Position numbers and translations under genes: made by a program
The notes under the pieces: generated by a model
Told to the model about the DNA's origin: nothing
The model's database searches: none
Seen by the model: the letters and a program-made list of their open reading frames with translations, nothing else
Origin: Pseudomonadota bacterium
GTDB lineage: Bacteria > Desulfobacterota > Syntrophorhabdia > Syntrophorhabdales > Syntrophorhabdaceae
Assembly (NCBI GenBank): GCA_026388275.1
Contig: JAPLKB010000010.1
Location: 1-64,000, forward strand
Reading direction: 5' to 3'
Length of the DNA: 64,000 nt
Shown here: one piece after another, positions 1 through 64,000 of the stretch
Layout: each line of letters opens with the position of its first letter
Position numbering within the stretch: position 1 is the first letter of the stretch

Positions 1-2
1 CA

Positions 3-566
3 TATATTCAGGCGAAACATCCTGACAAAGGATATAACGTGGATAACTTTATGGCCGATTTGGTGAACTACGAGCGCTCTCCTGACTACCTCCAGGATGG
101 AGTTTCTGACACATTGTCAGAAACGGTCAATATCTCCGGAAAGTCAATACGGACGCTACATCGCACTATTTCACTTTTAAAACTTTCTCCTGAAATTCAG
201 GCAACAATTTCGGCAGGAAATCTCCCCGTTTCCCAGGGTTATCTCTTTGCCGCCAACCTTGATTGCCCCGACCTTATGACGATATTTACCGACATTTTAA
301 AAACACCGGTGACCTATACATCTTTAGAGAGCAGACTCACCGCATACAAAAAAGTCAAACCTGCCCCTGTTAATACAAAGCCCAAATCTGTTAAGAAACA
401 GGTTAAAGGCCTTATATCTATAAAAACAGATTTTGAAAAGGGCATTGGAACCTATATACGGGAAGATGTTGAAAAATATCTCTATGAACTACAGGTTTTC
501 TGTAATTTTGTGCAGCAACAGACGTTTATAACCCCATACGGAAAGAAAAGACCCCCACAAGTGTGA
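3..566 (+). CDS. ParB-like partition/nucleoid protein, 3' part only
   Basis: The reading frame is open from the left edge, so the N-terminal part lies outside the window; an internal GTG at 39 is not a convincing start. The visible residues run through a stretch typical of the central ParB/KorB helix-turn-helix region (ISGKSIRTLHRTISLLKLS, then AGNLPVSQGYLF), followed by a basic linker (KPKSVKKQVKG) and a short C-terminal domain. ParB proteins bind parS-like sites; orphan ParB-like proteins also occur on mobile or accessory DNA. No parA partner is visible here. Function beyond a DNA-binding ParB-fold role cannot be said. Confidence 0.7.
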   Translation, partial: YIQAKHPDKGYNVDNFMADLVNYERSPDYLQDGVSDTLSETVNISGKSIRTLHRTISLLKLSPEIQATISAGNLPVSQGYLFAANLDCPDLMTIFTDILKTPVTYTSLESRLTAYKKVKPAPVNTKPKSVKKQVKGLISIKTDFEKGIGTYIREDVEKYLYELQVFCNFVQQQTFITPYGKKRPPQV

Positions 567-627
567 GGAAGGTATTAAATAGTGAATAAGCTTGCATTTT
601 CGGGAAGAAGTATTCATACTTATTTTT

Positions 628-642
628 GTGAAATGATTTCAC
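628..642. promoter_or_regulatory. perfect palindrome in the cspA leader
   Basis: GTGAAAT-G-ATTTCAC is a perfect 15-bp palindrome 19 nt upstream of the cspA ribosome-binding site. It could be an operator or a small hairpin in the 5' leader of the cold-shock mRNA. No function can be assigned from one copy. Confidence 0.35.
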
Positions 643-672
643 GAAGAAACCCAATACTAAAGGAGAATGAGG

Positions 673-873
673 ATGCCAGAAGGAAAAGTCAAATGGTTTA
701 ATGATTCAAAGGGATTTGGTTTTATCGAGCAGGAGGGTGGAAACGATGTATTCGTGCATCATTCCGCCATCCAGGGAGAAGGTTTTAAATCTCTGGCTGA
801 GGGCGACCGTGTCAGTTTCGATATCGTCAAAGGCCCTAAGGGCCCTGCTGCTGAGAATGTTCGCAAGCTATAA
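673..873 (+). CDS. cspA: Cold-shock protein, CspA family
   Basis: A 66-residue single cold-shock domain, the usual size for the family. It has the N-terminal [12 protein letters not shown]1 (KGFGFI) and RNP2 (VFVHHSAI) motifs that bind single-stranded RNA and DNA. The protein is expected to act as a cytoplasmic RNA chaperone. Two in-frame ATGs exist at 667 and 673; AGGAG at 661-665 is 7 nt from the second but only 1 nt from the first, so 673 is chosen. The gene is monocistronic, with a palindrome in its leader and a terminator hairpin 14 nt after the stop. It may not be cold-inducible, as many paralogues are constitutive. Confidence 0.95.
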
Positions 874-887
874 GACCTGATGCATTT

Positions 888-920
888 GAAAGCCTCCTAT
901 AACAAGGGGGCTTTCTCTAT
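888..920 (+). terminator. Rho-independent terminator after cspA
   Basis: Ten-base stem GAAAGCCTCC (888-897) with GGGGGCTTTC (906-915), one G-T wobble, 8-nt loop, followed by a weak U-rich tail. Confidence 0.75.
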
Positions 921-1032
921 TGCCTCCGCCAAATGGCAATGCTCTTCTCACTTTCGATCCGCAGTCCTCAGTTTTAATGGTTGTCAACTGCTGAACAGTT
1001 TTGGGCTGACACACTCGCTGTCTTCATGAAAT

Positions 1033-1050
1033 CGTGATTTATAAGTCACG
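1033..1050. other. near-perfect inverted repeat, 874-1208 intergenic region
   Basis: CGTGA and TCACG arms flank TTTATAAG; the 18 bp read the same on both strands except for one symmetric pair. The rest of this 335-bp gap holds the cspA terminator and a TATACT at 1173-1178 that could be a -10 box for the PAS gene, without a good -35. Nothing else was recognised. Confidence 0.3.
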
Positions 1051-1208
1051 CCTCACAAAGCACCATTTCAAATAGTAATTTGGACTTTTCCAGCTTTATG
1101 TTTCATTTCCATTCATTTTGTTTCAATATATTATCCCTGCAATTCACAGAAGTAAAAATTATAACAGTGTAGTATACTTATATTGGTAGTTATTCTTTTG
1201 AGGCATTG

Positions 1209-2435
1209 GTGATAGAAGACAAAAATATGAGCAAGGAACAACTCCTCGACGAACTTTCAAAGCTGCGTCAACGAGTTTCTGAATTAGAAAGATCAGAGAC
1301 TGATATCAAGGGGTCCGGGGAGGAAGCATTAGAAGAAAGCAAGCAGCGTTTCAAAACACTTTTTGAACGTCATCACGCTGTTATGCTATTAATTGAACCT
1401 GATTCAGGCAAAATTATTGATGCCAACCATGCAGCATCTCAATTTTATGGATACACACGAGATCAGCTTTCATCTATGAATATTGCTGACATCAATCAGT
1501 TGAACCCTTCAGAGATTGCTGAACAACGCAAACGTGCTGAGAGAGAAGAATATAATTATTTTGTATTTCCTCATCGTCTCGCCACCGGAGAAGTTAGAAC
1601 CGTAGAAGTACATTCAACACCTATAGATGTGCAAGGACAATTATTGCTATTCTCCATTATTCATGACATCACAGACCGAAAAAAAGCTGAGATGGAACTT
1701 CAACACTATCAGGAACATTTAGAAGAATTGGTCAAAGAACGTACCGCGGAACTTGATGCAAAAAATAAATTACTCACACAGGAAGTTGCCGAACGTAAGC
1801 AGGCGGAAGAAGCGATGGAAAAATATTCACACGATTTGGGCGAGCGTGTAAAAGAACTCAGTTGCCTCCACTCAATTTCTGAGCTTGTTCGTAGAAACGA
1901 TATTTCTCAGGAAAAAATATTACAAGAGCTTGCCTCTATTCTTTCAAAGGCATATCAATTCCCGGAGATTACCGCATGTTGCATTACCTGGGGTAACAAT
2001 GAATACAGCACGGCAAACTTCAGGAAAACTACATGGTCGCAAAACCGTACCATTATGGTTCATGGCGAACAGGCAGGAACTATTGAAGTCTGTTACCTTA
2101 AAGAACGACAGGAAGAATATGAAGGCCCTTTTTTGGCTGAAGAGCGCCAACTTCTTAATACTGTTGGAGATCTTCTGGGAAGATCCACGGAACGTAAGCA
2201 AGCAGAGGAAGAACGGGAGAAGCTTATTGTTGAACTCCAGGAAGCCCTTAATAAAGTAAAAACGTTGAGCGGGTTGCTTCCAATTTGTGCTTCCTGCAAA
2301 AAGATACGCAATGACGAAGGTTATTGGGAACAGATAGAGCTATATATAAGAGACCATTCGGAAGCTGAATTCAGTCACAGTATATGCCCGGAATGTGCTG
2401 AAAAATTATATCCTGAGTACTATAAAAAAAAGTGA
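1209..2435 (+). CDS. PAS/GAF-type sensor protein with a C-terminal Cys4 tail, no kinase domain
   Basis: About 408 residues: an N-terminal coiled coil, a PAS domain (roughly 45-160, ending in the typical FSIIHDITDRKKAE), a second coiled coil, a GAF-like segment (roughly 205-325), another helix and a terminal zinc-ribbon-like tail with CASC and CPEC pairs. This tail recurs at the C-terminus of deltaproteobacterial PAS and receiver proteins. There is no histidine kinase, GGDEF, EAL or membrane segment, so the output is unknown and probably a protein-protein interaction. GTG 1209 is preferred over TTG 1206 because GAGG at 1200-1203 sits 5 nt upstream; ATG at 1227 is a further alternative. It is monocistronic. 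Confidence 0.75.
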   Translation: MIEDKNMSKEQLLDELSKLRQRVSELERSETDIKGSGEEALEESKQRFKTLFERHHAVMLLIEPDSGKIIDANHAASQFYGYTRDQLSSMNIADINQLNPSEIAEQRKRAEREEYNYFVFPHRLATGEVRTVEVHSTPIDVQGQLLLFSIIHDITDRKKAEMELQHYQEHLEELVKERTAELDAKNKLLTQEVAERKQAEEAMEKYSHDLGERVKELSCLHSISELVRRNDISQEKILQELASILSKAYQFPEITACCITWGNNEYSTANFRKTTWSQNRTIMVHGEQAGTIEVCYLKERQEEYEGPFLAEERQLLNTVGDLLGRSTERKQAEEEREKLIVELQEALNKVKTLSGLLPICASCKKIRNDEGYWEQIELYIRDHSEAEFSHSICPECAEKLYPEYYKKK

Positions 2436-2587
2436 ACGAATGTTGTGTTGTACGTTGATTTCATTATGTAATACACGATCAAGGCCGAAAGGCCATATAT
2501 CCTCTTTGCAGGTGTTATGCCAATTCGGATTCATTGATAGCACCCAGAGGGTACCCGGGCGACGACGACGAGCCGACGCAGGCATTA

Positions 2588-2654
2588 GCTCACACAGTGA
2601 GCGAGAAGGGGAGGCTCCACGTACTTCGTTCGTGGAGGGGGCGACGTGAGCCCC
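2588..2654 (+). repeat. Dispersed intergenic repeat, family A copy 1
   Basis: A ~67-bp unit that opens with the hairpin GCTCAC-ACA-GTGAGC, continues GAGAAGGGGAGG, contains a second hairpin (CTCCACG 2615-2621 / CGTGGAG 2631-2637) and closes with GGGCGACGTGAGCCCC. Related units occur at about 36764-36895, 38860-38931, 46438-46465 and, inverted, 61493-61847. The preceding GGGTACCCGGGCGA (2550-2563) resembles sequence next to the 61.5-kb copy. It occupies part of the 434-bp gap 2436-2869, which otherwise holds only the promoter region of the aminotransferase gene. Confidence 0.75.
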
Positions 2655-2831
2655 AGAAATAGCGGAGCGTGAGGAGGAGGCAACAAAGTTATATGATTGA
2701 AGGCGAATTGGTATTAAAAGAATCACCCCGGTAATGACTTAACAGATGTATTTCTACAGGCAACCATTGTTTCCGGGAAACAGCGCAGCCCTCTGTGCAT
2801 TACACAAAAAACTGATCAGCCCTTTTTAATA

Positions 2832-2861
2832 TTGATTGTTGCTATTATTGTATGGTAATTT
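2832..2861 (+). promoter_or_regulatory. sigma70-like promoter abutting the aminotransferase start
   Basis: TTGATT (2832-2837), 18-bp spacer, TAATTT (2856-2861). The expected transcription start (~2868) is about 2 nt before the ATG at 2870 and no Shine-Dalgarno sequence is present. A TATTAT at 2843-2848 is an alternative -10 that would give a ~15-nt leader, also without a ribosome-binding site. Confidence 0.4.
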
Positions 2862-2869
2862 TCATCTAA

Positions 2870-4054
2870 ATGGACGATTTTTATAGAATATCAAGATTAC
2901 CGCCTTACGGGCTTGGCATTGTAAGAGACCTTATGATAGAAGCCAGAAGAAACAATGAGGATATTATTGACCTTGGTATGGGCAATCCGGATATGGCTAC
3001 ACCTAAGCATATTGTCTCAAAACTCATTGAGGCCGCAAGAAACGTGAAGAACCACAGATATTCCGTAACAAAAGGGATTTATAAATTGCGGCTGGCTATT
3101 GCCGATTGGTATAAGAGAAAATATGGTGTTGATGTTGATCCGGAATCCGAGATTGTTGTCAGTATGGGTGCCAAGGAAGGCATAGGGCATCTTGTGCTTG
3201 CCACGATCAGTCAAGGAGAAGTAGTGTTTGTACCGGATCCGAGCTATCCTATTCATACATACTCTGTAGTTATTGCGGGCGGTGATTTGAGAATTATTCC
3301 TATCCTCCCGAAGGAAGAGTTTTTTGACAGGCTGAGCATGGCAATTAAGACGACATGGCCTAAACCGAAGATGCTGATAATAAGCTTTCCAAACAACCCT
3401 ACTACCGAGATTGTTGAAATCGACTTTTTTGAGAAGATCGTTGCCTTTGCAAATGAGTATGACCTTATGATACTCCATGATCTGGCTTATGCAGATATAG
3501 TATTCGACGGATACCAGGCGCCGAGTTTTTTACAGGTTGAAGGCGCAAAGGATGTTGGTGTTGAATTTTTCTCTCTCTCAAAAAGTTATAATATGCCTGG
3601 ATGGAGAGTTGGGTTTGCTGTGGGAAATAAAAGAATGATCTCTGCTCTCGGTAGGATTAAGAGTTATTTTGATTATGGTGTATTCCAGCCGATCCAGATT
3701 GCCTCTATAATAGCCTTGAACGAAGGCGATGAAGATGTGCAGGAAATTGTTGAAAAATACCGGAGAAGAAGAAATGTACTCTGTGATGGACTGACCCGTT
3801 ACGGATGGAAAGTAGAAAGACCGAAAGCAACGATGTTTGTCTGGGCAAAAATACCCGATGAGTTTGCAGCAATGGGTTCTCTGGAATTTTCAAAACTTCT
3901 GCTGAAGGAAGCCAAAGTAGCAGTCTCCCCGGGCATCGGATTCGGAGAATACGGAGAGGGTTATGTCCGGTTTGCCCTTGTGGAAAACGAACACAGAACC
4001 AGACAGGCAGTACAAGGCATCAAAAATCTGTTGTATACCTCAAGCAGGAAATGA
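2870..4054 (+). CDS. alaC: Class I/II aminotransferase, AlaC/LL-DAP-aminotransferase-like
   Basis: 394 residues, closely resembling E. coli AlaC along its whole length ([26 protein letters not shown]-like [13 protein letters not shown]-type SFPNNPTTE). The PLP-binding lysine is K238 in [12 protein letters not shown], with the conserved Asp-x-x-Tyr (HDLAYAD) and a C-terminal carboxylate-binding Arg (YVRFAL). Such enzymes convert pyruvate and glutamate to alanine; relatives use LL-diaminopimelate, methionine or aspartate precursors, so substrate is uncertain. The stop overlaps the hom ATG (ATGA), implying co-translation with the aspartate-family pathway. Confidence 0.88.
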
Positions 4055-5343
4055 TAGGCATCGGCATCATAGGTCTCGGAACTGTCGGCGTCGGGACATA
4101 CAAAATCCTCACAGAACATAATTCTCTATTAAAAGAACGGACAGGATTGGATATAAAGGTTGTCAGGATCGCAGATGTTGATCTTAAAAGAGATAGAGGC
4201 ATCAGGATAGACAGAAATATCCTTACAAAAGATGCTTATGAGGTCATAAACGATAAAAATGTAGATATTGTTGTTGAGCTTATGGGAGGAATAACCCCGG
4301 CTTACGAATACGTTGCCTCTGCCATAGAACATAAAAAATGGGTTGTAACTGCCAATAAAGCCCTCCTTGCCGAAAAAGGGGATGAAATATTCGGTCTTGC
4401 TGAAAAAGCGGGCTGTGAGATAGGCTTTGAAGCAAGCGTCTGCGGTGGTATCCCGGTAATAAGAGCAATACGTGACGGCCTCGTCGGAAACAGGATTTAT
4501 TACATTCTTGGTATCTTAAACGGTACAAGCAACTACATTCTTACTGAAATGACCGAAAAAGGAGTAAGTTTTGGCAATGCGCTGAAGGATGCCCAAAAAC
4601 TGGGTTTTGCTGAACAGGACCCAACCCTTGATATAGAAGGGATCGATGCAGCCCATAAATTATCCATACTGGTACGTCTGGCTTTTAACTGTCCGATAAA
4701 AATGAGTGATATGGTAACGGGCGGAATATCGAAGATTGAGCCGATAGACATAGGATTTGCAAAAGAATTCGGATACAAGATCAAACTCCTTGCACTGGCA
4801 AAAGAGGAAAATGATCTCATAGATGCGCGCGTTGAGCCTGCCATGATCCCAATTGGTCATTTGATGAGCAATGTAAACGGAGTTTACAATGCCGTGTATA
4901 TTGTAGGCGACAGGATCGGTCCCAATCTTTATTATGGAAAGGGAGCCGGCAGTGATCCTACAGGAAGTTCTGTAGTAAGTGATATTGTGGACATGGCTTC
5001 GAGGATTAAGGAAAAAAAATCAAAGACACTGGTTCCAAAACAGATCAACAAAAAGCTGAAAATAAGGAAAGGCGAAGATATATCCGTACCTTATTACATG
5101 AGAGTTACTGCCCAGGACAGTCCGGGTGTGCTTTCAAAAATTTCCGGAATATTATCGGAATACAATATAAGCATCTCTGCTGTTATCCAGAAGGGTAGAG
5201 AGGAGAGAGGCTATGTTCCTATCGTGATGCTTACCCACGAAGCAATAGAAAAAAACCTGAAAGCAGCAAAGGTGAAGATAGATAAACTGCCTTTTATAAA
5301 GGGAGAAAGTGTACACATCAGGATCGAGCAAGGACCGGCGTAA
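4051..5343 (+). CDS. hom: Homoserine dehydrogenase
   Basis: 430 residues, the full length of the monofunctional ACT-containing type. An N-terminal Rossmann motif ([11 protein letters not shown]) is followed by the catalytic dehydrogenase domain with the signature [10 protein letters not shown] and the active-site region [10 protein letters not shown], and a C-terminal ACT domain (about 350-425, starting [18 protein letters not shown]). It reduces aspartate semialdehyde to homoserine for threonine and methionine. The ACT domain suggests allosteric feedback, usually by threonine. ATG overlaps the upstream stop by 4 bp. The next gene is a candidate for the following step. Confidence 0.95.
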
Positions 5344-5354
5344 GAGCAAAAAAC

Positions 5355-5388
5355 TATAGGTCTTATAAGTAGTCTTATAGGGCCTATA
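5355..5388 (+). other. intra-operon hairpin between hom and the putative homoserine kinase
   Basis: TATAGGTCTTATAAG (5355-5369) pairs with CTTATAGGGCCTATA (5374-5388) over 15 bp with two G-U wobbles and a 4-nt loop. There is no U-run, so it is more likely an mRNA processing or stability element than a terminator. Confidence 0.5.
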
Positions 5389-5420
5389 ATGATCTTAAAG
5401 GCAAGACAAAGACAGGTAAG

Positions 5421-9050
<3,630 letters not shown>

Positions 9051-9054
<4 letters not shown>

Positions 9055-10100
9055 AAAAGGGGTCAGGGGTCAGTAGTAAGGGGTCTCCGAAAAACAGGAT
9101 TTTGAAATCTGAACCACAAAATACAGCACCTGGAACTTCAATAATAGAAATAGGCAAGGATGTATTAAGAAAAGAGGCCGAAGCAATTCTTCAGGTAATG
9201 GAAGGACTTGATAATACCTTTGAAAGAGCAGTCAATATCATATTTAAATGTTCAGGGAGAGTAGTGCTTACCGGTATCGGTAAATCAGGCCTTGTTTGTA
9301 AAAAAATTGCTTCAACATTGTCAAGTGTGGGCACACCTGCTTTATTCCTCCACCCTGCAGACTCGTTACATGGAGACCTTGGCATGCTGCAAAAAGGCGA
9401 TGTGCTGATTGTTGTCAGCAACAGCGGAGAAACAGACGAAGTTATAGGTATACTGCCCTGGATAAAAAGAATGGATATTGCTACCCTTGTTATTACTGGT
9501 AATACAGATTCATCAATAGCACAATACGGCGATGTAGTTCTCAGTATTAATGTTGATGAAGCATGTCCTTTCAATATAGTGCCTACATCAAGTACTACTG
9601 CAACACTCGCAATGGGCGATGCAATTGCCGTAGCCCTGATGGAGATGCGGGGTTTTAGAATTGAAGACTTTGCTTCACTGCATCCCGGAGGCACGTTGGG
9701 AAGAAAGCTTTTGCTTAAGGTGGAAGACCTGATGCATACCGGAGATGCTGTGCCTAAAGTATATCAGGACACTCTTATGAAACATGCAATTCTTGAGATT
9801 ACCTCAAAAAGGCTCGGAGTAGTTGGGGTTTACAGCCACAAAGAAGAGCTTATGGGCATAATAACGGATGGTGACCTGAGAAGAGCAATTGAAAAACAGG
9901 AAAACATCCTGGAAAAAAAGGCCTTTGATATAATGACAAGTAATCCGAAAACTATGTTGAAAGATTCGCTTGCAGTGTATGCGTTAAAAAAGATGGAAGA
10001 ATTTTCTATAACGTCACTTTTTGTTCTGGATAGAGAGGGTGAAACAAATCCCGTCGGGATAATACATATTCACGACCTTTTGAAGGCTAAAATAGTGTAA
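9051..10100 (+). CDS. kdsD: Arabinose-5-phosphate isomerase, KpsF/GutQ family
   Basis: 349 residues: SIS sugar isomerase domain (about 60-190; GIGKSGLVCKKIASTLSS, SNSGETDEV) and a CBS-domain pair (about 235-345). It converts ribulose-5-P to arabinose-5-P, the substrate of the preceding KdsA. Compared with E. coli KdsD there is an extra N-terminal ~30 residues rich in Ser/Lys, encoded by G-rich repetitive DNA; no better start was found inside. A kdsC phosphatase gene, often found next here, is absent from the window. Confidence 0.92.
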
Positions 10101-10157
10101 ATGTTAACTTAAAAATGAGTAGACAGGAAGACAATTTTTAGGTAGTTATGGTGATAG

Positions 10158-11069
10158 ATGAAAGACAGAAAGGTTATTGTTTATATAGCTTCAGGGTTTA
10201 TAATTGCAAGCCTCCTCTTAGCACTCTATTTTTTTGTTAAAAAACCTGTAAGAATATCTATCCCTATATTGGATGAAGAGAAAAAGGTTATTGTCTTCAA
10301 GGATGTGAAGTATTCTGCAGAGAAAAAGGGGACAATAGACTGGGAGATAATCGCAAAAACTGCGCGTAAACATATAGACAAACCGGTTATAGAGATGGAA
10401 GATCTTGCAGGTAAGTATATGCCGAAGGACGGTGTTGTTGTTTCTTTCAAAGGTACAAAAGGTACGATGAACACGGAAGAAGAAAAAGGTACTGTTGAGA
10501 ATGTAGACTTTATTTATAAAAGCGGTTACAGGCTTACAAGCAGGTATATGGATTTTGATTTCAAAAAAGGACTTACAAACACGAGTGCACCTGTGGATAT
10601 CCAGGGCACGAAGCTAACCCTCAGAGGTGTCGGTTTAACAGCCAGCACAGAACAGGGAATCGTAAGAATCGAAAGAGATGTTACGGGATACATAGAAACC
10701 GATAAGGGTAGATACAGATTTGAGTCTGACAGATTTACATACAATATGAAAGAAAATGTCTATATCCTTGATGGCAAAGTCATCATGAAGGGCCAGGACA
10801 TAAACCTGCTGTGCGATAGACTGTATCTTTTCAGTAAAGACAACGAAATGGAAAGAATAGATGCAAGAGGAAAGGTGCGATTGATTTCCAAAGGGACTAT
10901 TGCGAAAAGCGAGAAGGCAGTATATTATCTTAAAGAAGATAAGGTTGTGTTGACTGAGAGACCAAAAATATTGAGGGACAATGTGGATATGGAAGGAGAG
11001 TCAATCGTATATAGCCTTTCAAGCAGAAAATTTTCTATAAATAAACCAAAGATGAGAATGGAGAAGTAA
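10158..11069 (+). CDS. lptC: LptC-LptA fusion, LPS transport periplasmic bridge protein
   Basis: 303 residues. A membrane anchor (about 6-27, VYIASGFIIASLLLALYFFV) is followed by an LptC-like beta-jellyroll and, from about 185 to the end, by an OstA/LptA-like repeat region (RYRFESDRFTYNMKENVYILDGKV, then GKVRLISKGTIAKSEKAVYYL, with the KAVYYLKEDKVVLT pattern). Typical LptC is under 200 residues and a separate lptA normally precedes lptB; here the stop overlaps the lptB start (TAATG), so both periplasmic parts appear to be in one chain. Acts in carrying LPS from the inner membrane ABC transporter toward LptD. Confidence 0.8.
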   Translation: MKDRKVIVYIASGFIIASLLLALYFFVKKPVRISIPILDEEKKVIVFKDVKYSAEKKGTIDWEIIAKTARKHIDKPVIEMEDLAGKYMPKDGVVVSFKGTKGTMNTEEEKGTVENVDFIYKSGYRLTSRYMDFDFKKGLTNTSAPVDIQGTKLTLRGVGLTASTEQGIVRIERDVTGYIETDKGRYRFESDRFTYNMKENVYILDGKVIMKGQDINLLCDRLYLFSKDNEMERIDARGKVRLISKGTIAKSEKAVYYLKEDKVVLTERPKILRDNVDMEGESIVYSLSSRKFSINKPKMRMEK

Positions 11070-11812
11070 TGCCTGAAATATTCAAACTTTTCACTGAGAG
11101 CGTCACGAAGTCTTATAATTCACGGAAGGTAGTTGACGATATTTCCATATATATAAAAACAGGCGAGATAGTCGGATTGTTTGGTCCGAATGGTGCAGGT
11201 AAAACCACCACATTTTACATGATTATCGGATTTACGAAACCGGACAGCGGCAGAATACTTCTTAATGCTGATGATATTACTACACTGCCCATGTTTATGA
11301 GAGCAAGAAGAGGCATTACCTATCTGCCCCAGGAGCCTTCTGTCTTCAAGAAAATGAGCGTTGAGGATAATCTTTTATCTATTCTTGAATTTAACGATAT
11401 GGCCAAAGAATCAATGGAACATAAGGTAACGGAACTGCTCGAGGCATTCAAGCTTGATCATTTATCCAAAAACAATGCTGACTCGCTTTCAGGGGGTGAA
11501 AGGAGAAGACTGGAGATTGCAAGAGCTCTCATGATTTCCCCCAGGTTTATGTTGCTCGATGAGCCCTTTTCAGGCATAGATCCCATATCTGTTTCCGATT
11601 TAAAAAAGATCATAAACGGTTTAAAAAATAAAGATATAGGTATACTTTTATCCGACCATAATGTAAGAGACTCTCTACCCATTTGCGACAGGGCCTATGT
11701 CGTGAATAACGGCAAGGTGCTTCTTGAAGGTACCCCGGAAAGCGTGGCAGGTGATAAGATGGTAAGAGAGGTATATTTAGGCGAGGAATTCAAAATAGAT
11801 GTTGGAGCTTAA
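11069..11812 (+). CDS. lptB: LPS export ABC transporter ATP-binding protein
   Basis: 247 residues of the LptB type: Walker A GPNGAGKTTT, Q-loop LPQEPSVFKKMSVEDNL, signature LSGGERRRLEIARAL, Walker B MLLDEPFSGIDPI and a switch His (SDHNVRDSL). It powers LPS extraction by LptFG, which are not in this window. Start is coupled to the upstream gene (TAATG); the end overlaps rpoN by 14 bp, the lptC-lptA-lptB-rpoN order common in proteobacteria. Confidence 0.96.
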   Translation: MPEIFKLFTESVTKSYNSRKVVDDISIYIKTGEIVGLFGPNGAGKTTTFYMIIGFTKPDSGRILLNADDITTLPMFMRARRGITYLPQEPSVFKKMSVEDNLLSILEFNDMAKESMEHKVTELLEAFKLDHLSKNNADSLSGGERRRLEIARALMISPRFMLLDEPFSGIDPISVSDLKKIINGLKNKDIGILLSDHNVRDSLPICDRAYVVNNGKVLLEGTPESVAGDKMVREVYLGEEFKIDVGA

Positions 11813-13154
11813 ACAAACACAGAGACTTCTCCCCGTATTGACTCAGCAGCTTCAGCAGGCAATAAAACTCTTGCAAATGTCACAACTGGAATTGGTTGAG
11901 GCAATTGAACAGGAGCTCGAAGAAAATCCCATTTTAGAAGCAACCGAGCAAGAGCCTGCAGAAGAACAGATTAAGGAGGAGGAAAATACAGAAGAACTTT
12001 TTGAAAGATACACTTCTTCAGAGGAATTCGTAGGCAGAGATGATAAGGAGTATCCTGACTATGAAAATATTGTAAAAAAGACATATAATCTCAGGGATTA
12101 TCTGCGTTGGCAGATAGGGTTTTCATTCACAGATTCGAATGAGCGTATAGCGTCTGAATGGATTATCGAAAATATTGATGATAATGGATATCTGGTTGAT
12201 CCTATCCCGGAGATATCAAAAGCATCCGGGTACACTACGGAGTTGCTTGAAAGCGTTCTTAAAAAAGTTCAAAAGCTTGACCCTGCCGGGATTGGTGCAA
12301 GAAACCTGAGGGAATCCGTGTTTCTCCAATATGAATCAAAGGGGGTAAAGGATTTTGTATTCGAAGATATAATGAACGTATACTTTGATCTGTACCCGAA
12401 AGTAAATGTTAATGAAATTGTAAAAAAAACAGGATATGCCCCGGACAAAATCCAGGATGTTCTTAACAAAATAAAAGAGTTTGACCCGAAGCCGGGAAGA
12501 AACTTCAGTGATGATTTTACGTCTTATATTGTGCCTGATGTTTATGTAATAAAGGGAGAAGATGGTTTTGAAGTATATTTAAGCGATGATAATATACCGG
12601 ATCTTAAGCTTAATGGTTACTATATAGACATTTATGCAGCCGGCAATGTTGATGGTGAAACAAAAAGATATATCAAGAAAAAACTAAAACAGGCGGAATG
12701 GTTTATAAAAAGTTTAAAGCAGCGGCAAAAAACCCTCTTCAACGTTTCGAAAAGCATCGTAAAATTCCAGGAAGCGTTCTTTGAGAGAGGTGTACGATTT
12801 TTAAAACCCATGATATTGAAAGACATTGCATTGGACGTAGGTGTCCATGAATCTACGGTAAGCCGGATAACAACTAACAAATATATGAGTACCCAGTTTG
12901 GAGTTTTTGAATTAAAATTCTTCTTTCCCACAGGTATATACCAGGAGGAAGGAGATCAACTTTCTACAAACATTATAAAGGATTTGATTTTAGAATATAT
13001 TGGAAAAGAAGATAAGAGGAACCCCTTAACCGATGATGAGCTGGTTTCACTTTTGAAGACAGAACGGGACATAAAAATTGCAAGAAGAACAATCGCAAAG
13101 TATAGAGAAATACTCAATATAGACTCTTCCCGGCAAAGAAAAGTCGAGGAGTAA
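11799..13154 (+). CDS. rpoN: RNA polymerase sigma-54 factor
   Basis: 451 residues. Region I is Gln/Leu-rich (LTQQLQQAIKLLQMSQLEL), followed by an acidic linker, the core-binding region, a helix-turn-helix (DIALDVGVHESTVSRITTNKYM) and the RpoN box ARRTIAKYRE that reads the -24 promoter element. It needs AAA+ activators, none of which is encoded here. The hpf and PTS genes that follow make up the usual rpoN neighbourhood, which supports links between nitrogen/carbon status and sigma-54 output. A terminator follows. Confidence 0.98.
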   Translation: MLELKQTQRLLPVLTQQLQQAIKLLQMSQLELVEAIEQELEENPILEATEQEPAEEQIKEEENTEELFERYTSSEEFVGRDDKEYPDYENIVKKTYNLRDYLRWQIGFSFTDSNERIASEWIIENIDDNGYLVDPIPEISKASGYTTELLESVLKKVQKLDPAGIGARNLRESVFLQYESKGVKDFVFEDIMNVYFDLYPKVNVNEIVKKTGYAPDKIQDVLNKIKEFDPKPGRNFSDDFTSYIVPDVYVIKGEDGFEVYLSDDNIPDLKLNGYYIDIYAAGNVDGETKRYIKKKLKQAEWFIKSLKQRQKTLFNVSKSIVKFQEAFFERGVRFLKPMILKDIALDVGVHESTVSRITTNKYMSTQFGVFELKFFFPTGIYQEEGDQLSTNIIKDLILEYIGKEDKRNPLTDDELVSLLKTERDIKIARRTIAKYREILNIDSSRQRKVEE

Positions 13155-13194
13155 ATTGGATTGACAAGGTGTGCCATATCTGGTAACTTTGTTG

Positions 13195-13227
13195 AATAAG
13201 GTTGGGTATGCACCAACCTTATTTTTT
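13195..13227 (+). terminator. Rho-independent terminator after rpoN
   Basis: Perfect 11-bp stem AATAAGGTTGG (13195-13205) / CCAACCTTATT (13213-13223), 7-nt loop and a run of six T. A TTGACA at 13161-13166 with TAACTT 17 bp later lies just before it, a weak promoter-like pair. Downstream genes must therefore be read through or have their own promoter. Confidence 0.9.
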
Positions 13228-13310
13228 AAATAAACGGCTGTAGACAATCAGCGGTTGGCAATAAAAACTGACGACTGATGGTTAAAGCCGAATTGATCAT
13301 TGGAGGCAAC

Positions 13311-13835
13311 ATGGATATAACAATAAGTTTCAGGCATCTTAATCCGGATGATAATCTAAAACAATATGCTGAAGAAAAACTTACAAGATTACAGAAATTT
13401 GTTGAAGTGCCTCTTGATGTACATGCAGTACTTTCGCTTGAAAGAAAATACAGATATAGAATAGATGTCATGTTCACTTTGAATGGTGTTGTTATAAATG
13501 CCCATGAAGTTATGGATGATATGCATGCTGCTGTAGATAAAATACTTGATAAACTTGAAAGAAGACTCACAAGGTATCGGGATAAGCTGAAAAAATACAG
13601 AGAAAATAAGCCAAAACGCGCTGTTTCTGCAAACATAGAAGCAGAATCGAAAATTATTATGACAAAGGCTATTAATGCAAAACCAATGGACCCGGAAGAA
13701 GCCATTATGCAGCTTGAAGCATCCGGGGATAGTTTCATCATATTCAGCAATACCGAAATGGGTAATATCTGTGTAGTTTACAAGAGAAAAGACGGGAATT
13801 TTGGCCTGATTGAAACGACAGGAAAGCCTGTATGA
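13311..13835 (+). CDS. hpf: Long-type ribosome hibernation promoting factor
   Basis: 174 residues. The N-terminal ribosome-binding domain (MDITISFRHLNPDDNLKQY... AVLSLERKYRYRIDV) is joined by a linker to a C-terminal dimerisation domain (about 115-170, MDPEEAIMQLEASGDSFIIF). The long form dimerises 70S into 100S ribosomes by itself. ATG 13311 is chosen because GGAGG lies at 13302-13306; a start at 13278 would add residues foreign to the family. It overlaps ptsN by 4 bp. Confidence 0.95.
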   Translation: MDITISFRHLNPDDNLKQYAEEKLTRLQKFVEVPLDVHAVLSLERKYRYRIDVMFTLNGVVINAHEVMDDMHAAVDKILDKLERRLTRYRDKLKKYRENKPKRAVSANIEAESKIIMTKAINAKPMDPEEAIMQLEASGDSFIIFSNTEMGNICVVYKRKDGNFGLIETTGKPV

Positions 13836-14293
13836 GAATAGAAGATATACTCAGAGAATCCTGTGTTGTGTCAAATATAAAAAGCAAAGGGAAAAAAGAA
13901 GCCCTTTTTGAGCTTGTCAGTGTTTTAAAGGAGGCAAACCTTATCAAGGATGTTGAAAAAGTGGTTGATATTGTCCTTGAGCGCGAAAAGCTCGGCAGCA
14001 CAGGAATAGGCGATGGCGTTGCAATACCTCACGGCAAGATGAAGGGCATAAACAATATCCTTTGCGTTTTTGGAAAATCAAAAAACGGTGTAGACTTTGA
14101 TGCAGTTGACAGAAAACCTGTTCGGATCTTCTTCTTGCTGCTTGCACCTGAGGATTCGGCAAACCTGCATCTCAAAACATTGTCGCGCATTTCAAAACTA
14201 TTGCGCGATCCTTCATTTAAAAAGAAACTTATGGATTTGAATGATTCACATGAAATATACAGCAGTATTATCGAAGAGGACAGAAAGATTTGA
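13832..14293 (+). CDS. ptsN: PTS IIA-like nitrogen regulatory protein EIIA-Ntr
   Basis: 153 residues, EIIA type 2 fold. The phosphorylatable His is H67 in GDGVAIPHGKM. In PTS-Ntr systems the phosphate comes from EI and an HPr-type carrier, here encoded just downstream (16.6-18.6 kb). EIIA-Ntr regulates processes such as potassium transport and sigma-54-related genes rather than moving sugar. ATGA overlap with hpf couples their translation. Confidence 0.95.
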   Translation: MRIEDILRESCVVSNIKSKGKKEALFELVSVLKEANLIKDVEKVVDIVLEREKLGSTGIGDGVAIPHGKMKGINNILCVFGKSKNGVDFDAVDRKPVRIFFLLLAPEDSANLHLKTLSRISKLLRDPSFKKKLMDLNDSHEIYSSIIEEDRKI

Positions 14294-14351
14294 CATTGAC
14301 ACTTTCGTTTTTTAAAAAACCTGAAATCCAAAAACTAATAAGTAAAAACCG

Positions 14352-15293
14352 ATGAAGGGCGTAACGGTTCAGGAACTCAACGACAACAAATCATACGGAT
14401 TGGAATTGGAGGTTATTTCCGGGTTCAAAGGTCTTTCAAGAAAGATATACAATCAGAGAATACAGAAGCTCGGGCTTGTAGTTACAGGTCATACTGTATA
14501 TCTGCACCCCCATAGAGTTCAAATCCTCGGCAGCACTGAAATCTCATATCTGAGATCGATTGAAAACCAGGAATGTCTGAAAATAATTAAAGAACTCTGT
14601 AAGCACGATGTGGTCTGTTTCATAGTAACACGTAATCTCAAGGTTCCGGAATATTTCCTTACAGAAACAGAAGAAAAGGGTATACCCTTACTACGCTCCA
14701 GGCTTACGACTTCAGTGTTTATTGAAAGGATCACTAAGCTTCTTGAAGAAAAACTTGCTCCTTCTACAACCGTTCACGGGGTTTTAGTAGACATTATGGG
14801 AGTTGGGATCCTGATTATAGGAAGACCGGGTATCGGAAAAAGCGAAAACGCCCTTGAACTTATTATGAGAGGACACAGACTTATAGTTGATGATGTAGTA
14901 TATGTAAAAAAAATGGGCGCCATAGATCTTTATGGAGAATCGCCTGAAATGATTGAAAATCTTTTAGAGATAAGAGGTATAGGTGTCGTAGATATAGGTC
15001 GTCTTTTCGGGGTTTCTTCTGTGAGAAAGAAAATAAAGATTGATTTTGTAGTTGAACTGGTTGACTGGAACCAGAAGGAAGAGTATGACAGAATTGGTTT
15101 TCAGGAAGATAAATACAGGCTTCTGAGTATTGATTTACCATTGGTAAGGATTCCAATCAGTCCGGGGAGGAACGTATCTACAATTATTGAGCTTGCCTGT
15201 AGAAATTACATTCTTAAAAAGCAGGGGATCAATACTGCCTTAGAACTGGAGGAAAAAATGCTGAAATCCATGAAGGTGGAAGAAATATCTTGA
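14352..15293 (+). CDS. hprK: HPr kinase/phosphorylase
   Basis: 313 residues. Contains the HprK N-terminal domain, the P-loop GRPGIGKSENALELI, the metal/acid segment LIVDDVVYVK and the family signature LLEIRGIGVVDI. It phosphorylates HPr on Ser46 with ATP or pyrophosphate and reverses it. The HPr encoded 1.3 kb downstream has Ser46, so the pair should be functional. The stop overlaps the rapZ start. Confidence 0.95.
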   Translation: MKGVTVQELNDNKSYGLELEVISGFKGLSRKIYNQRIQKLGLVVTGHTVYLHPHRVQILGSTEISYLRSIENQECLKIIKELCKHDVVCFIVTRNLKVPEYFLTETEEKGIPLLRSRLTTSVFIERITKLLEEKLAPSTTVHGVLVDIMGVGILIIGRPGIGKSENALELIMRGHRLIVDDVVYVKKMGAIDLYGESPEMIENLLEIRGIGVVDIGRLFGVSSVRKKIKIDFVVELVDWNQKEEYDRIGFQEDKYRLLSIDLPLVRIPISPGRNVSTIIELACRNYILKKQGINTALELEEKMLKSMKVEEIS

Positions 15294-16135
15294 AATTCAT
15301 AATTCTCAGCGGCATTTCAGGTTCAGGAAAGACAACATTCTTAAGAGCACTTGAAGATACAGGCTATTTTTGTGTAGACAATTTTCCACTTGTTTTGCTG
15401 AAAAATTTTTCATTACTTTCAAAAATGTTAGGCGATAAAGTACAAAAGTGTGCGCTTGTCATAGATATAAGGGAAAAGGAATTTTTTGACTTAGGCAAGA
15501 AGATTCTTAAACGTATCAAAAAGCAACCTGAAGCAGAACTTATTTTTCTTGAGAGCTCTGACGAGGTTTTGCTTAAACGATTCAAGGAAACAAGAAGACT
15601 CCATCCTTTGAATGCCAATTCAAACATAAAAGATGCATTAAAAGAAGAGAGAGAACTTATAGGATGGATAAAAGATATTTCAGACAAAGTAATAGACACT
15701 TCAGCTCTTACTCCTCACGAACTAAGACGTTTTGCGCTCAAAAATTACAGCCATACTGAATATAAAATGAAAATAAACCTCATGTCCTTTGGTTATGCTT
15801 ACGGGATACCACTTGAAGCAGATATGGTTCTGGATGTAAGGTTTTTACCGAACCCTTTTTTTGTTGAGGGTTTGAAAGATAAAACAGGTCTTTCGGAAGA
15901 GATATCTGAATATATTATGTCCAACGATGTTTATAATAAATATTTTCTTTTGCTTTTGGATTTTTTGTTATATCTTATACCGCTATTTGAAAAAGAAGGT
16001 AAAAGTTATCTAACCATATGCTTTGGATGCACCGGGGGGAAGCATCGATCTGTTTTTATTACAAGCAAACTCTTAGAGAAGCTTTTGTGCATGCATTATG
16101 ATGTATCGACGATTCACAGGGATATTGATAAATAA
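15290..16135 (+). CDS. rapZ: RapZ-family nucleotide-binding protein
   Basis: 281 residues with P-loop GISGSGKTTFLRALED and the C-terminal signature GCTGGKHRSVFI. In E. coli RapZ binds small RNAs and directs RNase E cleavage to control amino-sugar synthesis; its role outside enterobacteria is not settled. The start codon is TTG at 15290, overlapping the hprK stop (TTGA); no ATG is suitably placed. The rpoN-hpf-ptsN-rapZ linkage is widely conserved. Confidence 0.93.
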   Translation: MKFIILSGISGSGKTTFLRALEDTGYFCVDNFPLVLLKNFSLLSKMLGDKVQKCALVIDIREKEFFDLGKKILKRIKKQPEAELIFLESSDEVLLKRFKETRRLHPLNANSNIKDALKEERELIGWIKDISDKVIDTSALTPHELRRFALKNYSHTEYKMKINLMSFGYAYGIPLEADMVLDVRFLPNPFFVEGLKDKTGLSEEISEYIMSNDVYNKYFLLLLDFLLYLIPLFEKEGKSYLTICFGCTGGKHRSVFITSKLLEKLLCMHYDVSTIHRDIDK

Positions 16136-16168
16136 TAATGAATGGAAATGGTACGGCAAGGAGGCATA

Positions 16169-16579
16169 ATGATCGGGATTATAGTGATAGCCCATTTTAA
16201 CCTGGCAAAACAGATGGTAGCAGCCACCGAGCTGATAGTAGGTAAGCAAAAACAATTTGAATCGGTTGATATTTTTCCTGACGAAGATGTAGATAAAATC
16301 AAGAAAAGACTTACGGATGCTGTAAGCTCTGTTGAAAAAGGTGATGGTGTATTGATAATGACGGACATGTTCGGCGGCACACCTTCCAATATAAGCCTGT
16401 CTTTGCTGAACGAAGGAAAGGTTGAAGTTGTTGCCGGAGTAAACCTGCCTATGTTAATTAAACTTATTACTTACCGTGAGGGAAGACCGCTGGATGAACT
16501 TGCCAGCTTTATTACTCAATATGGTCAAAGCAACATTTACCTTGCAACAGATATATTAAAAACAAGAAAGAAGGCATAA
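16169..16579 (+). CDS. PTS EIIA component, mannose/fructose-type
   Basis: 136 residues, EIIA-Man fold: GIIVIAHFNLAKQMVAA carries the active His (residue 9) and MTDMFGGTPSNIS is the second conserved motif. ATG 16169 has AAGGAGG at 16158-16164. No EIIB, EIIC or EIID genes accompany it, so it probably works as a regulatory phosphoacceptor rather than in sugar uptake. It precedes HPr by 6 bp. Confidence 0.92.
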   Translation: MIGIIVIAHFNLAKQMVAATELIVGKQKQFESVDIFPDEDVDKIKKRLTDAVSSVEKGDGVLIMTDMFGGTPSNISLSLLNEGKVEVVAGVNLPMLIKLITYREGRPLDELASFITQYGQSNIYLATDILKTRKKA

Positions 16580-16585
16580 GATAAA

Positions 16586-16852
16586 GTGGTGGAGGGTGTT
16601 TTTGTTATAAAAAACAGGCTGGGTCTTCATGCAAGGCCTGCAGCTACATTTGTGAAAAAAGCAGATGAATTTGACTCAAGCATATGGATTGAAAGGGATG
16701 GTACAGAGGTGAACGGAAAAAGTATAATGGGTCTTTTGATGCTTGCATGTCCTCTGGGGAGTAAAGTTAAAATAAAAGTTGATGGAACCGATGAGGAAAA
16801 GGCTTTTAAAGAACTTGGACAATTAATTGAAGACGGGTTTTACGAGACATGA
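16586..16852 (+). CDS. ptsH: Phosphocarrier protein HPr
   Basis: 88 residues from GTG 16586. Active-site His15 in RLGLHARPAATF and the regulatory Ser46 in NGKSIMGLLML are both at canonical positions. His15 is phosphorylated by EI; Ser46 is the HprK target. Having both supports a complete regulatory cycle in this operon. Overlaps ptsI by 4 bp (ATGA). Confidence 0.96.
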   Translation: MVEGVFVIKNRLGLHARPAATFVKKADEFDSSIWIERDGTEVNGKSIMGLLMLACPLGSKVKIKVDGTDEEKAFKELGQLIEDGFYET

Positions 16853-18627
16853 GTGAAGATGTTTCTTCAAACAAGATTCTGAAAGGTATAGGGGTTTCAT
16901 CCGGTATAACCCTTGGGAAAATACGCCTGCTTGAAAGGGGTAAGATATCTATCAGCAGACGTTCCATCAGGAAAGAATCCATAGAAAACGAGATCAATAG
17001 ATTCCGGCAAGCCGCAGAAAATGCCATAGATGAGCTTAAAAGTATTAAAGAAACAATACTGGATGATGAGATAAGGAAGCACGCATTTATTATTGATGCG
17101 CATATGATGATTCTTCAGGACGTTTATTTTTCAAATGCTGTAATTGATGCAATAAGAGAGAAAAAAATAAATGCAGAATGGGCTCTTGATATTGTTGTAT
17201 CAAAGTTCCTCACAAGCTTCGAGAAAGTTGAAGATGCCTATCTGAGAGAGCGCGGCCAGGATATTAAATATATATACGAAAGGCTTGTAAGAATACTTGT
17301 AAAAGGTAAAGTATCAGATATAGATAATGTTGGTATAAAAGGAAAAACAATAATAGTTGCCCATGACCTGTCTCCTGCAGACACCATTCAGCTGAACCTC
17401 AATAAAATATTCGGGTTTGCTATTGATGTAGGCGGGCGCACATCACACACCTCGATTATTGCCCGGGCGCTTGAAATCCCGGCAGTTGCTGGTACCGGTA
17501 ATATCACGAGTCTTGTGAAAAACAATGACACAGTTATAATCGACGGCGAGGAAGGTATTGTAATAATCAATCCTACGAAAGATGTGCAAAGAGGTTACAT
17601 TGCAAAGCACCTTCATCTCAAAAACCAGAGAAGGGAGCTCTTGAGGACTGCAAAACTAAAGGCTGAAACAAAGGATGGATTCAGAGTTAAAATAGGTGCA
17701 AATATTGAATTTCTGGCGGAGATGGATATCATTGAAAAATATGGTGCCAGAGGAGTAGGCCTCTATAGAACCGAATATATCTACCTGTCAAACAAAACTC
17801 TGCCTACCGAGATGGATCATTTTCAGATATACAAAAAGCTCGCAGAAAATAAATCATTGGAATACATAACAATAAGAACCCTGGATATAGGTGGAGACAA
17901 ATTGACCTCCAATGTTGATATCCCGAAAGAAATAAATCCTGCAATGGGTTTAAGGGCAATAAGACTATGCATGAGAGAGACAGAAATTTTTAAATCCCAA
18001 CTTATGGGTATATTGCGGGCAAGCGCCTATGGTCCTTTGAAAATATTAATTCCTATGATCTCAGGTATTGAAGAGGTAAGAAAGGTAAAAGAGATCATAA
18101 GAGCATGCATGGAGGAACTGACCATTAAGGGAGTCAATTTTAATAAAGATATAAAAATAGGTATCATGATGGAAGTGCCGTCGGCTTGCATGATAAGCGA
18201 TATGCTTGCACCTGAGGCAGACTTTTTCAGCATAGGAACAAACGACCTCATTCAATATTCTCTCGCTATTGACAGAGGAAATGAATATGTATCATATCTT
18301 TACGAACCGCTTCATCCTGCTGTACTAAGAATAATAAAGCAGACTGTTGAAAATGCCCATGCTCATAAAATTGAGGTTGCATTATGCGGAGAAATTGCCG
18401 GTGAACCCCTGTATACGCCGATTATGCTCGGATTGGAGCTTGATGAACTGAGCATGAACGCATATTCTATCCCGAAGATCAAAAAAATAATCCGCAAACT
18501 TGAGCACAGCTATTGTAAAGAATTATTGAATAAAATTTTGAGCATAGAATCCGCAAAAGAAGGTGAATCCTTACTGAGAAAAGAGATGGCGAGATTTTTT
18601 CCGGAGGATTTTAATATAAAATTATAA
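16849..18627 (+). CDS. ptsI: PTS enzyme I (phosphoenolpyruvate-protein phosphotransferase)
   Basis: 592 residues. N-terminal phosphohistidine domain with H200 in GGRTSHTSIIARALEIPAV; C-terminal PEP-binding barrel with GVGLYRTEYIYLS, MMEVPSACMI, FFSIGTNDLIQYSLAIDRGN and the catalytic Cys in ALCGEIAGEP. It starts phosphoryl transfer from PEP to HPr. No N-terminal GAF domain is present, so this is the sugar-PTS-like EI rather than EI-Ntr (PtsP), although it evidently serves a regulatory pathway here. Confidence 0.97.
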   Translation: MSEDVSSNKILKGIGVSSGITLGKIRLLERGKISISRRSIRKESIENEINRFRQAAENAIDELKSIKETILDDEIRKHAFIIDAHMMILQDVYFSNAVIDAIREKKINAEWALDIVVSKFLTSFEKVEDAYLRERGQDIKYIYERLVRILVKGKVSDIDNVGIKGKTIIVAHDLSPADTIQLNLNKIFGFAIDVGGRTSHTSIIARALEIPAVAGTGNITSLVKNNDTVIIDGEEGIVIINPTKDVQRGYIAKHLHLKNQRRELLRTAKLKAETKDGFRVKIGANIEFLAEMDIIEKYGARGVGLYRTEYIYLSNKTLPTEMDHFQIYKKLAENKSLEYITIRTLDIGGDKLTSNVDIPKEINPAMGLRAIRLCMRETEIFKSQLMGILRASAYGPLKILIPMISGIEEVRKVKEIIRACMEELTIKGVNFNKDIKIGIMMEVPSACMISDMLAPEADFFSIGTNDLIQYSLAIDRGNEYVSYLYEPLHPAVLRIIKQTVENAHAHKIEVALCGEIAGEPLYTPIMLGLELDELSMNAYSIPKIKKIIRKLEHSYCKELLNKILSIESAKEGESLLRKEMARFFPEDFNIKL

Positions 18628-18641
18628 AAAACAGTAATTCT

Positions 18642-18664
18642 GTGCTAAGTTTATAACTTAACAC
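18642..18664 (+). other. short hairpin upstream of metK
   Basis: GTGCTAAGT and ACTTAACAC arms (one mismatch, 5-nt loop) lie in the 66-bp gap between ptsI and metK. The gap is too short for a known SAM riboswitch and no U-run follows the hairpin. Confidence 0.3.
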
Positions 18665-18693
18665 GATAATATTAAAAAACAGGAGGCAAAAAT

Positions 18694-19857
18694 ATGGGAA
18701 TGAGCAGGTATCTATTCACATCAGAATCTGTGGCAGAGGGGCATCCTGATAAGGTGGCCGATCAGATATCTGATGCAATACTTGATGCATTGATTGAACA
18801 GGATCCAAAATCCAGGGTAGCATGTGAAACATTAGTTACGACAGGAATGGCGCTAGTTGGCGGGGAAATCACCACAAGCGTATATGCAAATGTGCCGGAT
18901 ATCGTCAGACAGACTGTTAAAGATATAGGTTACAACAATTCAGCTATGGGGTTTGACTGGGAAACATGTGCAGTTATCACAACAATAGATGAACAGTCGC
19001 CTGATATTGCAATGGGTGTAAATGAGTCAGATGACCATGAGCAGGGAGCCGGCGACCAGGGTTCGATGTTTGGGTATGCCTGTAATGAAACGCCGGAATT
19101 TATGCCCATGCCTATCATGTATGCCCATAAGCTGATAACCAGGTTGGCAGAGGTGAGAAAAAAGAATATATTGAATTTCTTGAGGCCTGACGGAAAAAGC
19201 CAGGTAACTATAGAATATATTGACAGGATACCGGTTAGGGTTGATGCAGTGGTAATTGCTGCTCAGCATAACCCTGATGTATCTATAGCTGCAATAAGGG
19301 AAGGAATCACTGAAGAGGTGATAAAAAAGGTAATCCCTCCTGAACTGATGGACGAGAAGACTAAAATCTATATCAATTCTACAGGTAGATTTGTTGTAGG
19401 AGGACCCAAAGGTGACTGCGGTATGACAGGAAGAAAGATTATTGTTGATACATACGGCGGTTTTGGCAGCCACGGCGGAGGAGCTTTTTCCGGTAAAGAC
19501 CCTTCAAAGGTAGACAGAAGTGCCTCATATATGGCACGCTACATTGCGAAGAACCTTGTAGCTGCCGGTCTTGCAGACAGGCTTGAAGTACAGCTTGCCT
19601 ATGCCATAGGTGTTGCTCAGCCTGTTTCAGTTATGATCGATACCAAGGGAACGGCAAAAATAAACCCTGACAGAATTGCCCAGATCGTGAACGAGCTTTT
19701 TGATATGAGGCCGAGGAAAATTATCGAAAGGCTTAATCTTCTCAGGCCAATCTACAAAAAGACCGCATGTGGCGGACATTTTGGAAGAAACGAGGAAGAG
19801 TTTACCTGGGAACGGCTTGATATGGTAGATGCGATCAGAAAGATAGCAGGAATATAG
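18694..19857 (+). CDS. metK: S-adenosylmethionine synthase
   Basis: 387 residues, full length. Conserved segments: [71 protein letters not shown] and [16 protein letters not shown]. Makes SAM from methionine and ATP. AGGAGG at 18681-18686 is 7 nt before the ATG. With ahcY and a PfkB kinase downstream it forms a SAM-cycle cluster. Confidence 0.98.
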
Positions 19858-19901
19858 CAGTAATACAGAACAGTTCACCGTATAAGACTCACGGTTTACT
19901 A

Positions 19902-19922
19902 TATAATACCTTAAATTTAAGG
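19902..19922 (+). promoter_or_regulatory. -10 box with adjacent palindrome, ahcY promoter region
   Basis: A consensus TATAAT (19902-19907) is followed one base later by the perfect 14-bp palindrome CCTTAAATTTAAGG (19909-19922), which would cover the transcription start. No good -35 is seen. A repressor operator at this place would be logical, but the binding protein is unknown. Confidence 0.4.
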
Positions 19923-19983
19923 CTTTTAAAGTCTGACAATCGCCGGATAGCTTAACCTTGATTTTATTGCGACAATTACGTAA

Positions 19984-22253
<2,270 letters not shown>

Positions 22254-22275
22254 ATATTTGATAAAACAATAAGTG

Positions 22276-22301
22276 AATCCCGCCTCCGGCGGGATTTTTT
22301 T
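22276..22301 (+). terminator. Rho-independent terminator after the PfkB kinase gene
   Basis: Perfect 9-bp stem AATCCCGCC / GGCGGGATT with a 3-nt loop and seven T. Confidence 0.93.
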
Positions 22302-22381
22302 GTTAAAAGTCAAGGCAGGCCAGACAACCCGACGCCGATACTTATCTTAATGGAAGATGTGGATTAAAGTATAAATATATA

Positions 22382-22410
22382 TTGACATTGCCTTTCAATA
22401 CTGTTTTAAT
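22382..22410 (+). promoter_or_regulatory. sigma70-type promoter of panBCD
   Basis: Perfect -35 TTGACA (22382-22387), 17-bp spacer, -10 TTTAAT (22405-22410). The expected start near 22417 is 5 nt before the pan-motif hairpin, giving a leader of about 100 nt. Confidence 0.8.
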
Positions 22411-22421
22411 ACTGTCACATA

Positions 22422-22452
22422 CCGCTTGGATCCAGACCCTGGACCGAGACGG
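22422..22452 (+). ncRNA. pan RNA motif-like hairpin
   Basis: Stem CCG-CTTGG, bulged A (22430), TCCAG, loop ACC, then CTGGA, CCGAG, bulged A (22449), CGG: three helical segments of 5, 5 and 3 bp with one bulged adenosine on each strand. The pan motif is a known hairpin with two conserved bulged adenosines found in leaders of pantothenate genes, including deltaproteobacterial ones. Its position ahead of panB fits. The ligand of this class is not established. Confidence 0.75.
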
Positions 22453-22471
22453 AAGGAAATGGAACAATTCT

Positions 22472-22505
22472 AAGCCTTCTGAACCGCGTTCAGAGGGCTT
22501 TTTTA
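22472..22505 (+). terminator. Leader terminator/attenuator before panB
   Basis: 13-bp stem AAGCCTTCTGAAC (22472-22484) / GTTCAGAGGGCTT (22488-22500), one G-U pair, 3-nt loop, then six T, ending just before the panB ribosome-binding site. The strand 22475-22481 can instead pair with 22450-22456 (CGGAAGG), which includes the 3' foot of the pan hairpin, so pan hairpin and terminator can form together but not with this antiterminator. Confidence 0.85.
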
Positions 22506-22518
22506 TTTAGGAGGTTGA

Positions 22519-23304
22519 ATGGACAAAGTGACTGTACCGGCAGCAAGAGAGAGAAAAGGCAAAGAGAAACTTGCTATGCTCACTGCCTATGATTATGTGT
22601 TTGCAAGCATAATGGATCAAGCAGGAATTGATATAATTCTTGTAGGAGATTCTGTTGGTTCAGTCATGCTCGGTTATCCCAATACAATACCGGTAACAAT
22701 TGAAGAGATGATCCATCACACAAAACCTGTTGTAAAGGCCACAAAAAATGCCCTTGTTGTTATAGACATGCCCTTTATGTCATACCAGGAAAGTACAGAG
22801 CAGGCAAGACGTAATGCCGGCAAAATGATAAAAGAAACCGGTGCCGAAGCAGTAAAGCTTGAAGGCGGCGTGGGAATGAAGGAAGTCATTAAGGCCATTG
22901 TTGATATAGATATCCCTGTCATGGGGCATATCGGGCTCACACCGCAGTCAGTGCATCGTATGGGCGGCTATAAGGTGCAGAAAGAAGAAGAGAAGTTGAT
23001 TGCCGATGCGTTAGCAGTGGAAGAGGCAGGCGCATTTTCAATAGTACTGGAATGTGTACCCAGAGACATCTCAAAAAAAATTACCGATATGCTGTCCATT
23101 CCGACAATAGGTATAGGTGCAGGTCCGGATTGCGACGGACAGGTACTTGTTATTCATGACCTTCTTGGATTGCTTGGCGATTTCAGACCAAAATTTGTTA
23201 AGAATTATCTGAACCTGCGTACAGAAGTTGAAAAAGGGATAAAAGACTATATTGAGGAGGTCAGAGGCGGCACATTTCCGGATGACGCCCACTCTTTCCA
23301 TTGA
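22519..23304 (+). CDS. panB: 3-methyl-2-oxobutanoate hydroxymethyltransferase
   Basis: 261 residues, full length. First committed step of pantothenate synthesis, making ketopantoate from ketoisovalerate and methylene-THF. Motifs: [64 protein letters not shown] and [27 protein letters not shown] lies directly after the leader terminator. No panE is nearby. Confidence 0.97.
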
Positions 23305-23373
23305 TGCTGAAACATTTTACATTGCGGAATTTGAATTAAGCTGCTATGAACTGTTAATGGATCAGGATTTGAT

Positions 23374-24228
23374 ATGAGGATTATAAAAACAGTAAAAGAG
23401 ATGCAGGAAGTTGCCGATGAACTTCGAAAGGATAAAAAAATCGGTTTTGTTCCTACCATGGGCTATCTCCATGAAGGCCATCTCTCTCTTGTAAGGAAAG
23501 CAAGGGAAATCAGCGATGTTGTTGTAGTCAGTATCTTTGTTAATCCTACCCAGTTCGGACCATCTGAAGACCTTGCAAAATATCCGAGAGATTTTGAACG
23601 GGACAGGGACCTCCTCGAAGGGGAAAAAACCGATATCATCTTTTTTCCTGACGCAAGCGAGATGTATCCGGAGAGGTATTCTACTTATATACAGGTCAGG
23701 GAACTGGAAGACCACCTTTGCGGAAAAACAAGAACAGGCCATTTTATCGGTGTAGCTACAGTTGTTGCAAAATTGTTTAATATCGTCAAACCCCACTTTG
23801 CAGTATTCGGACAAAAAGACTACCAGCAGTTGAAGGTTATTGAGAGGATGACAAGGGATCTCAATATGGATCTGGAAATTGTCCCCTTTCCCACTGTTAG
23901 AGAACCGGACGGGCTTGCTATGAGTTCAAGGAATACTTATCTGAGTCCTGTTGAACGAGAAAAGGCACTCCTCATATATGCATCAATAAAAAAAGTTGAA
24001 AGCCTTTTTAAAGACGGTGAGAGAGATGCATCCATTCTTATTAATGAAGCAAAACAAATTTTAGGCACAAAAGAAGGTATACAAATTGAATATGTAACCA
24101 TATCCGACGGTGAGACACTTATTGAAACCGAAAGGATAGGAAACAAAGCAGTCCTTGCTATTGCCTGCCGTGTAGGCAAGACAAGACTCATAGACAATAC
24201 TATTTTGACGGAGGCTTACCATGTTTAA
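23374..24228 (+). CDS. panC: Pantothenate synthetase
   Basis: 284 residues. Joins pantoate and beta-alanine with ATP. Carries [16 protein letters not shown] (HIGH-like motif), [46 protein letters not shown] and [12 protein letters not shown] (KMSKS-like). It lies 69 bp after panB with a weak ribosome-binding site and overlaps panD by 8 bp, so all three genes share the regulated leader. Confidence 0.97.
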
Positions 24229-24589
24229 GACTATGATGAAATCAAAAATCCATAGAGCAAGGGTCACTGAAAGCAACCTTGATTATGAAGGAAGTATTAC
24301 TATAGACGCAACGCTTATGGAAGCTGCCGAAATCATACCGTACGAACAGGTGCAGATCTACAATGTCACAAACGGTGAACGTTTTACTACATACGCAATA
24401 AAGGGTGAAAAAGACTCGGGCGTGATCTGCTTAAATGGTGCAGCAGCCCATAAGGCAAGGAAAGGCGATATTATCATCATAGCGACATATGCTATGTATG
24501 ATGATAAAGAACTCGCAGTTTTTAAACCGAAAAAAGTATATGCAGATGACCTGAACAGGATAAAAGACCAGTTAAGACTGGTAAATTAG
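24221..24589 (+). CDS. panD: Aspartate 1-decarboxylase proenzyme
   Basis: 122 residues. The self-cleavage site Gly24-Ser25 (DYEGSITID) is exactly placed with the ATG at 24221, supported by GGAGG at 24210-24214. Cleavage produces the pyruvoyl group used to make beta-alanine, the second PanC substrate. Also conserved: [20 protein letters not shown] and [18 protein letters not shown]. Whether a PanZ/PanM maturation factor is needed is unknown. Confidence 0.97.
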
Positions 24590-24729
24590 ATATAAGCTTT
24601 GTAAAAAGTTTCTGTCACTTTAGTATTATGGAAAATTTAAGAGTTTTTTAATACCATAAGACTTTTGTGAAACTCTAAATATGCCGTAATTAAGCCTGCC
24701 CCGGAAAACACGCTCATTACATTCCGGCA

Positions 24730-26295
24730 TTACCTTATCTCAACTATTCTTCCCTCTGTGGCGGGTGCTATCTTCTTTCTGGATTTAATATAGTCAATGA
24801 CAATATCCCTTAACCATCTGCCGGGGTCGTTGTAAATAATGGTCTTTCCTGTTATTGCCCTTCCTGTTAACGAATAGTCCCCGGATTCATTTATTGCTTC
24901 CCTGAACAGTTTATACCCGTCCCCGCCGGCTGCAAGGAAATCATTCGTACTGACAGTATAATGCTTATCAGGCTCCAGAGGCACGCCTGCAACAAAAATA
25001 TCCTTAATTTTCGGGAGATTATCCCCGGAGAACACATAACTGAAGGTAACGCCGGAAACCTGGGGGAACCTGCCTCCGCCTTTTTTTATTAATGATATGG
25101 CATTTTCCAGAGTTTCCTGAATCTGTTTTCCGGTAAGGGTGAAGGCGATGATGTAATTATCAAAGGGTAATGCTGTATATATATCATCGGTCTTTATTTC
25201 TCCCTTTTTAATACTTGTCCTTATGGAACCCCCGTTAATTATTGCTATCTGTGTGCCGGATGTCTGTCTTATAATATCAGCCACAAGGTCCCCGAAGTTC
25301 GTCTCAGCCCATCTTGTATTTTTTCCGTCAAGATCGGTTTCTGTTTCCCCGATAACCTCCTGCAGAAGTGCATCAAACTTTTTGCTGTATTTATCGACAA
25401 TTGAGGCAACAGCCTCATCTTTATTTAATTGTTCTTGTTTTATTTCAACAAGCCTGTCCTTTACCTCTGTCATCTTACCATCTGCAACCTTAACGTCGAG
25501 GACGCCAAGAACCTTACTGTGTTCCCAGGCCTGCACAATCACTGTTTTTCCTACTAAGGCAGGCCGTTCAACCTTTGTGTGTGAGTGGCCGCCGACTATT
25601 ATATCAATGCCTTCCACCATTTCTGCCAGCACCATATCCTGGTGATAGCCTATATGCGACAGGACAATAATCAGATCCACTTTGTTCCGCAATTCTTTCA
25701 CATATTTCTCTGCTGTTTCGACCTGAGATAGAAATTTCAGACCTGTAAGGTTTTTCGGGTGCGTTATTATCGGCATTTCCTCTGTTGTTATGCCGATGAT
25801 TGCTGTCTTTATCCCGTTCAATTCTTTGAGCACATAAGGCTTAAGAGGCGATAATTCAGCTTTTCCGGGCATCTGCCAATCTGACACTACGTTGGCACCG
25901 AGAACAGGAAACTTAGCTTCTTCAATCCTTTCTTTTAAAGCTTTTTGTCCGAAATCGAATTCATGATTCCCCACAACCATAGCATCAAACTTCATTTCAT
26001 TCATCACTTCGATAACGGACTTCCCCTGAAAGAGGTTTGCCCAGCTATTCCCCTGGATCATGTCTCCGGCAGCGAGAAAGAGCGACGGTTTTTCCTTGCT
26101 GAGCTCATTTGCCAGCCATGCAAGGCATGCAACGCCGCCGGCATATTCTTCTGAACCATAAGGCTTATAGCTTTGTGCAAAACCATGAAAATCGTTCATA
26201 TACAGGATTCTTATTTCGCTTTCATTGCCGTGCAGGATTGAGCCATAAACAATAATTAAAAGCAGGCACGAGACAATAAAAAGCAGTCTTTTCAT
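24730..26295 (-). CDS. Periplasmic 5'-nucleotidase / bifunctional metallophosphatase (UshA family)
   Basis: 521 residues from the ATG at 26295, which has AGGAG upstream; longer readings would bury the signal peptide (MKRLLFIVSCLLLIIVYGSI). The N-terminal metallophosphoesterase domain shows all metal motifs: NDFHG, GDMIQG, VVGNHEFDFG, LSHIGYHQD, GGHSHT. The C-terminal nucleotidase domain includes NFGDLVADIIRQ, INGGSIRTSIKKGEI and AGGDGYKLF. It should degrade extracellular nucleotides for phosphate and nucleoside uptake. Transcribed convergently toward panD. Confidence 0.93.
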   Translation of the reverse strand: MKRLLFIVSCLLLIIVYGSILHGNESEIRILYMNDFHGFAQSYKPYGSEEYAGGVACLAWLANELSKEKPSLFLAAGDMIQGNSWANLFQGKSVIEVMNEMKFDAMVVGNHEFDFGQKALKERIEEAKFPVLGANVVSDWQMPGKAELSPLKPYVLKELNGIKTAIIGITTEEMPIITHPKNLTGLKFLSQVETAEKYVKELRNKVDLIIVLSHIGYHQDMVLAEMVEGIDIIVGGHSHTKVERPALVGKTVIVQAWEHSKVLGVLDVKVADGKMTEVKDRLVEIKQEQLNKDEAVASIVDKYSKKFDALLQEVIGETETDLDGKNTRWAETNFGDLVADIIRQTSGTQIAIINGGSIRTSIKKGEIKTDDIYTALPFDNYIIAFTLTGKQIQETLENAISLIKKGGGRFPQVSGVTFSYVFSGDNLPKIKDIFVAGVPLEPDKHYTVSTNDFLAAGGDGYKLFREAINESGDYSLTGRAITGKTIIYNDPGRWLRDIVIDYIKSRKKIAPATEGRIVEIR

Positions 26296-26368
26296 GTTGA
26301 ATCTCCTTTGGATTTCAGTTGTTATGTTAAAAGGCTTCATCTTATTGAGCAATTTTAGCTACTTTCTC

Positions 26369-26614
26369 TTGGTCGGGCAACGGCATGATTGAAATACTCA
26401 TCTGCGGCGATCTGCTTCGCTTTGCGATCCTCCGACGTACGTTCAGTAAGTCTGCGGCCTGCAAAGCTTACAGCTCATCCACATCTGAAGCATTTCTTCC
26501 ATGCCGTTGCCCACTCAACCCGGATTCACATATACGTTTATGTGAATCCGGGATAAATAATGGGGCAGTTTTCTCTACCTGTTATTTTGGTTTGTAAGGG
26601 CTTGTATTTATTCA
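26369..26614. repeat. Structured intergenic element, family B copy 1
   Basis: A ~245-bp element related to one at 46032-46340, same orientation. Perfect 13-bp outer arms GGGCAACGGCATG (26375-26387) and CATGCCGTTGCCC (26500-26512) enclose a conserved core (GATCTGCTTCG, GCGATCCTCCGACGTAC, TGCGGCCTGCAAA, CATCCACATCTG) with an inner hairpin at 26434-26452. A second perfect hairpin follows: 14-bp stem at 26519-26532 / 26539-26552, loop TACGTT. It fills the 447-bp gap 26296-26742; no gene is supported there. Confidence 0.8.
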
Positions 26615-26742
26615 ATCTTCACACCAATTTATTATGAAACATTTAAAGTACTATTTCCTGTGTTCACGCAAGCTGGTGTCCAGTCTCTGCTTGGTTTTAA
26701 AGGGGACTGAACAGTGTGAACGGTTTAAACTGTTTAAATGAT

Positions 26743-27798
26743 TTATTTGTTTTTTCCGTCTGAACCTGCAATATTTCTCAGCACTTTAATAAAACGGGCA
26801 TTAAACTTGTGTGTTTTTAACGGCATCCTGATATATATGATCCCGGCGTCATCTGTGTATGTATCAATTAAAATATTCCTTTTCAGAAACAAATCTTCCA
26901 GATCTTTTATCGGCTCACGAATTTTCAGCAGGAAAAAATTACAGGGCGTGTCAAAGATTTCCAGCCTGCTTATGTCTTTTATCTTCTCCATGATGAATTG
27001 CTTTTCCTCTTTGATAAACTTTTGTGTTCTCTCTTTATACCCCTTGTCCTTCAATGAGGCAAAGGCAGCCATATATGCTAAAGCAGAAACTTGCGGTAAT
27101 ACGATGTTGCCGCTTATTTTGCTAATCAGTGCCGGTGAGCCTATTGCATAAGCTGCAGGCAGTCCTGACAGAGCATGGAAGGCGGAAAATGTCCTGAATA
27201 TAATGGCTTTTTCGGATTCAACAATCTGTCGGACAGGGGCTGCGGATTGTGTGAATTCGATATACGTTTCATCGATAACCAGTGTTTTGCCTTGCCTGTC
27301 CGTTTCTTCAACAATTCGATTCAGGTCTTCCACAGACAACGTTGCGCCGGTTATGTCGTGGGGATTTGCCAGCACTGCCATATCTGCATCCCGGATATGC
27401 TCCATAAGACTCGTCATATCAACGGGAAATCCGTTCTTTTCTGTCACTGGAAAGGTGATTAACGTCATATTGTACCTGTTAAAAACCGCCTTATATGCAA
27501 GCGAGACAGGCGACAACGCAAAAACTTTATTTGGCAAGGCTGTATTTGTTACGGCATGGAGTATATGGGACAGATCCTGTCCGAATAAGATACTATTTTC
27601 TTTGATCCGCTCTCTTTTGCAGATATATCGTTTTAAGTACCTGATTCCTTCATCAGGGGGAAAGGAGAGGTGTTTTATACCTTTTCTTATGGCGTGTTTT
27701 GCCTTGTTTGACGGGCCTAAGGGGTTTGCTCCGGAGGCAAAGTCCATTATCTGCCTTAAGTCGCACCCTTTACTTTCTGCAAAGTCATGGATATTCAT
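26743..27798 (-). CDS. Aminotransferase-fold (HisC/CobD-like) protein lacking the PLP lysine
   Basis: 351 residues resembling histidinol-phosphate aminotransferase and threonine-phosphate decarboxylase CobD: N-terminal FASGANPLGPS, cofactor-contact VIDETYIEF, and C-terminal IYIRMPL. At the Schiff-base motif, where relatives have S-K-x-x-G-L-x-G-x-R, it reads TFSAFHALSGLPAAY: residue 206 is Ala (codon GCC), with no Lys nearby. The NPNNPTG loop is also changed to NPHDITG. The frame is intact over full length, so this is probably an expressed paralogue that is catalytically dead or altered. It lies downstream of a TPR-like membrane protein gene on the same strand. Confidence 0.78.
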   Translation of the reverse strand: MNIHDFAESKGCDLRQIMDFASGANPLGPSNKAKHAIRKGIKHLSFPPDEGIRYLKRYICKRERIKENSILFGQDLSHILHAVTNTALPNKVFALSPVSLAYKAVFNRYNMTLITFPVTEKNGFPVDMTSLMEHIRDADMAVLANPHDITGATLSVEDLNRIVEETDRQGKTLVIDETYIEFTQSAAPVRQIVESEKAIIFRTFSAFHALSGLPAAYAIGSPALISKISGNIVLPQVSALAYMAAFASLKDKGYKERTQKFIKEEKQFIMEKIKDISRLEIFDTPCNFFLLKIREPIKDLEDLFLKRNILIDTYTDDAGIIYIRMPLKTHKFNARFIKVLRNIAGSDGKNK

Positions 27799-27847
27799 GG
27801 GATTTTATTTGTTCAACATGCTCGCTTGCGAGCCAAGGGAATTAATG

Positions 27848-28315
27848 CTATCGCTTTTTTTCAATATAGTTTAGCGCATTTTCTGAAAGCATCTTAATAA
27901 CCGGTTCATTTGATTCATTTTGTACTTCTTTATACATCTTCTTTGATTCTTCTATCTTTCCTTTTAAATAATAAATCCTGCCGAGATAAAGCTTTGCTAT
28001 ACTCTGTGTTTTTTTCCGTTTTTCATTTAAAACCTTGTTCATGGCATCTTCGGCCTTTTTTAAAGCCTCTTCGCCGCCGGTAGCGCTGAATTCTGTGAAA
28101 CCCTGAATACCCTGAGAAAGCATATACTGGACCTTATCGTCCTGTTTCTTTGCGTAGATGGTGTATGCAAAGACGCAAACGCAGATTATGAGAATTGCCG
28201 CAATACCGGCAATGCATAATTTCAGGTTTTCTCTGACCCATTGGATGGTATACGCAAAAGTTCTCATCACAATATCCGGTTTTTTTATGTCCTGCTTTAT
28301 TTTGTTTTTTGCCAT
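27848..28315 (-). CDS. Membrane-anchored TPR-like (YfgM-type) protein
   Basis: About 156 residues from ATG 28315 (an upstream TTG at 28351 lacks support). A charged N-terminus, one membrane helix (LKLCIAGIAAILIICVCVFAYTIYA) and a helical C-terminal part with TPR spacing (EALKKAEDAMNKVL, KLYLGRIYYLKGKIEESKKMYKE) are seen. This layout resembles YfgM-like periplasmic chaperone-associated proteins. Function is not known. The gap to the downstream aminotransferase-like gene is 49 bp, so an operon is likely. Confidence 0.65.
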   Translation of the reverse strand: MAKNKIKQDIKKPDIVMRTFAYTIQWVRENLKLCIAGIAAILIICVCVFAYTIYAKKQDDKVQYMLSQGIQGFTEFSATGGEEALKKAEDAMNKVLNEKRKKTQSIAKLYLGRIYYLKGKIEESKKMYKEVQNESNEPVIKMLSENALNYIEKKR

Positions 28316-28543
28316 AACAGGTATTTCAACATATACAGTTTGGCATGTCAATATTAAACCTGATTACTGGAGTTCCACCATTTTTTACGGAATATCCCAC
28401 CTGTCATAGGAGGATGAAAAGAAAAGAGGCAATTCCGTCACAACAGTATAGAGGACCTCCATGAGGAAGAGCAAGTGATGTTCTATAAACACATGTATCC
28501 GATCACCTGTGAACCTGTTTTTATGGATCACAATAATTTTCTG

Positions 28544-28571
28544 TTGCAAAAAAATATTATTTTATTATATA
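28544..28571 (+). promoter_or_regulatory. possible promoter for the putative nuclease gene
   Basis: TTGCAA (28544-28549), 16-bp spacer, TATATA (28566-28571). If used, it yields a ~220-nt leader that contains the inverted repeat at 28737-28777. The 486-bp gap 28316-28801 shows no convincing gene. Confidence 0.4.
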
Positions 28572-28736
28572 GTTGTAAAAACTATGGGGGGTTCAATCAT
28601 TCAATCAGTCCTTCCCGGATCACAAGCATCTTATACTCTGCATAAACAAACCGGGTCTGTCTTTGATACAACAATATTAATACAACAATCTGAACCATTG
28701 AAAGCCCATAGCTAAGTATAAGCGGTATAGTTCAAC

Positions 28737-28777
28737 AGCTTTTTTCTGAAACTGAACGGCAGCATCAGAAAAAAGCT
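28737..28777 (+). other. 13-bp perfect inverted repeat upstream of the putative nuclease gene
   Basis: AGCTTTTTTCTGA (28737-28749) and TCAGAAAAAAGCT (28765-28777) are perfect complements around a 15-nt loop, ending 25 nt before the start codon. It may be a terminator-like leader hairpin or an insertion scar. Confidence 0.5.
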
Positions 28778-28801
28778 TATAAGTTATAAATGGAGATCGG
28801 A

Positions 28802-29557
28802 ATGAAAAGACATCTCGCTAATTTCAGGAAGGGCTGGCAGAGCGAAAATCTCGCGAGGTATATACTATCTAATTTTGCGTTTATCTCCCAGCCATCGACT
28901 ATTGCAGATGATTTGGGTTCTGATTTCTTCTGCACCATGTTTGACATTATTGTTGACGGCAACAATAACTATCTTGTACCCAAAGAATCGTTTGCTATTC
29001 AAATCAAGAGCAACGGAAGGCCTTTCTCTATTTCAGGCAAGATAGAATACCTAAAGGGTCTTGGAATCCCCTTTTTCGTTGGTGTCTGTGATAAAAAGAA
29101 TCAAGAATTGGAACTATACTCCGGAGAATACCTTATTCCATTCTTTGTTGATCAACCTTCAGCAGAGGCGATGAAAGTCGAACTTTGCGAAAGAAATGAC
29201 TGCCAAGAGGATTGTTATTCTGAAAAAGGCAATGAATTCACGCTCAAGTTCCCCAAAGTTGGTGCCATTGGTTCTGATCCTAGCGATCCCCAGTTCAACG
29301 AGGCAGTCCAGATCGTCTCACAAGTGTGTCGTACCGTCTCACGCAACATAACGCGAAGAAACAACAAAGAATACATCTTCATTGAGCCTTTTTCTAACAA
29401 GCTTAGGTTTGTCTTAAACAAACAGTTCATAAGACAATCAATCGATAATCGGCTCGGCAAAATCTGCATTGAACTCGCCTATGCCTTGGAGTGCGGGTAC
29501 ATAGACACTGATTTGGAGAAATATGAGAGCATGAGGGATGCACTTTGTCTATTTTGA
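28802..29557 (+). CDS. DUF4365-like protein, putative PD-(D/E)xK nuclease fold
   Basis: 251 residues from ATG 28802, chosen because GGAG at 28792-28795 is 6 nt upstream. The N-terminal half has the order expected for a restriction-endonuclease-like fold: helix with E15 (GWQSENLARYIL), D41 (LGSDFFCTMFDIIV) and Q67-x-K69 (FAIQIKSNG). The rest (about 110-251) has no recognised domain but includes a Cys-rich patch (CERNDCQEDCYSEK). Proteins with this domain occur in restriction, Abi-like and other defence settings, but none is proven here. It stands before an unknown membrane protein gene. Confidence 0.6.
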   Translation: MKRHLANFRKGWQSENLARYILSNFAFISQPSTIADDLGSDFFCTMFDIIVDGNNNYLVPKESFAIQIKSNGRPFSISGKIEYLKGLGIPFFVGVCDKKNQELELYSGEYLIPFFVDQPSAEAMKVELCERNDCQEDCYSEKGNEFTLKFPKVGAIGSDPSDPQFNEAVQIVSQVCRTVSRNITRRNNKEYIFIEPFSNKLRFVLNKQFIRQSIDNRLGKICIELAYALECGYIDTDLEKYESMRDALCLF

Positions 29558-29674
29558 TTTATGACAAGTAGCTGTACTGGACTTGGTAGAAAAGCACGCC
29601 AAGTCGTTGAGCATCATGTTATAAAGTCCCGCTGATGTTACATTCAGCAAGAGCCGGGAAGGGGTACTGAAAGG

Positions 29675-30487
29675 ATGGATACACTGATAACCGATTTCGC
29701 CGTTGGCGCAACAATATGTGCAATAGCCATGTTTGTTGCCAACCGTTTCGCTAGAGATAAGAACAAAGGCAAGGCGAAGTTCTACACAATTTTTGTTGGG
29801 GTAATCCTTGCCCTGATTGCCTTCAAGAATATATATGTGCAGCCGAAGTATGAAGAATGGCGAGCCATAACAGGTATCGACAGCGAAATCGTAAAGACAG
29901 AGCCATATGCCACACTCAAACAGACTTTTCCTGAGGACTACAAGAGGATAAAAGAAACCTTAATAAAATCCTCAAAGGCTAAAGAAACCCGTCAAGAAGC
30001 ATACTTGAAAGGTAGATCAGTCTTGATAAGTATCCTAATGAGCAAAATGAAAATGGCATCCGACGAAGCACTTACCGGCTTTGCGCAGTCATTTGTTAAC
30101 ACCGCGAGTTACTATTACGGCAAGGGTCAGCCAGATTTTGCATTTGACATCATTTATAACCAGAAGAACTTGCCTAGAGATTGGTATAAGTCTTTGCCCA
30201 GACAATTTGCTGAAGTCGAAGCCGCAAATTATAGGCAAGTGTTGCTGTCAGCCGCAGAGAATAAGATAGCCGTTGCGGATAAGAGTAAAACGGATAAACT
30301 CATTGAGAGCATAGCAACAGAATTATATTCTGAACACGGCGACGATGTTCAACTTATGCAGACACCCCTCGCGCACCCTGAGAAAAAACCAAAGATTGTT
30401 AAAATCACGATAGATTTCTATGGCAAGATACTCAAACTACCTGATGCCGACAGAGGCATGGTTTTGCGCCAACTATTTGCCAACTGA
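29675..30487 (+). CDS. Unknown protein with two N-terminal membrane helices
   Basis: 270 residues. Two hydrophobic segments (about 8-24 and 38-54) precede a long soluble helical domain without recognised motifs. It has a charged linker (QPKYEEWRAITGIDSEIVK) and a Tyr-rich stretch (TASYYYGKGQPDFAFDIIYN). GGGAAGGGG at 29657-29664 is the likely ribosome-binding site. It lies 117 bp downstream of the putative nuclease gene on the same strand and may be co-transcribed. I do not recognise the family. Confidence 0.6.
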   Translation: MDTLITDFAVGATICAIAMFVANRFARDKNKGKAKFYTIFVGVILALIAFKNIYVQPKYEEWRAITGIDSEIVKTEPYATLKQTFPEDYKRIKETLIKSSKAKETRQEAYLKGRSVLISILMSKMKMASDEALTGFAQSFVNTASYYYGKGQPDFAFDIIYNQKNLPRDWYKSLPRQFAEVEAANYRQVLLSAAENKIAVADKSKTDKLIESIATELYSEHGDDVQLMQTPLAHPEKKPKIVKITIDFYGKILKLPDADRGMVLRQLFAN

Positions 30488-30635
30488 GGTATATTGGGTA
30501 ACTGGAGTAACGGAGGAAGAATAAGAGCACTTTATAAACCGCATGCACCGGATCGGCCATAAAGAAGGCCTCCCGGTAATGCTGGTGTTGGAACAAGATG
30601 ATCGAAAATATCGATTTCGTATCATTTCGTGCGAT

Positions 30636-30756
30636 TACAGACACAGTGTCTGTAGCAATTGCTCTCACAGTGAGAGCAAAAAGTTAAATCTCTGTAAAGC
30701 CAATACAGGCTATGGTTTAGATAATTAAGTAAATTTTTCGTTCACTGTGAACGAAA
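30636..30756. repeat. Cluster of three perfect palindromes sharing a CAC(A/T)GTG centre
   Basis: TACAGACAC-A-GTGTCTGTA (30636-30654), a 21-bp palindrome centred TCTCAC-A-GTGAGA (30659-30679) and a 21-bp palindrome centred CGTTCAC-T-GTGAACG (30736-30756). The arms differ but the core is constant and resembles the GCTCACACAGTGAGC hairpin of family A. They fill the right half of the 361-bp gap 30488-30848, which carries no supported gene. Confidence 0.6.
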
Positions 30757-30848
30757 GCATATAACCATTTTTAGAAATGTATTTTTTGGAGTACAGGAAG
30801 GCAAAGAAAGAAGGTTCTTAAAAATGGTAGGTTTTCCTTAAGGTTAAA

Positions 30849-31565
30849 ATGAAAAAAGCTATCGTGATTGGAGCAAGTTCCGGGATAGGGCGTGAGCTGA
30901 GCAAAATCTTATCCGGGAATCAGTACACTGTTGGTATGATGGCGAGGCGAGTTGATTTGCTGGCAGAACTTCGCGACGAAATGGGCAAAGATGTGTTTGT
31001 TGAAAGGATAGATGTGTCAGACACCGATTCTGCAAAGGATGCTCTTACAAAGCTTATTGAAAGAATGGGCGGTGTGGAGCTTGTTGTGACCAGTGCCGGA
31101 ACCGGATACTTAAATGCGGAGCTGGATTGGACGCTCGAAAACTAAGTAATCAGGACCAACGTTACGGGTTTTACTGCCATGGCCAATGTTGCATTCCAAC
31201 ACTTTCTGGAAAAAGGCTCCGGGCATCTCGTGGGGATTTCGTCAATTGCAGCATTACGCGGCAACAGGGAGTCTCCAGCCTATAATGCATCAAAGGCCTT
31301 TGAATCCAATTATCTGGAAGGGCTCAGACAGAAGGTCAGGAAACTACGGCTGCAGATCACAATTACTGATATAAAACCAGGATTTGTTAAGACTGCAATG
31401 GCCAAAGGAGATGGTATCTTCTGGGCCGCTGATGCGGACAAAGCTGCAAGGCAGATATATAACGCCATCAGACGAAGGAAATCGAGTGCCTATATCACGC
31501 GACGCTGGAGACTGGTGGCATGGGTAATGAAGTTATTGCCCGGATTCATCTATGAAAGATTATAA
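30849..31565 (+). pseudogene. Short-chain dehydrogenase interrupted by an in-frame stop
   Basis: The SDR cofactor motif GASSGIGRELSKIL and the NAG-type strand (VVTSAGTGYL) are in the first 98 codons. The same frame stops at TAA 31143-31145 (after DWTLEN) and then continues as VIRTNVTGFTAMANVAF with the catalytic Ser strand ISSIAALRG and the YNASK active-site motif. No frame change is needed to join the halves, so one nonsense substitution explains it. The second half could initiate at ATG 31179 but would lack the cofactor fold. A sequencing error is the alternative. Confidence 0.85.
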
Positions 31566-31601
31566 TTTTGTTTCAAGCCACGACCCGCTTGCGGGTTGAC
31601 A

Positions 31602-31629
31602 CCGCCGGGGCGGAAAAGTACCCTTTCCG
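31602..31629 (+). repeat. 28-bp dispersed repeat, family C copy 1
   Basis: A 28-bp sequence beginning CCGCCGGGGCGG and ending ACCCTTTCCG recurs exactly, inverted, at 49728-49755, with weaker similarity beyond (GGTAACTAATTA versus GGGAACTAACTA). It contains pairable CGG/CCG arms. Here it lies just upstream of the ffh promoter and after ACCCGCTTGCGGGT (31582-31595), a small palindrome related to one at 61.5 kb. Confidence 0.75.
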
Positions 31630-31647
31630 GATGGTAACTAATTAACA

Positions 31648-31677
31648 TTGACTATTCAATGGGTTATTTGTTATCTT
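31648..31677 (+). promoter_or_regulatory. sigma70-like promoter abutting ffh
   Basis: TTGACT (31648-31653), 18-bp spacer, TATCTT (31672-31677). The predicted start (~31684) is 3 nt before the ATG at 31687, and no Shine-Dalgarno sequence precedes it. Confidence 0.5.
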
Positions 31678-31686
31678 ATTGTCTAT

Positions 31687-33018
31687 ATGTTTGAAAAGCT
31701 ACAGGAAAGATTAGAAACAACCTTCAAGAAATTGAGAGGTTACGGAAAACTCACCGACGAGAATATCAAAGATTCTCTCAGAGAGGTAAGGGTTGCACTC
31801 CTTGAGGCCGACGTCAACTACAAGGTTGCAAAGGATTTTCTCGAAAGGGTTAAAGAAAAGGCCTTAGGCGGTGAGGTGTTAACAAGCATAACACCGGGAC
31901 AACTGTTCATCCGGATTGTCCATGAAGAGTTATGCGACCTCCTCGGCAATACAAATAAACCTCTCGATGTATCAGGTTCTCCACCTGTGGCGATCATGCT
32001 TGCAGGGCTACAGGGGTCAGGCAAAACGACTACAGCAGGCAAGTTGGCAATATTTTTAAAGAAAAAAGGCAGGAAGCCCCTTCTTGTTCCTTCAGACATT
32101 TACAGGCCGGCTGCTATTGACCAGTTAATGAAAATAGGCAGCCAAACAGGGACAGCCGTATTCCCCTCGAAGGGCATGACAGACCCGGTTCAGATTTGTG
32201 TTGATGCCAGGGGCTATGCTATGAAGAACGGCTTTGACACGATGATCGTAGACACCGCCGGCCGACTGCATATCGATGAACAAATGCTTGAGGAATTGAT
32301 AAAACAGAAAAAGTTTCTCAATCCCCGTGAAACTATCCTTGTCCTTGATGCCATGACAGGTCAGGATGCGGTGAATATCGCAAAGACATTCAACGAAAAA
32401 TTGGATATAGATGGTGTTGTCCTGACAAAGCTCGATGGAGACGCAAGAGGCGGGGCAGCCATTTCTATTAAAGCTGTTATAGGCAAACCGATACGGTTTA
32501 TCGGTACAGGTGAAAAGCTTGATGCACTGGAGCCATTTTATCCGGAGAGGATGGCATCGCGTATACTTGGTATGGGAGATGTCGTATCTCTTGTAGAGAA
32601 GGCTCAGGAAGTCTTCGATGAAAAGAAGGCTCAGGAATTTGAAAAAAAACTCAGGAAGGACGAATTTACCCTCGAAGATTTCAGGGATCAGATAAAGCAG
32701 ATGAAAAAACTTGGTTCTTTGGAGTCAATTATCAGTATGTTTCCGGGTTTTAGTAAATTCAAAGGGGCGATTAATTTCTCTGAAGCTGAAAATGATATTA
32801 AGAAGGTAGAAGCCATTATCAATTCAATGACGCAAAAGGAACGGTTGTATCCTAATATTATTGACGGCAGCAGAAGGATCAGGATATCAAAGGGAAGCGG
32901 GACAAAGGTTCAGGATGTCAATGAACTTTTAAAAAAATATACAGAAACAAAAAAAATGATAAAGAAGTTCACAAAGGGAGGCATGAAAGGTTTCCCAAAA
33001 CAACTACTCATGAGATAG
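31687..33018 (+). CDS. ffh: Signal recognition particle protein Ffh
   Basis: 443 residues from ATG 31687 ([18 protein letters not shown]), the canonical N-terminus; upstream codons in frame are not family-like. NG domain: [60 protein letters not shown]-terminal M domain follows ([20 protein letters not shown]). It binds 4.5S RNA and signal sequences for co-translational targeting. It heads the ribosomal-protein and RNA-modification operon. Confidence 0.97.
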
Positions 33019-33029
33019 GAGGTGGCAGT

Positions 33030-33287
33030 TTGTCTGTAAAATTTAGATTATCAAGGTATGGTAAAAAGAAGAAACCTTTTTACAGAATTGTTGTGGCTGA
33101 CAGCCGGTATGCATGCGATGGCAGATTCATAGAAAATGTGGGAACCTATAACCCATTGACCGACCCTGCCAGTGTAACCATTGATAAAGAAAAGATCAAG
33201 GCATGGTATGATAAAGGGGCAAAACCCACAAAAACTGTTCATAGCATATTCAAAAAGGAAGGGATCCTGAAGGAAGTAATTCAATAA
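33030..33287 (+). CDS. rpsP: 30S ribosomal protein S16
   Basis: 85 residues ([34 protein letters not shown]). The start is TTG 33030 with AGGAGG at 33017-33022 and 7-nt spacing; no ATG or GTG fits the family N-terminus. Confidence 0.97.
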
Positions 33288-33303
33288 TCGATGGAGGGAA
33301 GCC

Positions 33304-33537
33304 GTGTTGAAAGAATTGATCGAATTTATCGCAAAAGCTTTGGTAGATAACCCTGATCAGGTAAAGGTTTCGGAGATTGAAGGCGAAAAAACATCCGTTA
33401 TCGAGCTCAGTGTTTCCAAAGACGACCTCGGTAAGGTGATAGGCAAGCAGGGAAGAACTGCACGGGCCATGAGAACCATTTTAAGCGCAGCTTCCACTAA
33501 GGTAAGAAAACGGGCGGTACTCGAAATAATAGAGTAA
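33304..33537 (+). CDS. khpA: KH-domain RNA-binding protein KhpA (YlqC)
   Basis: 77 residues, one KH domain with the [18 protein letters not shown] loop (GxxG). GTG start at 33304 preceded by GGAGGG. Small KH proteins of this type sit between rpsP and rimM in many bacteria and bind RNA broadly. TAATG overlap with rimM. Confidence 0.93.
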
Positions 33538-34034
33538 TGAAATATGTTCCCATCGGGAAAATAATATCCACCTACGGCAACAAAGGGGAAGTTAAATTCC
33601 GGTATTATAATGAAAATAAAGAGGTGCTCTATAGGTACACCTCTTTTTTCATTAAAGATGGCGATGGATGGAGAAAACTTAAACCGACTGCCATAAACCT
33701 TCGCAAAGGCTTTTTCTGCATAAATTTTGATGGATTAAACAGTCAGGAAGACATTGTTCCCTTGATAAACAATGAACTGTTTGTCAAGGAAGAAAACCTC
33801 CCGCAGTTGGATGAAAATGAATTCTACGAGTATCAGCTCCTGGGGCTTGATGCATTCAATCAGGCTGGCGAGATATTGGGAAAAGTGACGCAGATTATCC
33901 GTACAGGTGCAAATGACGTGTTACTTATTAAAGGAGAAAAAGAGATACTTATCCCCATGATAGAAGACTATATTCAGGAAATTAATATTAAGGGTGCCTT
34001 TATAAAAATCAGTATGGATAATTTTTTTGTATGA
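33537..34034 (+). CDS. rimM: Ribosome maturation factor RimM
   Basis: 165 residues: N-terminal RimM barrel (VPIGKIISTYGNKGEVKFRY) and C-terminal PRC-barrel (YEYQLLGLDAFNQAGEILGKV... EILIPMIEDYI). It assists 30S head assembly with S19. Overlaps both neighbours. Confidence 0.95.
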   Translation: MKYVPIGKIISTYGNKGEVKFRYYNENKEVLYRYTSFFIKDGDGWRKLKPTAINLRKGFFCINFDGLNSQEDIVPLINNELFVKEENLPQLDENEFYEYQLLGLDAFNQAGEILGKVTQIIRTGANDVLLIKGEKEILIPMIEDYIQEINIKGAFIKISMDNFFV

Positions 34035-34765
34035 TAATCTCTGTCCTTACATTATTTCCGAACATATTCACATCGCCCCTGCAGGAAAGTATTGTCAAAA
34101 AAGCAACAGACAAGGGGCTTGTTACTTTCAATATTGTAAATATCAGGGATTTTGCAGAAGACATACACAGGACATGCGACGACGCTCCCTACGGCGGGGG
34201 GCCGGGTATGGTCATGAAGATAGAACCCATATACAAAGCTATGCAACACGTTGAGACCCAAATGGGAAAACCGAAACATATTCTCCTTACACCGCAAGGC
34301 AGGGTCTTCGATGAAGCAGCAGCGGTCAGACTGTCAAAGCTGTCCCATATTAGCCTTATCTGCGGAAGATACGAAGGCATAGACGAAAGAGTGCTTCAAT
34401 TTGTTGATGAAGAGATTTCAATTGGTGATTATGTGCTTTCAGGAGGGGAAATGCCCGCACTTGTTCTGATAGATGCTATTGTCAGGCATATCCCTGGAGT
34501 ACTGGGCAATGAGCAATCAACATTGGATGAGAGCCATACGGACAATCTTCTCGAATACCCGCAGTATACAAGACCGCCTGTATTTATGGACATGGAAGTG
34601 CCCCCGGTACTCTTGTCAGGTAACCACGAAGAAATACGAAAATGGAGGAGAAAAGAGGCTATAAAAAAAACGATATTTAAAAGGCCTGATCTGATGGATG
34701 TTTTTGAACCGAACGATGAAGACAGGAAGTTCTTAAGGCAGGCGATGGAGGATATCCCTGAGTAA
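34031..34765 (+). CDS. trmD: tRNA (guanine-N1)-methyltransferase
   Basis: 244 residues, SPOUT knot methyltransferase that makes m1G37. Conserved DAPYGGGPGMVMKIEPI, LICGRYEGIDERV, SIGDYVLSGGEMPALVLIDAI and GVLGNEQSTLDES. ATGA overlap with rimM. Its 3' end carries the GGAGG that probably serves the next gene. Confidence 0.97.
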   Translation: MIISVLTLFPNIFTSPLQESIVKKATDKGLVTFNIVNIRDFAEDIHRTCDDAPYGGGPGMVMKIEPIYKAMQHVETQMGKPKHILLTPQGRVFDEAAAVRLSKLSHISLICGRYEGIDERVLQFVDEEISIGDYVLSGGEMPALVLIDAIVRHIPGVLGNEQSTLDESHTDNLLEYPQYTRPPVFMDMEVPPVLLSGNHEEIRKWRRKEAIKKTIFKRPDLMDVFEPNDEDRKFLRQAMEDIPE

Positions 34766-35339
34766 GGTCTATATCGGCATTATACATTATCCTGTGTACG
34801 ACAAGAACAGAGAAATAATCGCGACAAGCGTGACCAACCTTGAATTGCATGATATTGCAAGAAGTTGCATGACATTTGGTATTGAGTTGTGCTATATTGT
34901 TACGCCGCTTACCAGACAGAGGGAAATATCGGATAAGCTTATCCATCACTGGGAACATGGGTACGGGGCAACATACAACCCAAAAAGAAGTGCGGCACTT
35001 AAGAAGGTAAGAATAATAAACAATTTCAGCGAAATGCTGGAAGAAGTTAAGAAATACGGCGCTCCCATAATCATAGGAACATCATCCCATGGGAGGGCGC
35101 ATAAAGTGATAGGCTATCGAGAGCTTCGCGCGTGGACTGAAAAAGAGGAAAGGCCTTTTCTCCTGTTGTTTGGAACAGGATGGGGTTTAACCGATGAAAC
35201 AACAGATTTATGCGAGAAGATGCTCGTACCGATAAAAGGTGCAGGCGAATATAACCATCTATCCTTAAGGGTAGCGCTTGGCATCATTCTTGACAGAATT
35301 TTTGGTGAAAGAGGAGACAAACATGAACGAGATGATTGA
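34758..35339 (+). CDS. SPOUT-like RNA methyltransferase of the trmD-rplS interval
   Basis: The frame is family-like well before the first GTG (34794): [21 protein letters not shown] encodes the first strand. GGAGG at 34747-34751 is 6 nt from a CTG at 34758, making that the likely start (193 residues, 8 bp overlap with trmD). Other features are [22 protein letters not shown] and [20 protein letters not shown], a knot-like C-terminus. Related proteins sit between trmD and rplS in many deltaproteobacteria; the target RNA is unknown. Confidence 0.8.
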
Positions 35340-35670
35340 TTTAATTGAAAAAGAACATATGAGGCTCGATTTGCCCGAGATAAACATCGGCGACAACGTA
35401 AAAGTTTACACAAAAATCCTGGAAGGGGACAAAGAGCGCATCCAGGTCTTCGAAGGCGTTGTCATAAGGAGAAGAGGTGGTAATACCAGGGCAACCTTTA
35501 CTGTGAGAAAAGTATCATACAGCGTAGGTATTGAAAAAACATTTCCCGTGCATTCACCTCTTATAGATACTATTGAAGTAATGGGCAAGAGCAAGATCAG
35601 GAGAGCAAGACTTTTCTACTTGAGGAACCTGAGAGGAAAGGCAGCAAAACTCAAAGAAAAAAGGTATTAA
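35323..35670 (+). CDS. rplS: 50S ribosomal protein L19
   Basis: 115 residues from ATG 35323 (GAGGAG upstream), beginning [20 protein letters not shown]. Family motifs: [61 protein letters not shown]. It overlaps the methyltransferase by 17 bp and rnhB by 1 bp (TAATG). Confidence 0.97.
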
Positions 35671-36254
35671 TGGGTTGTTCTCTCACAGGGCTTGTTGGCG
35701 GGATTGATGAGGCCGGCAGGGGACCCCTTGCGGGGCCTGTGGTATCATCATGCGTTATCTGGAAGGAATTGCCCGAAGAAAGAAAAGCCATAAATGATTC
35801 AAAGCTTCTTACCGCAAAACAAAGATTGGAACTTTTCGAGTGGATTTCCGATAATGCTTATAAAGTAGGCATAGGAACTGCAACCCATGAAGAGATCGAA
35901 AAAATAAATATTCTAAGAGCGAGTCTTCTTTCAATGGAAAGAGCCTTGGAGGATACACAGATTCAGCCGGACCTCCTGCTCATCGACGGGAATTATGGTA
36001 TAAAAACATTTCCGCGCAGCAAACCGATAGTAAAGGGGGATAGGAAATGTTTCTTTGTTGCCTGTGCCTCCATCATTGCAAAAGTCGTAAGAGACAGCAT
36101 TATGGAAGAATACGATGCACTGTACCCTCAATATAATTTCATAAAAAATAAAGGCTATCCCACAAAAGATCACAAAAAAGCAATAAAAGAGTACGGGGTT
36201 TCCCCCATTCATAGAAAAACATTCAGGAGTGTAAAAGAATACCTTGCCTGGTAG
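35670..36254 (+). CDS. rnhB: Ribonuclease HII
   Basis: 194 residues. GGIDEAGRGPLAGPVVSSCV carries the catalytic Asp-Glu; DLLLIDG and ACASIIAKVVRDSIM supply the other acidic/conserved residues. Removes ribonucleotides from DNA and RNA-DNA hybrids. Translation is coupled to rplS and overlaps yraN by 11 bp. Confidence 0.96.
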   Translation: MGCSLTGLVGGIDEAGRGPLAGPVVSSCVIWKELPEERKAINDSKLLTAKQRLELFEWISDNAYKVGIGTATHEEIEKINILRASLLSMERALEDTQIQPDLLLIDGNYGIKTFPRSKPIVKGDRKCFFVACASIIAKVVRDSIMEEYDALYPQYNFIKNKGYPTKDHKKAIKEYGVSPIHRKTFRSVKEYLAW

Positions 36255-36597
36255 AAGAGAAGAAGGCATACAAGGCGAAGAAGAAGCAGCAAAAACCTTA
36301 AAGCGCAAGGGCTACAGGATAATAGAGAAAAACTACCGGAGCCCCTTCGGTGAACTTGACATAATAGCTGAAGAAGGCGGTTATCTTGTCTTTGTGGAAG
36401 TAAAAAAAAGGAATACCCCAACCTTCGGCGATTCTTTTGAATCTGTTAATGCTGTAAAAAAGAAGCGTATGGTTAAAACCGCTATGTTTTATATGAAAAC
36501 CCATAAATGTTTTGATAGAAAAGTGAGGTTTGATGTAGTAGGTATTGACAGGGAAAATGTGAAGATAGTAAAACATGCATTCATATTGGAGCAGTGA
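36244..36597 (+). CDS. yraN: YraN family (UPF0102) endonuclease-like protein
   Basis: 117 residues from TTG 36244 (PGRREEGIQGEEEAAKTLKRKGYRIIEKNY). It has the restriction-like core GELDIIAEEGGYLVFVEVKKR (D, E-x-K). The biochemical role is not established; the gene commonly follows rnhB. Last gene of the translation operon. Confidence 0.9.
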   Translation: MPGRREEGIQGEEEAAKTLKRKGYRIIEKNYRSPFGELDIIAEEGGYLVFVEVKKRNTPTFGDSFESVNAVKKKRMVKTAMFYMKTHKCFDRKVRFDVVGIDRENVKIVKHAFILEQ

Positions 36598-36605
36598 ATT
36601 ATAAG

Positions 36606-36660
36606 GTAGTGAATAGTGAATAGTAGATAGTGAATAGTGAACGGCAGATAGCAGATAAGT
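36606..36660. repeat. degenerate TAGTGAA tandem repeat
   Basis: About seven imperfect 7-nt units (TAGTGAA, variants TAGTAGA and CAGATAG) follow yraN. Similar GTGAATA runs are common in intergenic DNA of related genomes. No spacer-repeat alternation is present. Confidence 0.6.
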
Positions 36661-36763
36661 TTCGATTGCTATTCAGTCTTGAGCATAAATAGCTGATAGT
36701 CAATGAGTTTTGTTCTGAAGATGGTGATTTTAGCAGGTTGTTAATGTCGAATTTATTCGACAA

Positions 36764-36895
36764 GGCATGCTTGGCCGGTGGAGGGGGCGACGTGAACCCC
36801 AGCGAACATAAACGTCAGTGCGATAAATAGCTCGCACAGTGAGCGAGAAGGGGAGGCTCCGACGGCTTGGCCGGCGGAGGGGGCGACGTGAGCCC
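36764..36895 (+). repeat. Family A repeat, copy 2 (partial plus full unit)
   Basis: A half unit (GGAGGGGGCGACGTGAACCCC, split at 36779-36800) precedes a full unit opening CTCGCACAGTGAGCGAG (36830-36846) and ending GGCGACGTGAGCCC at 36895. The full unit runs into the start of larB and supplies its GGAGG and GTG. A TGTCGAA-TTTA-TTCGACA hairpin (36745-36762) lies just before. Confidence 0.75.
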
Positions 36896-37646
36896 ATATT
36901 ACTTAATGGAAAAAAAAATCATAGACCTACTTAATAATGTAAGAAATGGGGCAACATCCGTTGAAGATGCTTATGAATTTTTGAAGGATGTACCTTTTGA
37001 GGATTTGAATCATACGAAGATCGACCATCACAGGGTGCTGCGGAAAGGCATGGAAGAGGTAATATTCGGAGAAGGGAAGACTTTATCACAGATTACGGAT
37101 ATTGTCAGGGCCATGAGAGGAAAAGGGCAGGACGTACTTGCTACCAGGGTCGAGAAAAAGATAGGCGCAAAAATTTTAAAAAAGTTTCCTGACGGAACAT
37201 ACAATGAAGATGCACGGTGCTTCTATATCAAGGAAGACAATACAATCAAAGGGAAAGGGGCGATTCTCATTGTATCTGCAGGAACCAGCGACAACAGGGT
37301 GGCCGAAGAGGCCTATGTTACATCCATTTTTTTCGGAAATCAAACCGAAAAGCTCTGTGATGTCGGTGTTGCAGGCATACACAGGCTTTTTCAAAACCTT
37401 GATCTGCTGAAAAAGGCACGGGTGATTATTGTAACGGCCGGTATGGAAGGTGCATTGCCGTCTATAGTAGCCGGCCTTGTCAAGGTGCCGGTAATAGGTG
37501 TACCTACAAGCATAGGTTATGGTGCAAGTTTCGGTGGTCTGACAGCGCTCCTTGCTATGCTCAATTCATGTTCCACAGTTTCGGTGTTTAATATTGACAA
37601 TGGTTTCGGTGCAGCGTATTTTGCAACTTTAATAAACCGGCTATGA
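36888..37646 (+). CDS. larB: LarB, pyridinium-3,5-biscarboxylate mononucleotide synthase
   Basis: About 250 residues. C-terminal AIR-carboxylase-like domain with LIVSAGTSDNRVAEEAYVT, VIIVTAGMEGALPSIVAGLV and PVIGVPTSIGYGASFGGLTALLAMLNSC. LarB starts synthesis of the nickel-pincer cofactor by carboxylating nicotinate adenine dinucleotide. GTG 36888 has GGAGG with 7-nt spacing but lies in a dispersed repeat; ATG 36906 gives a more family-like start but no ribosome-binding site. Stop overlaps larC. Confidence 0.9.
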   Translation: MSPYYLMEKKIIDLLNNVRNGATSVEDAYEFLKDVPFEDLNHTKIDHHRVLRKGMEEVIFGEGKTLSQITDIVRAMRGKGQDVLATRVEKKIGAKILKKFPDGTYNEDARCFYIKEDNTIKGKGAILIVSAGTSDNRVAEEAYVTSIFFGNQTEKLCDVGVAGIHRLFQNLDLLKKARVIIVTAGMEGALPSIVAGLVKVPVIGVPTSIGYGASFGGLTALLAMLNSCSTVSVFNIDNGFGAAYFATLINRL

Positions 37647-38833
37647 ACATACTCTATATAGACCCTATTTTCGGAATAAGCGGAGACATGACGATCAGCG
37701 CTTTTATCGATGCAGGTATGCCATTTGTCGAGTTTGAAGGGTTATTGAAAAAAATACCAATGCCTGTGCCTGCAATAATACCGGAAAGGATCATGCATGG
37801 CATCATTGGAGGTGTACACCTGAACATTGAACATTCGAATATCCACCTAACAATCAGGGAAATGGAAGACATTATTGAAAAGGTGGAGATTGAAACAAAA
37901 ATCAAGGAAGACGCCAAGGCCATGTTGAGTATTATGCTCAATGCAGAGGCAAAAGTGCACGGTGTATCAAAAGATGAGTTGCACCTGCATGAATTATCCC
38001 ACATTGATACGCTTATCGACCTTTTAGGTGTTGCAAAGGGCATGCATTATTTTGGCATAGACAGAGTATTTTGCGGACCTGTTCCCCAGGGCCGCGGCAC
38101 AATAAAAACATCCCACGGGATTATACCAAATCCGCCACCGGTGACCCTTGAGATCCTTTCGGGATTCAGCACGGTTTTTCTGGAAGAGCCACTGGAACTT
38201 ACTACCCCTACAGGCGCAACCATAGTCAGGCATTATGTAAGGGACAGGAATATTCCCCCGCCGGCATTCAAAATTGATAAAATTGGTTATGGAGCGGGTA
38301 CATACAAAACAGATAAACCCGATGTTTTGAGAATTTTTATTGGAAAATCTGAAGAACCGGCCTTTGAAGAAGAAGATGTCCGGGTCATAGAAACGGATAT
38401 CGACGATATGGAAATGGAATATATCGGCGCTATTGCTGACAGGATCAGGAGTGCGGGCGCCCTTGATGTCCTCTATTTCCCTGTGTATATGAAAAAAGGC
38501 AGAATCGGTATACGACTCTCAATAACGACAAAAATAGAAACACTGCAACGTGTTACGGAGATGCTTTTTGCTGAAACAACTACTTTCGGGCTGAGGCTTC
38601 GGACAGAACACAGAAATGTCTTAAGAAGAGAGGAAAAGCTCGTTGAGACATCCTATGGGACTATTAATGTAAAGTATGGATATGACGGCAAAGGAAACCT
38701 GATCAAGACACACATCGAGTTTGAAGATGTCAAAAAAATTGCTGAAGAAAAGGGTTTGCCGTACCGGTCAGTGTTGGAGATGCTGGAATCTGAAGTGAGG
38801 ATGAAAGTAGCGGGCAACCTGGTACCTGCTTGA
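37643..38833 (+). CDS. larC: LarC, nickel insertion protein for the nickel-pincer cofactor
   Basis: 396 residues in one frame (in some bacteria larC is split and made by frameshifting). N-terminal YIDPIFGISGDMTISAFIDAG and HLHELSHIDTLIDLLG with a His cluster; C-terminal ETDIDDMEMEYIGAIADRIRSAGALDV. It uses CTP to insert nickel. LarE (sulfur insertion) and LarA-type racemases are not in this window, so the user enzyme is unknown. Confidence 0.93.
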   Translation: MNILYIDPIFGISGDMTISAFIDAGMPFVEFEGLLKKIPMPVPAIIPERIMHGIIGGVHLNIEHSNIHLTIREMEDIIEKVEIETKIKEDAKAMLSIMLNAEAKVHGVSKDELHLHELSHIDTLIDLLGVAKGMHYFGIDRVFCGPVPQGRGTIKTSHGIIPNPPPVTLEILSGFSTVFLEEPLELTTPTGATIVRHYVRDRNIPPPAFKIDKIGYGAGTYKTDKPDVLRIFIGKSEEPAFEEEDVRVIETDIDDMEMEYIGAIADRIRSAGALDVLYFPVYMKKGRIGIRLSITTKIETLQRVTEMLFAETTTFGLRLRTEHRNVLRREEKLVETSYGTINVKYGYDGKGNLIKTHIEFEDVKKIAEEKGLPYRSVLEMLESEVRMKVAGNLVPA

Positions 38834-38859
38834 AGAAATACCGGTAGGATATCTATTTG

Positions 38860-38931
38860 GCTCACACTGTGAGCGAAAGGAGAAGGCTCCGAGACAGAGC
38901 TTCGCTGGTGAAGGGGGCTTTCGTGAGCCAC
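38860..38931 (+). repeat. Family A repeat, copy 3
   Basis: Opens GCTCACA-C-TGTGAGC (38860-38874), continues GAAAGGAGAAGGCTCC, and ends TTTCGTGAGCCA. The opening hairpin has a 7-bp stem with a symmetric base change relative to copy 1. It ends 10 bp before the next gene. Confidence 0.7.
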
Positions 38932-38941
38932 AATAATAGCG

Positions 38942-39808
38942 ATGACAGTACAATCAGTTTATAACCACCCTTCTGTGTCAATTAGATATGCCTGCGGCGT
39001 TTCGGGCTCCGGAAGCAATTACGATAAAATTTACGAATGGGATCCAAATAAAGAACATGTTGTTTTCAGTAATTCATCTGGCTGCAAAGGGATAACAAAG
39101 GCAAAAAATCGTAATGTGCCGGTAGTTTTGCTAGATTCCGGCAGATATTTTCATGAAATGTGCGGACTTGAAAAAGTTCCCAGGCACGGCATTGAAAGAG
39201 ACAGCTATGATATGGCAATTATGACCCTTGTGGAACAGACGTTGAAGGGGCAGCCGGACCTCATATGCCTGGCCGGATATGACCTTTGGATAGGGAACTG
39301 GATGGTTGAAAGGTACTATCCAAAAATTCTTAATGTTCATCCTGGTGATGCAAAAAAATATACCGGCCTCGGATGGGTACCTACTGCCAAAGCAATATTA
39401 GCGGAAGAAAAAAGTGTGAAATCAACCGTATTTTTTGTCGATCAAAGTGATGATGGCGGTCCAATTCTGATTCAGTCGGCATCTTTGCCGCTCTCACGTT
39501 GGGATAAAGAGTTGCGTGACATAAGGAGATTTGCAGAAAAAACAGAGAAAAGAACTCTCAAGACATTCAGAGAGGCAGCACAAGAAGAAGAAAGCAATCT
39601 CTACAAAACACTTCAGGAGGTTTCTGCCAATATTCAGGAAGTGCTCAAAGTTGAAGGAGACTGGCAGATATACCCTTTTGCCGTACATGAACTGATTGCA
39701 AAAGGTAGAGCAGCCCTTGATGGCAGGACACTCTATATAGACGGTTTGCAAATGCCCGAAGAAGGGTGGCAGGTTGATAAATATGGATTTGCTGACAGCA
39801 TACGTTAA
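38942..39808 (+). CDS. Formyltransferase-fold protein (PurN-like)
   Basis: 288 residues. The N-terminal ~195 residues match glycinamide ribonucleotide formyltransferase: SGSGSNYDKIYE, DLICLAGYDLWI, and the catalytic Asn131, His133 (ILNVHPGD) and Asp171 (DDGGPILIQ). The C-terminal ~90 residues (helical, then VHELIAKGRAALDGRTLYIDG) are extra relative to PurN, so the substrate may differ. No purine gene is adjacent. Start ATG 38942 follows a family A repeat and has no clear ribosome-binding site. Confidence 0.78.
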   Translation: MTVQSVYNHPSVSIRYACGVSGSGSNYDKIYEWDPNKEHVVFSNSSGCKGITKAKNRNVPVVLLDSGRYFHEMCGLEKVPRHGIERDSYDMAIMTLVEQTLKGQPDLICLAGYDLWIGNWMVERYYPKILNVHPGDAKKYTGLGWVPTAKAILAEEKSVKSTVFFVDQSDDGGPILIQSASLPLSRWDKELRDIRRFAEKTEKRTLKTFREAAQEEESNLYKTLQEVSANIQEVLKVEGDWQIYPFAVHELIAKGRAALDGRTLYIDGLQMPEEGWQVDKYGFADSIR

Positions 39809-39825
39809 AAATAATTCTGACAAAT

Positions 39826-39852
39826 GAAAAAAGGGGCGCCATAGACGCCCCT
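39826..39852 (-). terminator. Terminator of the chemoreceptor gene
   Basis: Read on the minus strand, AGGGGCG / CGCCCCT (7-bp stem, 7-nt loop) is followed by six T. It lies 69 bp beyond the chemoreceptor stop. Confidence 0.75.
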
Positions 39853-39920
39853 ATGTTGTATAAAAACCCCTCACCGCCTTCCAGGCTTTCATACGAAGGG
39901 AATTGTATACTAATAATCAA

Positions 39921-41546
39921 TTACAGTTTAAACTCACTTACCGCTATTTCCATAGTCTCAGATAAACCTGACAGTTCTACCGATGACTGTGCAACATTCT
40001 CAGCCGAGACACATGTATCTTTTGATATCGATGCTATCTGCTCTATATCCTTGCTGATTTCCTCGGATGTGGCCGACATTTCTTCTGTCGCAGAGGCAAT
40101 CTCCTGAACCATGACCTGAAGCTCATTGGCGCTTAGTACGATATTCTGGAGTGCAGAACCGGCCTGTATCACAAGGTCCACACCAAGGTTGACATTGCTC
40201 GTGGCATTTTCCATTGAATTGACTGCCATAGAGACTTCGTCCTGAATTGCCTTTATCATTTGACCTATTTCTGAAGTTGAGTGGGCTGTTCTCTCTGCAA
40301 GTTTCCTCACCTCGTCTGCAACAACAGCAAATCCTCTTCCCTGATCCCCTGCACGGGCTGCTTCTATTGCAGCATTTAGGGCAAGAAGGTTTGTCTGATC
40401 TGCGATGTCATTAATGACATTTACGATATCTCCTATCTGCCTTGATCGTTCACCAAGGGATTTTACAAAGCTTCCCGAATCATCAACAATCATGGCAATC
40501 TCTTTTACCTTCTGTACAGATTTTGTCACTATTTGATCTCCTTCCTTTGCTACCGCTACCGTATTGGAAGCAGATTTTGCAATGTTATTCACATTTTGCG
40601 CAATATCCACAATGGTCTGAGACATTTCTTCCGAGGCTGTAGCCACCTGAGATGACCTGCTTGCCTGCTCGCTTGACCCGGTTGACATATTTTTGGCGCT
40701 GGAGTTCATCTCCTGGGCTGCCGACGATATCTGATTTGCAGCCGATTTCATATCTGTTACAACGGTTCGCCACTGTTTTTTTAGCTTTACCAATGCATCT
40801 TTTACCGCATTGAATTCGTCTCTTGTTGAAGCTCCCAGATCTACTGTAAGATCACCATCGGCAAATCTTGTGGTCAAATAGGCAATGCGGTCAATAGGTC
40901 GGAGTATGGTTTTGGTTATTATGAATGCTGCTGTAGTGCCTATTGCTATTGATATAAGACCGCATACGAGAAGAAATATTTTTGCCCCGCTGTTGCTGTC
41001 CATGGTCCCTTCAAGACTTGCCTTCAAACCCTGATTCTGGTATTGGACCATCTCATCCATGGCACCAATAAGTTCCTTCGATACAGGCACTGCTTCATTC
41101 AAAAATTTTTGTGAAGCCTCTGCGCTGTTCCCAGCAGCAGCAAGATCATTGATCTGATTGTTTACTTCCTGGGTTTTTTCAAGCAGTCCCTTGCACTTCC
41201 CGATTATAGCTTTCCCTTTATCGGTTTTATCCAGTTTTTCGAGTTTATCAAGTTCTTCCTTGTACATCTTCGTTTTTGCTGTTATGTTCTCTTTTTCCCT
41301 GTTTATTGCACTACTATCTTTTTCTGATGCAATAATTGCCAATGAATTATACATGCTGTGAACGGTATTGATTATTTTCTGTGACGATATTGCTTTCTCA
41401 TAGACAATATTTATGATCTCGTTTGTCCTGTTGCTGACATTCCTAAAGCCATAGAAGGAGATAACACAAAGGAGAATAACAAAAAATATACACATTCCGT
41501 GTGAAATATAAAGGCGTTTTTTGATGCTGATACTTCGTAGATCCAT
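39921..41546 (-). CDS. Methyl-accepting chemotaxis protein
   Basis: 541 residues from ATG 41546 (GGGGG upstream). First membrane helix about 13-33, periplasmic four-helix-bundle-type sensor region, second helix about 187-207, HAMP domain, then the cytoplasmic coiled coil with the signalling tip [38 protein letters not shown]. Ligand unknown. No C-terminal CheR-docking pentapeptide is seen (ends AVSEFKL). No che genes are nearby. Confidence 0.95.
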
Positions 41547-41949
41547 TTTTTTGCCCCCTATCAAACCATCTTCATTGTGCTGTAATGTCCAACATTGTTA
41601 CCTGATTTATATAATATTATCGTTTTTCTTAAAATTATCTTAAGTTAACTTGTTCGAATCGATTCATTTTGTTTTTATCTTGAGATAAATAAATTCAGGA
41701 TATCTATATTGTAGAAATGAACTGTCCTGTCGCAAGCGGACGAGGTATTAGAGATAAAAACAGGAAAAAGTTATCACAGCAAGCTCCTGGGAATTTACCC
41801 GTAAAAATTAAACCGCTTATGGAAAAAGGACCATGAAAATGGTATTATTTATGATTGAATATTGTATGAAACAGCTATAAGGACTGATATGTGGAGAAAG
41901 ATTGTTGTGGGCATATTTTGAGCGAAAAAGACCATTGTTGGAGGGAGTA

Positions 41950-42162
41950 ATGCCGGGCATTGGGAAGATATTTGTTGTCCTCGGGATAATACTTATACTC
42001 ATCGGGCTGGCATTCATGTTTGGTGACAGGATACCTTTTATCGGGAAATTTCCCGGTGACATATTGATAAAAAAAGAACAATTCAGCTTTTATTTTCCCA
42101 TAACAACAAGCATTATAATAAGTATCATATTAACAATAATATTCTCTATCTTCAGGCGATGA
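41950..42162 (+). CDS. Small membrane protein, DUF2905 family
   Basis: 70 residues from ATG 41950 with GGAGGGAG upstream. Two membrane helices surround FGDRIPFIGKFPGDILIKKE, the family hallmark (GxLPGDI-like). Function unknown. The 403-bp region 41547-41949 before it shows AT-rich sequence and a ~39-codon open frame from ATG 41717 without recognisable similarity; no other feature is supported. Confidence 0.85.
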   Translation: MPGIGKIFVVLGIILILIGLAFMFGDRIPFIGKFPGDILIKKEQFSFYFPITTSIIISIILTIIFSIFRR

Positions 42163-42217
42163 ATCACCCCGTCATAGACGGTTATATCCCAAACGGGGCA
42201 ATAGAGGGGCTTACAAT

Positions 42218-42806
42218 TTGTTACTGCAGCTAAATATTTTAAGATATTTACTAAAGAGCATACTGTTTCTCCTCCTCATTTTTGTGCAAGGGTGTGCATC
42301 TTCATATACGGTAAAAGTGAACGGGTTCCTTGATCCGGGCAAGCCGTTAATAATTACTCCAGGCACAACCATCCATGTCGTTGAAGATAAAGAGGCAAAA
42401 AATACCCTGCTTGACAAAGAAGTTACAAAGAAACTTGAAAATATGCTGAAACTGAAAGGCTATTCAATATCAGAACTTGATGGACCACGTTATTATATTT
42501 TGTACGGTTACGGGATAGGACATGAAAGAACAGTGACCCGTGCAATGCCTATATACCAGCCTGGAGGGACACGATAAATGGCTTTCCCTGAAAATTATTG
42601 ATGGGAAAGATTACAGAGATTTAGGCAAGACAACCGATGTCTGGATCGGAGAGGCTTCTGTTACCGGGGAAAGTCCTGATCTCAGAGATATGATAAATTA
42701 TCTGATCATAGGAATCCTTGACCATTTTGGTGAAAATACCGGAAAAGAGCTTTTTGTGAATATCCAGGAAGACGATCCAAGAATAAAAACCATCTTAACA
42801 GGATAA
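42218..42806 (+). pseudogene. Lipoprotein gene disrupted by a frame break
   Basis: The first frame (TTG 42218, GAGGGG upstream) has a signal peptide with lipobox FVQGCASS and continues to YGIGHERTVTRAMPIYQPGGTR, then stops at 42577. From 42573 the next frame continues naturally: DKWLSLKIIDGKDYRDLGKTTDVWIGEASVTGESPDLRDMINYLI. The two parts look like one lipoprotein of unknown function, broken near 42570 by an indel (a net shift of one base, or a longer deletion). A sequencing error cannot be excluded. Confidence 0.7.
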
Positions 42807-42869
42807 TATCGTTTAGATATTACAAGTCAATACTATCTGACATCAGTGAAACTGCAAAACTTTCTATGA

Positions 42870-43265
42870 CTATGGATTTACAGCAACCCAGGCTTTATGG
42901 GAAGGAATCCATTTACCATCTATCCACTGACCGGGTACTGTAACCCACTGACCGGGAGGGTTCTCGGCTACATTTTGCCCTGAGAGCTCGGGATCAGGAT
43001 AGGCATAGGCAGGCCGGGGAACAGGATTGACATAAACAACGGTTGGCGGATAAACATATGGAGGAGGAAAAAAATACCAGGGACTTACAAATGACGTTCC
43101 TATATAAACCCTGGGATGATACCATCTGTGAGGATTGTGAGGTCCCCATGCGCCATGATATCCTATTCCCGGCCCATCCACTCCTCTCCAGGCAAAACTT
43201 GCTGTCGGCAAGATAAACGAGATTCCCAAAATTACAATCAAGGTCGCTGACATCTTTTTTTTCAT
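42870..43265 (-). CDS. Secreted Pro/Tyr-rich protein
   Basis: 131 residues from ATG 43265 with GGAGG 6 nt upstream. A signal peptide (MKKKMSATLIVILGISFILPTASFA) is followed by a low-complexity part rich in Pro, Tyr and Trp (FFPPPYVYPPTVVYVNPVPRP) and a C-terminal PGQWVTVPGQWIDGKWIPSH motif that resembles YXWxxGxW-type surface proteins. Probably periplasmic or outer-membrane associated; function unknown. Confidence 0.75.
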   Translation of the reverse strand: MKKKMSATLIVILGISFILPTASFAWRGVDGPGIGYHGAWGPHNPHRWYHPRVYIGTSFVSPWYFFPPPYVYPPTVVYVNPVPRPAYAYPDPELSGQNVAENPPGQWVTVPGQWIDGKWIPSHKAWVAVNP

Positions 43266-43412
43266 CTCCAACCTCCGCCATTCTGTCAGTATTGCCGCTT
43301 ATGCATATAAATAAGCAATATTTGTACCATAATTTCTAATATTTGTATCTCATCGTAATGGTTTATAATTTTATCAGGTACCGTCCTTAGAGGCTATAAT
43401 TTTTGTACAAAA

Positions 43413-43440
43413 TTGTCGAAGTACGCGGATTGTTCGACAA
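43413..43440. other. inverted repeat TTGTCGAA / TTCGACAA
   Basis: Perfect 8-bp arms around 12 nt in the 318-bp gap 43266-43583. A shorter relative (TGTCGAA-TTTA-TTCGACA) occurs at 36745-36762. Besides the galT promoter nothing else is seen in the gap. Confidence 0.35.
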
Positions 43441-43547
43441 AAATAGTCATTATTTCTTTCAACGCATGGAATAAAAGACGGAAATTTTGCTCTTCCTCCT
43501 GCTGTATCTTTAAAAAAAGGGAATCAAAGCACTAATAAAATTACTTC

Positions 43548-43576
43548 TTTGACAAATTCTAAAACATATTCTAATA
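43548..43576 (+). promoter_or_regulatory. sigma70-type promoter abutting galT
   Basis: TTGACA (43548-43553), 17-bp spacer, TAATAT (43571-43576). Predicted start 43583, one base before the ATG at 43584; no Shine-Dalgarno sequence. Confidence 0.65.
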
Positions 43577-43583
43577 TTCATAT

Positions 43584-44561
43584 ATGGCAGAATTGAGAAA
43601 AGATCCTGTTGCCGGCAATTGGATAGTTACCGAATTCAAAGGACTCGAAAGCAGCTCAGTAGGCGTTTGCCCTTTTTGTCCCGGCAATGAACATCTTACA
43701 CCCAAAGCTATCAGAGAATACAAAGATGCTGACGGTTCATGGCTTATACGTTGCTTTCCTGCAATAAACCCTGTTTTTGTCATAGAAGCTGTCGAAAACA
43801 AGAGGGCTGAAGGGCTTTATGATAAAATGGATAATGTTGGAGCACATGAGATCATCGTAGAGAACAGATCACATACAAAGACCATGTCAAACTTCACGGA
43901 TAATGAACTGTTATTGTTGCTTGAAGTCTATATGGAAAGGATTTCCGATTTAAAGAAAGACAAAAGGTTTAAAAGTATACAGGTATTCAAAAATCACGGG
44001 GAACTTGCAGACTCTCATTTGTTTCATCCTCACTCACATCTCCTTGCAACACCGATGATGGCTGCAAGGCTTGAGCTTGAGCTTATCCATTCAGAAAATT
44101 ATTATCAGCAAAAAGAGAGGTGTTTACTCTGTGATATAATAAATCAGGAAATAAAGCAGAATAAGAGGGTAGTTAGTATGAATTCAGGTTTCATTGCAAT
44201 ATGCCCTTTTGCCTCAAGATTTCCTTTTGAAGTCTGGATCCTTCCGAAAATGCATAGCGAAGCTTTTGAGCAAATATTGAAGGATGATATGAAACTTCAG
44301 CTTGTTAACATTATGCTGGATATTATGAAAAGGATTGAAAAATTAACAAATTCGTATACCCTGGTAATTCATACATCGCCGAATACTTATAAAACAGATT
44401 ATAAAAAAGAAACTCTGTCGATAAGCGATTATTTTCATTGGCATATCGAGATACTTCCCATGGACCAGAAATCCTCCAAATATAAGCGGGAGGATGAATT
44501 TTATGTTACCTCAATTACACCCGAAGAAGCTGCAAGGACATTAAGGGGACAGGCTATTTAA
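43584..44561 (+). CDS. galT: Galactose-1-phosphate uridylyltransferase-like (HIT superfamily)
   Basis: 325 residues. Zn-type pairs CPFC and CLLC, the catalytic HIT-like motif DSHLFHPHSHLLATP (H-P-H-S-H) and a second half ending SDYFHWHIEILP are GalT hallmarks, though overall it belongs to the divergent short class; ADP-glucose phosphorylase or another nucleotidyl transfer is possible. It is monocistronic, convergent with the small membrane protein gene (8-bp overlap at the 3' ends), and may be read from a leaderless mRNA. Confidence 0.85.
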   Translation: MAELRKDPVAGNWIVTEFKGLESSSVGVCPFCPGNEHLTPKAIREYKDADGSWLIRCFPAINPVFVIEAVENKRAEGLYDKMDNVGAHEIIVENRSHTKTMSNFTDNELLLLLEVYMERISDLKKDKRFKSIQVFKNHGELADSHLFHPHSHLLATPMMAARLELELIHSENYYQQKERCLLCDIINQEIKQNKRVVSMNSGFIAICPFASRFPFEVWILPKMHSEAFEQILKDDMKLQLVNIMLDIMKRIEKLTNSYTLVIHTSPNTYKTDYKKETLSISDYFHWHIEILPMDQKSSKYKREDEFYVTSITPEEAARTLRGQAI

Positions 44562-44796
44562 GGTGTAAAGCCCCGATTAACCCACAGACAATGCCTATTA
44601 TTAATGCAAAAAAGCTAGTTGTTGTGCCGCCGGCATAAAACATATATGCGAAAAAAAATAGTGCGATAAGAAAAAATATCATTGCCTTAACCCACTGTTT
44701 TTTGTTGCCTTTTTTTGCATTATTACGGGTTGACTTGCTGTCTTTCTCGAATTTATTGCTCTTCACGGATTTAACACTTTTCTTTTTATTTTTCAT
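44554..44796 (-). CDS. Small two-helix membrane protein
   Basis: 80 residues: a Lys/Asn/Ser-rich basic N-terminus (about 1-35) followed by two hydrophobic helices (MIFFLIALFFFAYMFYAG and TTSFFALIIGIVCGLIGALHL). It starts 2 bp after the hydrolase stop, so it is co-transcribed with it. Function unknown. Confidence 0.65.
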   Translation of the reverse strand: MKNKKKSVKSVKSNKFEKDSKSTRNNAKKGNKKQWVKAMIFFLIALFFFAYMFYAGGTTTSFFALIIGIVCGLIGALHLK

Positions 44797-44798
44797 AT

Positions 44799-45620
44799 TT
44801 ACCTGATTAATTTATACTTTTCAAAAAATTTTATCAATCCATCCTGATATATTGTGCTTGACAAAAGAAAACCATCATTGTGCCCACCCCTGATTTCCAG
44901 AAAATCTTTTGGTTGAGAGGCCTTTTCGTACAGTATCCTGCCGTGTTTGAAGGGAACTATTTCATCATCCGGACTGTGGATGATCAGTTTGGGAAAATTT
45001 ATTATGCTTATTTTAGTTAATGTTGAATACTGATATTTTGCCAGAAGTTTTACGGGCAGCCATGGGTAAAGTTTTGATCCGAGATCAGGCATAGATGTAA
45101 AACTTGATTCTATGATTAAGGCAACAGGTTTTTTTCTTATGGCAACCTCTGTTGCTATAGCGCCGCCAAGCGACTGGCCGTAAACAATTATTTTTTCAGG
45201 GGAATTGCCACATTGGATCAGATAATCCCAGGCGGCCTCAGCATCAAGATATGTACCTTCCTCAGACGGTTTACCGGTACTTTTGCCGTAACCCCTGTAA
45301 TCAAAAAACAGAGCGCTAAAATTCATCTCATGGAAAATCCTTATACGTTCTATTACATGCGATACATTTCCGGCATTTCCATGACAAAAAAGAATAATAC
45401 CTTTCTCAGGGTTTGCAGGGATATACCAGCCGGATATATTTATGTTATCTTTAGTTTGAAAATTGACCTCCCTGTAATAGAGATTTATACTTTGCGGTGT
45501 TTGCAAAATCTCTTTTTCAGGAAAGTAGATCATGCTGTCCTGTTTGAAGTATATTGCCCCCATAATTATAGAATAGGCAACTAACAGTATCATTCCGGCA
45601 TAAGCCGCGATCTTTTTCAT
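44799..45620 (-). CDS. Membrane-anchored alpha/beta hydrolase (BEM46/ABHD13-like)
   Basis: 273 residues. N-terminal anchor helix (AAYAGMILLVAYSIIMGAIYF), then a hydrolase core with oxyanion segment FCHGNAGN, nucleophile VYGQSLGGAIA (Ser), acid SPDDEIVPF (Asp) and RGGHNDGF (His). The catalytic triad is complete. Substrate unknown; relatives act on acyl esters or peptides. Confidence 0.88.
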   Translation of the reverse strand: MKKIAAYAGMILLVAYSIIMGAIYFKQDSMIYFPEKEILQTPQSINLYYREVNFQTKDNINISGWYIPANPEKGIILFCHGNAGNVSHVIERIRIFHEMNFSALFFDYRGYGKSTGKPSEEGTYLDAEAAWDYLIQCGNSPEKIIVYGQSLGGAIATEVAIRKKPVALIIESSFTSMPDLGSKLYPWLPVKLLAKYQYSTLTKISIINFPKLIIHSPDDEIVPFKHGRILYEKASQPKDFLEIRGGHNDGFLLSSTIYQDGLIKFFEKYKLIR

Positions 45621-45714
45621 TCTGATATATTAAAGCCCAATGTCTTTTCTTTCAAGACTGTTCTGCAAAAGATTCCACTAAATTTTATTTTGTATTATTG
45701 AATGTATTATATTG

Positions 45715-45900
45715 TTAAGTTGGGGATTTTTTTAATAAATTTAAATCTATAGGCTTGCACTTCAAGTGTCTCCATACTCCCTTGCCCACATTCAGTCCGT
45801 CGTCCTTCTTGATCCATTTGCGGCAGACATAGCATATATCTTTTTTAAATTCCTCAAATAAGGGTTCCTGAATGTATGAAACTTTTGTCTTTTTTCGCAT
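45715..45900 (-). CDS. Small protein with a possible zinc knuckle
   Basis: 61 residues, very basic, with CYVC-(about 16)-WRHLKC, which could bind one zinc (C-x2-C...H-x2-C). No clear ribosome-binding site precedes ATG 45900. The reading frame is isolated and not overlapped by a better gene. Could be a nucleic-acid-binding peptide or a chance frame. Confidence 0.5.
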   Translation of the reverse strand: MRKKTKVSYIQEPLFEEFKKDICYVCRKWIKKDDGLNVGKGVWRHLKCKPIDLNLLKKSPT

Positions 45901-46031
45901 GGCAGATATTTCTTATGCAATGATAAACCTGGAAGAATAGAAATGCAAGACTAAAGTAATCGGGGTTTCCTGACTTTTTTATTGTTATATATTGTGCGGT
46001 TTTTGAACAATATGTTTTTTTAGGTTTTCTT

Positions 46032-46340
46032 TTTGTTCGGGCAGCGGCATTTCGAAAATTTTGATCTGCGGCGGTCTGCTTCGTCTTGCGATCCTCCGAC
46101 GTACATTGCGTACGTCTACGGCCTGCAAATCTCACAGCCCATCCACATCTGCAAAATTTTTGCTCGATAAATCTCTTGCAATGAAACCTTACTGAAATGC
46201 CGCTGCCCACTGAACCCGGATTCGCATAAGCCTTCACGCTGATGCGAATCCGGGATAAAAAACATGGATCAATATCTCCAGTTCCCTATTCTCCCCCCTG
46301 TTATATTTGTCAGTTCAGGCTTGTCATTATTCAATCAATT
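46032..46340. repeat. Structured intergenic element, family B copy 2
   Basis: Homologous to 26369-26614, with ~50 extra bases before the right arm. Perfect 15-bp outer arms GGGCAGCGGCATTTC (46039-46053) / GAAATGCCGCTGCCC (46194-46208); inner perfect hairpin GACGTAC-ATTGC-GTACGTC (46098-46116); 3' hairpin CCCGGATTCGCAT / ATGCGAATCCGGG (about 46214-46254). Relative to copy 1, A-to-G in one arm is matched by T-to-C in the other in both helices. It dominates the 675-bp gap 45901-46575, where no gene is supported. Confidence 0.8.
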
Positions 46341-46437
46341 GATTCCTCGAAGCTCTGCTGCGGGGAGGTTCATTTTATGTACCGTTTTCTCATGAAACGA
46401 CTATACCGGTGTACATGCTTGCCGGTAGTGGCTTGAT

Positions 46438-46465
46438 GCTGCAGGAGGGGGCGACGTGAGCCCCC
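46438..46465 (+). repeat. Family A repeat, copy 4 (3' end only)
   Basis: Only the closing half is present (GCTGCAGGAGGGGGCGACG, then TGAGCCCCC). The GGAGG and GTG (46456) open a 39-codon frame whose TAA (46573-46575) directly abuts the ATG of the next gene. Confidence 0.65.
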
Positions 46466-46575
46466 AGTATAATAGAAAAATGTTGCAAAAAACCTGGAGT
46501 TACAGGAAAATAAATAAAATACCCTTTCGCAAGCGTTGCGTGGCATTTACCGGAAGGGATACAAGCGGGTTATAA

Positions 46576-49008
46576 ATGGGCAATCTTAAAAAAGTGCTTA
46601 ATCCTAAAACCATTGCATTCATCGGTTCAGAAGACCGGGAGGGCACCATCGAAAGATCAATATTTGATAACCTTCTCTCCTCAGGAGAGAGGCAGGTATT
46701 TGCTGTCAGTCCGGACAGAAGAAAGATGCTTCACATTGATTGTTACCCCTCTGTCTCATTTATTGATGAACATATAGACCTTGCTGTCATAGCAGTACAT
46801 GATGAACTGATTACTGATATAGCTGAAGAGTGCGGGAAAAAGGGTGTAGAGGGTGCAATTATTATATCGGCAGGCCCTAAGTATGAGAGAAAAAAGTTTG
46901 AAAATGAGATATGGAATATAAAAAAGAATTACGGCATAAGGATAATTGGCCCCGACAGTAACGGTATTATTCTGCCTAATAATAACTTGAATACCACATT
47001 CCTTAAGGCACACCCAGTAGCTGGAAATATAGCCTTTATCTCCCAGAGCAGCACTATAGGAAATACTATGCTTCACTGGGGGATGGATAACCATATTGGT
47101 TTCAGTATGTTTGCATCTCTCGGTTCCATGGTTGACGTGGATTTTGCTGATCTCATAGATTTTCTTCAGGAAGATTATTACACAAAAAGCATCATGCTCT
47201 ATGTTGAGCACATAAAAGATGCAAAAAAGTTCTTAAGTGCCTCGCGCTGTTTTGCACGAAATAAACCTATTGTTGTTTTTAAACCAGGCAGATATCCCCA
47301 GAGCACAGAAACGCTCTTTTCCCGTACGGGCGTGGAGACAGGAAGCGATGCAGTCTATGATGCTGCTTTCAGGCGGGTTGGTATAGTAAGGACAAAGGAA
47401 ACAATGGATTTTTTTGACACAGCCAAGGTCCTTGTTTCAAGATCTCTGCCCAGGGGGCCAAGGCTTGGTGTTATTACTAACTCAGGCAGCATCAGCATTA
47501 TTGCCTGTGACACCCTTGCAGAACAGAAAGGTCAACTTGCCAGGCTTTCAGAAAAAAGCATGAAAAAGCTTTGCCGTATAATGCCTTCCTACTGGAAAGC
47601 AAATAACCCCTTTGATCTTTTCGGAGATGCTGATATTGAAAGATATATCGAGATAACAGACGTTTGCCTGAGAGACGATGGTGTCGACGGTGTTCTCATT
47701 GTATATGCGCCTGCTCCTTATCATGACCCGGGAGAACTGGCAAGGCGGATAGTCGAACTCTCTTTGAAAACAACAAAACCAATCGTTGCTGTCTGGATGG
47801 GTGGTCAATATTCACTCCAGGGTTTAGATATTTTAGAAAAAGCCAATATACCCGTCTATACAACTCCGGAAGTTGCTGTGAGAGCATGTATGTATATGTT
47901 TAAGTACCGGCGGAATATTGAGATTCTAAATGAAACCCCGGAAGAAGCCCCTGAGAACAAAATGGGACTGACAAATCACCTGAAGGCTGTTATTCGCAAT
48001 GCTGTTAAAGGAAACAAAGAAATCCTTGACGAAGATGACGCTGCAAATTTTCTTAAAAATTATGAAATTCCCTTTTTAAAAAAATCTGATCCTCATGGAA
48101 AATCTGTAACAACTGAATCTATAGTTGATGAGTGGTCTTTAAGATCAAAGAAGGACGTTGATTTTGGAACTGTCATACTTTTTGTATCTATGGCTGGAGG
48201 ATATAGAAATCGTACGGGTTTTGCTGTAGGCCTGCCCCCGTTAAATCAGGTTCTTGCAAAATATATGATGGATGAAGCTGAATTTCGGGCAACCAATAAA
48301 TCCGTTATGAGGCATATGGAGGAAATCCTTATGAATTTTTCCAGCCTCATTGTTGATTTCCCGGAGATAGCAGAGATAGAAATAGAAGTTGCAGTAACGG
48401 CAGACGACAGGGTATATGCAAGAAACACAACAATTTGTATAGATAAAAACTATCAAAAGGGCGTTGCTCATTACCCTCATCTTGTAATTATGCCCTACCC
48501 GACAAAGTACATCATGCCCTGGAGATTAAGGGATGGAAGAGATGTTATATTGAGGCCGCTCAAGGCGGAAGATGAACCTCTGATAAAAGAAATGATGTCC
48601 ACATTATCCGAAGAAACGCTTCGGTTACGATTTTTTGTGGCTTTGAAAATCAATCACAGGATGCTCATGAATTTCTGTAACATAGATTATGACAGAGAAA
48701 TTGCTATTATTGCTGAATTAAATGAAGGCGACAAAAAGAGGATTATAGGCGGTGGGCGCCTTATTGTCGAGCCTGATTCAGGGAGCGGTCAGTTTGCTAT
48801 GTCAGTGCATGATGACTTCCGAAGGCAGGGTTTGGGAGAGAAATTCCTTGATATTACAATTGGGATAGCGCAGGATAATGGATTGCGGGAGATTTACGGA
48901 ATGGTGCTTTCCGAGAATGATAAAATGCTGAGATTGAGCAGGAGAATGGGATTTAAGTTGATGAGGCTGCCCGATGGCGTCACCAGGGTCAGTTTGAAGC
49001 TCGATTAA
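46576..49008 (+). CDS. PatZ-like protein: inactive acyl-CoA synthetase (ADP-forming) domains fused to a GNAT acetyltransferase
   Basis: 810 residues. CoA-binding domain (1-130), succinyl-CoA-ligase-like domains (about 140-440) and C-terminal GNAT (about 645-810: WRLRDGRDVILRPLKAEDE, DDFRRQGLGEKFLDITI). Where active ADP-forming synthetases have S-H-T-G with the phospho-His, this has S-R250-T-G (FSRTGVETGSDAVYDAAF). The ATP-grasp segment (about 475-640) is short and lacks the usual lysine-rich ATP-binding strand. So it is best read as a lysine acetyltransferase of the Pat/PatZ type, which controls acetyl-CoA synthetase and related enzymes. Known Pat proteins also lack this His. Confidence 0.85.
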   Translation: MGNLKKVLNPKTIAFIGSEDREGTIERSIFDNLLSSGERQVFAVSPDRRKMLHIDCYPSVSFIDEHIDLAVIAVHDELITDIAEECGKKGVEGAIIISAGPKYERKKFENEIWNIKKNYGIRIIGPDSNGIILPNNNLNTTFLKAHPVAGNIAFISQSSTIGNTMLHWGMDNHIGFSMFASLGSMVDVDFADLIDFLQEDYYTKSIMLYVEHIKDAKKFLSASRCFARNKPIVVFKPGRYPQSTETLFSRTGVETGSDAVYDAAFRRVGIVRTKETMDFFDTAKVLVSRSLPRGPRLGVITNSGSISIIACDTLAEQKGQLARLSEKSMKKLCRIMPSYWKANNPFDLFGDADIERYIEITDVCLRDDGVDGVLIVYAPAPYHDPGELARRIVELSLKTTKPIVAVWMGGQYSLQGLDILEKANIPVYTTPEVAVRACMYMFKYRRNIEILNETPEEAPENKMGLTNHLKAVIRNAVKGNKEILDEDDAANFLKNYEIPFLKKSDPHGKSVTTESIVDEWSLRSKKDVDFGTVILFVSMAGGYRNRTGFAVGLPPLNQVLAKYMMDEAEFRATNKSVMRHMEEILMNFSSLIVDFPEIAEIEIEVAVTADDRVYARNTTICIDKNYQKGVAHYPHLVIMPYPTKYIMPWRLRDGRDVILRPLKAEDEPLIKEMMSTLSEETLRLRFFVALKINHRMLMNFCNIDYDREIAIIAELNEGDKKRIIGGGRLIVEPDSGSGQFAMSVHDDFRRQGLGEKFLDITIGIAQDNGLREIYGMVLSENDKMLRLSRRMGFKLMRLPDGVTRVSLKLD

Positions 49009-49081
49009 AATACCTGGAAGTACCGGACCCCAGGATCTCAATCATTTTTATGTAACAAATTCTATTTATTTCGTAAAAAAA

Positions 49082-49109
49082 TTGATAATATTTTGGAACA
49101 CGACATAAT
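49082..49109 (+). promoter_or_regulatory. sigma70-type promoter of the HD hydrolase gene
   Basis: TTGATA (49082-49087), 16-bp spacer, CATAAT (49104-49109). Predicted start ~49116, about 10 nt before ATG 49126; no Shine-Dalgarno sequence is visible. Confidence 0.5.
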
Positions 49110-49125
49110 TTAAAGAATTGACGCG

Positions 49126-49719
49126 ATGCATAAAAATACAAAAACACCTCGCCTGAATAGGATTGAATCACCGATTTTACGACTAGCCAAACCTTATCTG
49201 CAGACGAGAAACAACGAACTTCATACCAGGAATGCAATAGAATTTGCTTTCAGGTTGCTTGCAATCCACCAAGCTGAGAGAGCTGTAGTAATTCCGGCTA
49301 TAATTTTGCACGATGTGGGATGGTGCAGGGTCTCTGAAGAAATTATTGGAAAGGTGTGCCGGGCTAATCCTGACAAGGATCTCCTAAGGATTCATGAAGA
49401 AGAAAGCTTGAAAATTGCAAGGGAAATCCTTGGAATAGTCAGTTATGATCCCTTAAGAACAAATGAGATACTTGAAATAATTGATGGTCACGACACGCGG
49501 AGTAAGGCCTTCTCGATCAACGATAAAATTGTGCAGGATTCGGACAAGTTGACTCGCTTTGCAGGAAGCTTCTGGTTTCTGGCTCGACGGTTTCCGATAA
49601 CACCTGAGGCATTTGTGATATCGCTTGAACGTCTTATAGACCGATGGTTCTTCCTCCCGGATTCTAAAGAAATGGCCAGAATTGAGCTTTCACGGCGTCT
49701 TACAGAAATGGATAGTTAG
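49126..49719 (+). CDS. HD-domain phosphohydrolase
   Basis: 197 residues. HD signature: H in HTRNAIEFAFRLL, then VVIPAIILHDVGW (HD pair), IIDGHDTRSKAF and VQDSDKLTRF supply the metal ligands. Such proteins hydrolyse nucleotides or phosphodiesters; the substrate is unknown. The gene stands alone. Confidence 0.85.
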   Translation: MHKNTKTPRLNRIESPILRLAKPYLQTRNNELHTRNAIEFAFRLLAIHQAERAVVIPAIILHDVGWCRVSEEIIGKVCRANPDKDLLRIHEEESLKIAREILGIVSYDPLRTNEILEIIDGHDTRSKAFSINDKIVQDSDKLTRFAGSFWFLARRFPITPEAFVISLERLIDRWFFLPDSKEMARIELSRRLTEMDS

Positions 49720-49727
49720 TTCCCGTT

Positions 49728-49755
49728 CGGAAAGGGTACTTTTCCGCCCCGGCGG
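49728..49755 (-). repeat. 28-bp dispersed repeat, family C copy 2 (inverted)
   Basis: Exact inverted copy of 31602-31629. It lies in the 262-bp gap before the response regulator gene, 9 nt after the HD hydrolase stop. The gap also holds a GC-richer patch and no gene. Confidence 0.75.
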
Positions 49756-49945
49756 CGTCGATCCGTGGTCTTCCTTGTGCGGCGTACATGTTGTTCGTCT
49801 CCGCGCAATCCCTTCATCTTCTTGCCGGAACGAAAAATTCCTCCTTTCCGATTCGGGAACCAATAGTTTCTCATCCGTAGTTAGCGAATGGAAACTAGTT
49901 AGGACACCAGGAAAGATCATTTCAAGCCCATTTACCATCAAAATA

Positions 49946-49974
49946 TTTAAAATTAATGATTTTTGCTATATAAT
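49946..49974 (+). promoter_or_regulatory. sigma70-like promoter abutting the response regulator gene
   Basis: TTTAAA (49946-49951), 17-bp spacer, consensus TATAAT (49969-49974). Predicted start 49981, one base before ATG 49982; no Shine-Dalgarno sequence. Confidence 0.6.
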
Positions 49975-49981
49975 AAATAAT

Positions 49982-50662
49982 ATGAATGTACTTATTATAG
50001 AGGATGAAGAAAAGTTAGCAAGCTTCATAAGCAAAGGCCTGGAGGAAGAGGGGTATACAGTAGAAACTGCTTACGACGGCAAGACAGGGCTTGAATTTTT
50101 AGGCGAGCACAGTTACGATATTATCCTTCTCGATCTCATGATACCGGAAATAGATGGGTTTGAAGTTCTCAGAAATATGCGGACATGGGGCATTGATACT
50201 CCTGTATTGATAATTACAGCAAAAACCTCAAAAGAAGATGTTATAAAAGGACTCGATACAGGAAGCGATGATTATCTCACAAAGCCTTTTTCCTTTGATG
50301 AACTTCTTGCAAGAATACGGGCATTATTGAGAAGAAGCAAAAAGGCAGATGCCCATATTCTTGAATATAAAGAACTGGTTCTAAACCCATATAATAGAAA
50401 AATGAACATAGCATCTAAAGAAGCAGAATTGACTGAAAAAGAGTACATGATATTGGAATTTATGATGAAGAACAAAGAAAAACCATTGACCAGAAAAGAA
50501 ATTGCAGAATACGCATGGCAAAATGCAAACGATTCAACTAATATAGTAGATGTTTATGTCAATTTTCTCAGAAAGAAGATGGAATCTTTATCATCTAAGA
50601 AATATATACACACTGTAAGGGGCACCGGTTATATCCTGAAAGAAGAAAATGAAAAAAATTAA
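49982..50662 (+). CDS. OmpR-family response regulator
   Basis: 226 residues: receiver domain with acidic pocket EDEE, phosphoacceptor Asp51 (ILLDLMIPEIDG), Thr (ITAKTS) and Lys (LTKPFSFDELLARI), then a winged-helix DNA-binding domain (LTEKEYMILEFMMKNKEKPLTRKEI... VDVYVNFLRKKM... VRGTGYIL). The start at ATG 49982 gives the exact receiver N-terminus; the open frame upstream is repeat DNA. Overlaps its kinase by 14 bp; followed by htrA, suggesting envelope-stress control like CpxR. Confidence 0.96.
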   Translation: MNVLIIEDEEKLASFISKGLEEEGYTVETAYDGKTGLEFLGEHSYDIILLDLMIPEIDGFEVLRNMRTWGIDTPVLIITAKTSKEDVIKGLDTGSDDYLTKPFSFDELLARIRALLRRSKKADAHILEYKELVLNPYNRKMNIASKEAELTEKEYMILEFMMKNKEKPLTRKEIAEYAWQNANDSTNIVDVYVNFLRKKMESLSSKKYIHTVRGTGYILKEENEKN

Positions 50663-52058
50663 TTTACCTATAAGATGGAGACTCACATTATGGTATGGGT
50701 TGATACTTACCTTAATCCTTTCAGTTTTTTCTAGCGGAGTATATACCTACTTCAGGAACAGTCTTCAAAAAAGCATAGACGAAAAGATTAAATCTATCGG
50801 CGAGATATTGTCATCCTCAATGTCGGAAAGTCATAACACAAGCGTATTCGGAAACTTTGAAAGATACCTTGAAAATGTCCTTGGCAAGCGGCCGAAGGGT
50901 AAATTCATTCAGATAATGGATACCTCAGGAAAAATCGGTGCAAAAATGAACGATATTGAAACCGAAGTCCTGCCGTCAAGTTTTAAAACGCTTGAAAGAG
51001 TGCTCAACGGAGAAGTTGTCTACGAAACAATGGAACGGGTAAAACCGAGACTGAGGATGGTTACAATCCCCATTATAGAGAATAAAGAAAGCAAGAAGGT
51101 AACTAGCATTGTCCAGGTAGGTACATCATTAGAGGACTTTGATGAAACCATGAAAAAGCTCCTTATTATCATGTTAATCAGCATCCCCACCTCTATAGGC
51201 GTCAGCATAGTGAGCGGCTATTTTCTGGCAAAGAAAGCATTGCGTCCTGTTGATCAGATAAGGAAGGCTGCTGTAAAGATTACGTTGAGCAACCTCGGCG
51301 AGAAAATTGATATCGGAAGCAGAAGGGATGAACTTAGCAGGCTTGCAAGGACCTTTAATGAAATGATCAGCAGATTACGGGACTCATTCCTGAGGATAAA
51401 TCAATTCAGTATCGATGTTTCGCATGAGTTAAAAACCCCTCTAACAATATTAAAGGGACAGACAGAGGTTGCATTAAGAAAAGATAGAGAAAATGAAGAT
51501 TATAAAAGCATACTTAAGAGTAACCTCGAAGAGATTAACAGAATGGCAGAAATTATTGATGACCTGCTACTACTCTCCAAGGCTGAAACAAAAGAGGTAA
51601 AACTGAGCTTTGAAGATGTTTCACTGAGAGATCTGATTGCTGATGTTTGTATGAATGTTAAGATATTTGCAGACAACAAAGGGATAGGATTGATGATTAA
51701 AGAACTGGAAGATGTTAAAATAAAGGGCGATGAACTGAAACTCAGGAGGATGTTCCTGAATATTGTAGAAAATGGCATTAAATATACCCAGCCGGGGGGT
51801 AAGGTAGATATATCTTCTTCTATCAATAATGGCTATGTACAGATTGACATAAAAGACAACGGCGTCGGTATAGCAGAAGATGATATTAAGTTTATCTTTG
51901 ACAGGTTCTACAGAGGGGACAAATCGAGAAAACGCGAGAGCGGCAGCGGTCTTGGTCTATCGATAAGTAAATGGATTGCCGAAATGCATAAAGGTACAAT
52001 AGAAGTAAAGAGCGGGCTGTCAGAAGGCAGCTTGTTCTCGATAAAATTGCCTGTATAA
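50649..52058 (+). CDS. Sensor histidine kinase
   Basis: 469 residues. First membrane helix (about 12-32), periplasmic sensor of ~140 residues, second helix (about 170-195), HAMP, HisKA with H259 ([16 protein letters not shown]) and a HATPase domain ([43 protein letters not shown]). It should phosphorylate the overlapping response regulator. The next gene is a periplasmic protease, so misfolded envelope protein is a plausible signal, by inference. Confidence 0.95.
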
Positions 52059-52072
52059 TTGGAGGAGTTTCT

Positions 52073-53548
52073 ATGAGAAACAGAAGATGGTATTTGGTCA
52101 TTATCTTACTGGTTATTATTTTGTCAGGATTTATGTATGTGAGGAGCAAGGTATTTACCAGGGAATCCTGGTTTAATGCAACAAATATGGATGTAAAGAA
52201 GGTTGTTTATGATAAAGGCTTGCCGAGTTTAAGCGAGCTTGTAAAAGATGTAAAACCTTCTGTAGTGAATATCAGCACGACGACTGTCATTAAAGGCCCT
52301 GACATGCAAGAGCGGTTTTTCGGCCAGCAAAACCCTCAGCAAAATCCTTTCAAGGATTTTTTTGGTAACGATTTTTTTGAGAATTTTTTTGGTAATACAC
52401 CAAGAAAGGAGTTCAAGCACAAAAGTCTCGGCTCAGGTTTTATAATCGACAAAGAAGGGTATATCCTGACCAACAACCACGTTGTGGAGAGAGCGGTGAG
52501 TATAAAAGTAAAACTCTCTGATGAGAAGGAATATGATGCCAAAGTGATAGGTAAAGATGCCAAGACCGATATTGCTTTAATCAAAATAGATGCGAAGCAC
52601 AATCTTCCTGTTGCAGTATTCGGAGATTCCGGAAAGCTGGAAGTTGGTGATTGGGTAATTGCTATCGGCAACCCCTTTGGCCTTGAACAAACCGTTACGG
52701 CAGGCATTGTCAGCGCAAAGGGCAGGGTTATAGGCGCCGGACCCTATGATGATTTTATTCAGACTGATGCATCAATCAATCCGGGTAACAGCGGAGGGCC
52801 TTTATTTAATTTGAAAGGCGAGGTTGTTGGAATAAACACTGCTATTGTTTCGGGGGGACAGGGAATAGGTTTTGCTATCCCGATAAATGCTGCCAAAGAA
52901 ATGCTTGCTCAATTAAAGTCAAAGGGTAAGGTTACAAGAGGATGGCTTGGCGTAGTAATACAGAAGATAACTCCAGAGATTGTGAAGAGCTTTGGCTTGA
53001 AAGAGTCTGAAGGAGCTCTTGTATCGGATGTGATGGAACAGAGTCCTGCAGAAAAGGCAGGGATTAAAAGAGGAGATATTATCGTATCTTTTAACGGGAA
53101 GAAGATAAAGGATATGGACATGCTCCCGAGACTGGTGGGAGGAGCAGAAATAGGCAAACAGGTCAAGGTCGGTATTGTCAGGGATGGGAAACCCCTTGAA
53201 GTAAATGTTACGATAGATGAATTAAAAGAAGAAAGTGCCCAGGCATCTAAGAAACCTGAAATAGAAAAGGATTTTGGACTTGTTGTGCAGAATATTACAC
53301 CTGATATTGCAAAGCATCTGAACATAAAAGATAAAAAAGGGGTAATCGTAACGGATGTGCAACCGGGAAGCCCTGCCCAAAATGTAGACATACGTTCCGG
53401 AGATGTCATAAAGGAGATTAACAGAAAACCTATAAGGAATATTACTGATTTTAAGGATGCTATGAAGAGGGGAAATGTTAAGGAAGGCATAGTTTTACTG
53501 GTGAGGAGAGAAAACGCAACATTCTACATAGTATTAAGAGAGGAATAA
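52073..53548 (+). CDS. degP: Periplasmic serine protease, HtrA/DegP family
   Basis: 491 residues. N-terminal membrane segment or uncleaved signal ([18 protein letters not shown]), trypsin-like domain with triad His136 (TNNHVV), Asp166 (TDIALI), Ser240 ([10 protein letters not shown]), and two PDZ domains (about 300-385 and 405-485). A Gln/Phe/Gly-rich insert ([19 protein letters not shown]) precedes the domain as in DegP LA loops. Degrades or refolds damaged envelope proteins. GGAGG precedes the ATG; co-transcribed with the two-component genes. Confidence 0.96.
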
Positions 53549-53566
53549 ATGTAATTCACGGCTTAT

Positions 53567-53610
53567 ACGGATCGGAAAAGCTATGAAGAGGTTTAGCTTT
53601 TGCGATCCGT
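53567..53610 (+). terminator. Long hairpin after htrA, probable terminator
   Basis: Arms ACGGATCGGAAAAGCTA (53567-53583) and TAGCTTTTGCGATCCGT (53594-53610) pair over 16 of 17 positions with a 10-nt loop. The U-run is weak, so termination may be inefficient. Confidence 0.6.
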
Positions 53611-53693
53611 TGTCTCTAAATCTGTGTTTTTACAATTGTGATCTGTGAATAATTTTCTTTTCATTATATTTTAGTTGAGGTAAGATAAAAATT

Positions 53694-54902
53694 ATGGCAG
53701 TTTACGAATGGCAGGGTAAAACACTAAAAGGTGAGAAAAAATCAGGAGTTACAAGAGCTGATTCCGAGGCTTACCTTAGGGCCGTTTTGAGAAAAGACGG
53801 CATTATTCTCACTAAATCAACTGAAAAAAAAGAAATTGTAAAAAAGGAAAAGTATAATCCGAAGAAAAAAATTGACCAGTTAAGTGTTGTAATTTTTACG
53901 AGACAGCTCTCAACAATGATTTCATCAGGTCTTCCTCTTGTCCAATCCCTTGATATACTCTCCAACCAGATTGAGAATAAGAACCTGCGGGGCATTGTCA
54001 GGGAGATAAAAGAAAAGATAGAGGGTGGATCAAGGTTTGCCGATAGCCTTAGGGATTACCCGCAATGTTTTGATCCATTGTATATAAATCTTGTTGTTGC
54101 AGGTGAAGAGGGCGGCCTGCTCGATACGGTACTGTCAAGGCTTTCTGTCTACATGGAAAAATCCATGAAATTGAAAAAGAAAGTAAAATCTGCAATGATA
54201 TATCCTATCAGCATTATTATTGTTGCAATTGTTGTGGTAATGGTGCTTCTAATTTTCGTGATACCAGTTTTTGAGAAGATGTTTAAAGATATGGGAGCTG
54301 GCCTTCCGGCGCCTACACAGTTTGTGGTTAATCTGAGCAGATTGTTAAAATCAAGCATACATTTTATAATCGGTGCTCTTGTATTATTTGTTTTTCTTTT
54401 TAAGAGATACTATAGAACCGAAAACGGAAAACGCAAGGTGGACAACCTTGTCCTGAAGCTCCCCATCTTTGGTATTCTTACAATCAAGGCATCAGTTGCA
54501 AGAATAACAAGGACGCTTGCCACGCTGTTATCGAGTGGTGTTGCCATTCTTGAAAGTCTTGCAATCGTGGCAAAAGTTGCAGGCAATAAGGTCATTGAAG
54601 AGGCATTGATTGTTGCAAGGGCGCGTATTAGTGAAGGCAGAAGCATGTCAGAGCCTCTTGAGGAAAGTGGTGTTTTTCCTCCAATGGTGGTCCAGATGAT
54701 CCAGGTTGGCGAATCCACGGGCGCACTGGACACCATGTTGAATAAAATTGCAGATTTTTACGAAGAAGATGTTGATAATCTTGTAACGAACCTGACGGCA
54801 ATGATGGAGCCGATGATTATGATGTTTCTCGGTGTTATATTGGGCGGCTTGGTTATTGCCATGTACCTGCCCATATTCAAACTCGGAGAGACGGTAGGAT
54901 AA
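53694..54902 (+). CDS. pilC: Type IV pilus/type II secretion inner-membrane platform protein
   Basis: 402 residues with N-terminal YEWQGKTLKGEKKSG and two T2SSF domains: FTRQLSTMISSGLPLVQSLDIL... FDPLYINLVVAGEEGGLLDTVL and ITRTLATLLSSGVAILESLAIVAKVAGN... FPPMVVQMIQVGESTGALDTML. Three membrane helices are visible. It is the platform for the assembly ATPase encoded convergently next door. PilC is preferred over GspF by analogy with PilB; either is possible. Confidence 0.93.
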   Translation: MAVYEWQGKTLKGEKKSGVTRADSEAYLRAVLRKDGIILTKSTEKKEIVKKEKYNPKKKIDQLSVVIFTRQLSTMISSGLPLVQSLDILSNQIENKNLRGIVREIKEKIEGGSRFADSLRDYPQCFDPLYINLVVAGEEGGLLDTVLSRLSVYMEKSMKLKKKVKSAMIYPISIIIVAIVVVMVLLIFVIPVFEKMFKDMGAGLPAPTQFVVNLSRLLKSSIHFIIGALVLFVFLFKRYYRTENGKRKVDNLVLKLPIFGILTIKASVARITRTLATLLSSGVAILESLAIVAKVAGNKVIEEALIVARARISEGRSMSEPLEESGVFPPMVVQMIQVGESTGALDTMLNKIADFYEEDVDNLVTNLTAMMEPMIMMFLGVILGGLVIAMYLPIFKLGETVG

Positions 54903-55002
54903 GCTCAGTTTCTCCATTTAACTTCATTTTTGTATCATAATTATGAAAATATTTTTGCCTTATATGAACTTCCGGAACTTTTATGAGAACCTTTGGGTGT
55001 TT

Positions 55003-56733
55003 TTAAATCCCTCTTATTATTTTTACTATTTCTTCAATGGTCGTTGTACCGTTGAATAATTTTTTCAACGCATTTTCGCGAAGTGTAACCATACCGTTTT
55101 TTAATGCTGCCTTGCGGACTTCATTTGAAGACGCCTTGTTTTTTGTTAATTCACATATCTCATCATCTATTTTCATAATTTCAAAAACAGCCGTTCTACC
55201 TAAATAGCCCGTTCCTCTGCATTCCAGACAACCTTCGCCTCTATGTAAAACAATATTCTTTTTTTTGCCCGTATCAATTCCCAATTCTTTTTTCAGATGT
55301 TCTTCTTTTACTTCAAAAGATGTCTTGCAATGCGGACATATTTTGCGAACAAGACGTTGAGCTACTACCCCTATTAAAGTAGAAGCGATTAAAAAAGGTT
55401 GTCCGCCCATATCAATGAGGCGCGTAATTGCCGTAGGGGCGTCATTTGTGTGAAGTGTGCTGAGAACAAGGTGTCCGGTAAGCGCTGCCTGTATTGCGTT
55501 TTGAACTGTTTCTGTGTCGCGGATTTCACCTACCATAATGATATCCGGGTCCTGTCGTAACATGGTCCGTAATATTTTACCGAAAGTCAAATCAATCTGG
55601 GGATTGACAGCAACCTGATTAAACATGTCATGGACAAGTTCAATCGGATCTTCGATAGTACATATATTCAATTCCGTGCTGCTCAGCTTATTCAAAGCAG
55701 AATACAGTGTTGTTGTTTTACCACTGCCGGTGGGACCTGTCACAAGGATTATCCCATATGGATGACGGATAAATTCATTGAATAATGAGGAATCGTTATT
55801 TGAAAAGCCCAATTCGTCAATGTCCTGGAGGAGAATGTCAGGATCAAATATTCTAAGCACTACTTTTTCGCCAAAGGCAGTAGAGACGGTTGAAACGCGA
55901 AGCTCTATTTCCTGTTCCTTATGAACAATCTTTATCCTTCCGTCCTGAGGCCGCCGTTTTTCAGCAATATTCATTCCTGCCATTGTTTTAATACGGGAAA
56001 CAATGGCGTTGTAAACCACCTTTTTAAGTATATATACATTGTGAAGAATCCCGTCTATCCTGAAACGGACAATACTGATATCCCTTTTAGGCTCAAGGTG
56101 TATGTCGCTTGCTCTTTGATCAAATGCATAATAGAAAAGGTTATTTACCGATTCGACTATTGGCCGCGAAGCATGATCCTGAGCTCCTGAAATTTGGAGA
56201 CCCTTATGCAAACGCTCTAAATTGCCTAAATCTACAGTGCTGATTTTTCCATGAAGAATCATTTCCTGCTCTGCGGCAGACAATGAATCCATCAGACCGT
56301 AAGTCATATTGAAAACACTGTCTATGTTCTTTTTTGTGCAAAGCACTATCTCTATCTTCAACCCTGTCATTTTTGCGATATCATCAAAGGGATAATGCAA
56401 GAATGGGTTGGAAATGGCAAGAGTCAGAGTTTCGTTCTGTTTTTTTATTGGGATTAACCCGTATGCTTTGGCAAATTTTCCGGGTATCATTTCTGTGATT
56501 GCGCGAGAATCAAGCTCCAAAGGATCAATTTTTATAAATTCAATCCTCATATATGCTGCCAATGTTTTTAAAAAAACCTCTTCCTGTATAATATGCATAT
56601 CCAGTATTATATCTTCAATCTCCTTCTTAGAAGAGATTCTGGTTTGTTCAATTTCAATGATTTGTTTTTCAGAGATCAGGTTGTTTTTGGTTAAAATTGC
56701 GTATAAATCTTTTCTATCTATATTTTTTAGCAT
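55003..56733 (-). CDS. pilB: Type IV pilus/type II secretion assembly ATPase
   Basis: 576 residues. N-terminal MshEN-type domains (about 1-150), then the ATPase core: Walker A GPTGSGKTTTLYSAL, Asp box TIEDPIELVHDMFNQVAVN, Walker B DPDIIMVGEIRDTETVQNAIQAALTGHLVLSTLHTND, and the C-terminal zinc module CPHC...CLECRGTGYLGRTAVFEI. GGAGGT precedes the ATG. It is convergent with pilC, so the two halves of the machine are not in one operon here. No pilin gene is in view. Confidence 0.95.
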   Translation of the reverse strand: MLKNIDRKDLYAILTKNNLISEKQIIEIEQTRISSKKEIEDIILDMHIIQEEVFLKTLAAYMRIEFIKIDPLELDSRAITEMIPGKFAKAYGLIPIKKQNETLTLAISNPFLHYPFDDIAKMTGLKIEIVLCTKKNIDSVFNMTYGLMDSLSAAEQEMILHGKISTVDLGNLERLHKGLQISGAQDHASRPIVESVNNLFYYAFDQRASDIHLEPKRDISIVRFRIDGILHNVYILKKVVYNAIVSRIKTMAGMNIAEKRRPQDGRIKIVHKEQEIELRVSTVSTAFGEKVVLRIFDPDILLQDIDELGFSNNDSSLFNEFIRHPYGIILVTGPTGSGKTTTLYSALNKLSSTELNICTIEDPIELVHDMFNQVAVNPQIDLTFGKILRTMLRQDPDIIMVGEIRDTETVQNAIQAALTGHLVLSTLHTNDAPTAITRLIDMGGQPFLIASTLIGVVAQRLVRKICPHCKTSFEVKEEHLKKELGIDTGKKKNIVLHRGEGCLECRGTGYLGRTAVFEIMKIDDEICELTKNKASSNEVRKAALKNGMVTLRENALKKLFNGTTTIEEIVKIIRGI

Positions 56734-56808
56734 AGCATGAACACCTCCATAACTGAGGGATAGGTTCTTTAACGTGTTGAGACCTGAGTTCTAATACAGC
56801 TAAACGTT

Positions 56809-58116
56809 TCATATATCCGGGAGGGCTGCTAATGATCCATCAGTTGTTTTCTTCCATTCCAAAATTGCCGACAGTGCCCTTTCGATTACTCTTTCTTTAT
56901 ACTTTTTGTTGTAGTCCTTAAGAATCCCGAAATTGACATTCATGGGTTGAAAGTTTTTTGTTGGTGTGGTGATATAGCTTGCCAGTGCACCGACACAGGT
57001 CTCTTCTGGTGGAAGAAGGAATTCCCTGCCCTCAAGAGAGGCCAATGCCGAGATGCCGGCAACAATACCCATGGCTGCTGATTCCACATATCCTTCCACA
57101 CCTGTTATTTGTCCTGCGAAGAAGACCTGTTCGCCATTTCTAAGACTGAGATTTTTGTTAAGGACAACCGGGGAGTTGATGTATGTGTTTCTGTGGATGC
57201 TCCCATGCCTTAAGAATATGGCATGTTTCAGTGCAGGAATGAGCGCGAAAACCCTTTCCTGCTCCGGATATGTGAGTTTGGTCTGAAAACCTACCATATT
57301 GTACATAGCGCCGGATGCGTTTTCTTTTCTCAATTGTATAACTGCAAAAGGTCTTTTATTTGTCCGTTTGTCGATGATGCCGACAGGTTTTGCGGGACCA
57401 TAAAGGAGAGTCTGTTTACCTCTGCCGGCCATAACCTCAACAGGCAGACATCCTTCAAAATATGGGGTTTTTTCAAATTCCCGCAGATCTACCTTCTCTG
57501 CCTTAAGGAGTTCCTCGTAAAATACACTGTATTCTTCCTCGGTAAGGGGGCAGTTGAGATAGTCTCCGGTGTCCTCCATGTAGCGGGAACCGAAGAAGGC
57601 CTTTTCCATGTCTATTGATTCTTTGTCGATAATCGGAGATATGGCATCAAAAAAGGACAGGTTTTCTGCACCTGTAGCTTCACGGATTTTTTCTGCCAGA
57701 GCATCGCTGGTAAGAGGTCCTGTGGCAATAATTGTAGAGCCATGCGGAATATCCCGTACTTCTTTTCGTACTACATCGATTAGGGGATTATTTTCAAGGC
57801 TATCCGTAATTATTTTTGAAAATCTTCCCCGGTCAACAACAAGGGCTTTGCCACCGGGTATTGATGTTTTATCGGCAGCCTGGATAACAATTGAATCAAG
57901 GCGTCTCAGCTCTTCCTTTAAAAGCCCGTGAGCATTTGTCAACTCCTTTGATTTTAAAGAATTACTGCACACAAGCTCTGAAAGATATATTGTTTTATGT
58001 GCCGGCGTGAAGACATGGGGCCTCATCTCAAAAAGTGTAACCTTCCGGCCCCTTCGGGCAATCTGGTAAGCTGCCTCAGCGCCGGCAAGCCCACCGCCGA
58101 CTACTTTGACTTCCAT
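56809..58116 (-). CDS. trmFO: Methylenetetrahydrofolate-tRNA-(uracil-5-)-methyltransferase TrmFO
   Basis: 435 residues. FAD motif VKVVGGGLAGAEAAYQIARRG, then YLSELVCSNSLKS, PLTSDALAEKI, EGCLPVEVMAGRG and MGIVAGISALASLEGR, characteristic of TrmFO rather than GidA. It makes m5U54 in tRNA using methylene-THF. Start overlaps topA by 16 bp. trmFO next to topA is a common arrangement. Confidence 0.96.
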   Translation of the reverse strand: MEVKVVGGGLAGAEAAYQIARRGRKVTLFEMRPHVFTPAHKTIYLSELVCSNSLKSKELTNAHGLLKEELRRLDSIVIQAADKTSIPGGKALVVDRGRFSKIITDSLENNPLIDVVRKEVRDIPHGSTIIATGPLTSDALAEKIREATGAENLSFFDAISPIIDKESIDMEKAFFGSRYMEDTGDYLNCPLTEEEYSVFYEELLKAEKVDLREFEKTPYFEGCLPVEVMAGRGKQTLLYGPAKPVGIIDKRTNKRPFAVIQLRKENASGAMYNMVGFQTKLTYPEQERVFALIPALKHAIFLRHGSIHRNTYINSPVVLNKNLSLRNGEQVFFAGQITGVEGYVESAAMGIVAGISALASLEGREFLLPPEETCVGALASYITTPTKNFQPMNVNFGILKDYNKKYKERVIERALSAILEWKKTTDGSLAALPDI

Positions 58117-60314
58117 CCGCAGTCCTTACGCAGGCAAAATGGTTTTTTTCTATAACTGAATATAGTCGGCGCCGCACAAACCGGGCATGTACCCTCTATC
58201 GGTTCTGCATTTGTGGCAAATGTGCAATCAGGGTAGCGGGAGCAGCTGATGAATCTTTTCTTTTTCAATTTTGAGACCCTCTCTACGAGTTTCCCCGTAC
58301 ACCCTTCCTGTGGACATTGAAACCCAAGTGTGTATGCCTCTGTATATTTGCAGTCAGGGTAGTTGCTGCATGCGAGAAACCTCCCGAATTTTCCCCGTTT
58401 TTCAATGAGATTCCCGCCGCATTTCGGGCATTTCCCTTTTATCTCATTTTCAACAATCTTTATTGTACCTTTTTCATCAACATGCACGTTCTTTTTGTTT
58501 TTGCAAGCCGGTTTTCCGCTGCATACAAGGTATTCACCGTTTTTACCCCAACGGAGGAGCATCTTTTCTCCGCATTTCTCACAGATTATATCTGTAACGG
58601 TTTCTTCTTTTTTCAGACTCTTCATACCTTCTTTTGCCGTAGAGAGTTCGTTCTCAAAGGAACGGTAAAATATTTCAAGCGATTTGACCCAATTTTTTTT
58701 ACCGCCCTCTATAAGGTCAAGCCGCTCTTCCATATTTGCAGTAAAACCGATATCAACAATAGAGGGGAAGAACTCTTTCAGCAACTTATTGACAGTCCTG
58801 CCGAGGGAAGCAGCAAGGAGCCTCCCTTTATCCTTTTTTACATAATTTCTATCTTCTATGGTGCTTACAATGGTTGCATATGTTGATGGTCTGCCGATAC
58901 CCTTTGCTTCGAGCATTTTTATGAGAGATGCTTCGGAATATCTTGGAGGTGGTGTTGTAAATCGCTGATCCAAAAATATTTCAATAAGTGATGGGCGGTC
59001 CCCTTCTTTCATTGCAGGTAGTTTAGAGCCTCGCTCGTCTGTTTCCTCCTGCTCTTCATATATTTTTGTGAATCCGTCAAATAAAATCTCAGAACCCCTT
59101 GCAACAAAAACATATTCATCTGAAGCAACCTCTACGACCTTTGCCTTAAATCTCTCCTGTGCCATCTGTGAGGCAATAAAACGTTTCCATATTAATTCGT
59201 ACAACAGGAAAAGGTCTTTATCGAGATAGGGCTTAATCTTATCAGGTATCAAAGAAGGATCAGCGGGCCGTATTGCCTCGTGCGCATCCTGAGCAGTCTT
59301 TTTATTTTTGAAAAAGTTAGGTGTTTTCGGGAGATAAAGTTTTCCGTAGGTTTCATCAATATAATGTCTTGCCGCAGCTATTGCCTCGGCAGATACCCTG
59401 ACAGAGTCTGTCCTCATGTAGGTAATAAGTCCTGTAGCCTCTCCTCCCCCTATGTTTACACCTTCATAAAGTTTCTGGGCAATGAGCATCGTTTTTTTCG
59501 GCGAAAACCGGTACCTCCGTGATGCCTCCTGTTGAAGCCTGCTTGTAATAAATGCGGGCTGTGGCGATATATGCCTGTCTTTAATCTCTATTTTCGATAT
59601 ATTGAATACCTTGCCTTTTACACCTGATTTGATTTTTTGAGCTTCTTCTTTTGAGGAGATCTTGATCTTTTCAGTCCCTTTTCTTTCACATGTTGCCTTG
59701 AATCTTTTTCCCGAAGGGAGCTCAAATTCAGCATCGACGATCCAGTATTCCTCTTTTATAAAACCTTCTATTTCTTCTTCCCTGTCACAGACAATCCTTA
59801 AAGCAACCGATTGCACCCTGCCTGCGGACAGCCCGTAGCTTACCTTTTCCCATAATATGGGGCTGATTTTATATCCTACAAGTCTGTCAAGGATTCTTCT
59901 GGCCTTTTGTGCGTTGTATTTTGATTCATCGAGTTTTGACGGGTTTTTTAATGCATCGAGCACGCCTTTTTTTGTAATCTCATGGAATAAAACCCTCTCA
60001 ATCTCTTTTTTGCCGCCAATAATCTCGGCAACATGAAAGGCTATGGCTTCTCCTTCTCTGTCGGGGTCAGAACCGATATATATCTTTTGGGCATCTTTCC
60101 CTGCCCTTTTCAGTTCTTCCACAACTTTTGCCTTCCCCTTTAGTACGAGAAAGTGTGGTGTAAAATCCTTCTCAACATCAACCCCTATTTTGCTTTTAGG
60201 GAGGTCCTTAATATGACCGAAGGTAGCCTTTATGGTAAAATCCTTGCCAAGGAATTTCGAAAGCGTTTTCATCTTTGTCGGTGATTCAACTATCAAAAGT
60301 GATTTATTACCCAT
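58101..60314 (-). CDS. topA: DNA topoisomerase I
   Basis: 737 residues, type IA. TOPRIM domain (LLIVESPTKMKTLSKFLG... GSDPDREGEAIAFHV), catalytic Tyr in ATGLITYMRTDSVRVS, and three C-terminal C4 zinc ribbons (CEKCGEKMLLRWG, CPKCGGNLIEKRG, CPQEGCTGKLVERV) plus a last CPVC...CLRKDC ribbon. Relaxes negative supercoils. AAGGAG precedes ATG 60314. Confidence 0.98.
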   Translation of the reverse strand: MGNKSLLIVESPTKMKTLSKFLGKDFTIKATFGHIKDLPKSKIGVDVEKDFTPHFLVLKGKAKVVEELKRAGKDAQKIYIGSDPDREGEAIAFHVAEIIGGKKEIERVLFHEITKKGVLDALKNPSKLDESKYNAQKARRILDRLVGYKISPILWEKVSYGLSAGRVQSVALRIVCDREEEIEGFIKEEYWIVDAEFELPSGKRFKATCERKGTEKIKISSKEEAQKIKSGVKGKVFNISKIEIKDRHISPQPAFITSRLQQEASRRYRFSPKKTMLIAQKLYEGVNIGGGEATGLITYMRTDSVRVSAEAIAAARHYIDETYGKLYLPKTPNFFKNKKTAQDAHEAIRPADPSLIPDKIKPYLDKDLFLLYELIWKRFIASQMAQERFKAKVVEVASDEYVFVARGSEILFDGFTKIYEEQEETDERGSKLPAMKEGDRPSLIEIFLDQRFTTPPPRYSEASLIKMLEAKGIGRPSTYATIVSTIEDRNYVKKDKGRLLAASLGRTVNKLLKEFFPSIVDIGFTANMEERLDLIEGGKKNWVKSLEIFYRSFENELSTAKEGMKSLKKEETVTDIICEKCGEKMLLRWGKNGEYLVCSGKPACKNKKNVHVDEKGTIKIVENEIKGKCPKCGGNLIEKRGKFGRFLACSNYPDCKYTEAYTLGFQCPQEGCTGKLVERVSKLKKKRFISCSRYPDCTFATNAEPIEGTCPVCAAPTIFSYRKKPFCLRKDCGWKSK

Positions 60315-60417
60315 TGTAACTCCTTAAATTCAAGTTTTCGAGCTGCGAAAGACAAAAAGCAGATTTCAGTCCGACCCCTTATTTTCTGTAAAAGAAAGAC
60401 AGCCATAAAACTGCCTG

Positions 60418-61470
60418 CTATTTTCTAATATAGTATCCTCCGGGAAATCCACGGATAATTTCTTTCATCTCGAGCCTTGTAAGCATTGCCATTACCTGTT
60501 TTGCCTGCATTCCGGTTTTGTCTATCAGTTCATCCACATGTATCCTCTCGTGGCCTATATATGAATACACATAATCTTCATCTTTGTCTATTTCAATCTT
60601 CTGCTGTTTTTTTAAAATAAGATGAGGAAAGGAGGTTGCAATAATGTCTTCAATGCCGTCCACAAGTTTTGCCCCCTGTTTGATTAGAAAGTTTGCCCCT
60701 TTATGTTCGTTGCTGAAGATATTTCCCGGAATTGCCATAACATCCCTGGCGTATTCAAGTCCAAGGCGGGCAGTAATCAGTGCGCCGCTCTTTTCTGATG
60801 CCTCTATAACAAGTATACCCTTTGACAAACCGGCTATTATACGGTTCCTCTCGGGAAAATGGTAATTAAGGGGCGGGTCCCCGGGCATGTATTCTGTGAG
60901 CAATATGCCTTCTTCGCCAATCTTTTCAAAAATCCGGATGTTTTCTGCCGGATAACAGATATCGATGCCACACCCCAGGACAGCCATAGTTTTACCTTCT
61001 TCCGACAAAGCTCCTTTATGAGCAGAAGCATCAATACCTTTTGCAAGACCGCTTACAATAGTTATTCCCAGAGATGAGAGCGTATTTGCAATTTTCTCAG
61101 CAAGAGCAATACCTTCGAATGTAGCCTTTCTTGAGCCTACTATGGCAAGCGCACTGTTGCCCGTTTTCAGGGGACCTTTTTTATACAGAACAATAGGGGG
61201 GTCGGGGATATGTCTCAAAAGCTCCGGATATGCTTTATCCCTGATGGTGATAGCGTCTGCGCCTAATTTTGCCAGTTTTTCTGTTGCCTTTTCAATGTCC
61301 TTCCAATCCTTAAAAGCATTTATCTGTGTTTTTAATGATTCATCATATATCTTCGTTTTTCCTTCAAATACAGCAGCGAGATCGTCGGTTGTCTCAATGA
61401 TTTCTTTCTTTTTTATGCGATCTATCCCTTTAATTCTGGATAGCGCAATTATTGCAGTAAGTTCTTCCAA
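60418..61470 (-). CDS. dprA: DNA processing protein DprA
   Basis: 350 residues. SAM-like helical N-terminus, Rossmann core with LAIVGSRKATFEG, IVSGLAKGIDASAHKGAL, AVLGCGIDICYPAEN, HFPERNRIIAGLSKGILVIEASEKSGALITA and a C-terminal winged helix (HERIHVDELIDKTGMQAKQVMAMLTRLEMKEIIRGFPGGYYI). Loads RecA on incoming DNA during transformation. TTG start at 61470 with GAGAG upstream; the next DNA upstream is a repeat patchwork. dprA-topA-trmFO is a common order. Confidence 0.95.
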   Translation of the reverse strand: MEELTAIIALSRIKGIDRIKKKEIIETTDDLAAVFEGKTKIYDESLKTQINAFKDWKDIEKATEKLAKLGADAITIRDKAYPELLRHIPDPPIVLYKKGPLKTGNSALAIVGSRKATFEGIALAEKIANTLSSLGITIVSGLAKGIDASAHKGALSEEGKTMAVLGCGIDICYPAENIRIFEKIGEEGILLTEYMPGDPPLNYHFPERNRIIAGLSKGILVIEASEKSGALITARLGLEYARDVMAIPGNIFSNEHKGANFLIKQGAKLVDGIEDIIATSFPHLILKKQQKIEIDKDEDYVYSYIGHERIHVDELIDKTGMQAKQVMAMLTRLEMKEIIRGFPGGYYIRK

Positions 61471-61492
61471 TTATTCTCTCAATTACCGGGAC

Positions 61493-61850
61493 ACCCGCAA
61501 GCGGGTACCCGGTCGCCCCTCCACCAGCAAAGCTGTCGGAGCCTCCCCTTCTCGCTCACCGTGTGAGCTATTTAACGCACTGACGCTTATATATCCTGCC
61601 CTCACGTCCGCTCCCTCCACCAGCAAAGCTGTCGGAGCCTCCCGCACCCGCAAGCGGGTACCCGTCCGCCCCCTCACCTTTCCTTATGCACGAAGGATGT
61701 CCGCTCACTTATGTTCGCTTGGACGTCCGCTTGTACTGGGACGCAAGCAAATGCATTTACGTCCTACGTCCGAAGGAGTATAGCGACTGAACGTCCTTCG
61801 TCCCTCGGGTAAATGGTAGCCTCCCCTTCTCGCTCACCTTGTGAGCTGCA
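61493..61850 (-). repeat. Family A repeat patchwork, copies 5a-c, inverted
   Basis: Three fragments read on the minus strand: GCTCACACGGTGAGC...GGAGGCTCCGACAGCTTTGC (61512-61569), GGAGGCTCCGACAGCTTTGC...(61601-61642) and GCTCACAAGGTGAGCGAG (61817-61847). Between them are two copies of ACCCGCAAGCGGGTACCC (61493-61510, 61646-61663) and a stretch of GGACGTCCG/ACGTCC repeats (61690-61800). It fills most of the 497-bp gap 61471-61967; no gene is supported. Confidence 0.75.
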
Positions 61851-61967
61851 AAGAACCTTCATTGATAGGGACTATCCTTCCTGGAAGGATTTGTATCCCC
61901 TGGCGGCATATAGGGTTGACTGGACATCGCAGGTAAGCATATATATGACAAATAGTCTGAGCATCGT

Positions 61968-62618
61968 TCATGGTTTTTCAGTATCTTTTTTTTCGCCATA
62001 TTTAAATTTCTCTAAGTAGTATGAGGCAATATAGGAGAGTTCTTTTAAAAACATATCGCGCGACATTGTTTCCTTCCACCATTTGTCCTTTTTAAAATAC
62101 GACATGCTCACAGGTTTAATGATATAAATTACCTTTACACTGTCTTTTGAAGAGCCGTAAAACAGGTGAAACCTTCTTGAGGCATATTCAGGTACAAGAA
62201 CAATAATCTTTTTTATACCGGCTTTTAAGAACGCTTCCTGTGTTTTGTTGACCTTCATTCTGTCTTCGCCTTCTAAAGAAATTTTCTTAAGCACTCCTTC
62301 TTTAATACCTCGTGTATGTGCTGTTTTGGCAACAATATCCAGGATACTTATACCAAGTATTTTATCGTCTTCAATCCATATGGTTTTGCCGTTGCCAGCC
62401 CAATATTCTCTAAAGGCTTCTGTATACAACTCACCATCTTTATCTTCAAAAAACCTGGGGACAAATATTGCATCCGAGGGAAATACTTTATCTTCGTATC
62501 TAAGCTGGCCAGCGATAGTTCTTAATGAGAAAGGATGAATAAGTATGCCTGCGGTGATCATGCAAGCGACGAGGATAAATATAAGACAGCCACACCCTGC
62601 CTTTCCTTTATTATTCAT
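61968..62618 (-). CDS. DUF218 (YdcF/ElyC-like) membrane-anchored protein
   Basis: 216 residues. N-terminal helix (GCLIFILVACMITAGILIH) and a DUF218-like core: SDAIFVPRFFED, REYWAGNGKTIWIE, GVLKKISLEGEDRMKVNKTQEAF and KKIIVLVPEYASRRFHLFYG. E. coli relatives ElyC and SanA affect envelope and peptidoglycan precursors. GGGGG precedes ATG 62618. Follows rsmE by 11 bp, so co-transcribed. Confidence 0.72.
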   Translation of the reverse strand: MNNKGKAGCGCLIFILVACMITAGILIHPFSLRTIAGQLRYEDKVFPSDAIFVPRFFEDKDGELYTEAFREYWAGNGKTIWIEDDKILGISILDIVAKTAHTRGIKEGVLKKISLEGEDRMKVNKTQEAFLKAGIKKIIVLVPEYASRRFHLFYGSSKDSVKVIYIIKPVSMSYFKKDKWWKETMSRDMFLKELSYIASYYLEKFKYGEKKDTEKP

Positions 62619-62629
62619 TGTTCCCCCAA

Positions 62630-63376
62630 TTATTTATATTTGTTAAAATATTCGTAAAGAATGACTGATAGAATTACGAGAGGAGTAGTTTCAGTCCTGA
62701 AAATATTTTCACCAAGCGTGCAAGAAGTGAAGCCGTTTTCCTTCAGCCACTCGATCTCCAGATCGTCTATTCCGCCTTCAGGCCCTATAACCACGCATAT
62801 TTCCCCTCCCTCTTCACGGTTCGACATAACATTATTAAATGTTATTTTCTTTTCCTGCTCATAAAAGACCCAACGGTTCGGAATATTTTCAGCATAAGGA
62901 AGTATTCCTCTCAGGGGAGTAGGTTCAACCACCTCGGGTATTGTAAATCGCCCTGATTGACGGGAAGCTTCAATGACAATCCGTTTCCAACGGTCGTATT
63001 TACCTTTTTCCTTGTCTTCAAATTTAATCAACGTCCTTTTGAAAATTGTAGGCAGTATTCTTTCCACACGGAGTTCTGTCGCTTTTTCAATGAGCCAATC
63101 CATGCGAGGCCCTTTTATCGGACTTACACATAGTGTTACTTTGGGTCTTTTTTCCTCAGGGTGATGTACGACATCCAGTACCTGTAAATATAACTCCTTG
63201 CTTTTTACGCCGTTGATCGTACATCTGTAAAGGTAGCCCTTTCCGTCAATAAGGTCTATCCTGTCGCCGGTTGTTTTTCTAAGAACGCTGATAATGTATT
63301 TATACATGGGTCCTGTAAGAAGGGCCATCCCGTTCTTTATTTTCAGCTTGTCTACAAAAACTCTTCTTATTTCCAT
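62630..63376 (-). CDS. rsmE: 16S rRNA (uracil-1498-N3)-methyltransferase
   Basis: 248 residues: N-terminal PUA-like (HxxxVLR-like YIISVLRKTTGDRIDLIDGKG), then SPIKGPRMDWLIEKATELRVERILP, RIVIEASRQSGRFTIPEV, VVIGPEGGIDDLEIEWLKENGF and LGENIFRTETTPLVILS, the SPOUT knot. Methylates U1498. Starts 3 bp after the upstream HD gene. Confidence 0.95.
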   Translation of the reverse strand: MEIRRVFVDKLKIKNGMALLTGPMYKYIISVLRKTTGDRIDLIDGKGYLYRCTINGVKSKELYLQVLDVVHHPEEKRPKVTLCVSPIKGPRMDWLIEKATELRVERILPTIFKRTLIKFEDKEKGKYDRWKRIVIEASRQSGRFTIPEVVEPTPLRGILPYAENIPNRWVFYEQEKKITFNNVMSNREEGGEICVVIGPEGGIDDLEIEWLKENGFTSCTLGENIFRTETTPLVILSVILYEYFNKYK

Positions 63377-63379
63377 ATA

Positions 63380-64000
63380 TTACCTTTCAGGAAGTTTATA
63401 GAATCTTGATTCGTACAATTTGTGGTATTCTGTCCATTTTTTGTCTGCCATATTTTCTTTCATGTGCTCTTTTACGCCCATAACCTTGGCGTCGAGATCA
63501 TCAAGGTAGTGTACAATGAGAGCTTCTATTGACATGGGTTTTTTCGGAGAACCCCACTCTTCAACTCCATGATGGCTGATAATGATGTGCGCAAGCATAT
63601 CCGATATATGCTCCGGAAATTCGTTCACCTCTTTTGCAATTTCTTCAAACATTATGGTACCGAGGGCTATGTGACCCATCAGCCTTCCTCTGTCAGAGTA
63701 TTGGAAGCCGCCTTTTACGCAAAGTTCTTCGACTTTTCCGATATCATGCAGAAGGCTCCCTGCTATGATGATATCTTTATCCGCACCTGTTATGTCAGCT
63801 GCATTTTTACCCATTTGTGCCATTGACAGAGAGTGTTCAAGGAGCCCGCCCAGATAGACATGGTGCACACCTATAGAAGCCGGGAATAAAAAGAATTTTT
63901 CCAGGATGTCATTCCTTCTGATGAGTGCAGAGAATAAAGAAGCTATATGGGGTTCTTCTATTTCGTTCAAGAGCTGAAAAAAAACCTTTTTCAAATTGTC
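63380..64000 (-). CDS. YhaM-like HD-domain 3'-5' exoribonuclease, C-terminal part
   Basis: The frame is open to the right edge (DN before the TTG at 63994), so the gene continues beyond the window and the N-terminal OB-fold expected of YhaM would lie there. The visible ~206 residues hold the HD domain: HHVYLGGLLEHSLSMAQ, GSLLHDIGKVEEL (HD pair), GHIALGTIMFEEIA, AHIIISHHGVEEWGSPK, and HYLDDLDAKV. This arrangement and GSPKKPMSIEALIVHYLDDLD are typical of YhaM/CBF1. Confidence 0.85.
   Translation of the reverse strand, partial: DNLKKVFFQLLNEIEEPHIASLFSALIRRNDILEKFFLFPASIGVHHVYLGGLLEHSLSMAQMGKNAADITGADKDIIIAGSLLHDIGKVEELCVKGGFQYSDRGRLMGHIALGTIMFEEIAKEVNEFPEHISDMLAHIIISHHGVEEWGSPKKPMSIEALIVHYLDDLDAKVMGVKEHMKENMADKKWTEYHKLYESRFYKLPER

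Follow-up and report, generated by a model that had tools for sequence, protein, structure and literature searches.

The window analysed here is a stretch of 64,000 nucleotides from a bacterium of the Syntrophorhabdaceae (assembly GCA_026388275.1, contig JAPLKB010000010.1) and carries on its forward strand a panB-panC-panD operon. Named relatives of its panB put the window within Syntrophorhabdaceae or close to that family. By Pfam, the operon encodes ketopantoate hydroxymethyltransferase (panB, 22519-23304, with its ATG at 22519; PF02548, 380 bits), pantoate-beta-alanine ligase (panC, 23374-24228; PF02569, 362 bits) and aspartate decarboxylase (panD, 24221-24589; PF02261, 173 bits). The upstream neighbour of the panBCD leader is a pfkB-type gene that ends at 22253 and has its own terminator at 22275-22297. 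Elsewhere in the window, positions 617-918 match the Rfam cspA thermoregulator (78.7 bits against a threshold of 78), a match that apparently covers a cold-shock protein gene together with its terminator.

The leader ahead of panB (22382-22518) is compact and lies on the same strand as the operon. A -35 box TTGACA (22382-22387) and, after a 17-nt spacer, a -10 box TTTAAT (22405-22410) can be read from the sequence, and transcription likely starts at about 22416-22418. At 22422-22452 is a hairpin made of 3 bp, a bulged A on the 3' side (A22449), 5 bp, a bulged A on the 5' side (A22430) and the apex UCC(AG)/(CU)GGA. An intrinsic terminator hairpin follows at 22472-22500, with a 13-bp stem (22472-22484 paired with 22488-22500, including one G-U), the loop CGC and a T tract that runs to 22504. 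Next comes the panB ribosome-binding site, read as GGAGG at 22510-22514. The leader is about 90 nt long, counted from the transcription start to the terminator, and the terminator with its T tract (22472-22504) stands between promoter and panB, where an attenuation switch would have it. An earlier note on this DNA had described the promoter, the hairpin with one bulged A per strand and the 13-bp terminator ahead of the ribosome-binding site, and all of these are borne out. The note had also pointed to a 7-bp pairing between CGGAAGG (22450-22456) and CCTTCTG (22475-22481, within the terminator 5' arm); these two strands of a candidate antiterminator are indeed fully complementary with one G-U pair.

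In the earlier note the leader was called a complete pan-motif switch. In a covariance-model search the Rfam pan model (RF01749) matches 22366-22456 at 36.9 bits, just over the gathering score of 36.2; it is the sole pan match in the genome and precedes the sole panB. The stem has the two bulged A of RF01749 (A22430 and A22449), the downstream panB, panC and panD provide the gene setting of that family, and CGGAAGG comprises the 3' foot of the hairpin together with the conserved unpaired 3' tail of the model. The pan match, the terminator and the antiterminator of the earlier reading stand; the leader has a single hairpin, however, instead of the tandem layout that is typical of, but not strictly defining for, pan RNA.

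Most pan RNAs are tandem (Weinberg et al. 2010, PMC2864571). In the window, what the Rfam match takes as its first hairpin is 22366-22392, a stretch that coincides with the -35 region and in which most pairs are flagged as non-pairs; a true tandem first hairpin was ruled out on both counts. A structural descriptor found no second pan-type hairpin upstream in any of the 40 close relatives checked, all 40 of which have a TTGAC box 37-45 nt upstream of the pan hairpin. Among Bacillota, the same descriptor finds an upstream pan-type hairpin in 26 of 50, and among Chloroflexota in 7 of 13. Since the first Rfam hairpin lies on the promoter and the relatives have no second one, the pan RNA of this lineage is a single hairpin beginning a few bases from the predicted transcription start. 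A tandem is evidently not obligatory for pan RNA, as judged from these leaders. Weak Rfam matches of this stretch to the Phe leader (24.4 bits, threshold 55) and the His leader (22.3 bits, threshold 49) were dismissed as chance matches driven by the terminator.

We consider it quite probable that the panBCD leader is a transcription-attenuation OFF switch built on one pan hairpin at the 5' end. Under this scenario, in the ON state the outer three pairs of the hairpin would open, its 3' foot and tail (CGGAAGG) would pair with CCUUCUG in the terminator 5' arm, and with the terminator blocked by this antiterminator panBCD would be transcribed. In the OFF state, some factor would bind and stabilise the hairpin over its full length, A22449 and the outer pairs included; with the foot sequestered, the terminator would form and transcription would end before the panB ribosome-binding site. 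The predicted antiterminator shares bases with the terminator and with the outer pairs of the pan hairpin, and neither of them can form alongside it. Because the antiterminator overlaps the hairpin foot, an occupied hairpin would lead to the terminator and a free hairpin to the antiterminator and expression, a polarity that fits end-product feedback.

Folding of the leader is consistent with this scheme. The leader as a whole has a folding z of -5.1, and the pan hairpin and the terminator each have a z of about -5.5 relative to shuffled sequence. When the transcript is cut before the terminator 3' arm, the predicted fold contains the antiterminator and the outer pan pairs are open; in the fold of the full-length leader, the hairpin and the terminator are strongly favoured. 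A shuffled tail pairs equally well with the terminator arm of the window in 4.5% of cases (p ~0.045), and judged from the window sequence alone the 7-bp antiterminator is marginal and only suggestive. It is the comparative evidence that raises the antiterminator clearly above chance.

The linker between hairpin and terminator also holds a four-codon ORF (ATG GAA CAA TTC TAA at 22459), preceded by GGAAGG, which resembles a ribosome-binding site, and attenuation could in principle depend on translation of this leader peptide. However, the sister genome has ATG GAA TAA at this place and the linker ATG is missing in most relatives, making such a mechanism barely credible; the mini-ORF (ATGGAACAATTCTAA) was ruled out as a leader peptide because it is not kept in the sister genome.

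Pan RNA is widespread around the window and beyond. RF01749 matches were found in 34 of 38 genomes of the same genus or family, where those retrieved lie directly upstream of panB, and in 98 of 395 genomes sampled from the phylum of the window. Matches were also present in 72 of 121 genomes sampled from the class of a Parageobacillus genome, 67 of 150 sampled from the phylum of a Bacillota genome and 13 of 151 Chloroflexota genomes. Upstream regions of the relatives share a common order of promoter, one hairpin, GGAAGG tail, short linker, terminator beginning with CCTTCTG and ribosome-binding site. With the structural descriptor we gathered 186 pan-hairpin loci, and an intrinsic terminator, sought within 220 nt, follows 166 of them; 140 distinct tail and arm combinations served as the leader set for the pairing tests. 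The constant part of the element is the bulged stem, which is near-invariant across phyla and recurs in at least three, and the apical loop differs between leaders both in sequence and in length (2-16 nt in addition to the fixed pairs of the descriptor).

This distribution bears on whether the leader senses anything. A constitutive partial terminator, with the hairpin merely setting basal expression or shielding the 5' end, would agree with the strongly favoured hairpin and terminator in the full-length fold, and no ligand or regulator of pan RNA is known. Such a passive element would nevertheless not be expected to keep a near-invariant bulged stem across phyla or to be restricted to pantothenate/CoA-related genes, and we give this explanation little probability.

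The pairing of 22450-22456 with 22475-22481, on which the earlier note had built its switch, is kept in relatives and covaries across families and within two large groups. In the 140 distinct leaders, the tail pairs with the 5' arm of its own terminator at a mean of -9.8 kcal/mol, compared to -8.6 kcal/mol with the arms of other species (z -7.5); shuffled tails reach a mean of -5.9 kcal/mol. The preference for the own arm persists when leaders with the tail CGGAAGG are set aside (z -6.1), when each distinct tail is represented once (n=59, z -5.2) and when each family is represented once (n=31, z -3.9, p = 2e-4), these permutation tests capturing the tree only partly. It is found in the Desulfobacterota-side leaders (z -5.9) as well as in the Bacillota leaders (p = 0.002). 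In 102 of the 140, no other non-overlapping window of the leader pairs better with the arm than the tail does. Nascent folds, cut before the terminator 3' arm, contain 6.1 expected tail-arm pairs, as opposed to 4.9 for swapped arms (Wilcoxon p 1.3e-5).

Matched changes on the two strands, in several families and separate lineages, illustrate the covariation. Leaders of the Desulfuromonadales type (L042-L051) have the tail GGCAGT and the arm ACTGCC, two others (L139 and L141) CGGGG and CCCCTG, and another (L115) CGGACGG and CCGTCCG. In L008, with tail CAGAGGG and arm CCTTCTG, the G-U pair has turned into A-U. Further cases are tail CGGGGGGC with arm GCCTTCCG (L135) and tail GGCGAGAG with arm CTCTTGCC (L245). 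Counts over fixed alignment columns show less covariation because the pairing register shifts between lineages. In 20 leaders from close and more distant relatives, the pair cells are 99.3% paired and show no two-sided change. Over 92 leaders, 87.7% are paired with 7 two-sided cells, a number reached by 1 of 500 shuffles and a modest signal, as slid registers yield as many two-sided cells as the true register or more. The register-free duplex tests of own against swapped arms supersede these counts.

The antiterminator helix begins in the 3' foot of the pan hairpin itself in 136 of the 140 leaders, and it is this overlap that makes the arrangement a switch, the antiterminator competing with both the hairpin foot and the terminator 5' arm. 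A conserved antiterminator exclusive of terminator and sensing element is thus found, with Chloroflexota as the exception: in the own-versus-swapped duplex test, 11 Chloroflexota leaders show no preference for their own arm (z -0.1). Pan hairpins and terminators are present in the Chloroflexota leaders L071, L077, L206 and L238-L249, with tails that have no own-arm preference. Based on their sequences, the Chloroflexota pan leaders likely use another expression platform.

Sequence does not fix polarity, and some Chloroflexota leaders without the pairing must act otherwise. An ON switch or a mixed polarity, in which binding at the hairpin region favours readthrough, may therefore be considered. 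Yet with the foot taking part in the antiterminator in 136 of 140 leaders, a stabilised hairpin would weaken the antiterminator, and an ON response would be unusual for operons of biosynthesis, uptake and a kinase. We regard ON or mixed polarity as improbable and retain the OFF switch as the preferred reading.

The genes that pan RNA precedes in other genomes provide hints about its signal. Besides panB, panC and panD, the genes found behind pan hairpins include one for a Rossmann-type reductase-like protein (Pfam: Rossmann-type oxidoreductase families), which we take to be of the DUF2520 type. Six Clostridia-like genomes (L303-L308, in G779, G815, G746, G786, G711 and G829) have the pan RNA before a gene set whose last members are an ECF transporter S component and coaX, which encodes the type III pantothenate kinase (NCBIfam matches of the L283 proteins). 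These operons comprise BirA or BioY-like genes, the S component, which has a weak FolT-family match and is possibly a pantothenate transporter, and coaX; they constitute a second pan-controlled operon, absent from the 2010 description. In one genome (L309, 207-2203, read on the reverse strand), a pan RNA with its own terminator precedes a PanS-like gene of the bile acid:sodium symporter family and panC; the PanS-like match reaches 299 bits, under its cut-off of 400 bits.

Other gene orders were noted as well. Two Chloroflexota pan operons (L311 and L312) start with the gene of a family S58 (P1/DmpA) peptidase, after which come a DUF2520-type reductase, panD, panB and panC. Some S58 enzymes release beta-alanine, and it is conceivable that the peptidase is tied to precursor supply. 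In L310 (373-2365, read on the reverse strand), an aldehyde ferredoxin oxidoreductase-like gene, named by eye, lies between the pan RNA and panB.

As pan RNA stands ahead of the kinase gene coaX together with genes of uptake and synthesis, the likely signal narrows to CoA or a late intermediate, which is more likely than pantoate. Whether a protein senses this signal or the RNA binds the metabolite directly is close to even, with a slight lean towards a protein because the apical loop varies and only the bulged stem is constant. A protein, possibly dimeric, that senses CoA or pantothenate status and locks the two-bulge hairpin in the OFF state has somewhat less than an even chance; as it differs from the OFF switch above solely in who senses, with the same architecture, confidence in the two overlaps. 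A site for a dimeric protein was proposed from the simple stem and the tandem layout (Weinberg et al. 2010, PMC2864571), and a constant bulged stem with a variable loop fits a protein that binds in the groove. However, all 40 close relatives have single hairpins and a promoter that leaves no space for a second, suggesting a dimeric site is not obligatory, and the same bulged stem is shared by at least three phyla. Rather unlikely is that the single pan hairpin itself is a tiny sensor of CoA or a phosphopantetheine intermediate working through the antiterminator. A 2022 review lists CoA among the cofactors surprisingly without a known riboswitch (PMC9971707); if the hairpin does sense CoA directly, it would be the natural CoA-class riboswitch noted there as missing.

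Pan RNAs have been reported in RNA-seq surveys of Bacillus and Paenibacillus (PMC4634765, PMC4342826, PMC5670726). In the literature searched, we found no pan expression platform, pan ligand, panB attenuation or CoA/pantothenate riboswitch; supplements and subscription journals were outside the search, and an earlier mention of a pan platform there is conceivable. The motif itself is known, and we rate as new the single-hairpin pan RNA with a defined and phylogenetically supported platform that would act by transcription attenuation. For an RNA catalogued since 2010 without explanation, the conserved antiterminator supplies a concrete and testable on/off mechanism, and the one-hairpin leader suits in vitro transcription tests of candidate ligands.

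Compared to the pan motif as described (RF01749; PMC2864571), the window leader has the same bulged-A stem, the same setting of panB, panC and panD and the same conserved 3' tail GAAGG, but one hairpin where the motif is usually tandem. The main text of that description gives no expression platform, whereas we assign the 3' tail to an antiterminator that would compete with the terminator. Such a role accounts for the conserved unpaired 3' tail in the Rfam model.

Purine, SAM-I and TPP riboswitches in Bacillota are OFF switches that terminate transcription. The window leader resembles them in its layout: an aptamer-like element comes first, an antiterminator and a terminator that exclude each other come after it, and the 3' foot of the element overlaps the antiterminator. 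Unlike in those riboswitches, its putative sensor is a single bulged stem of 11-13 bp with a variable loop. Protein-controlled attenuators are exemplified by PyrR (pyr) and TRAP (trp) of Bacillus subtilis. As in the model proposed for pan, an occupied site frees the terminator in these systems and provides end-product feedback; PyrR and TRAP are the regulatory proteins of their attenuators, whereas a sensor protein for pan RNA is hypothetical.
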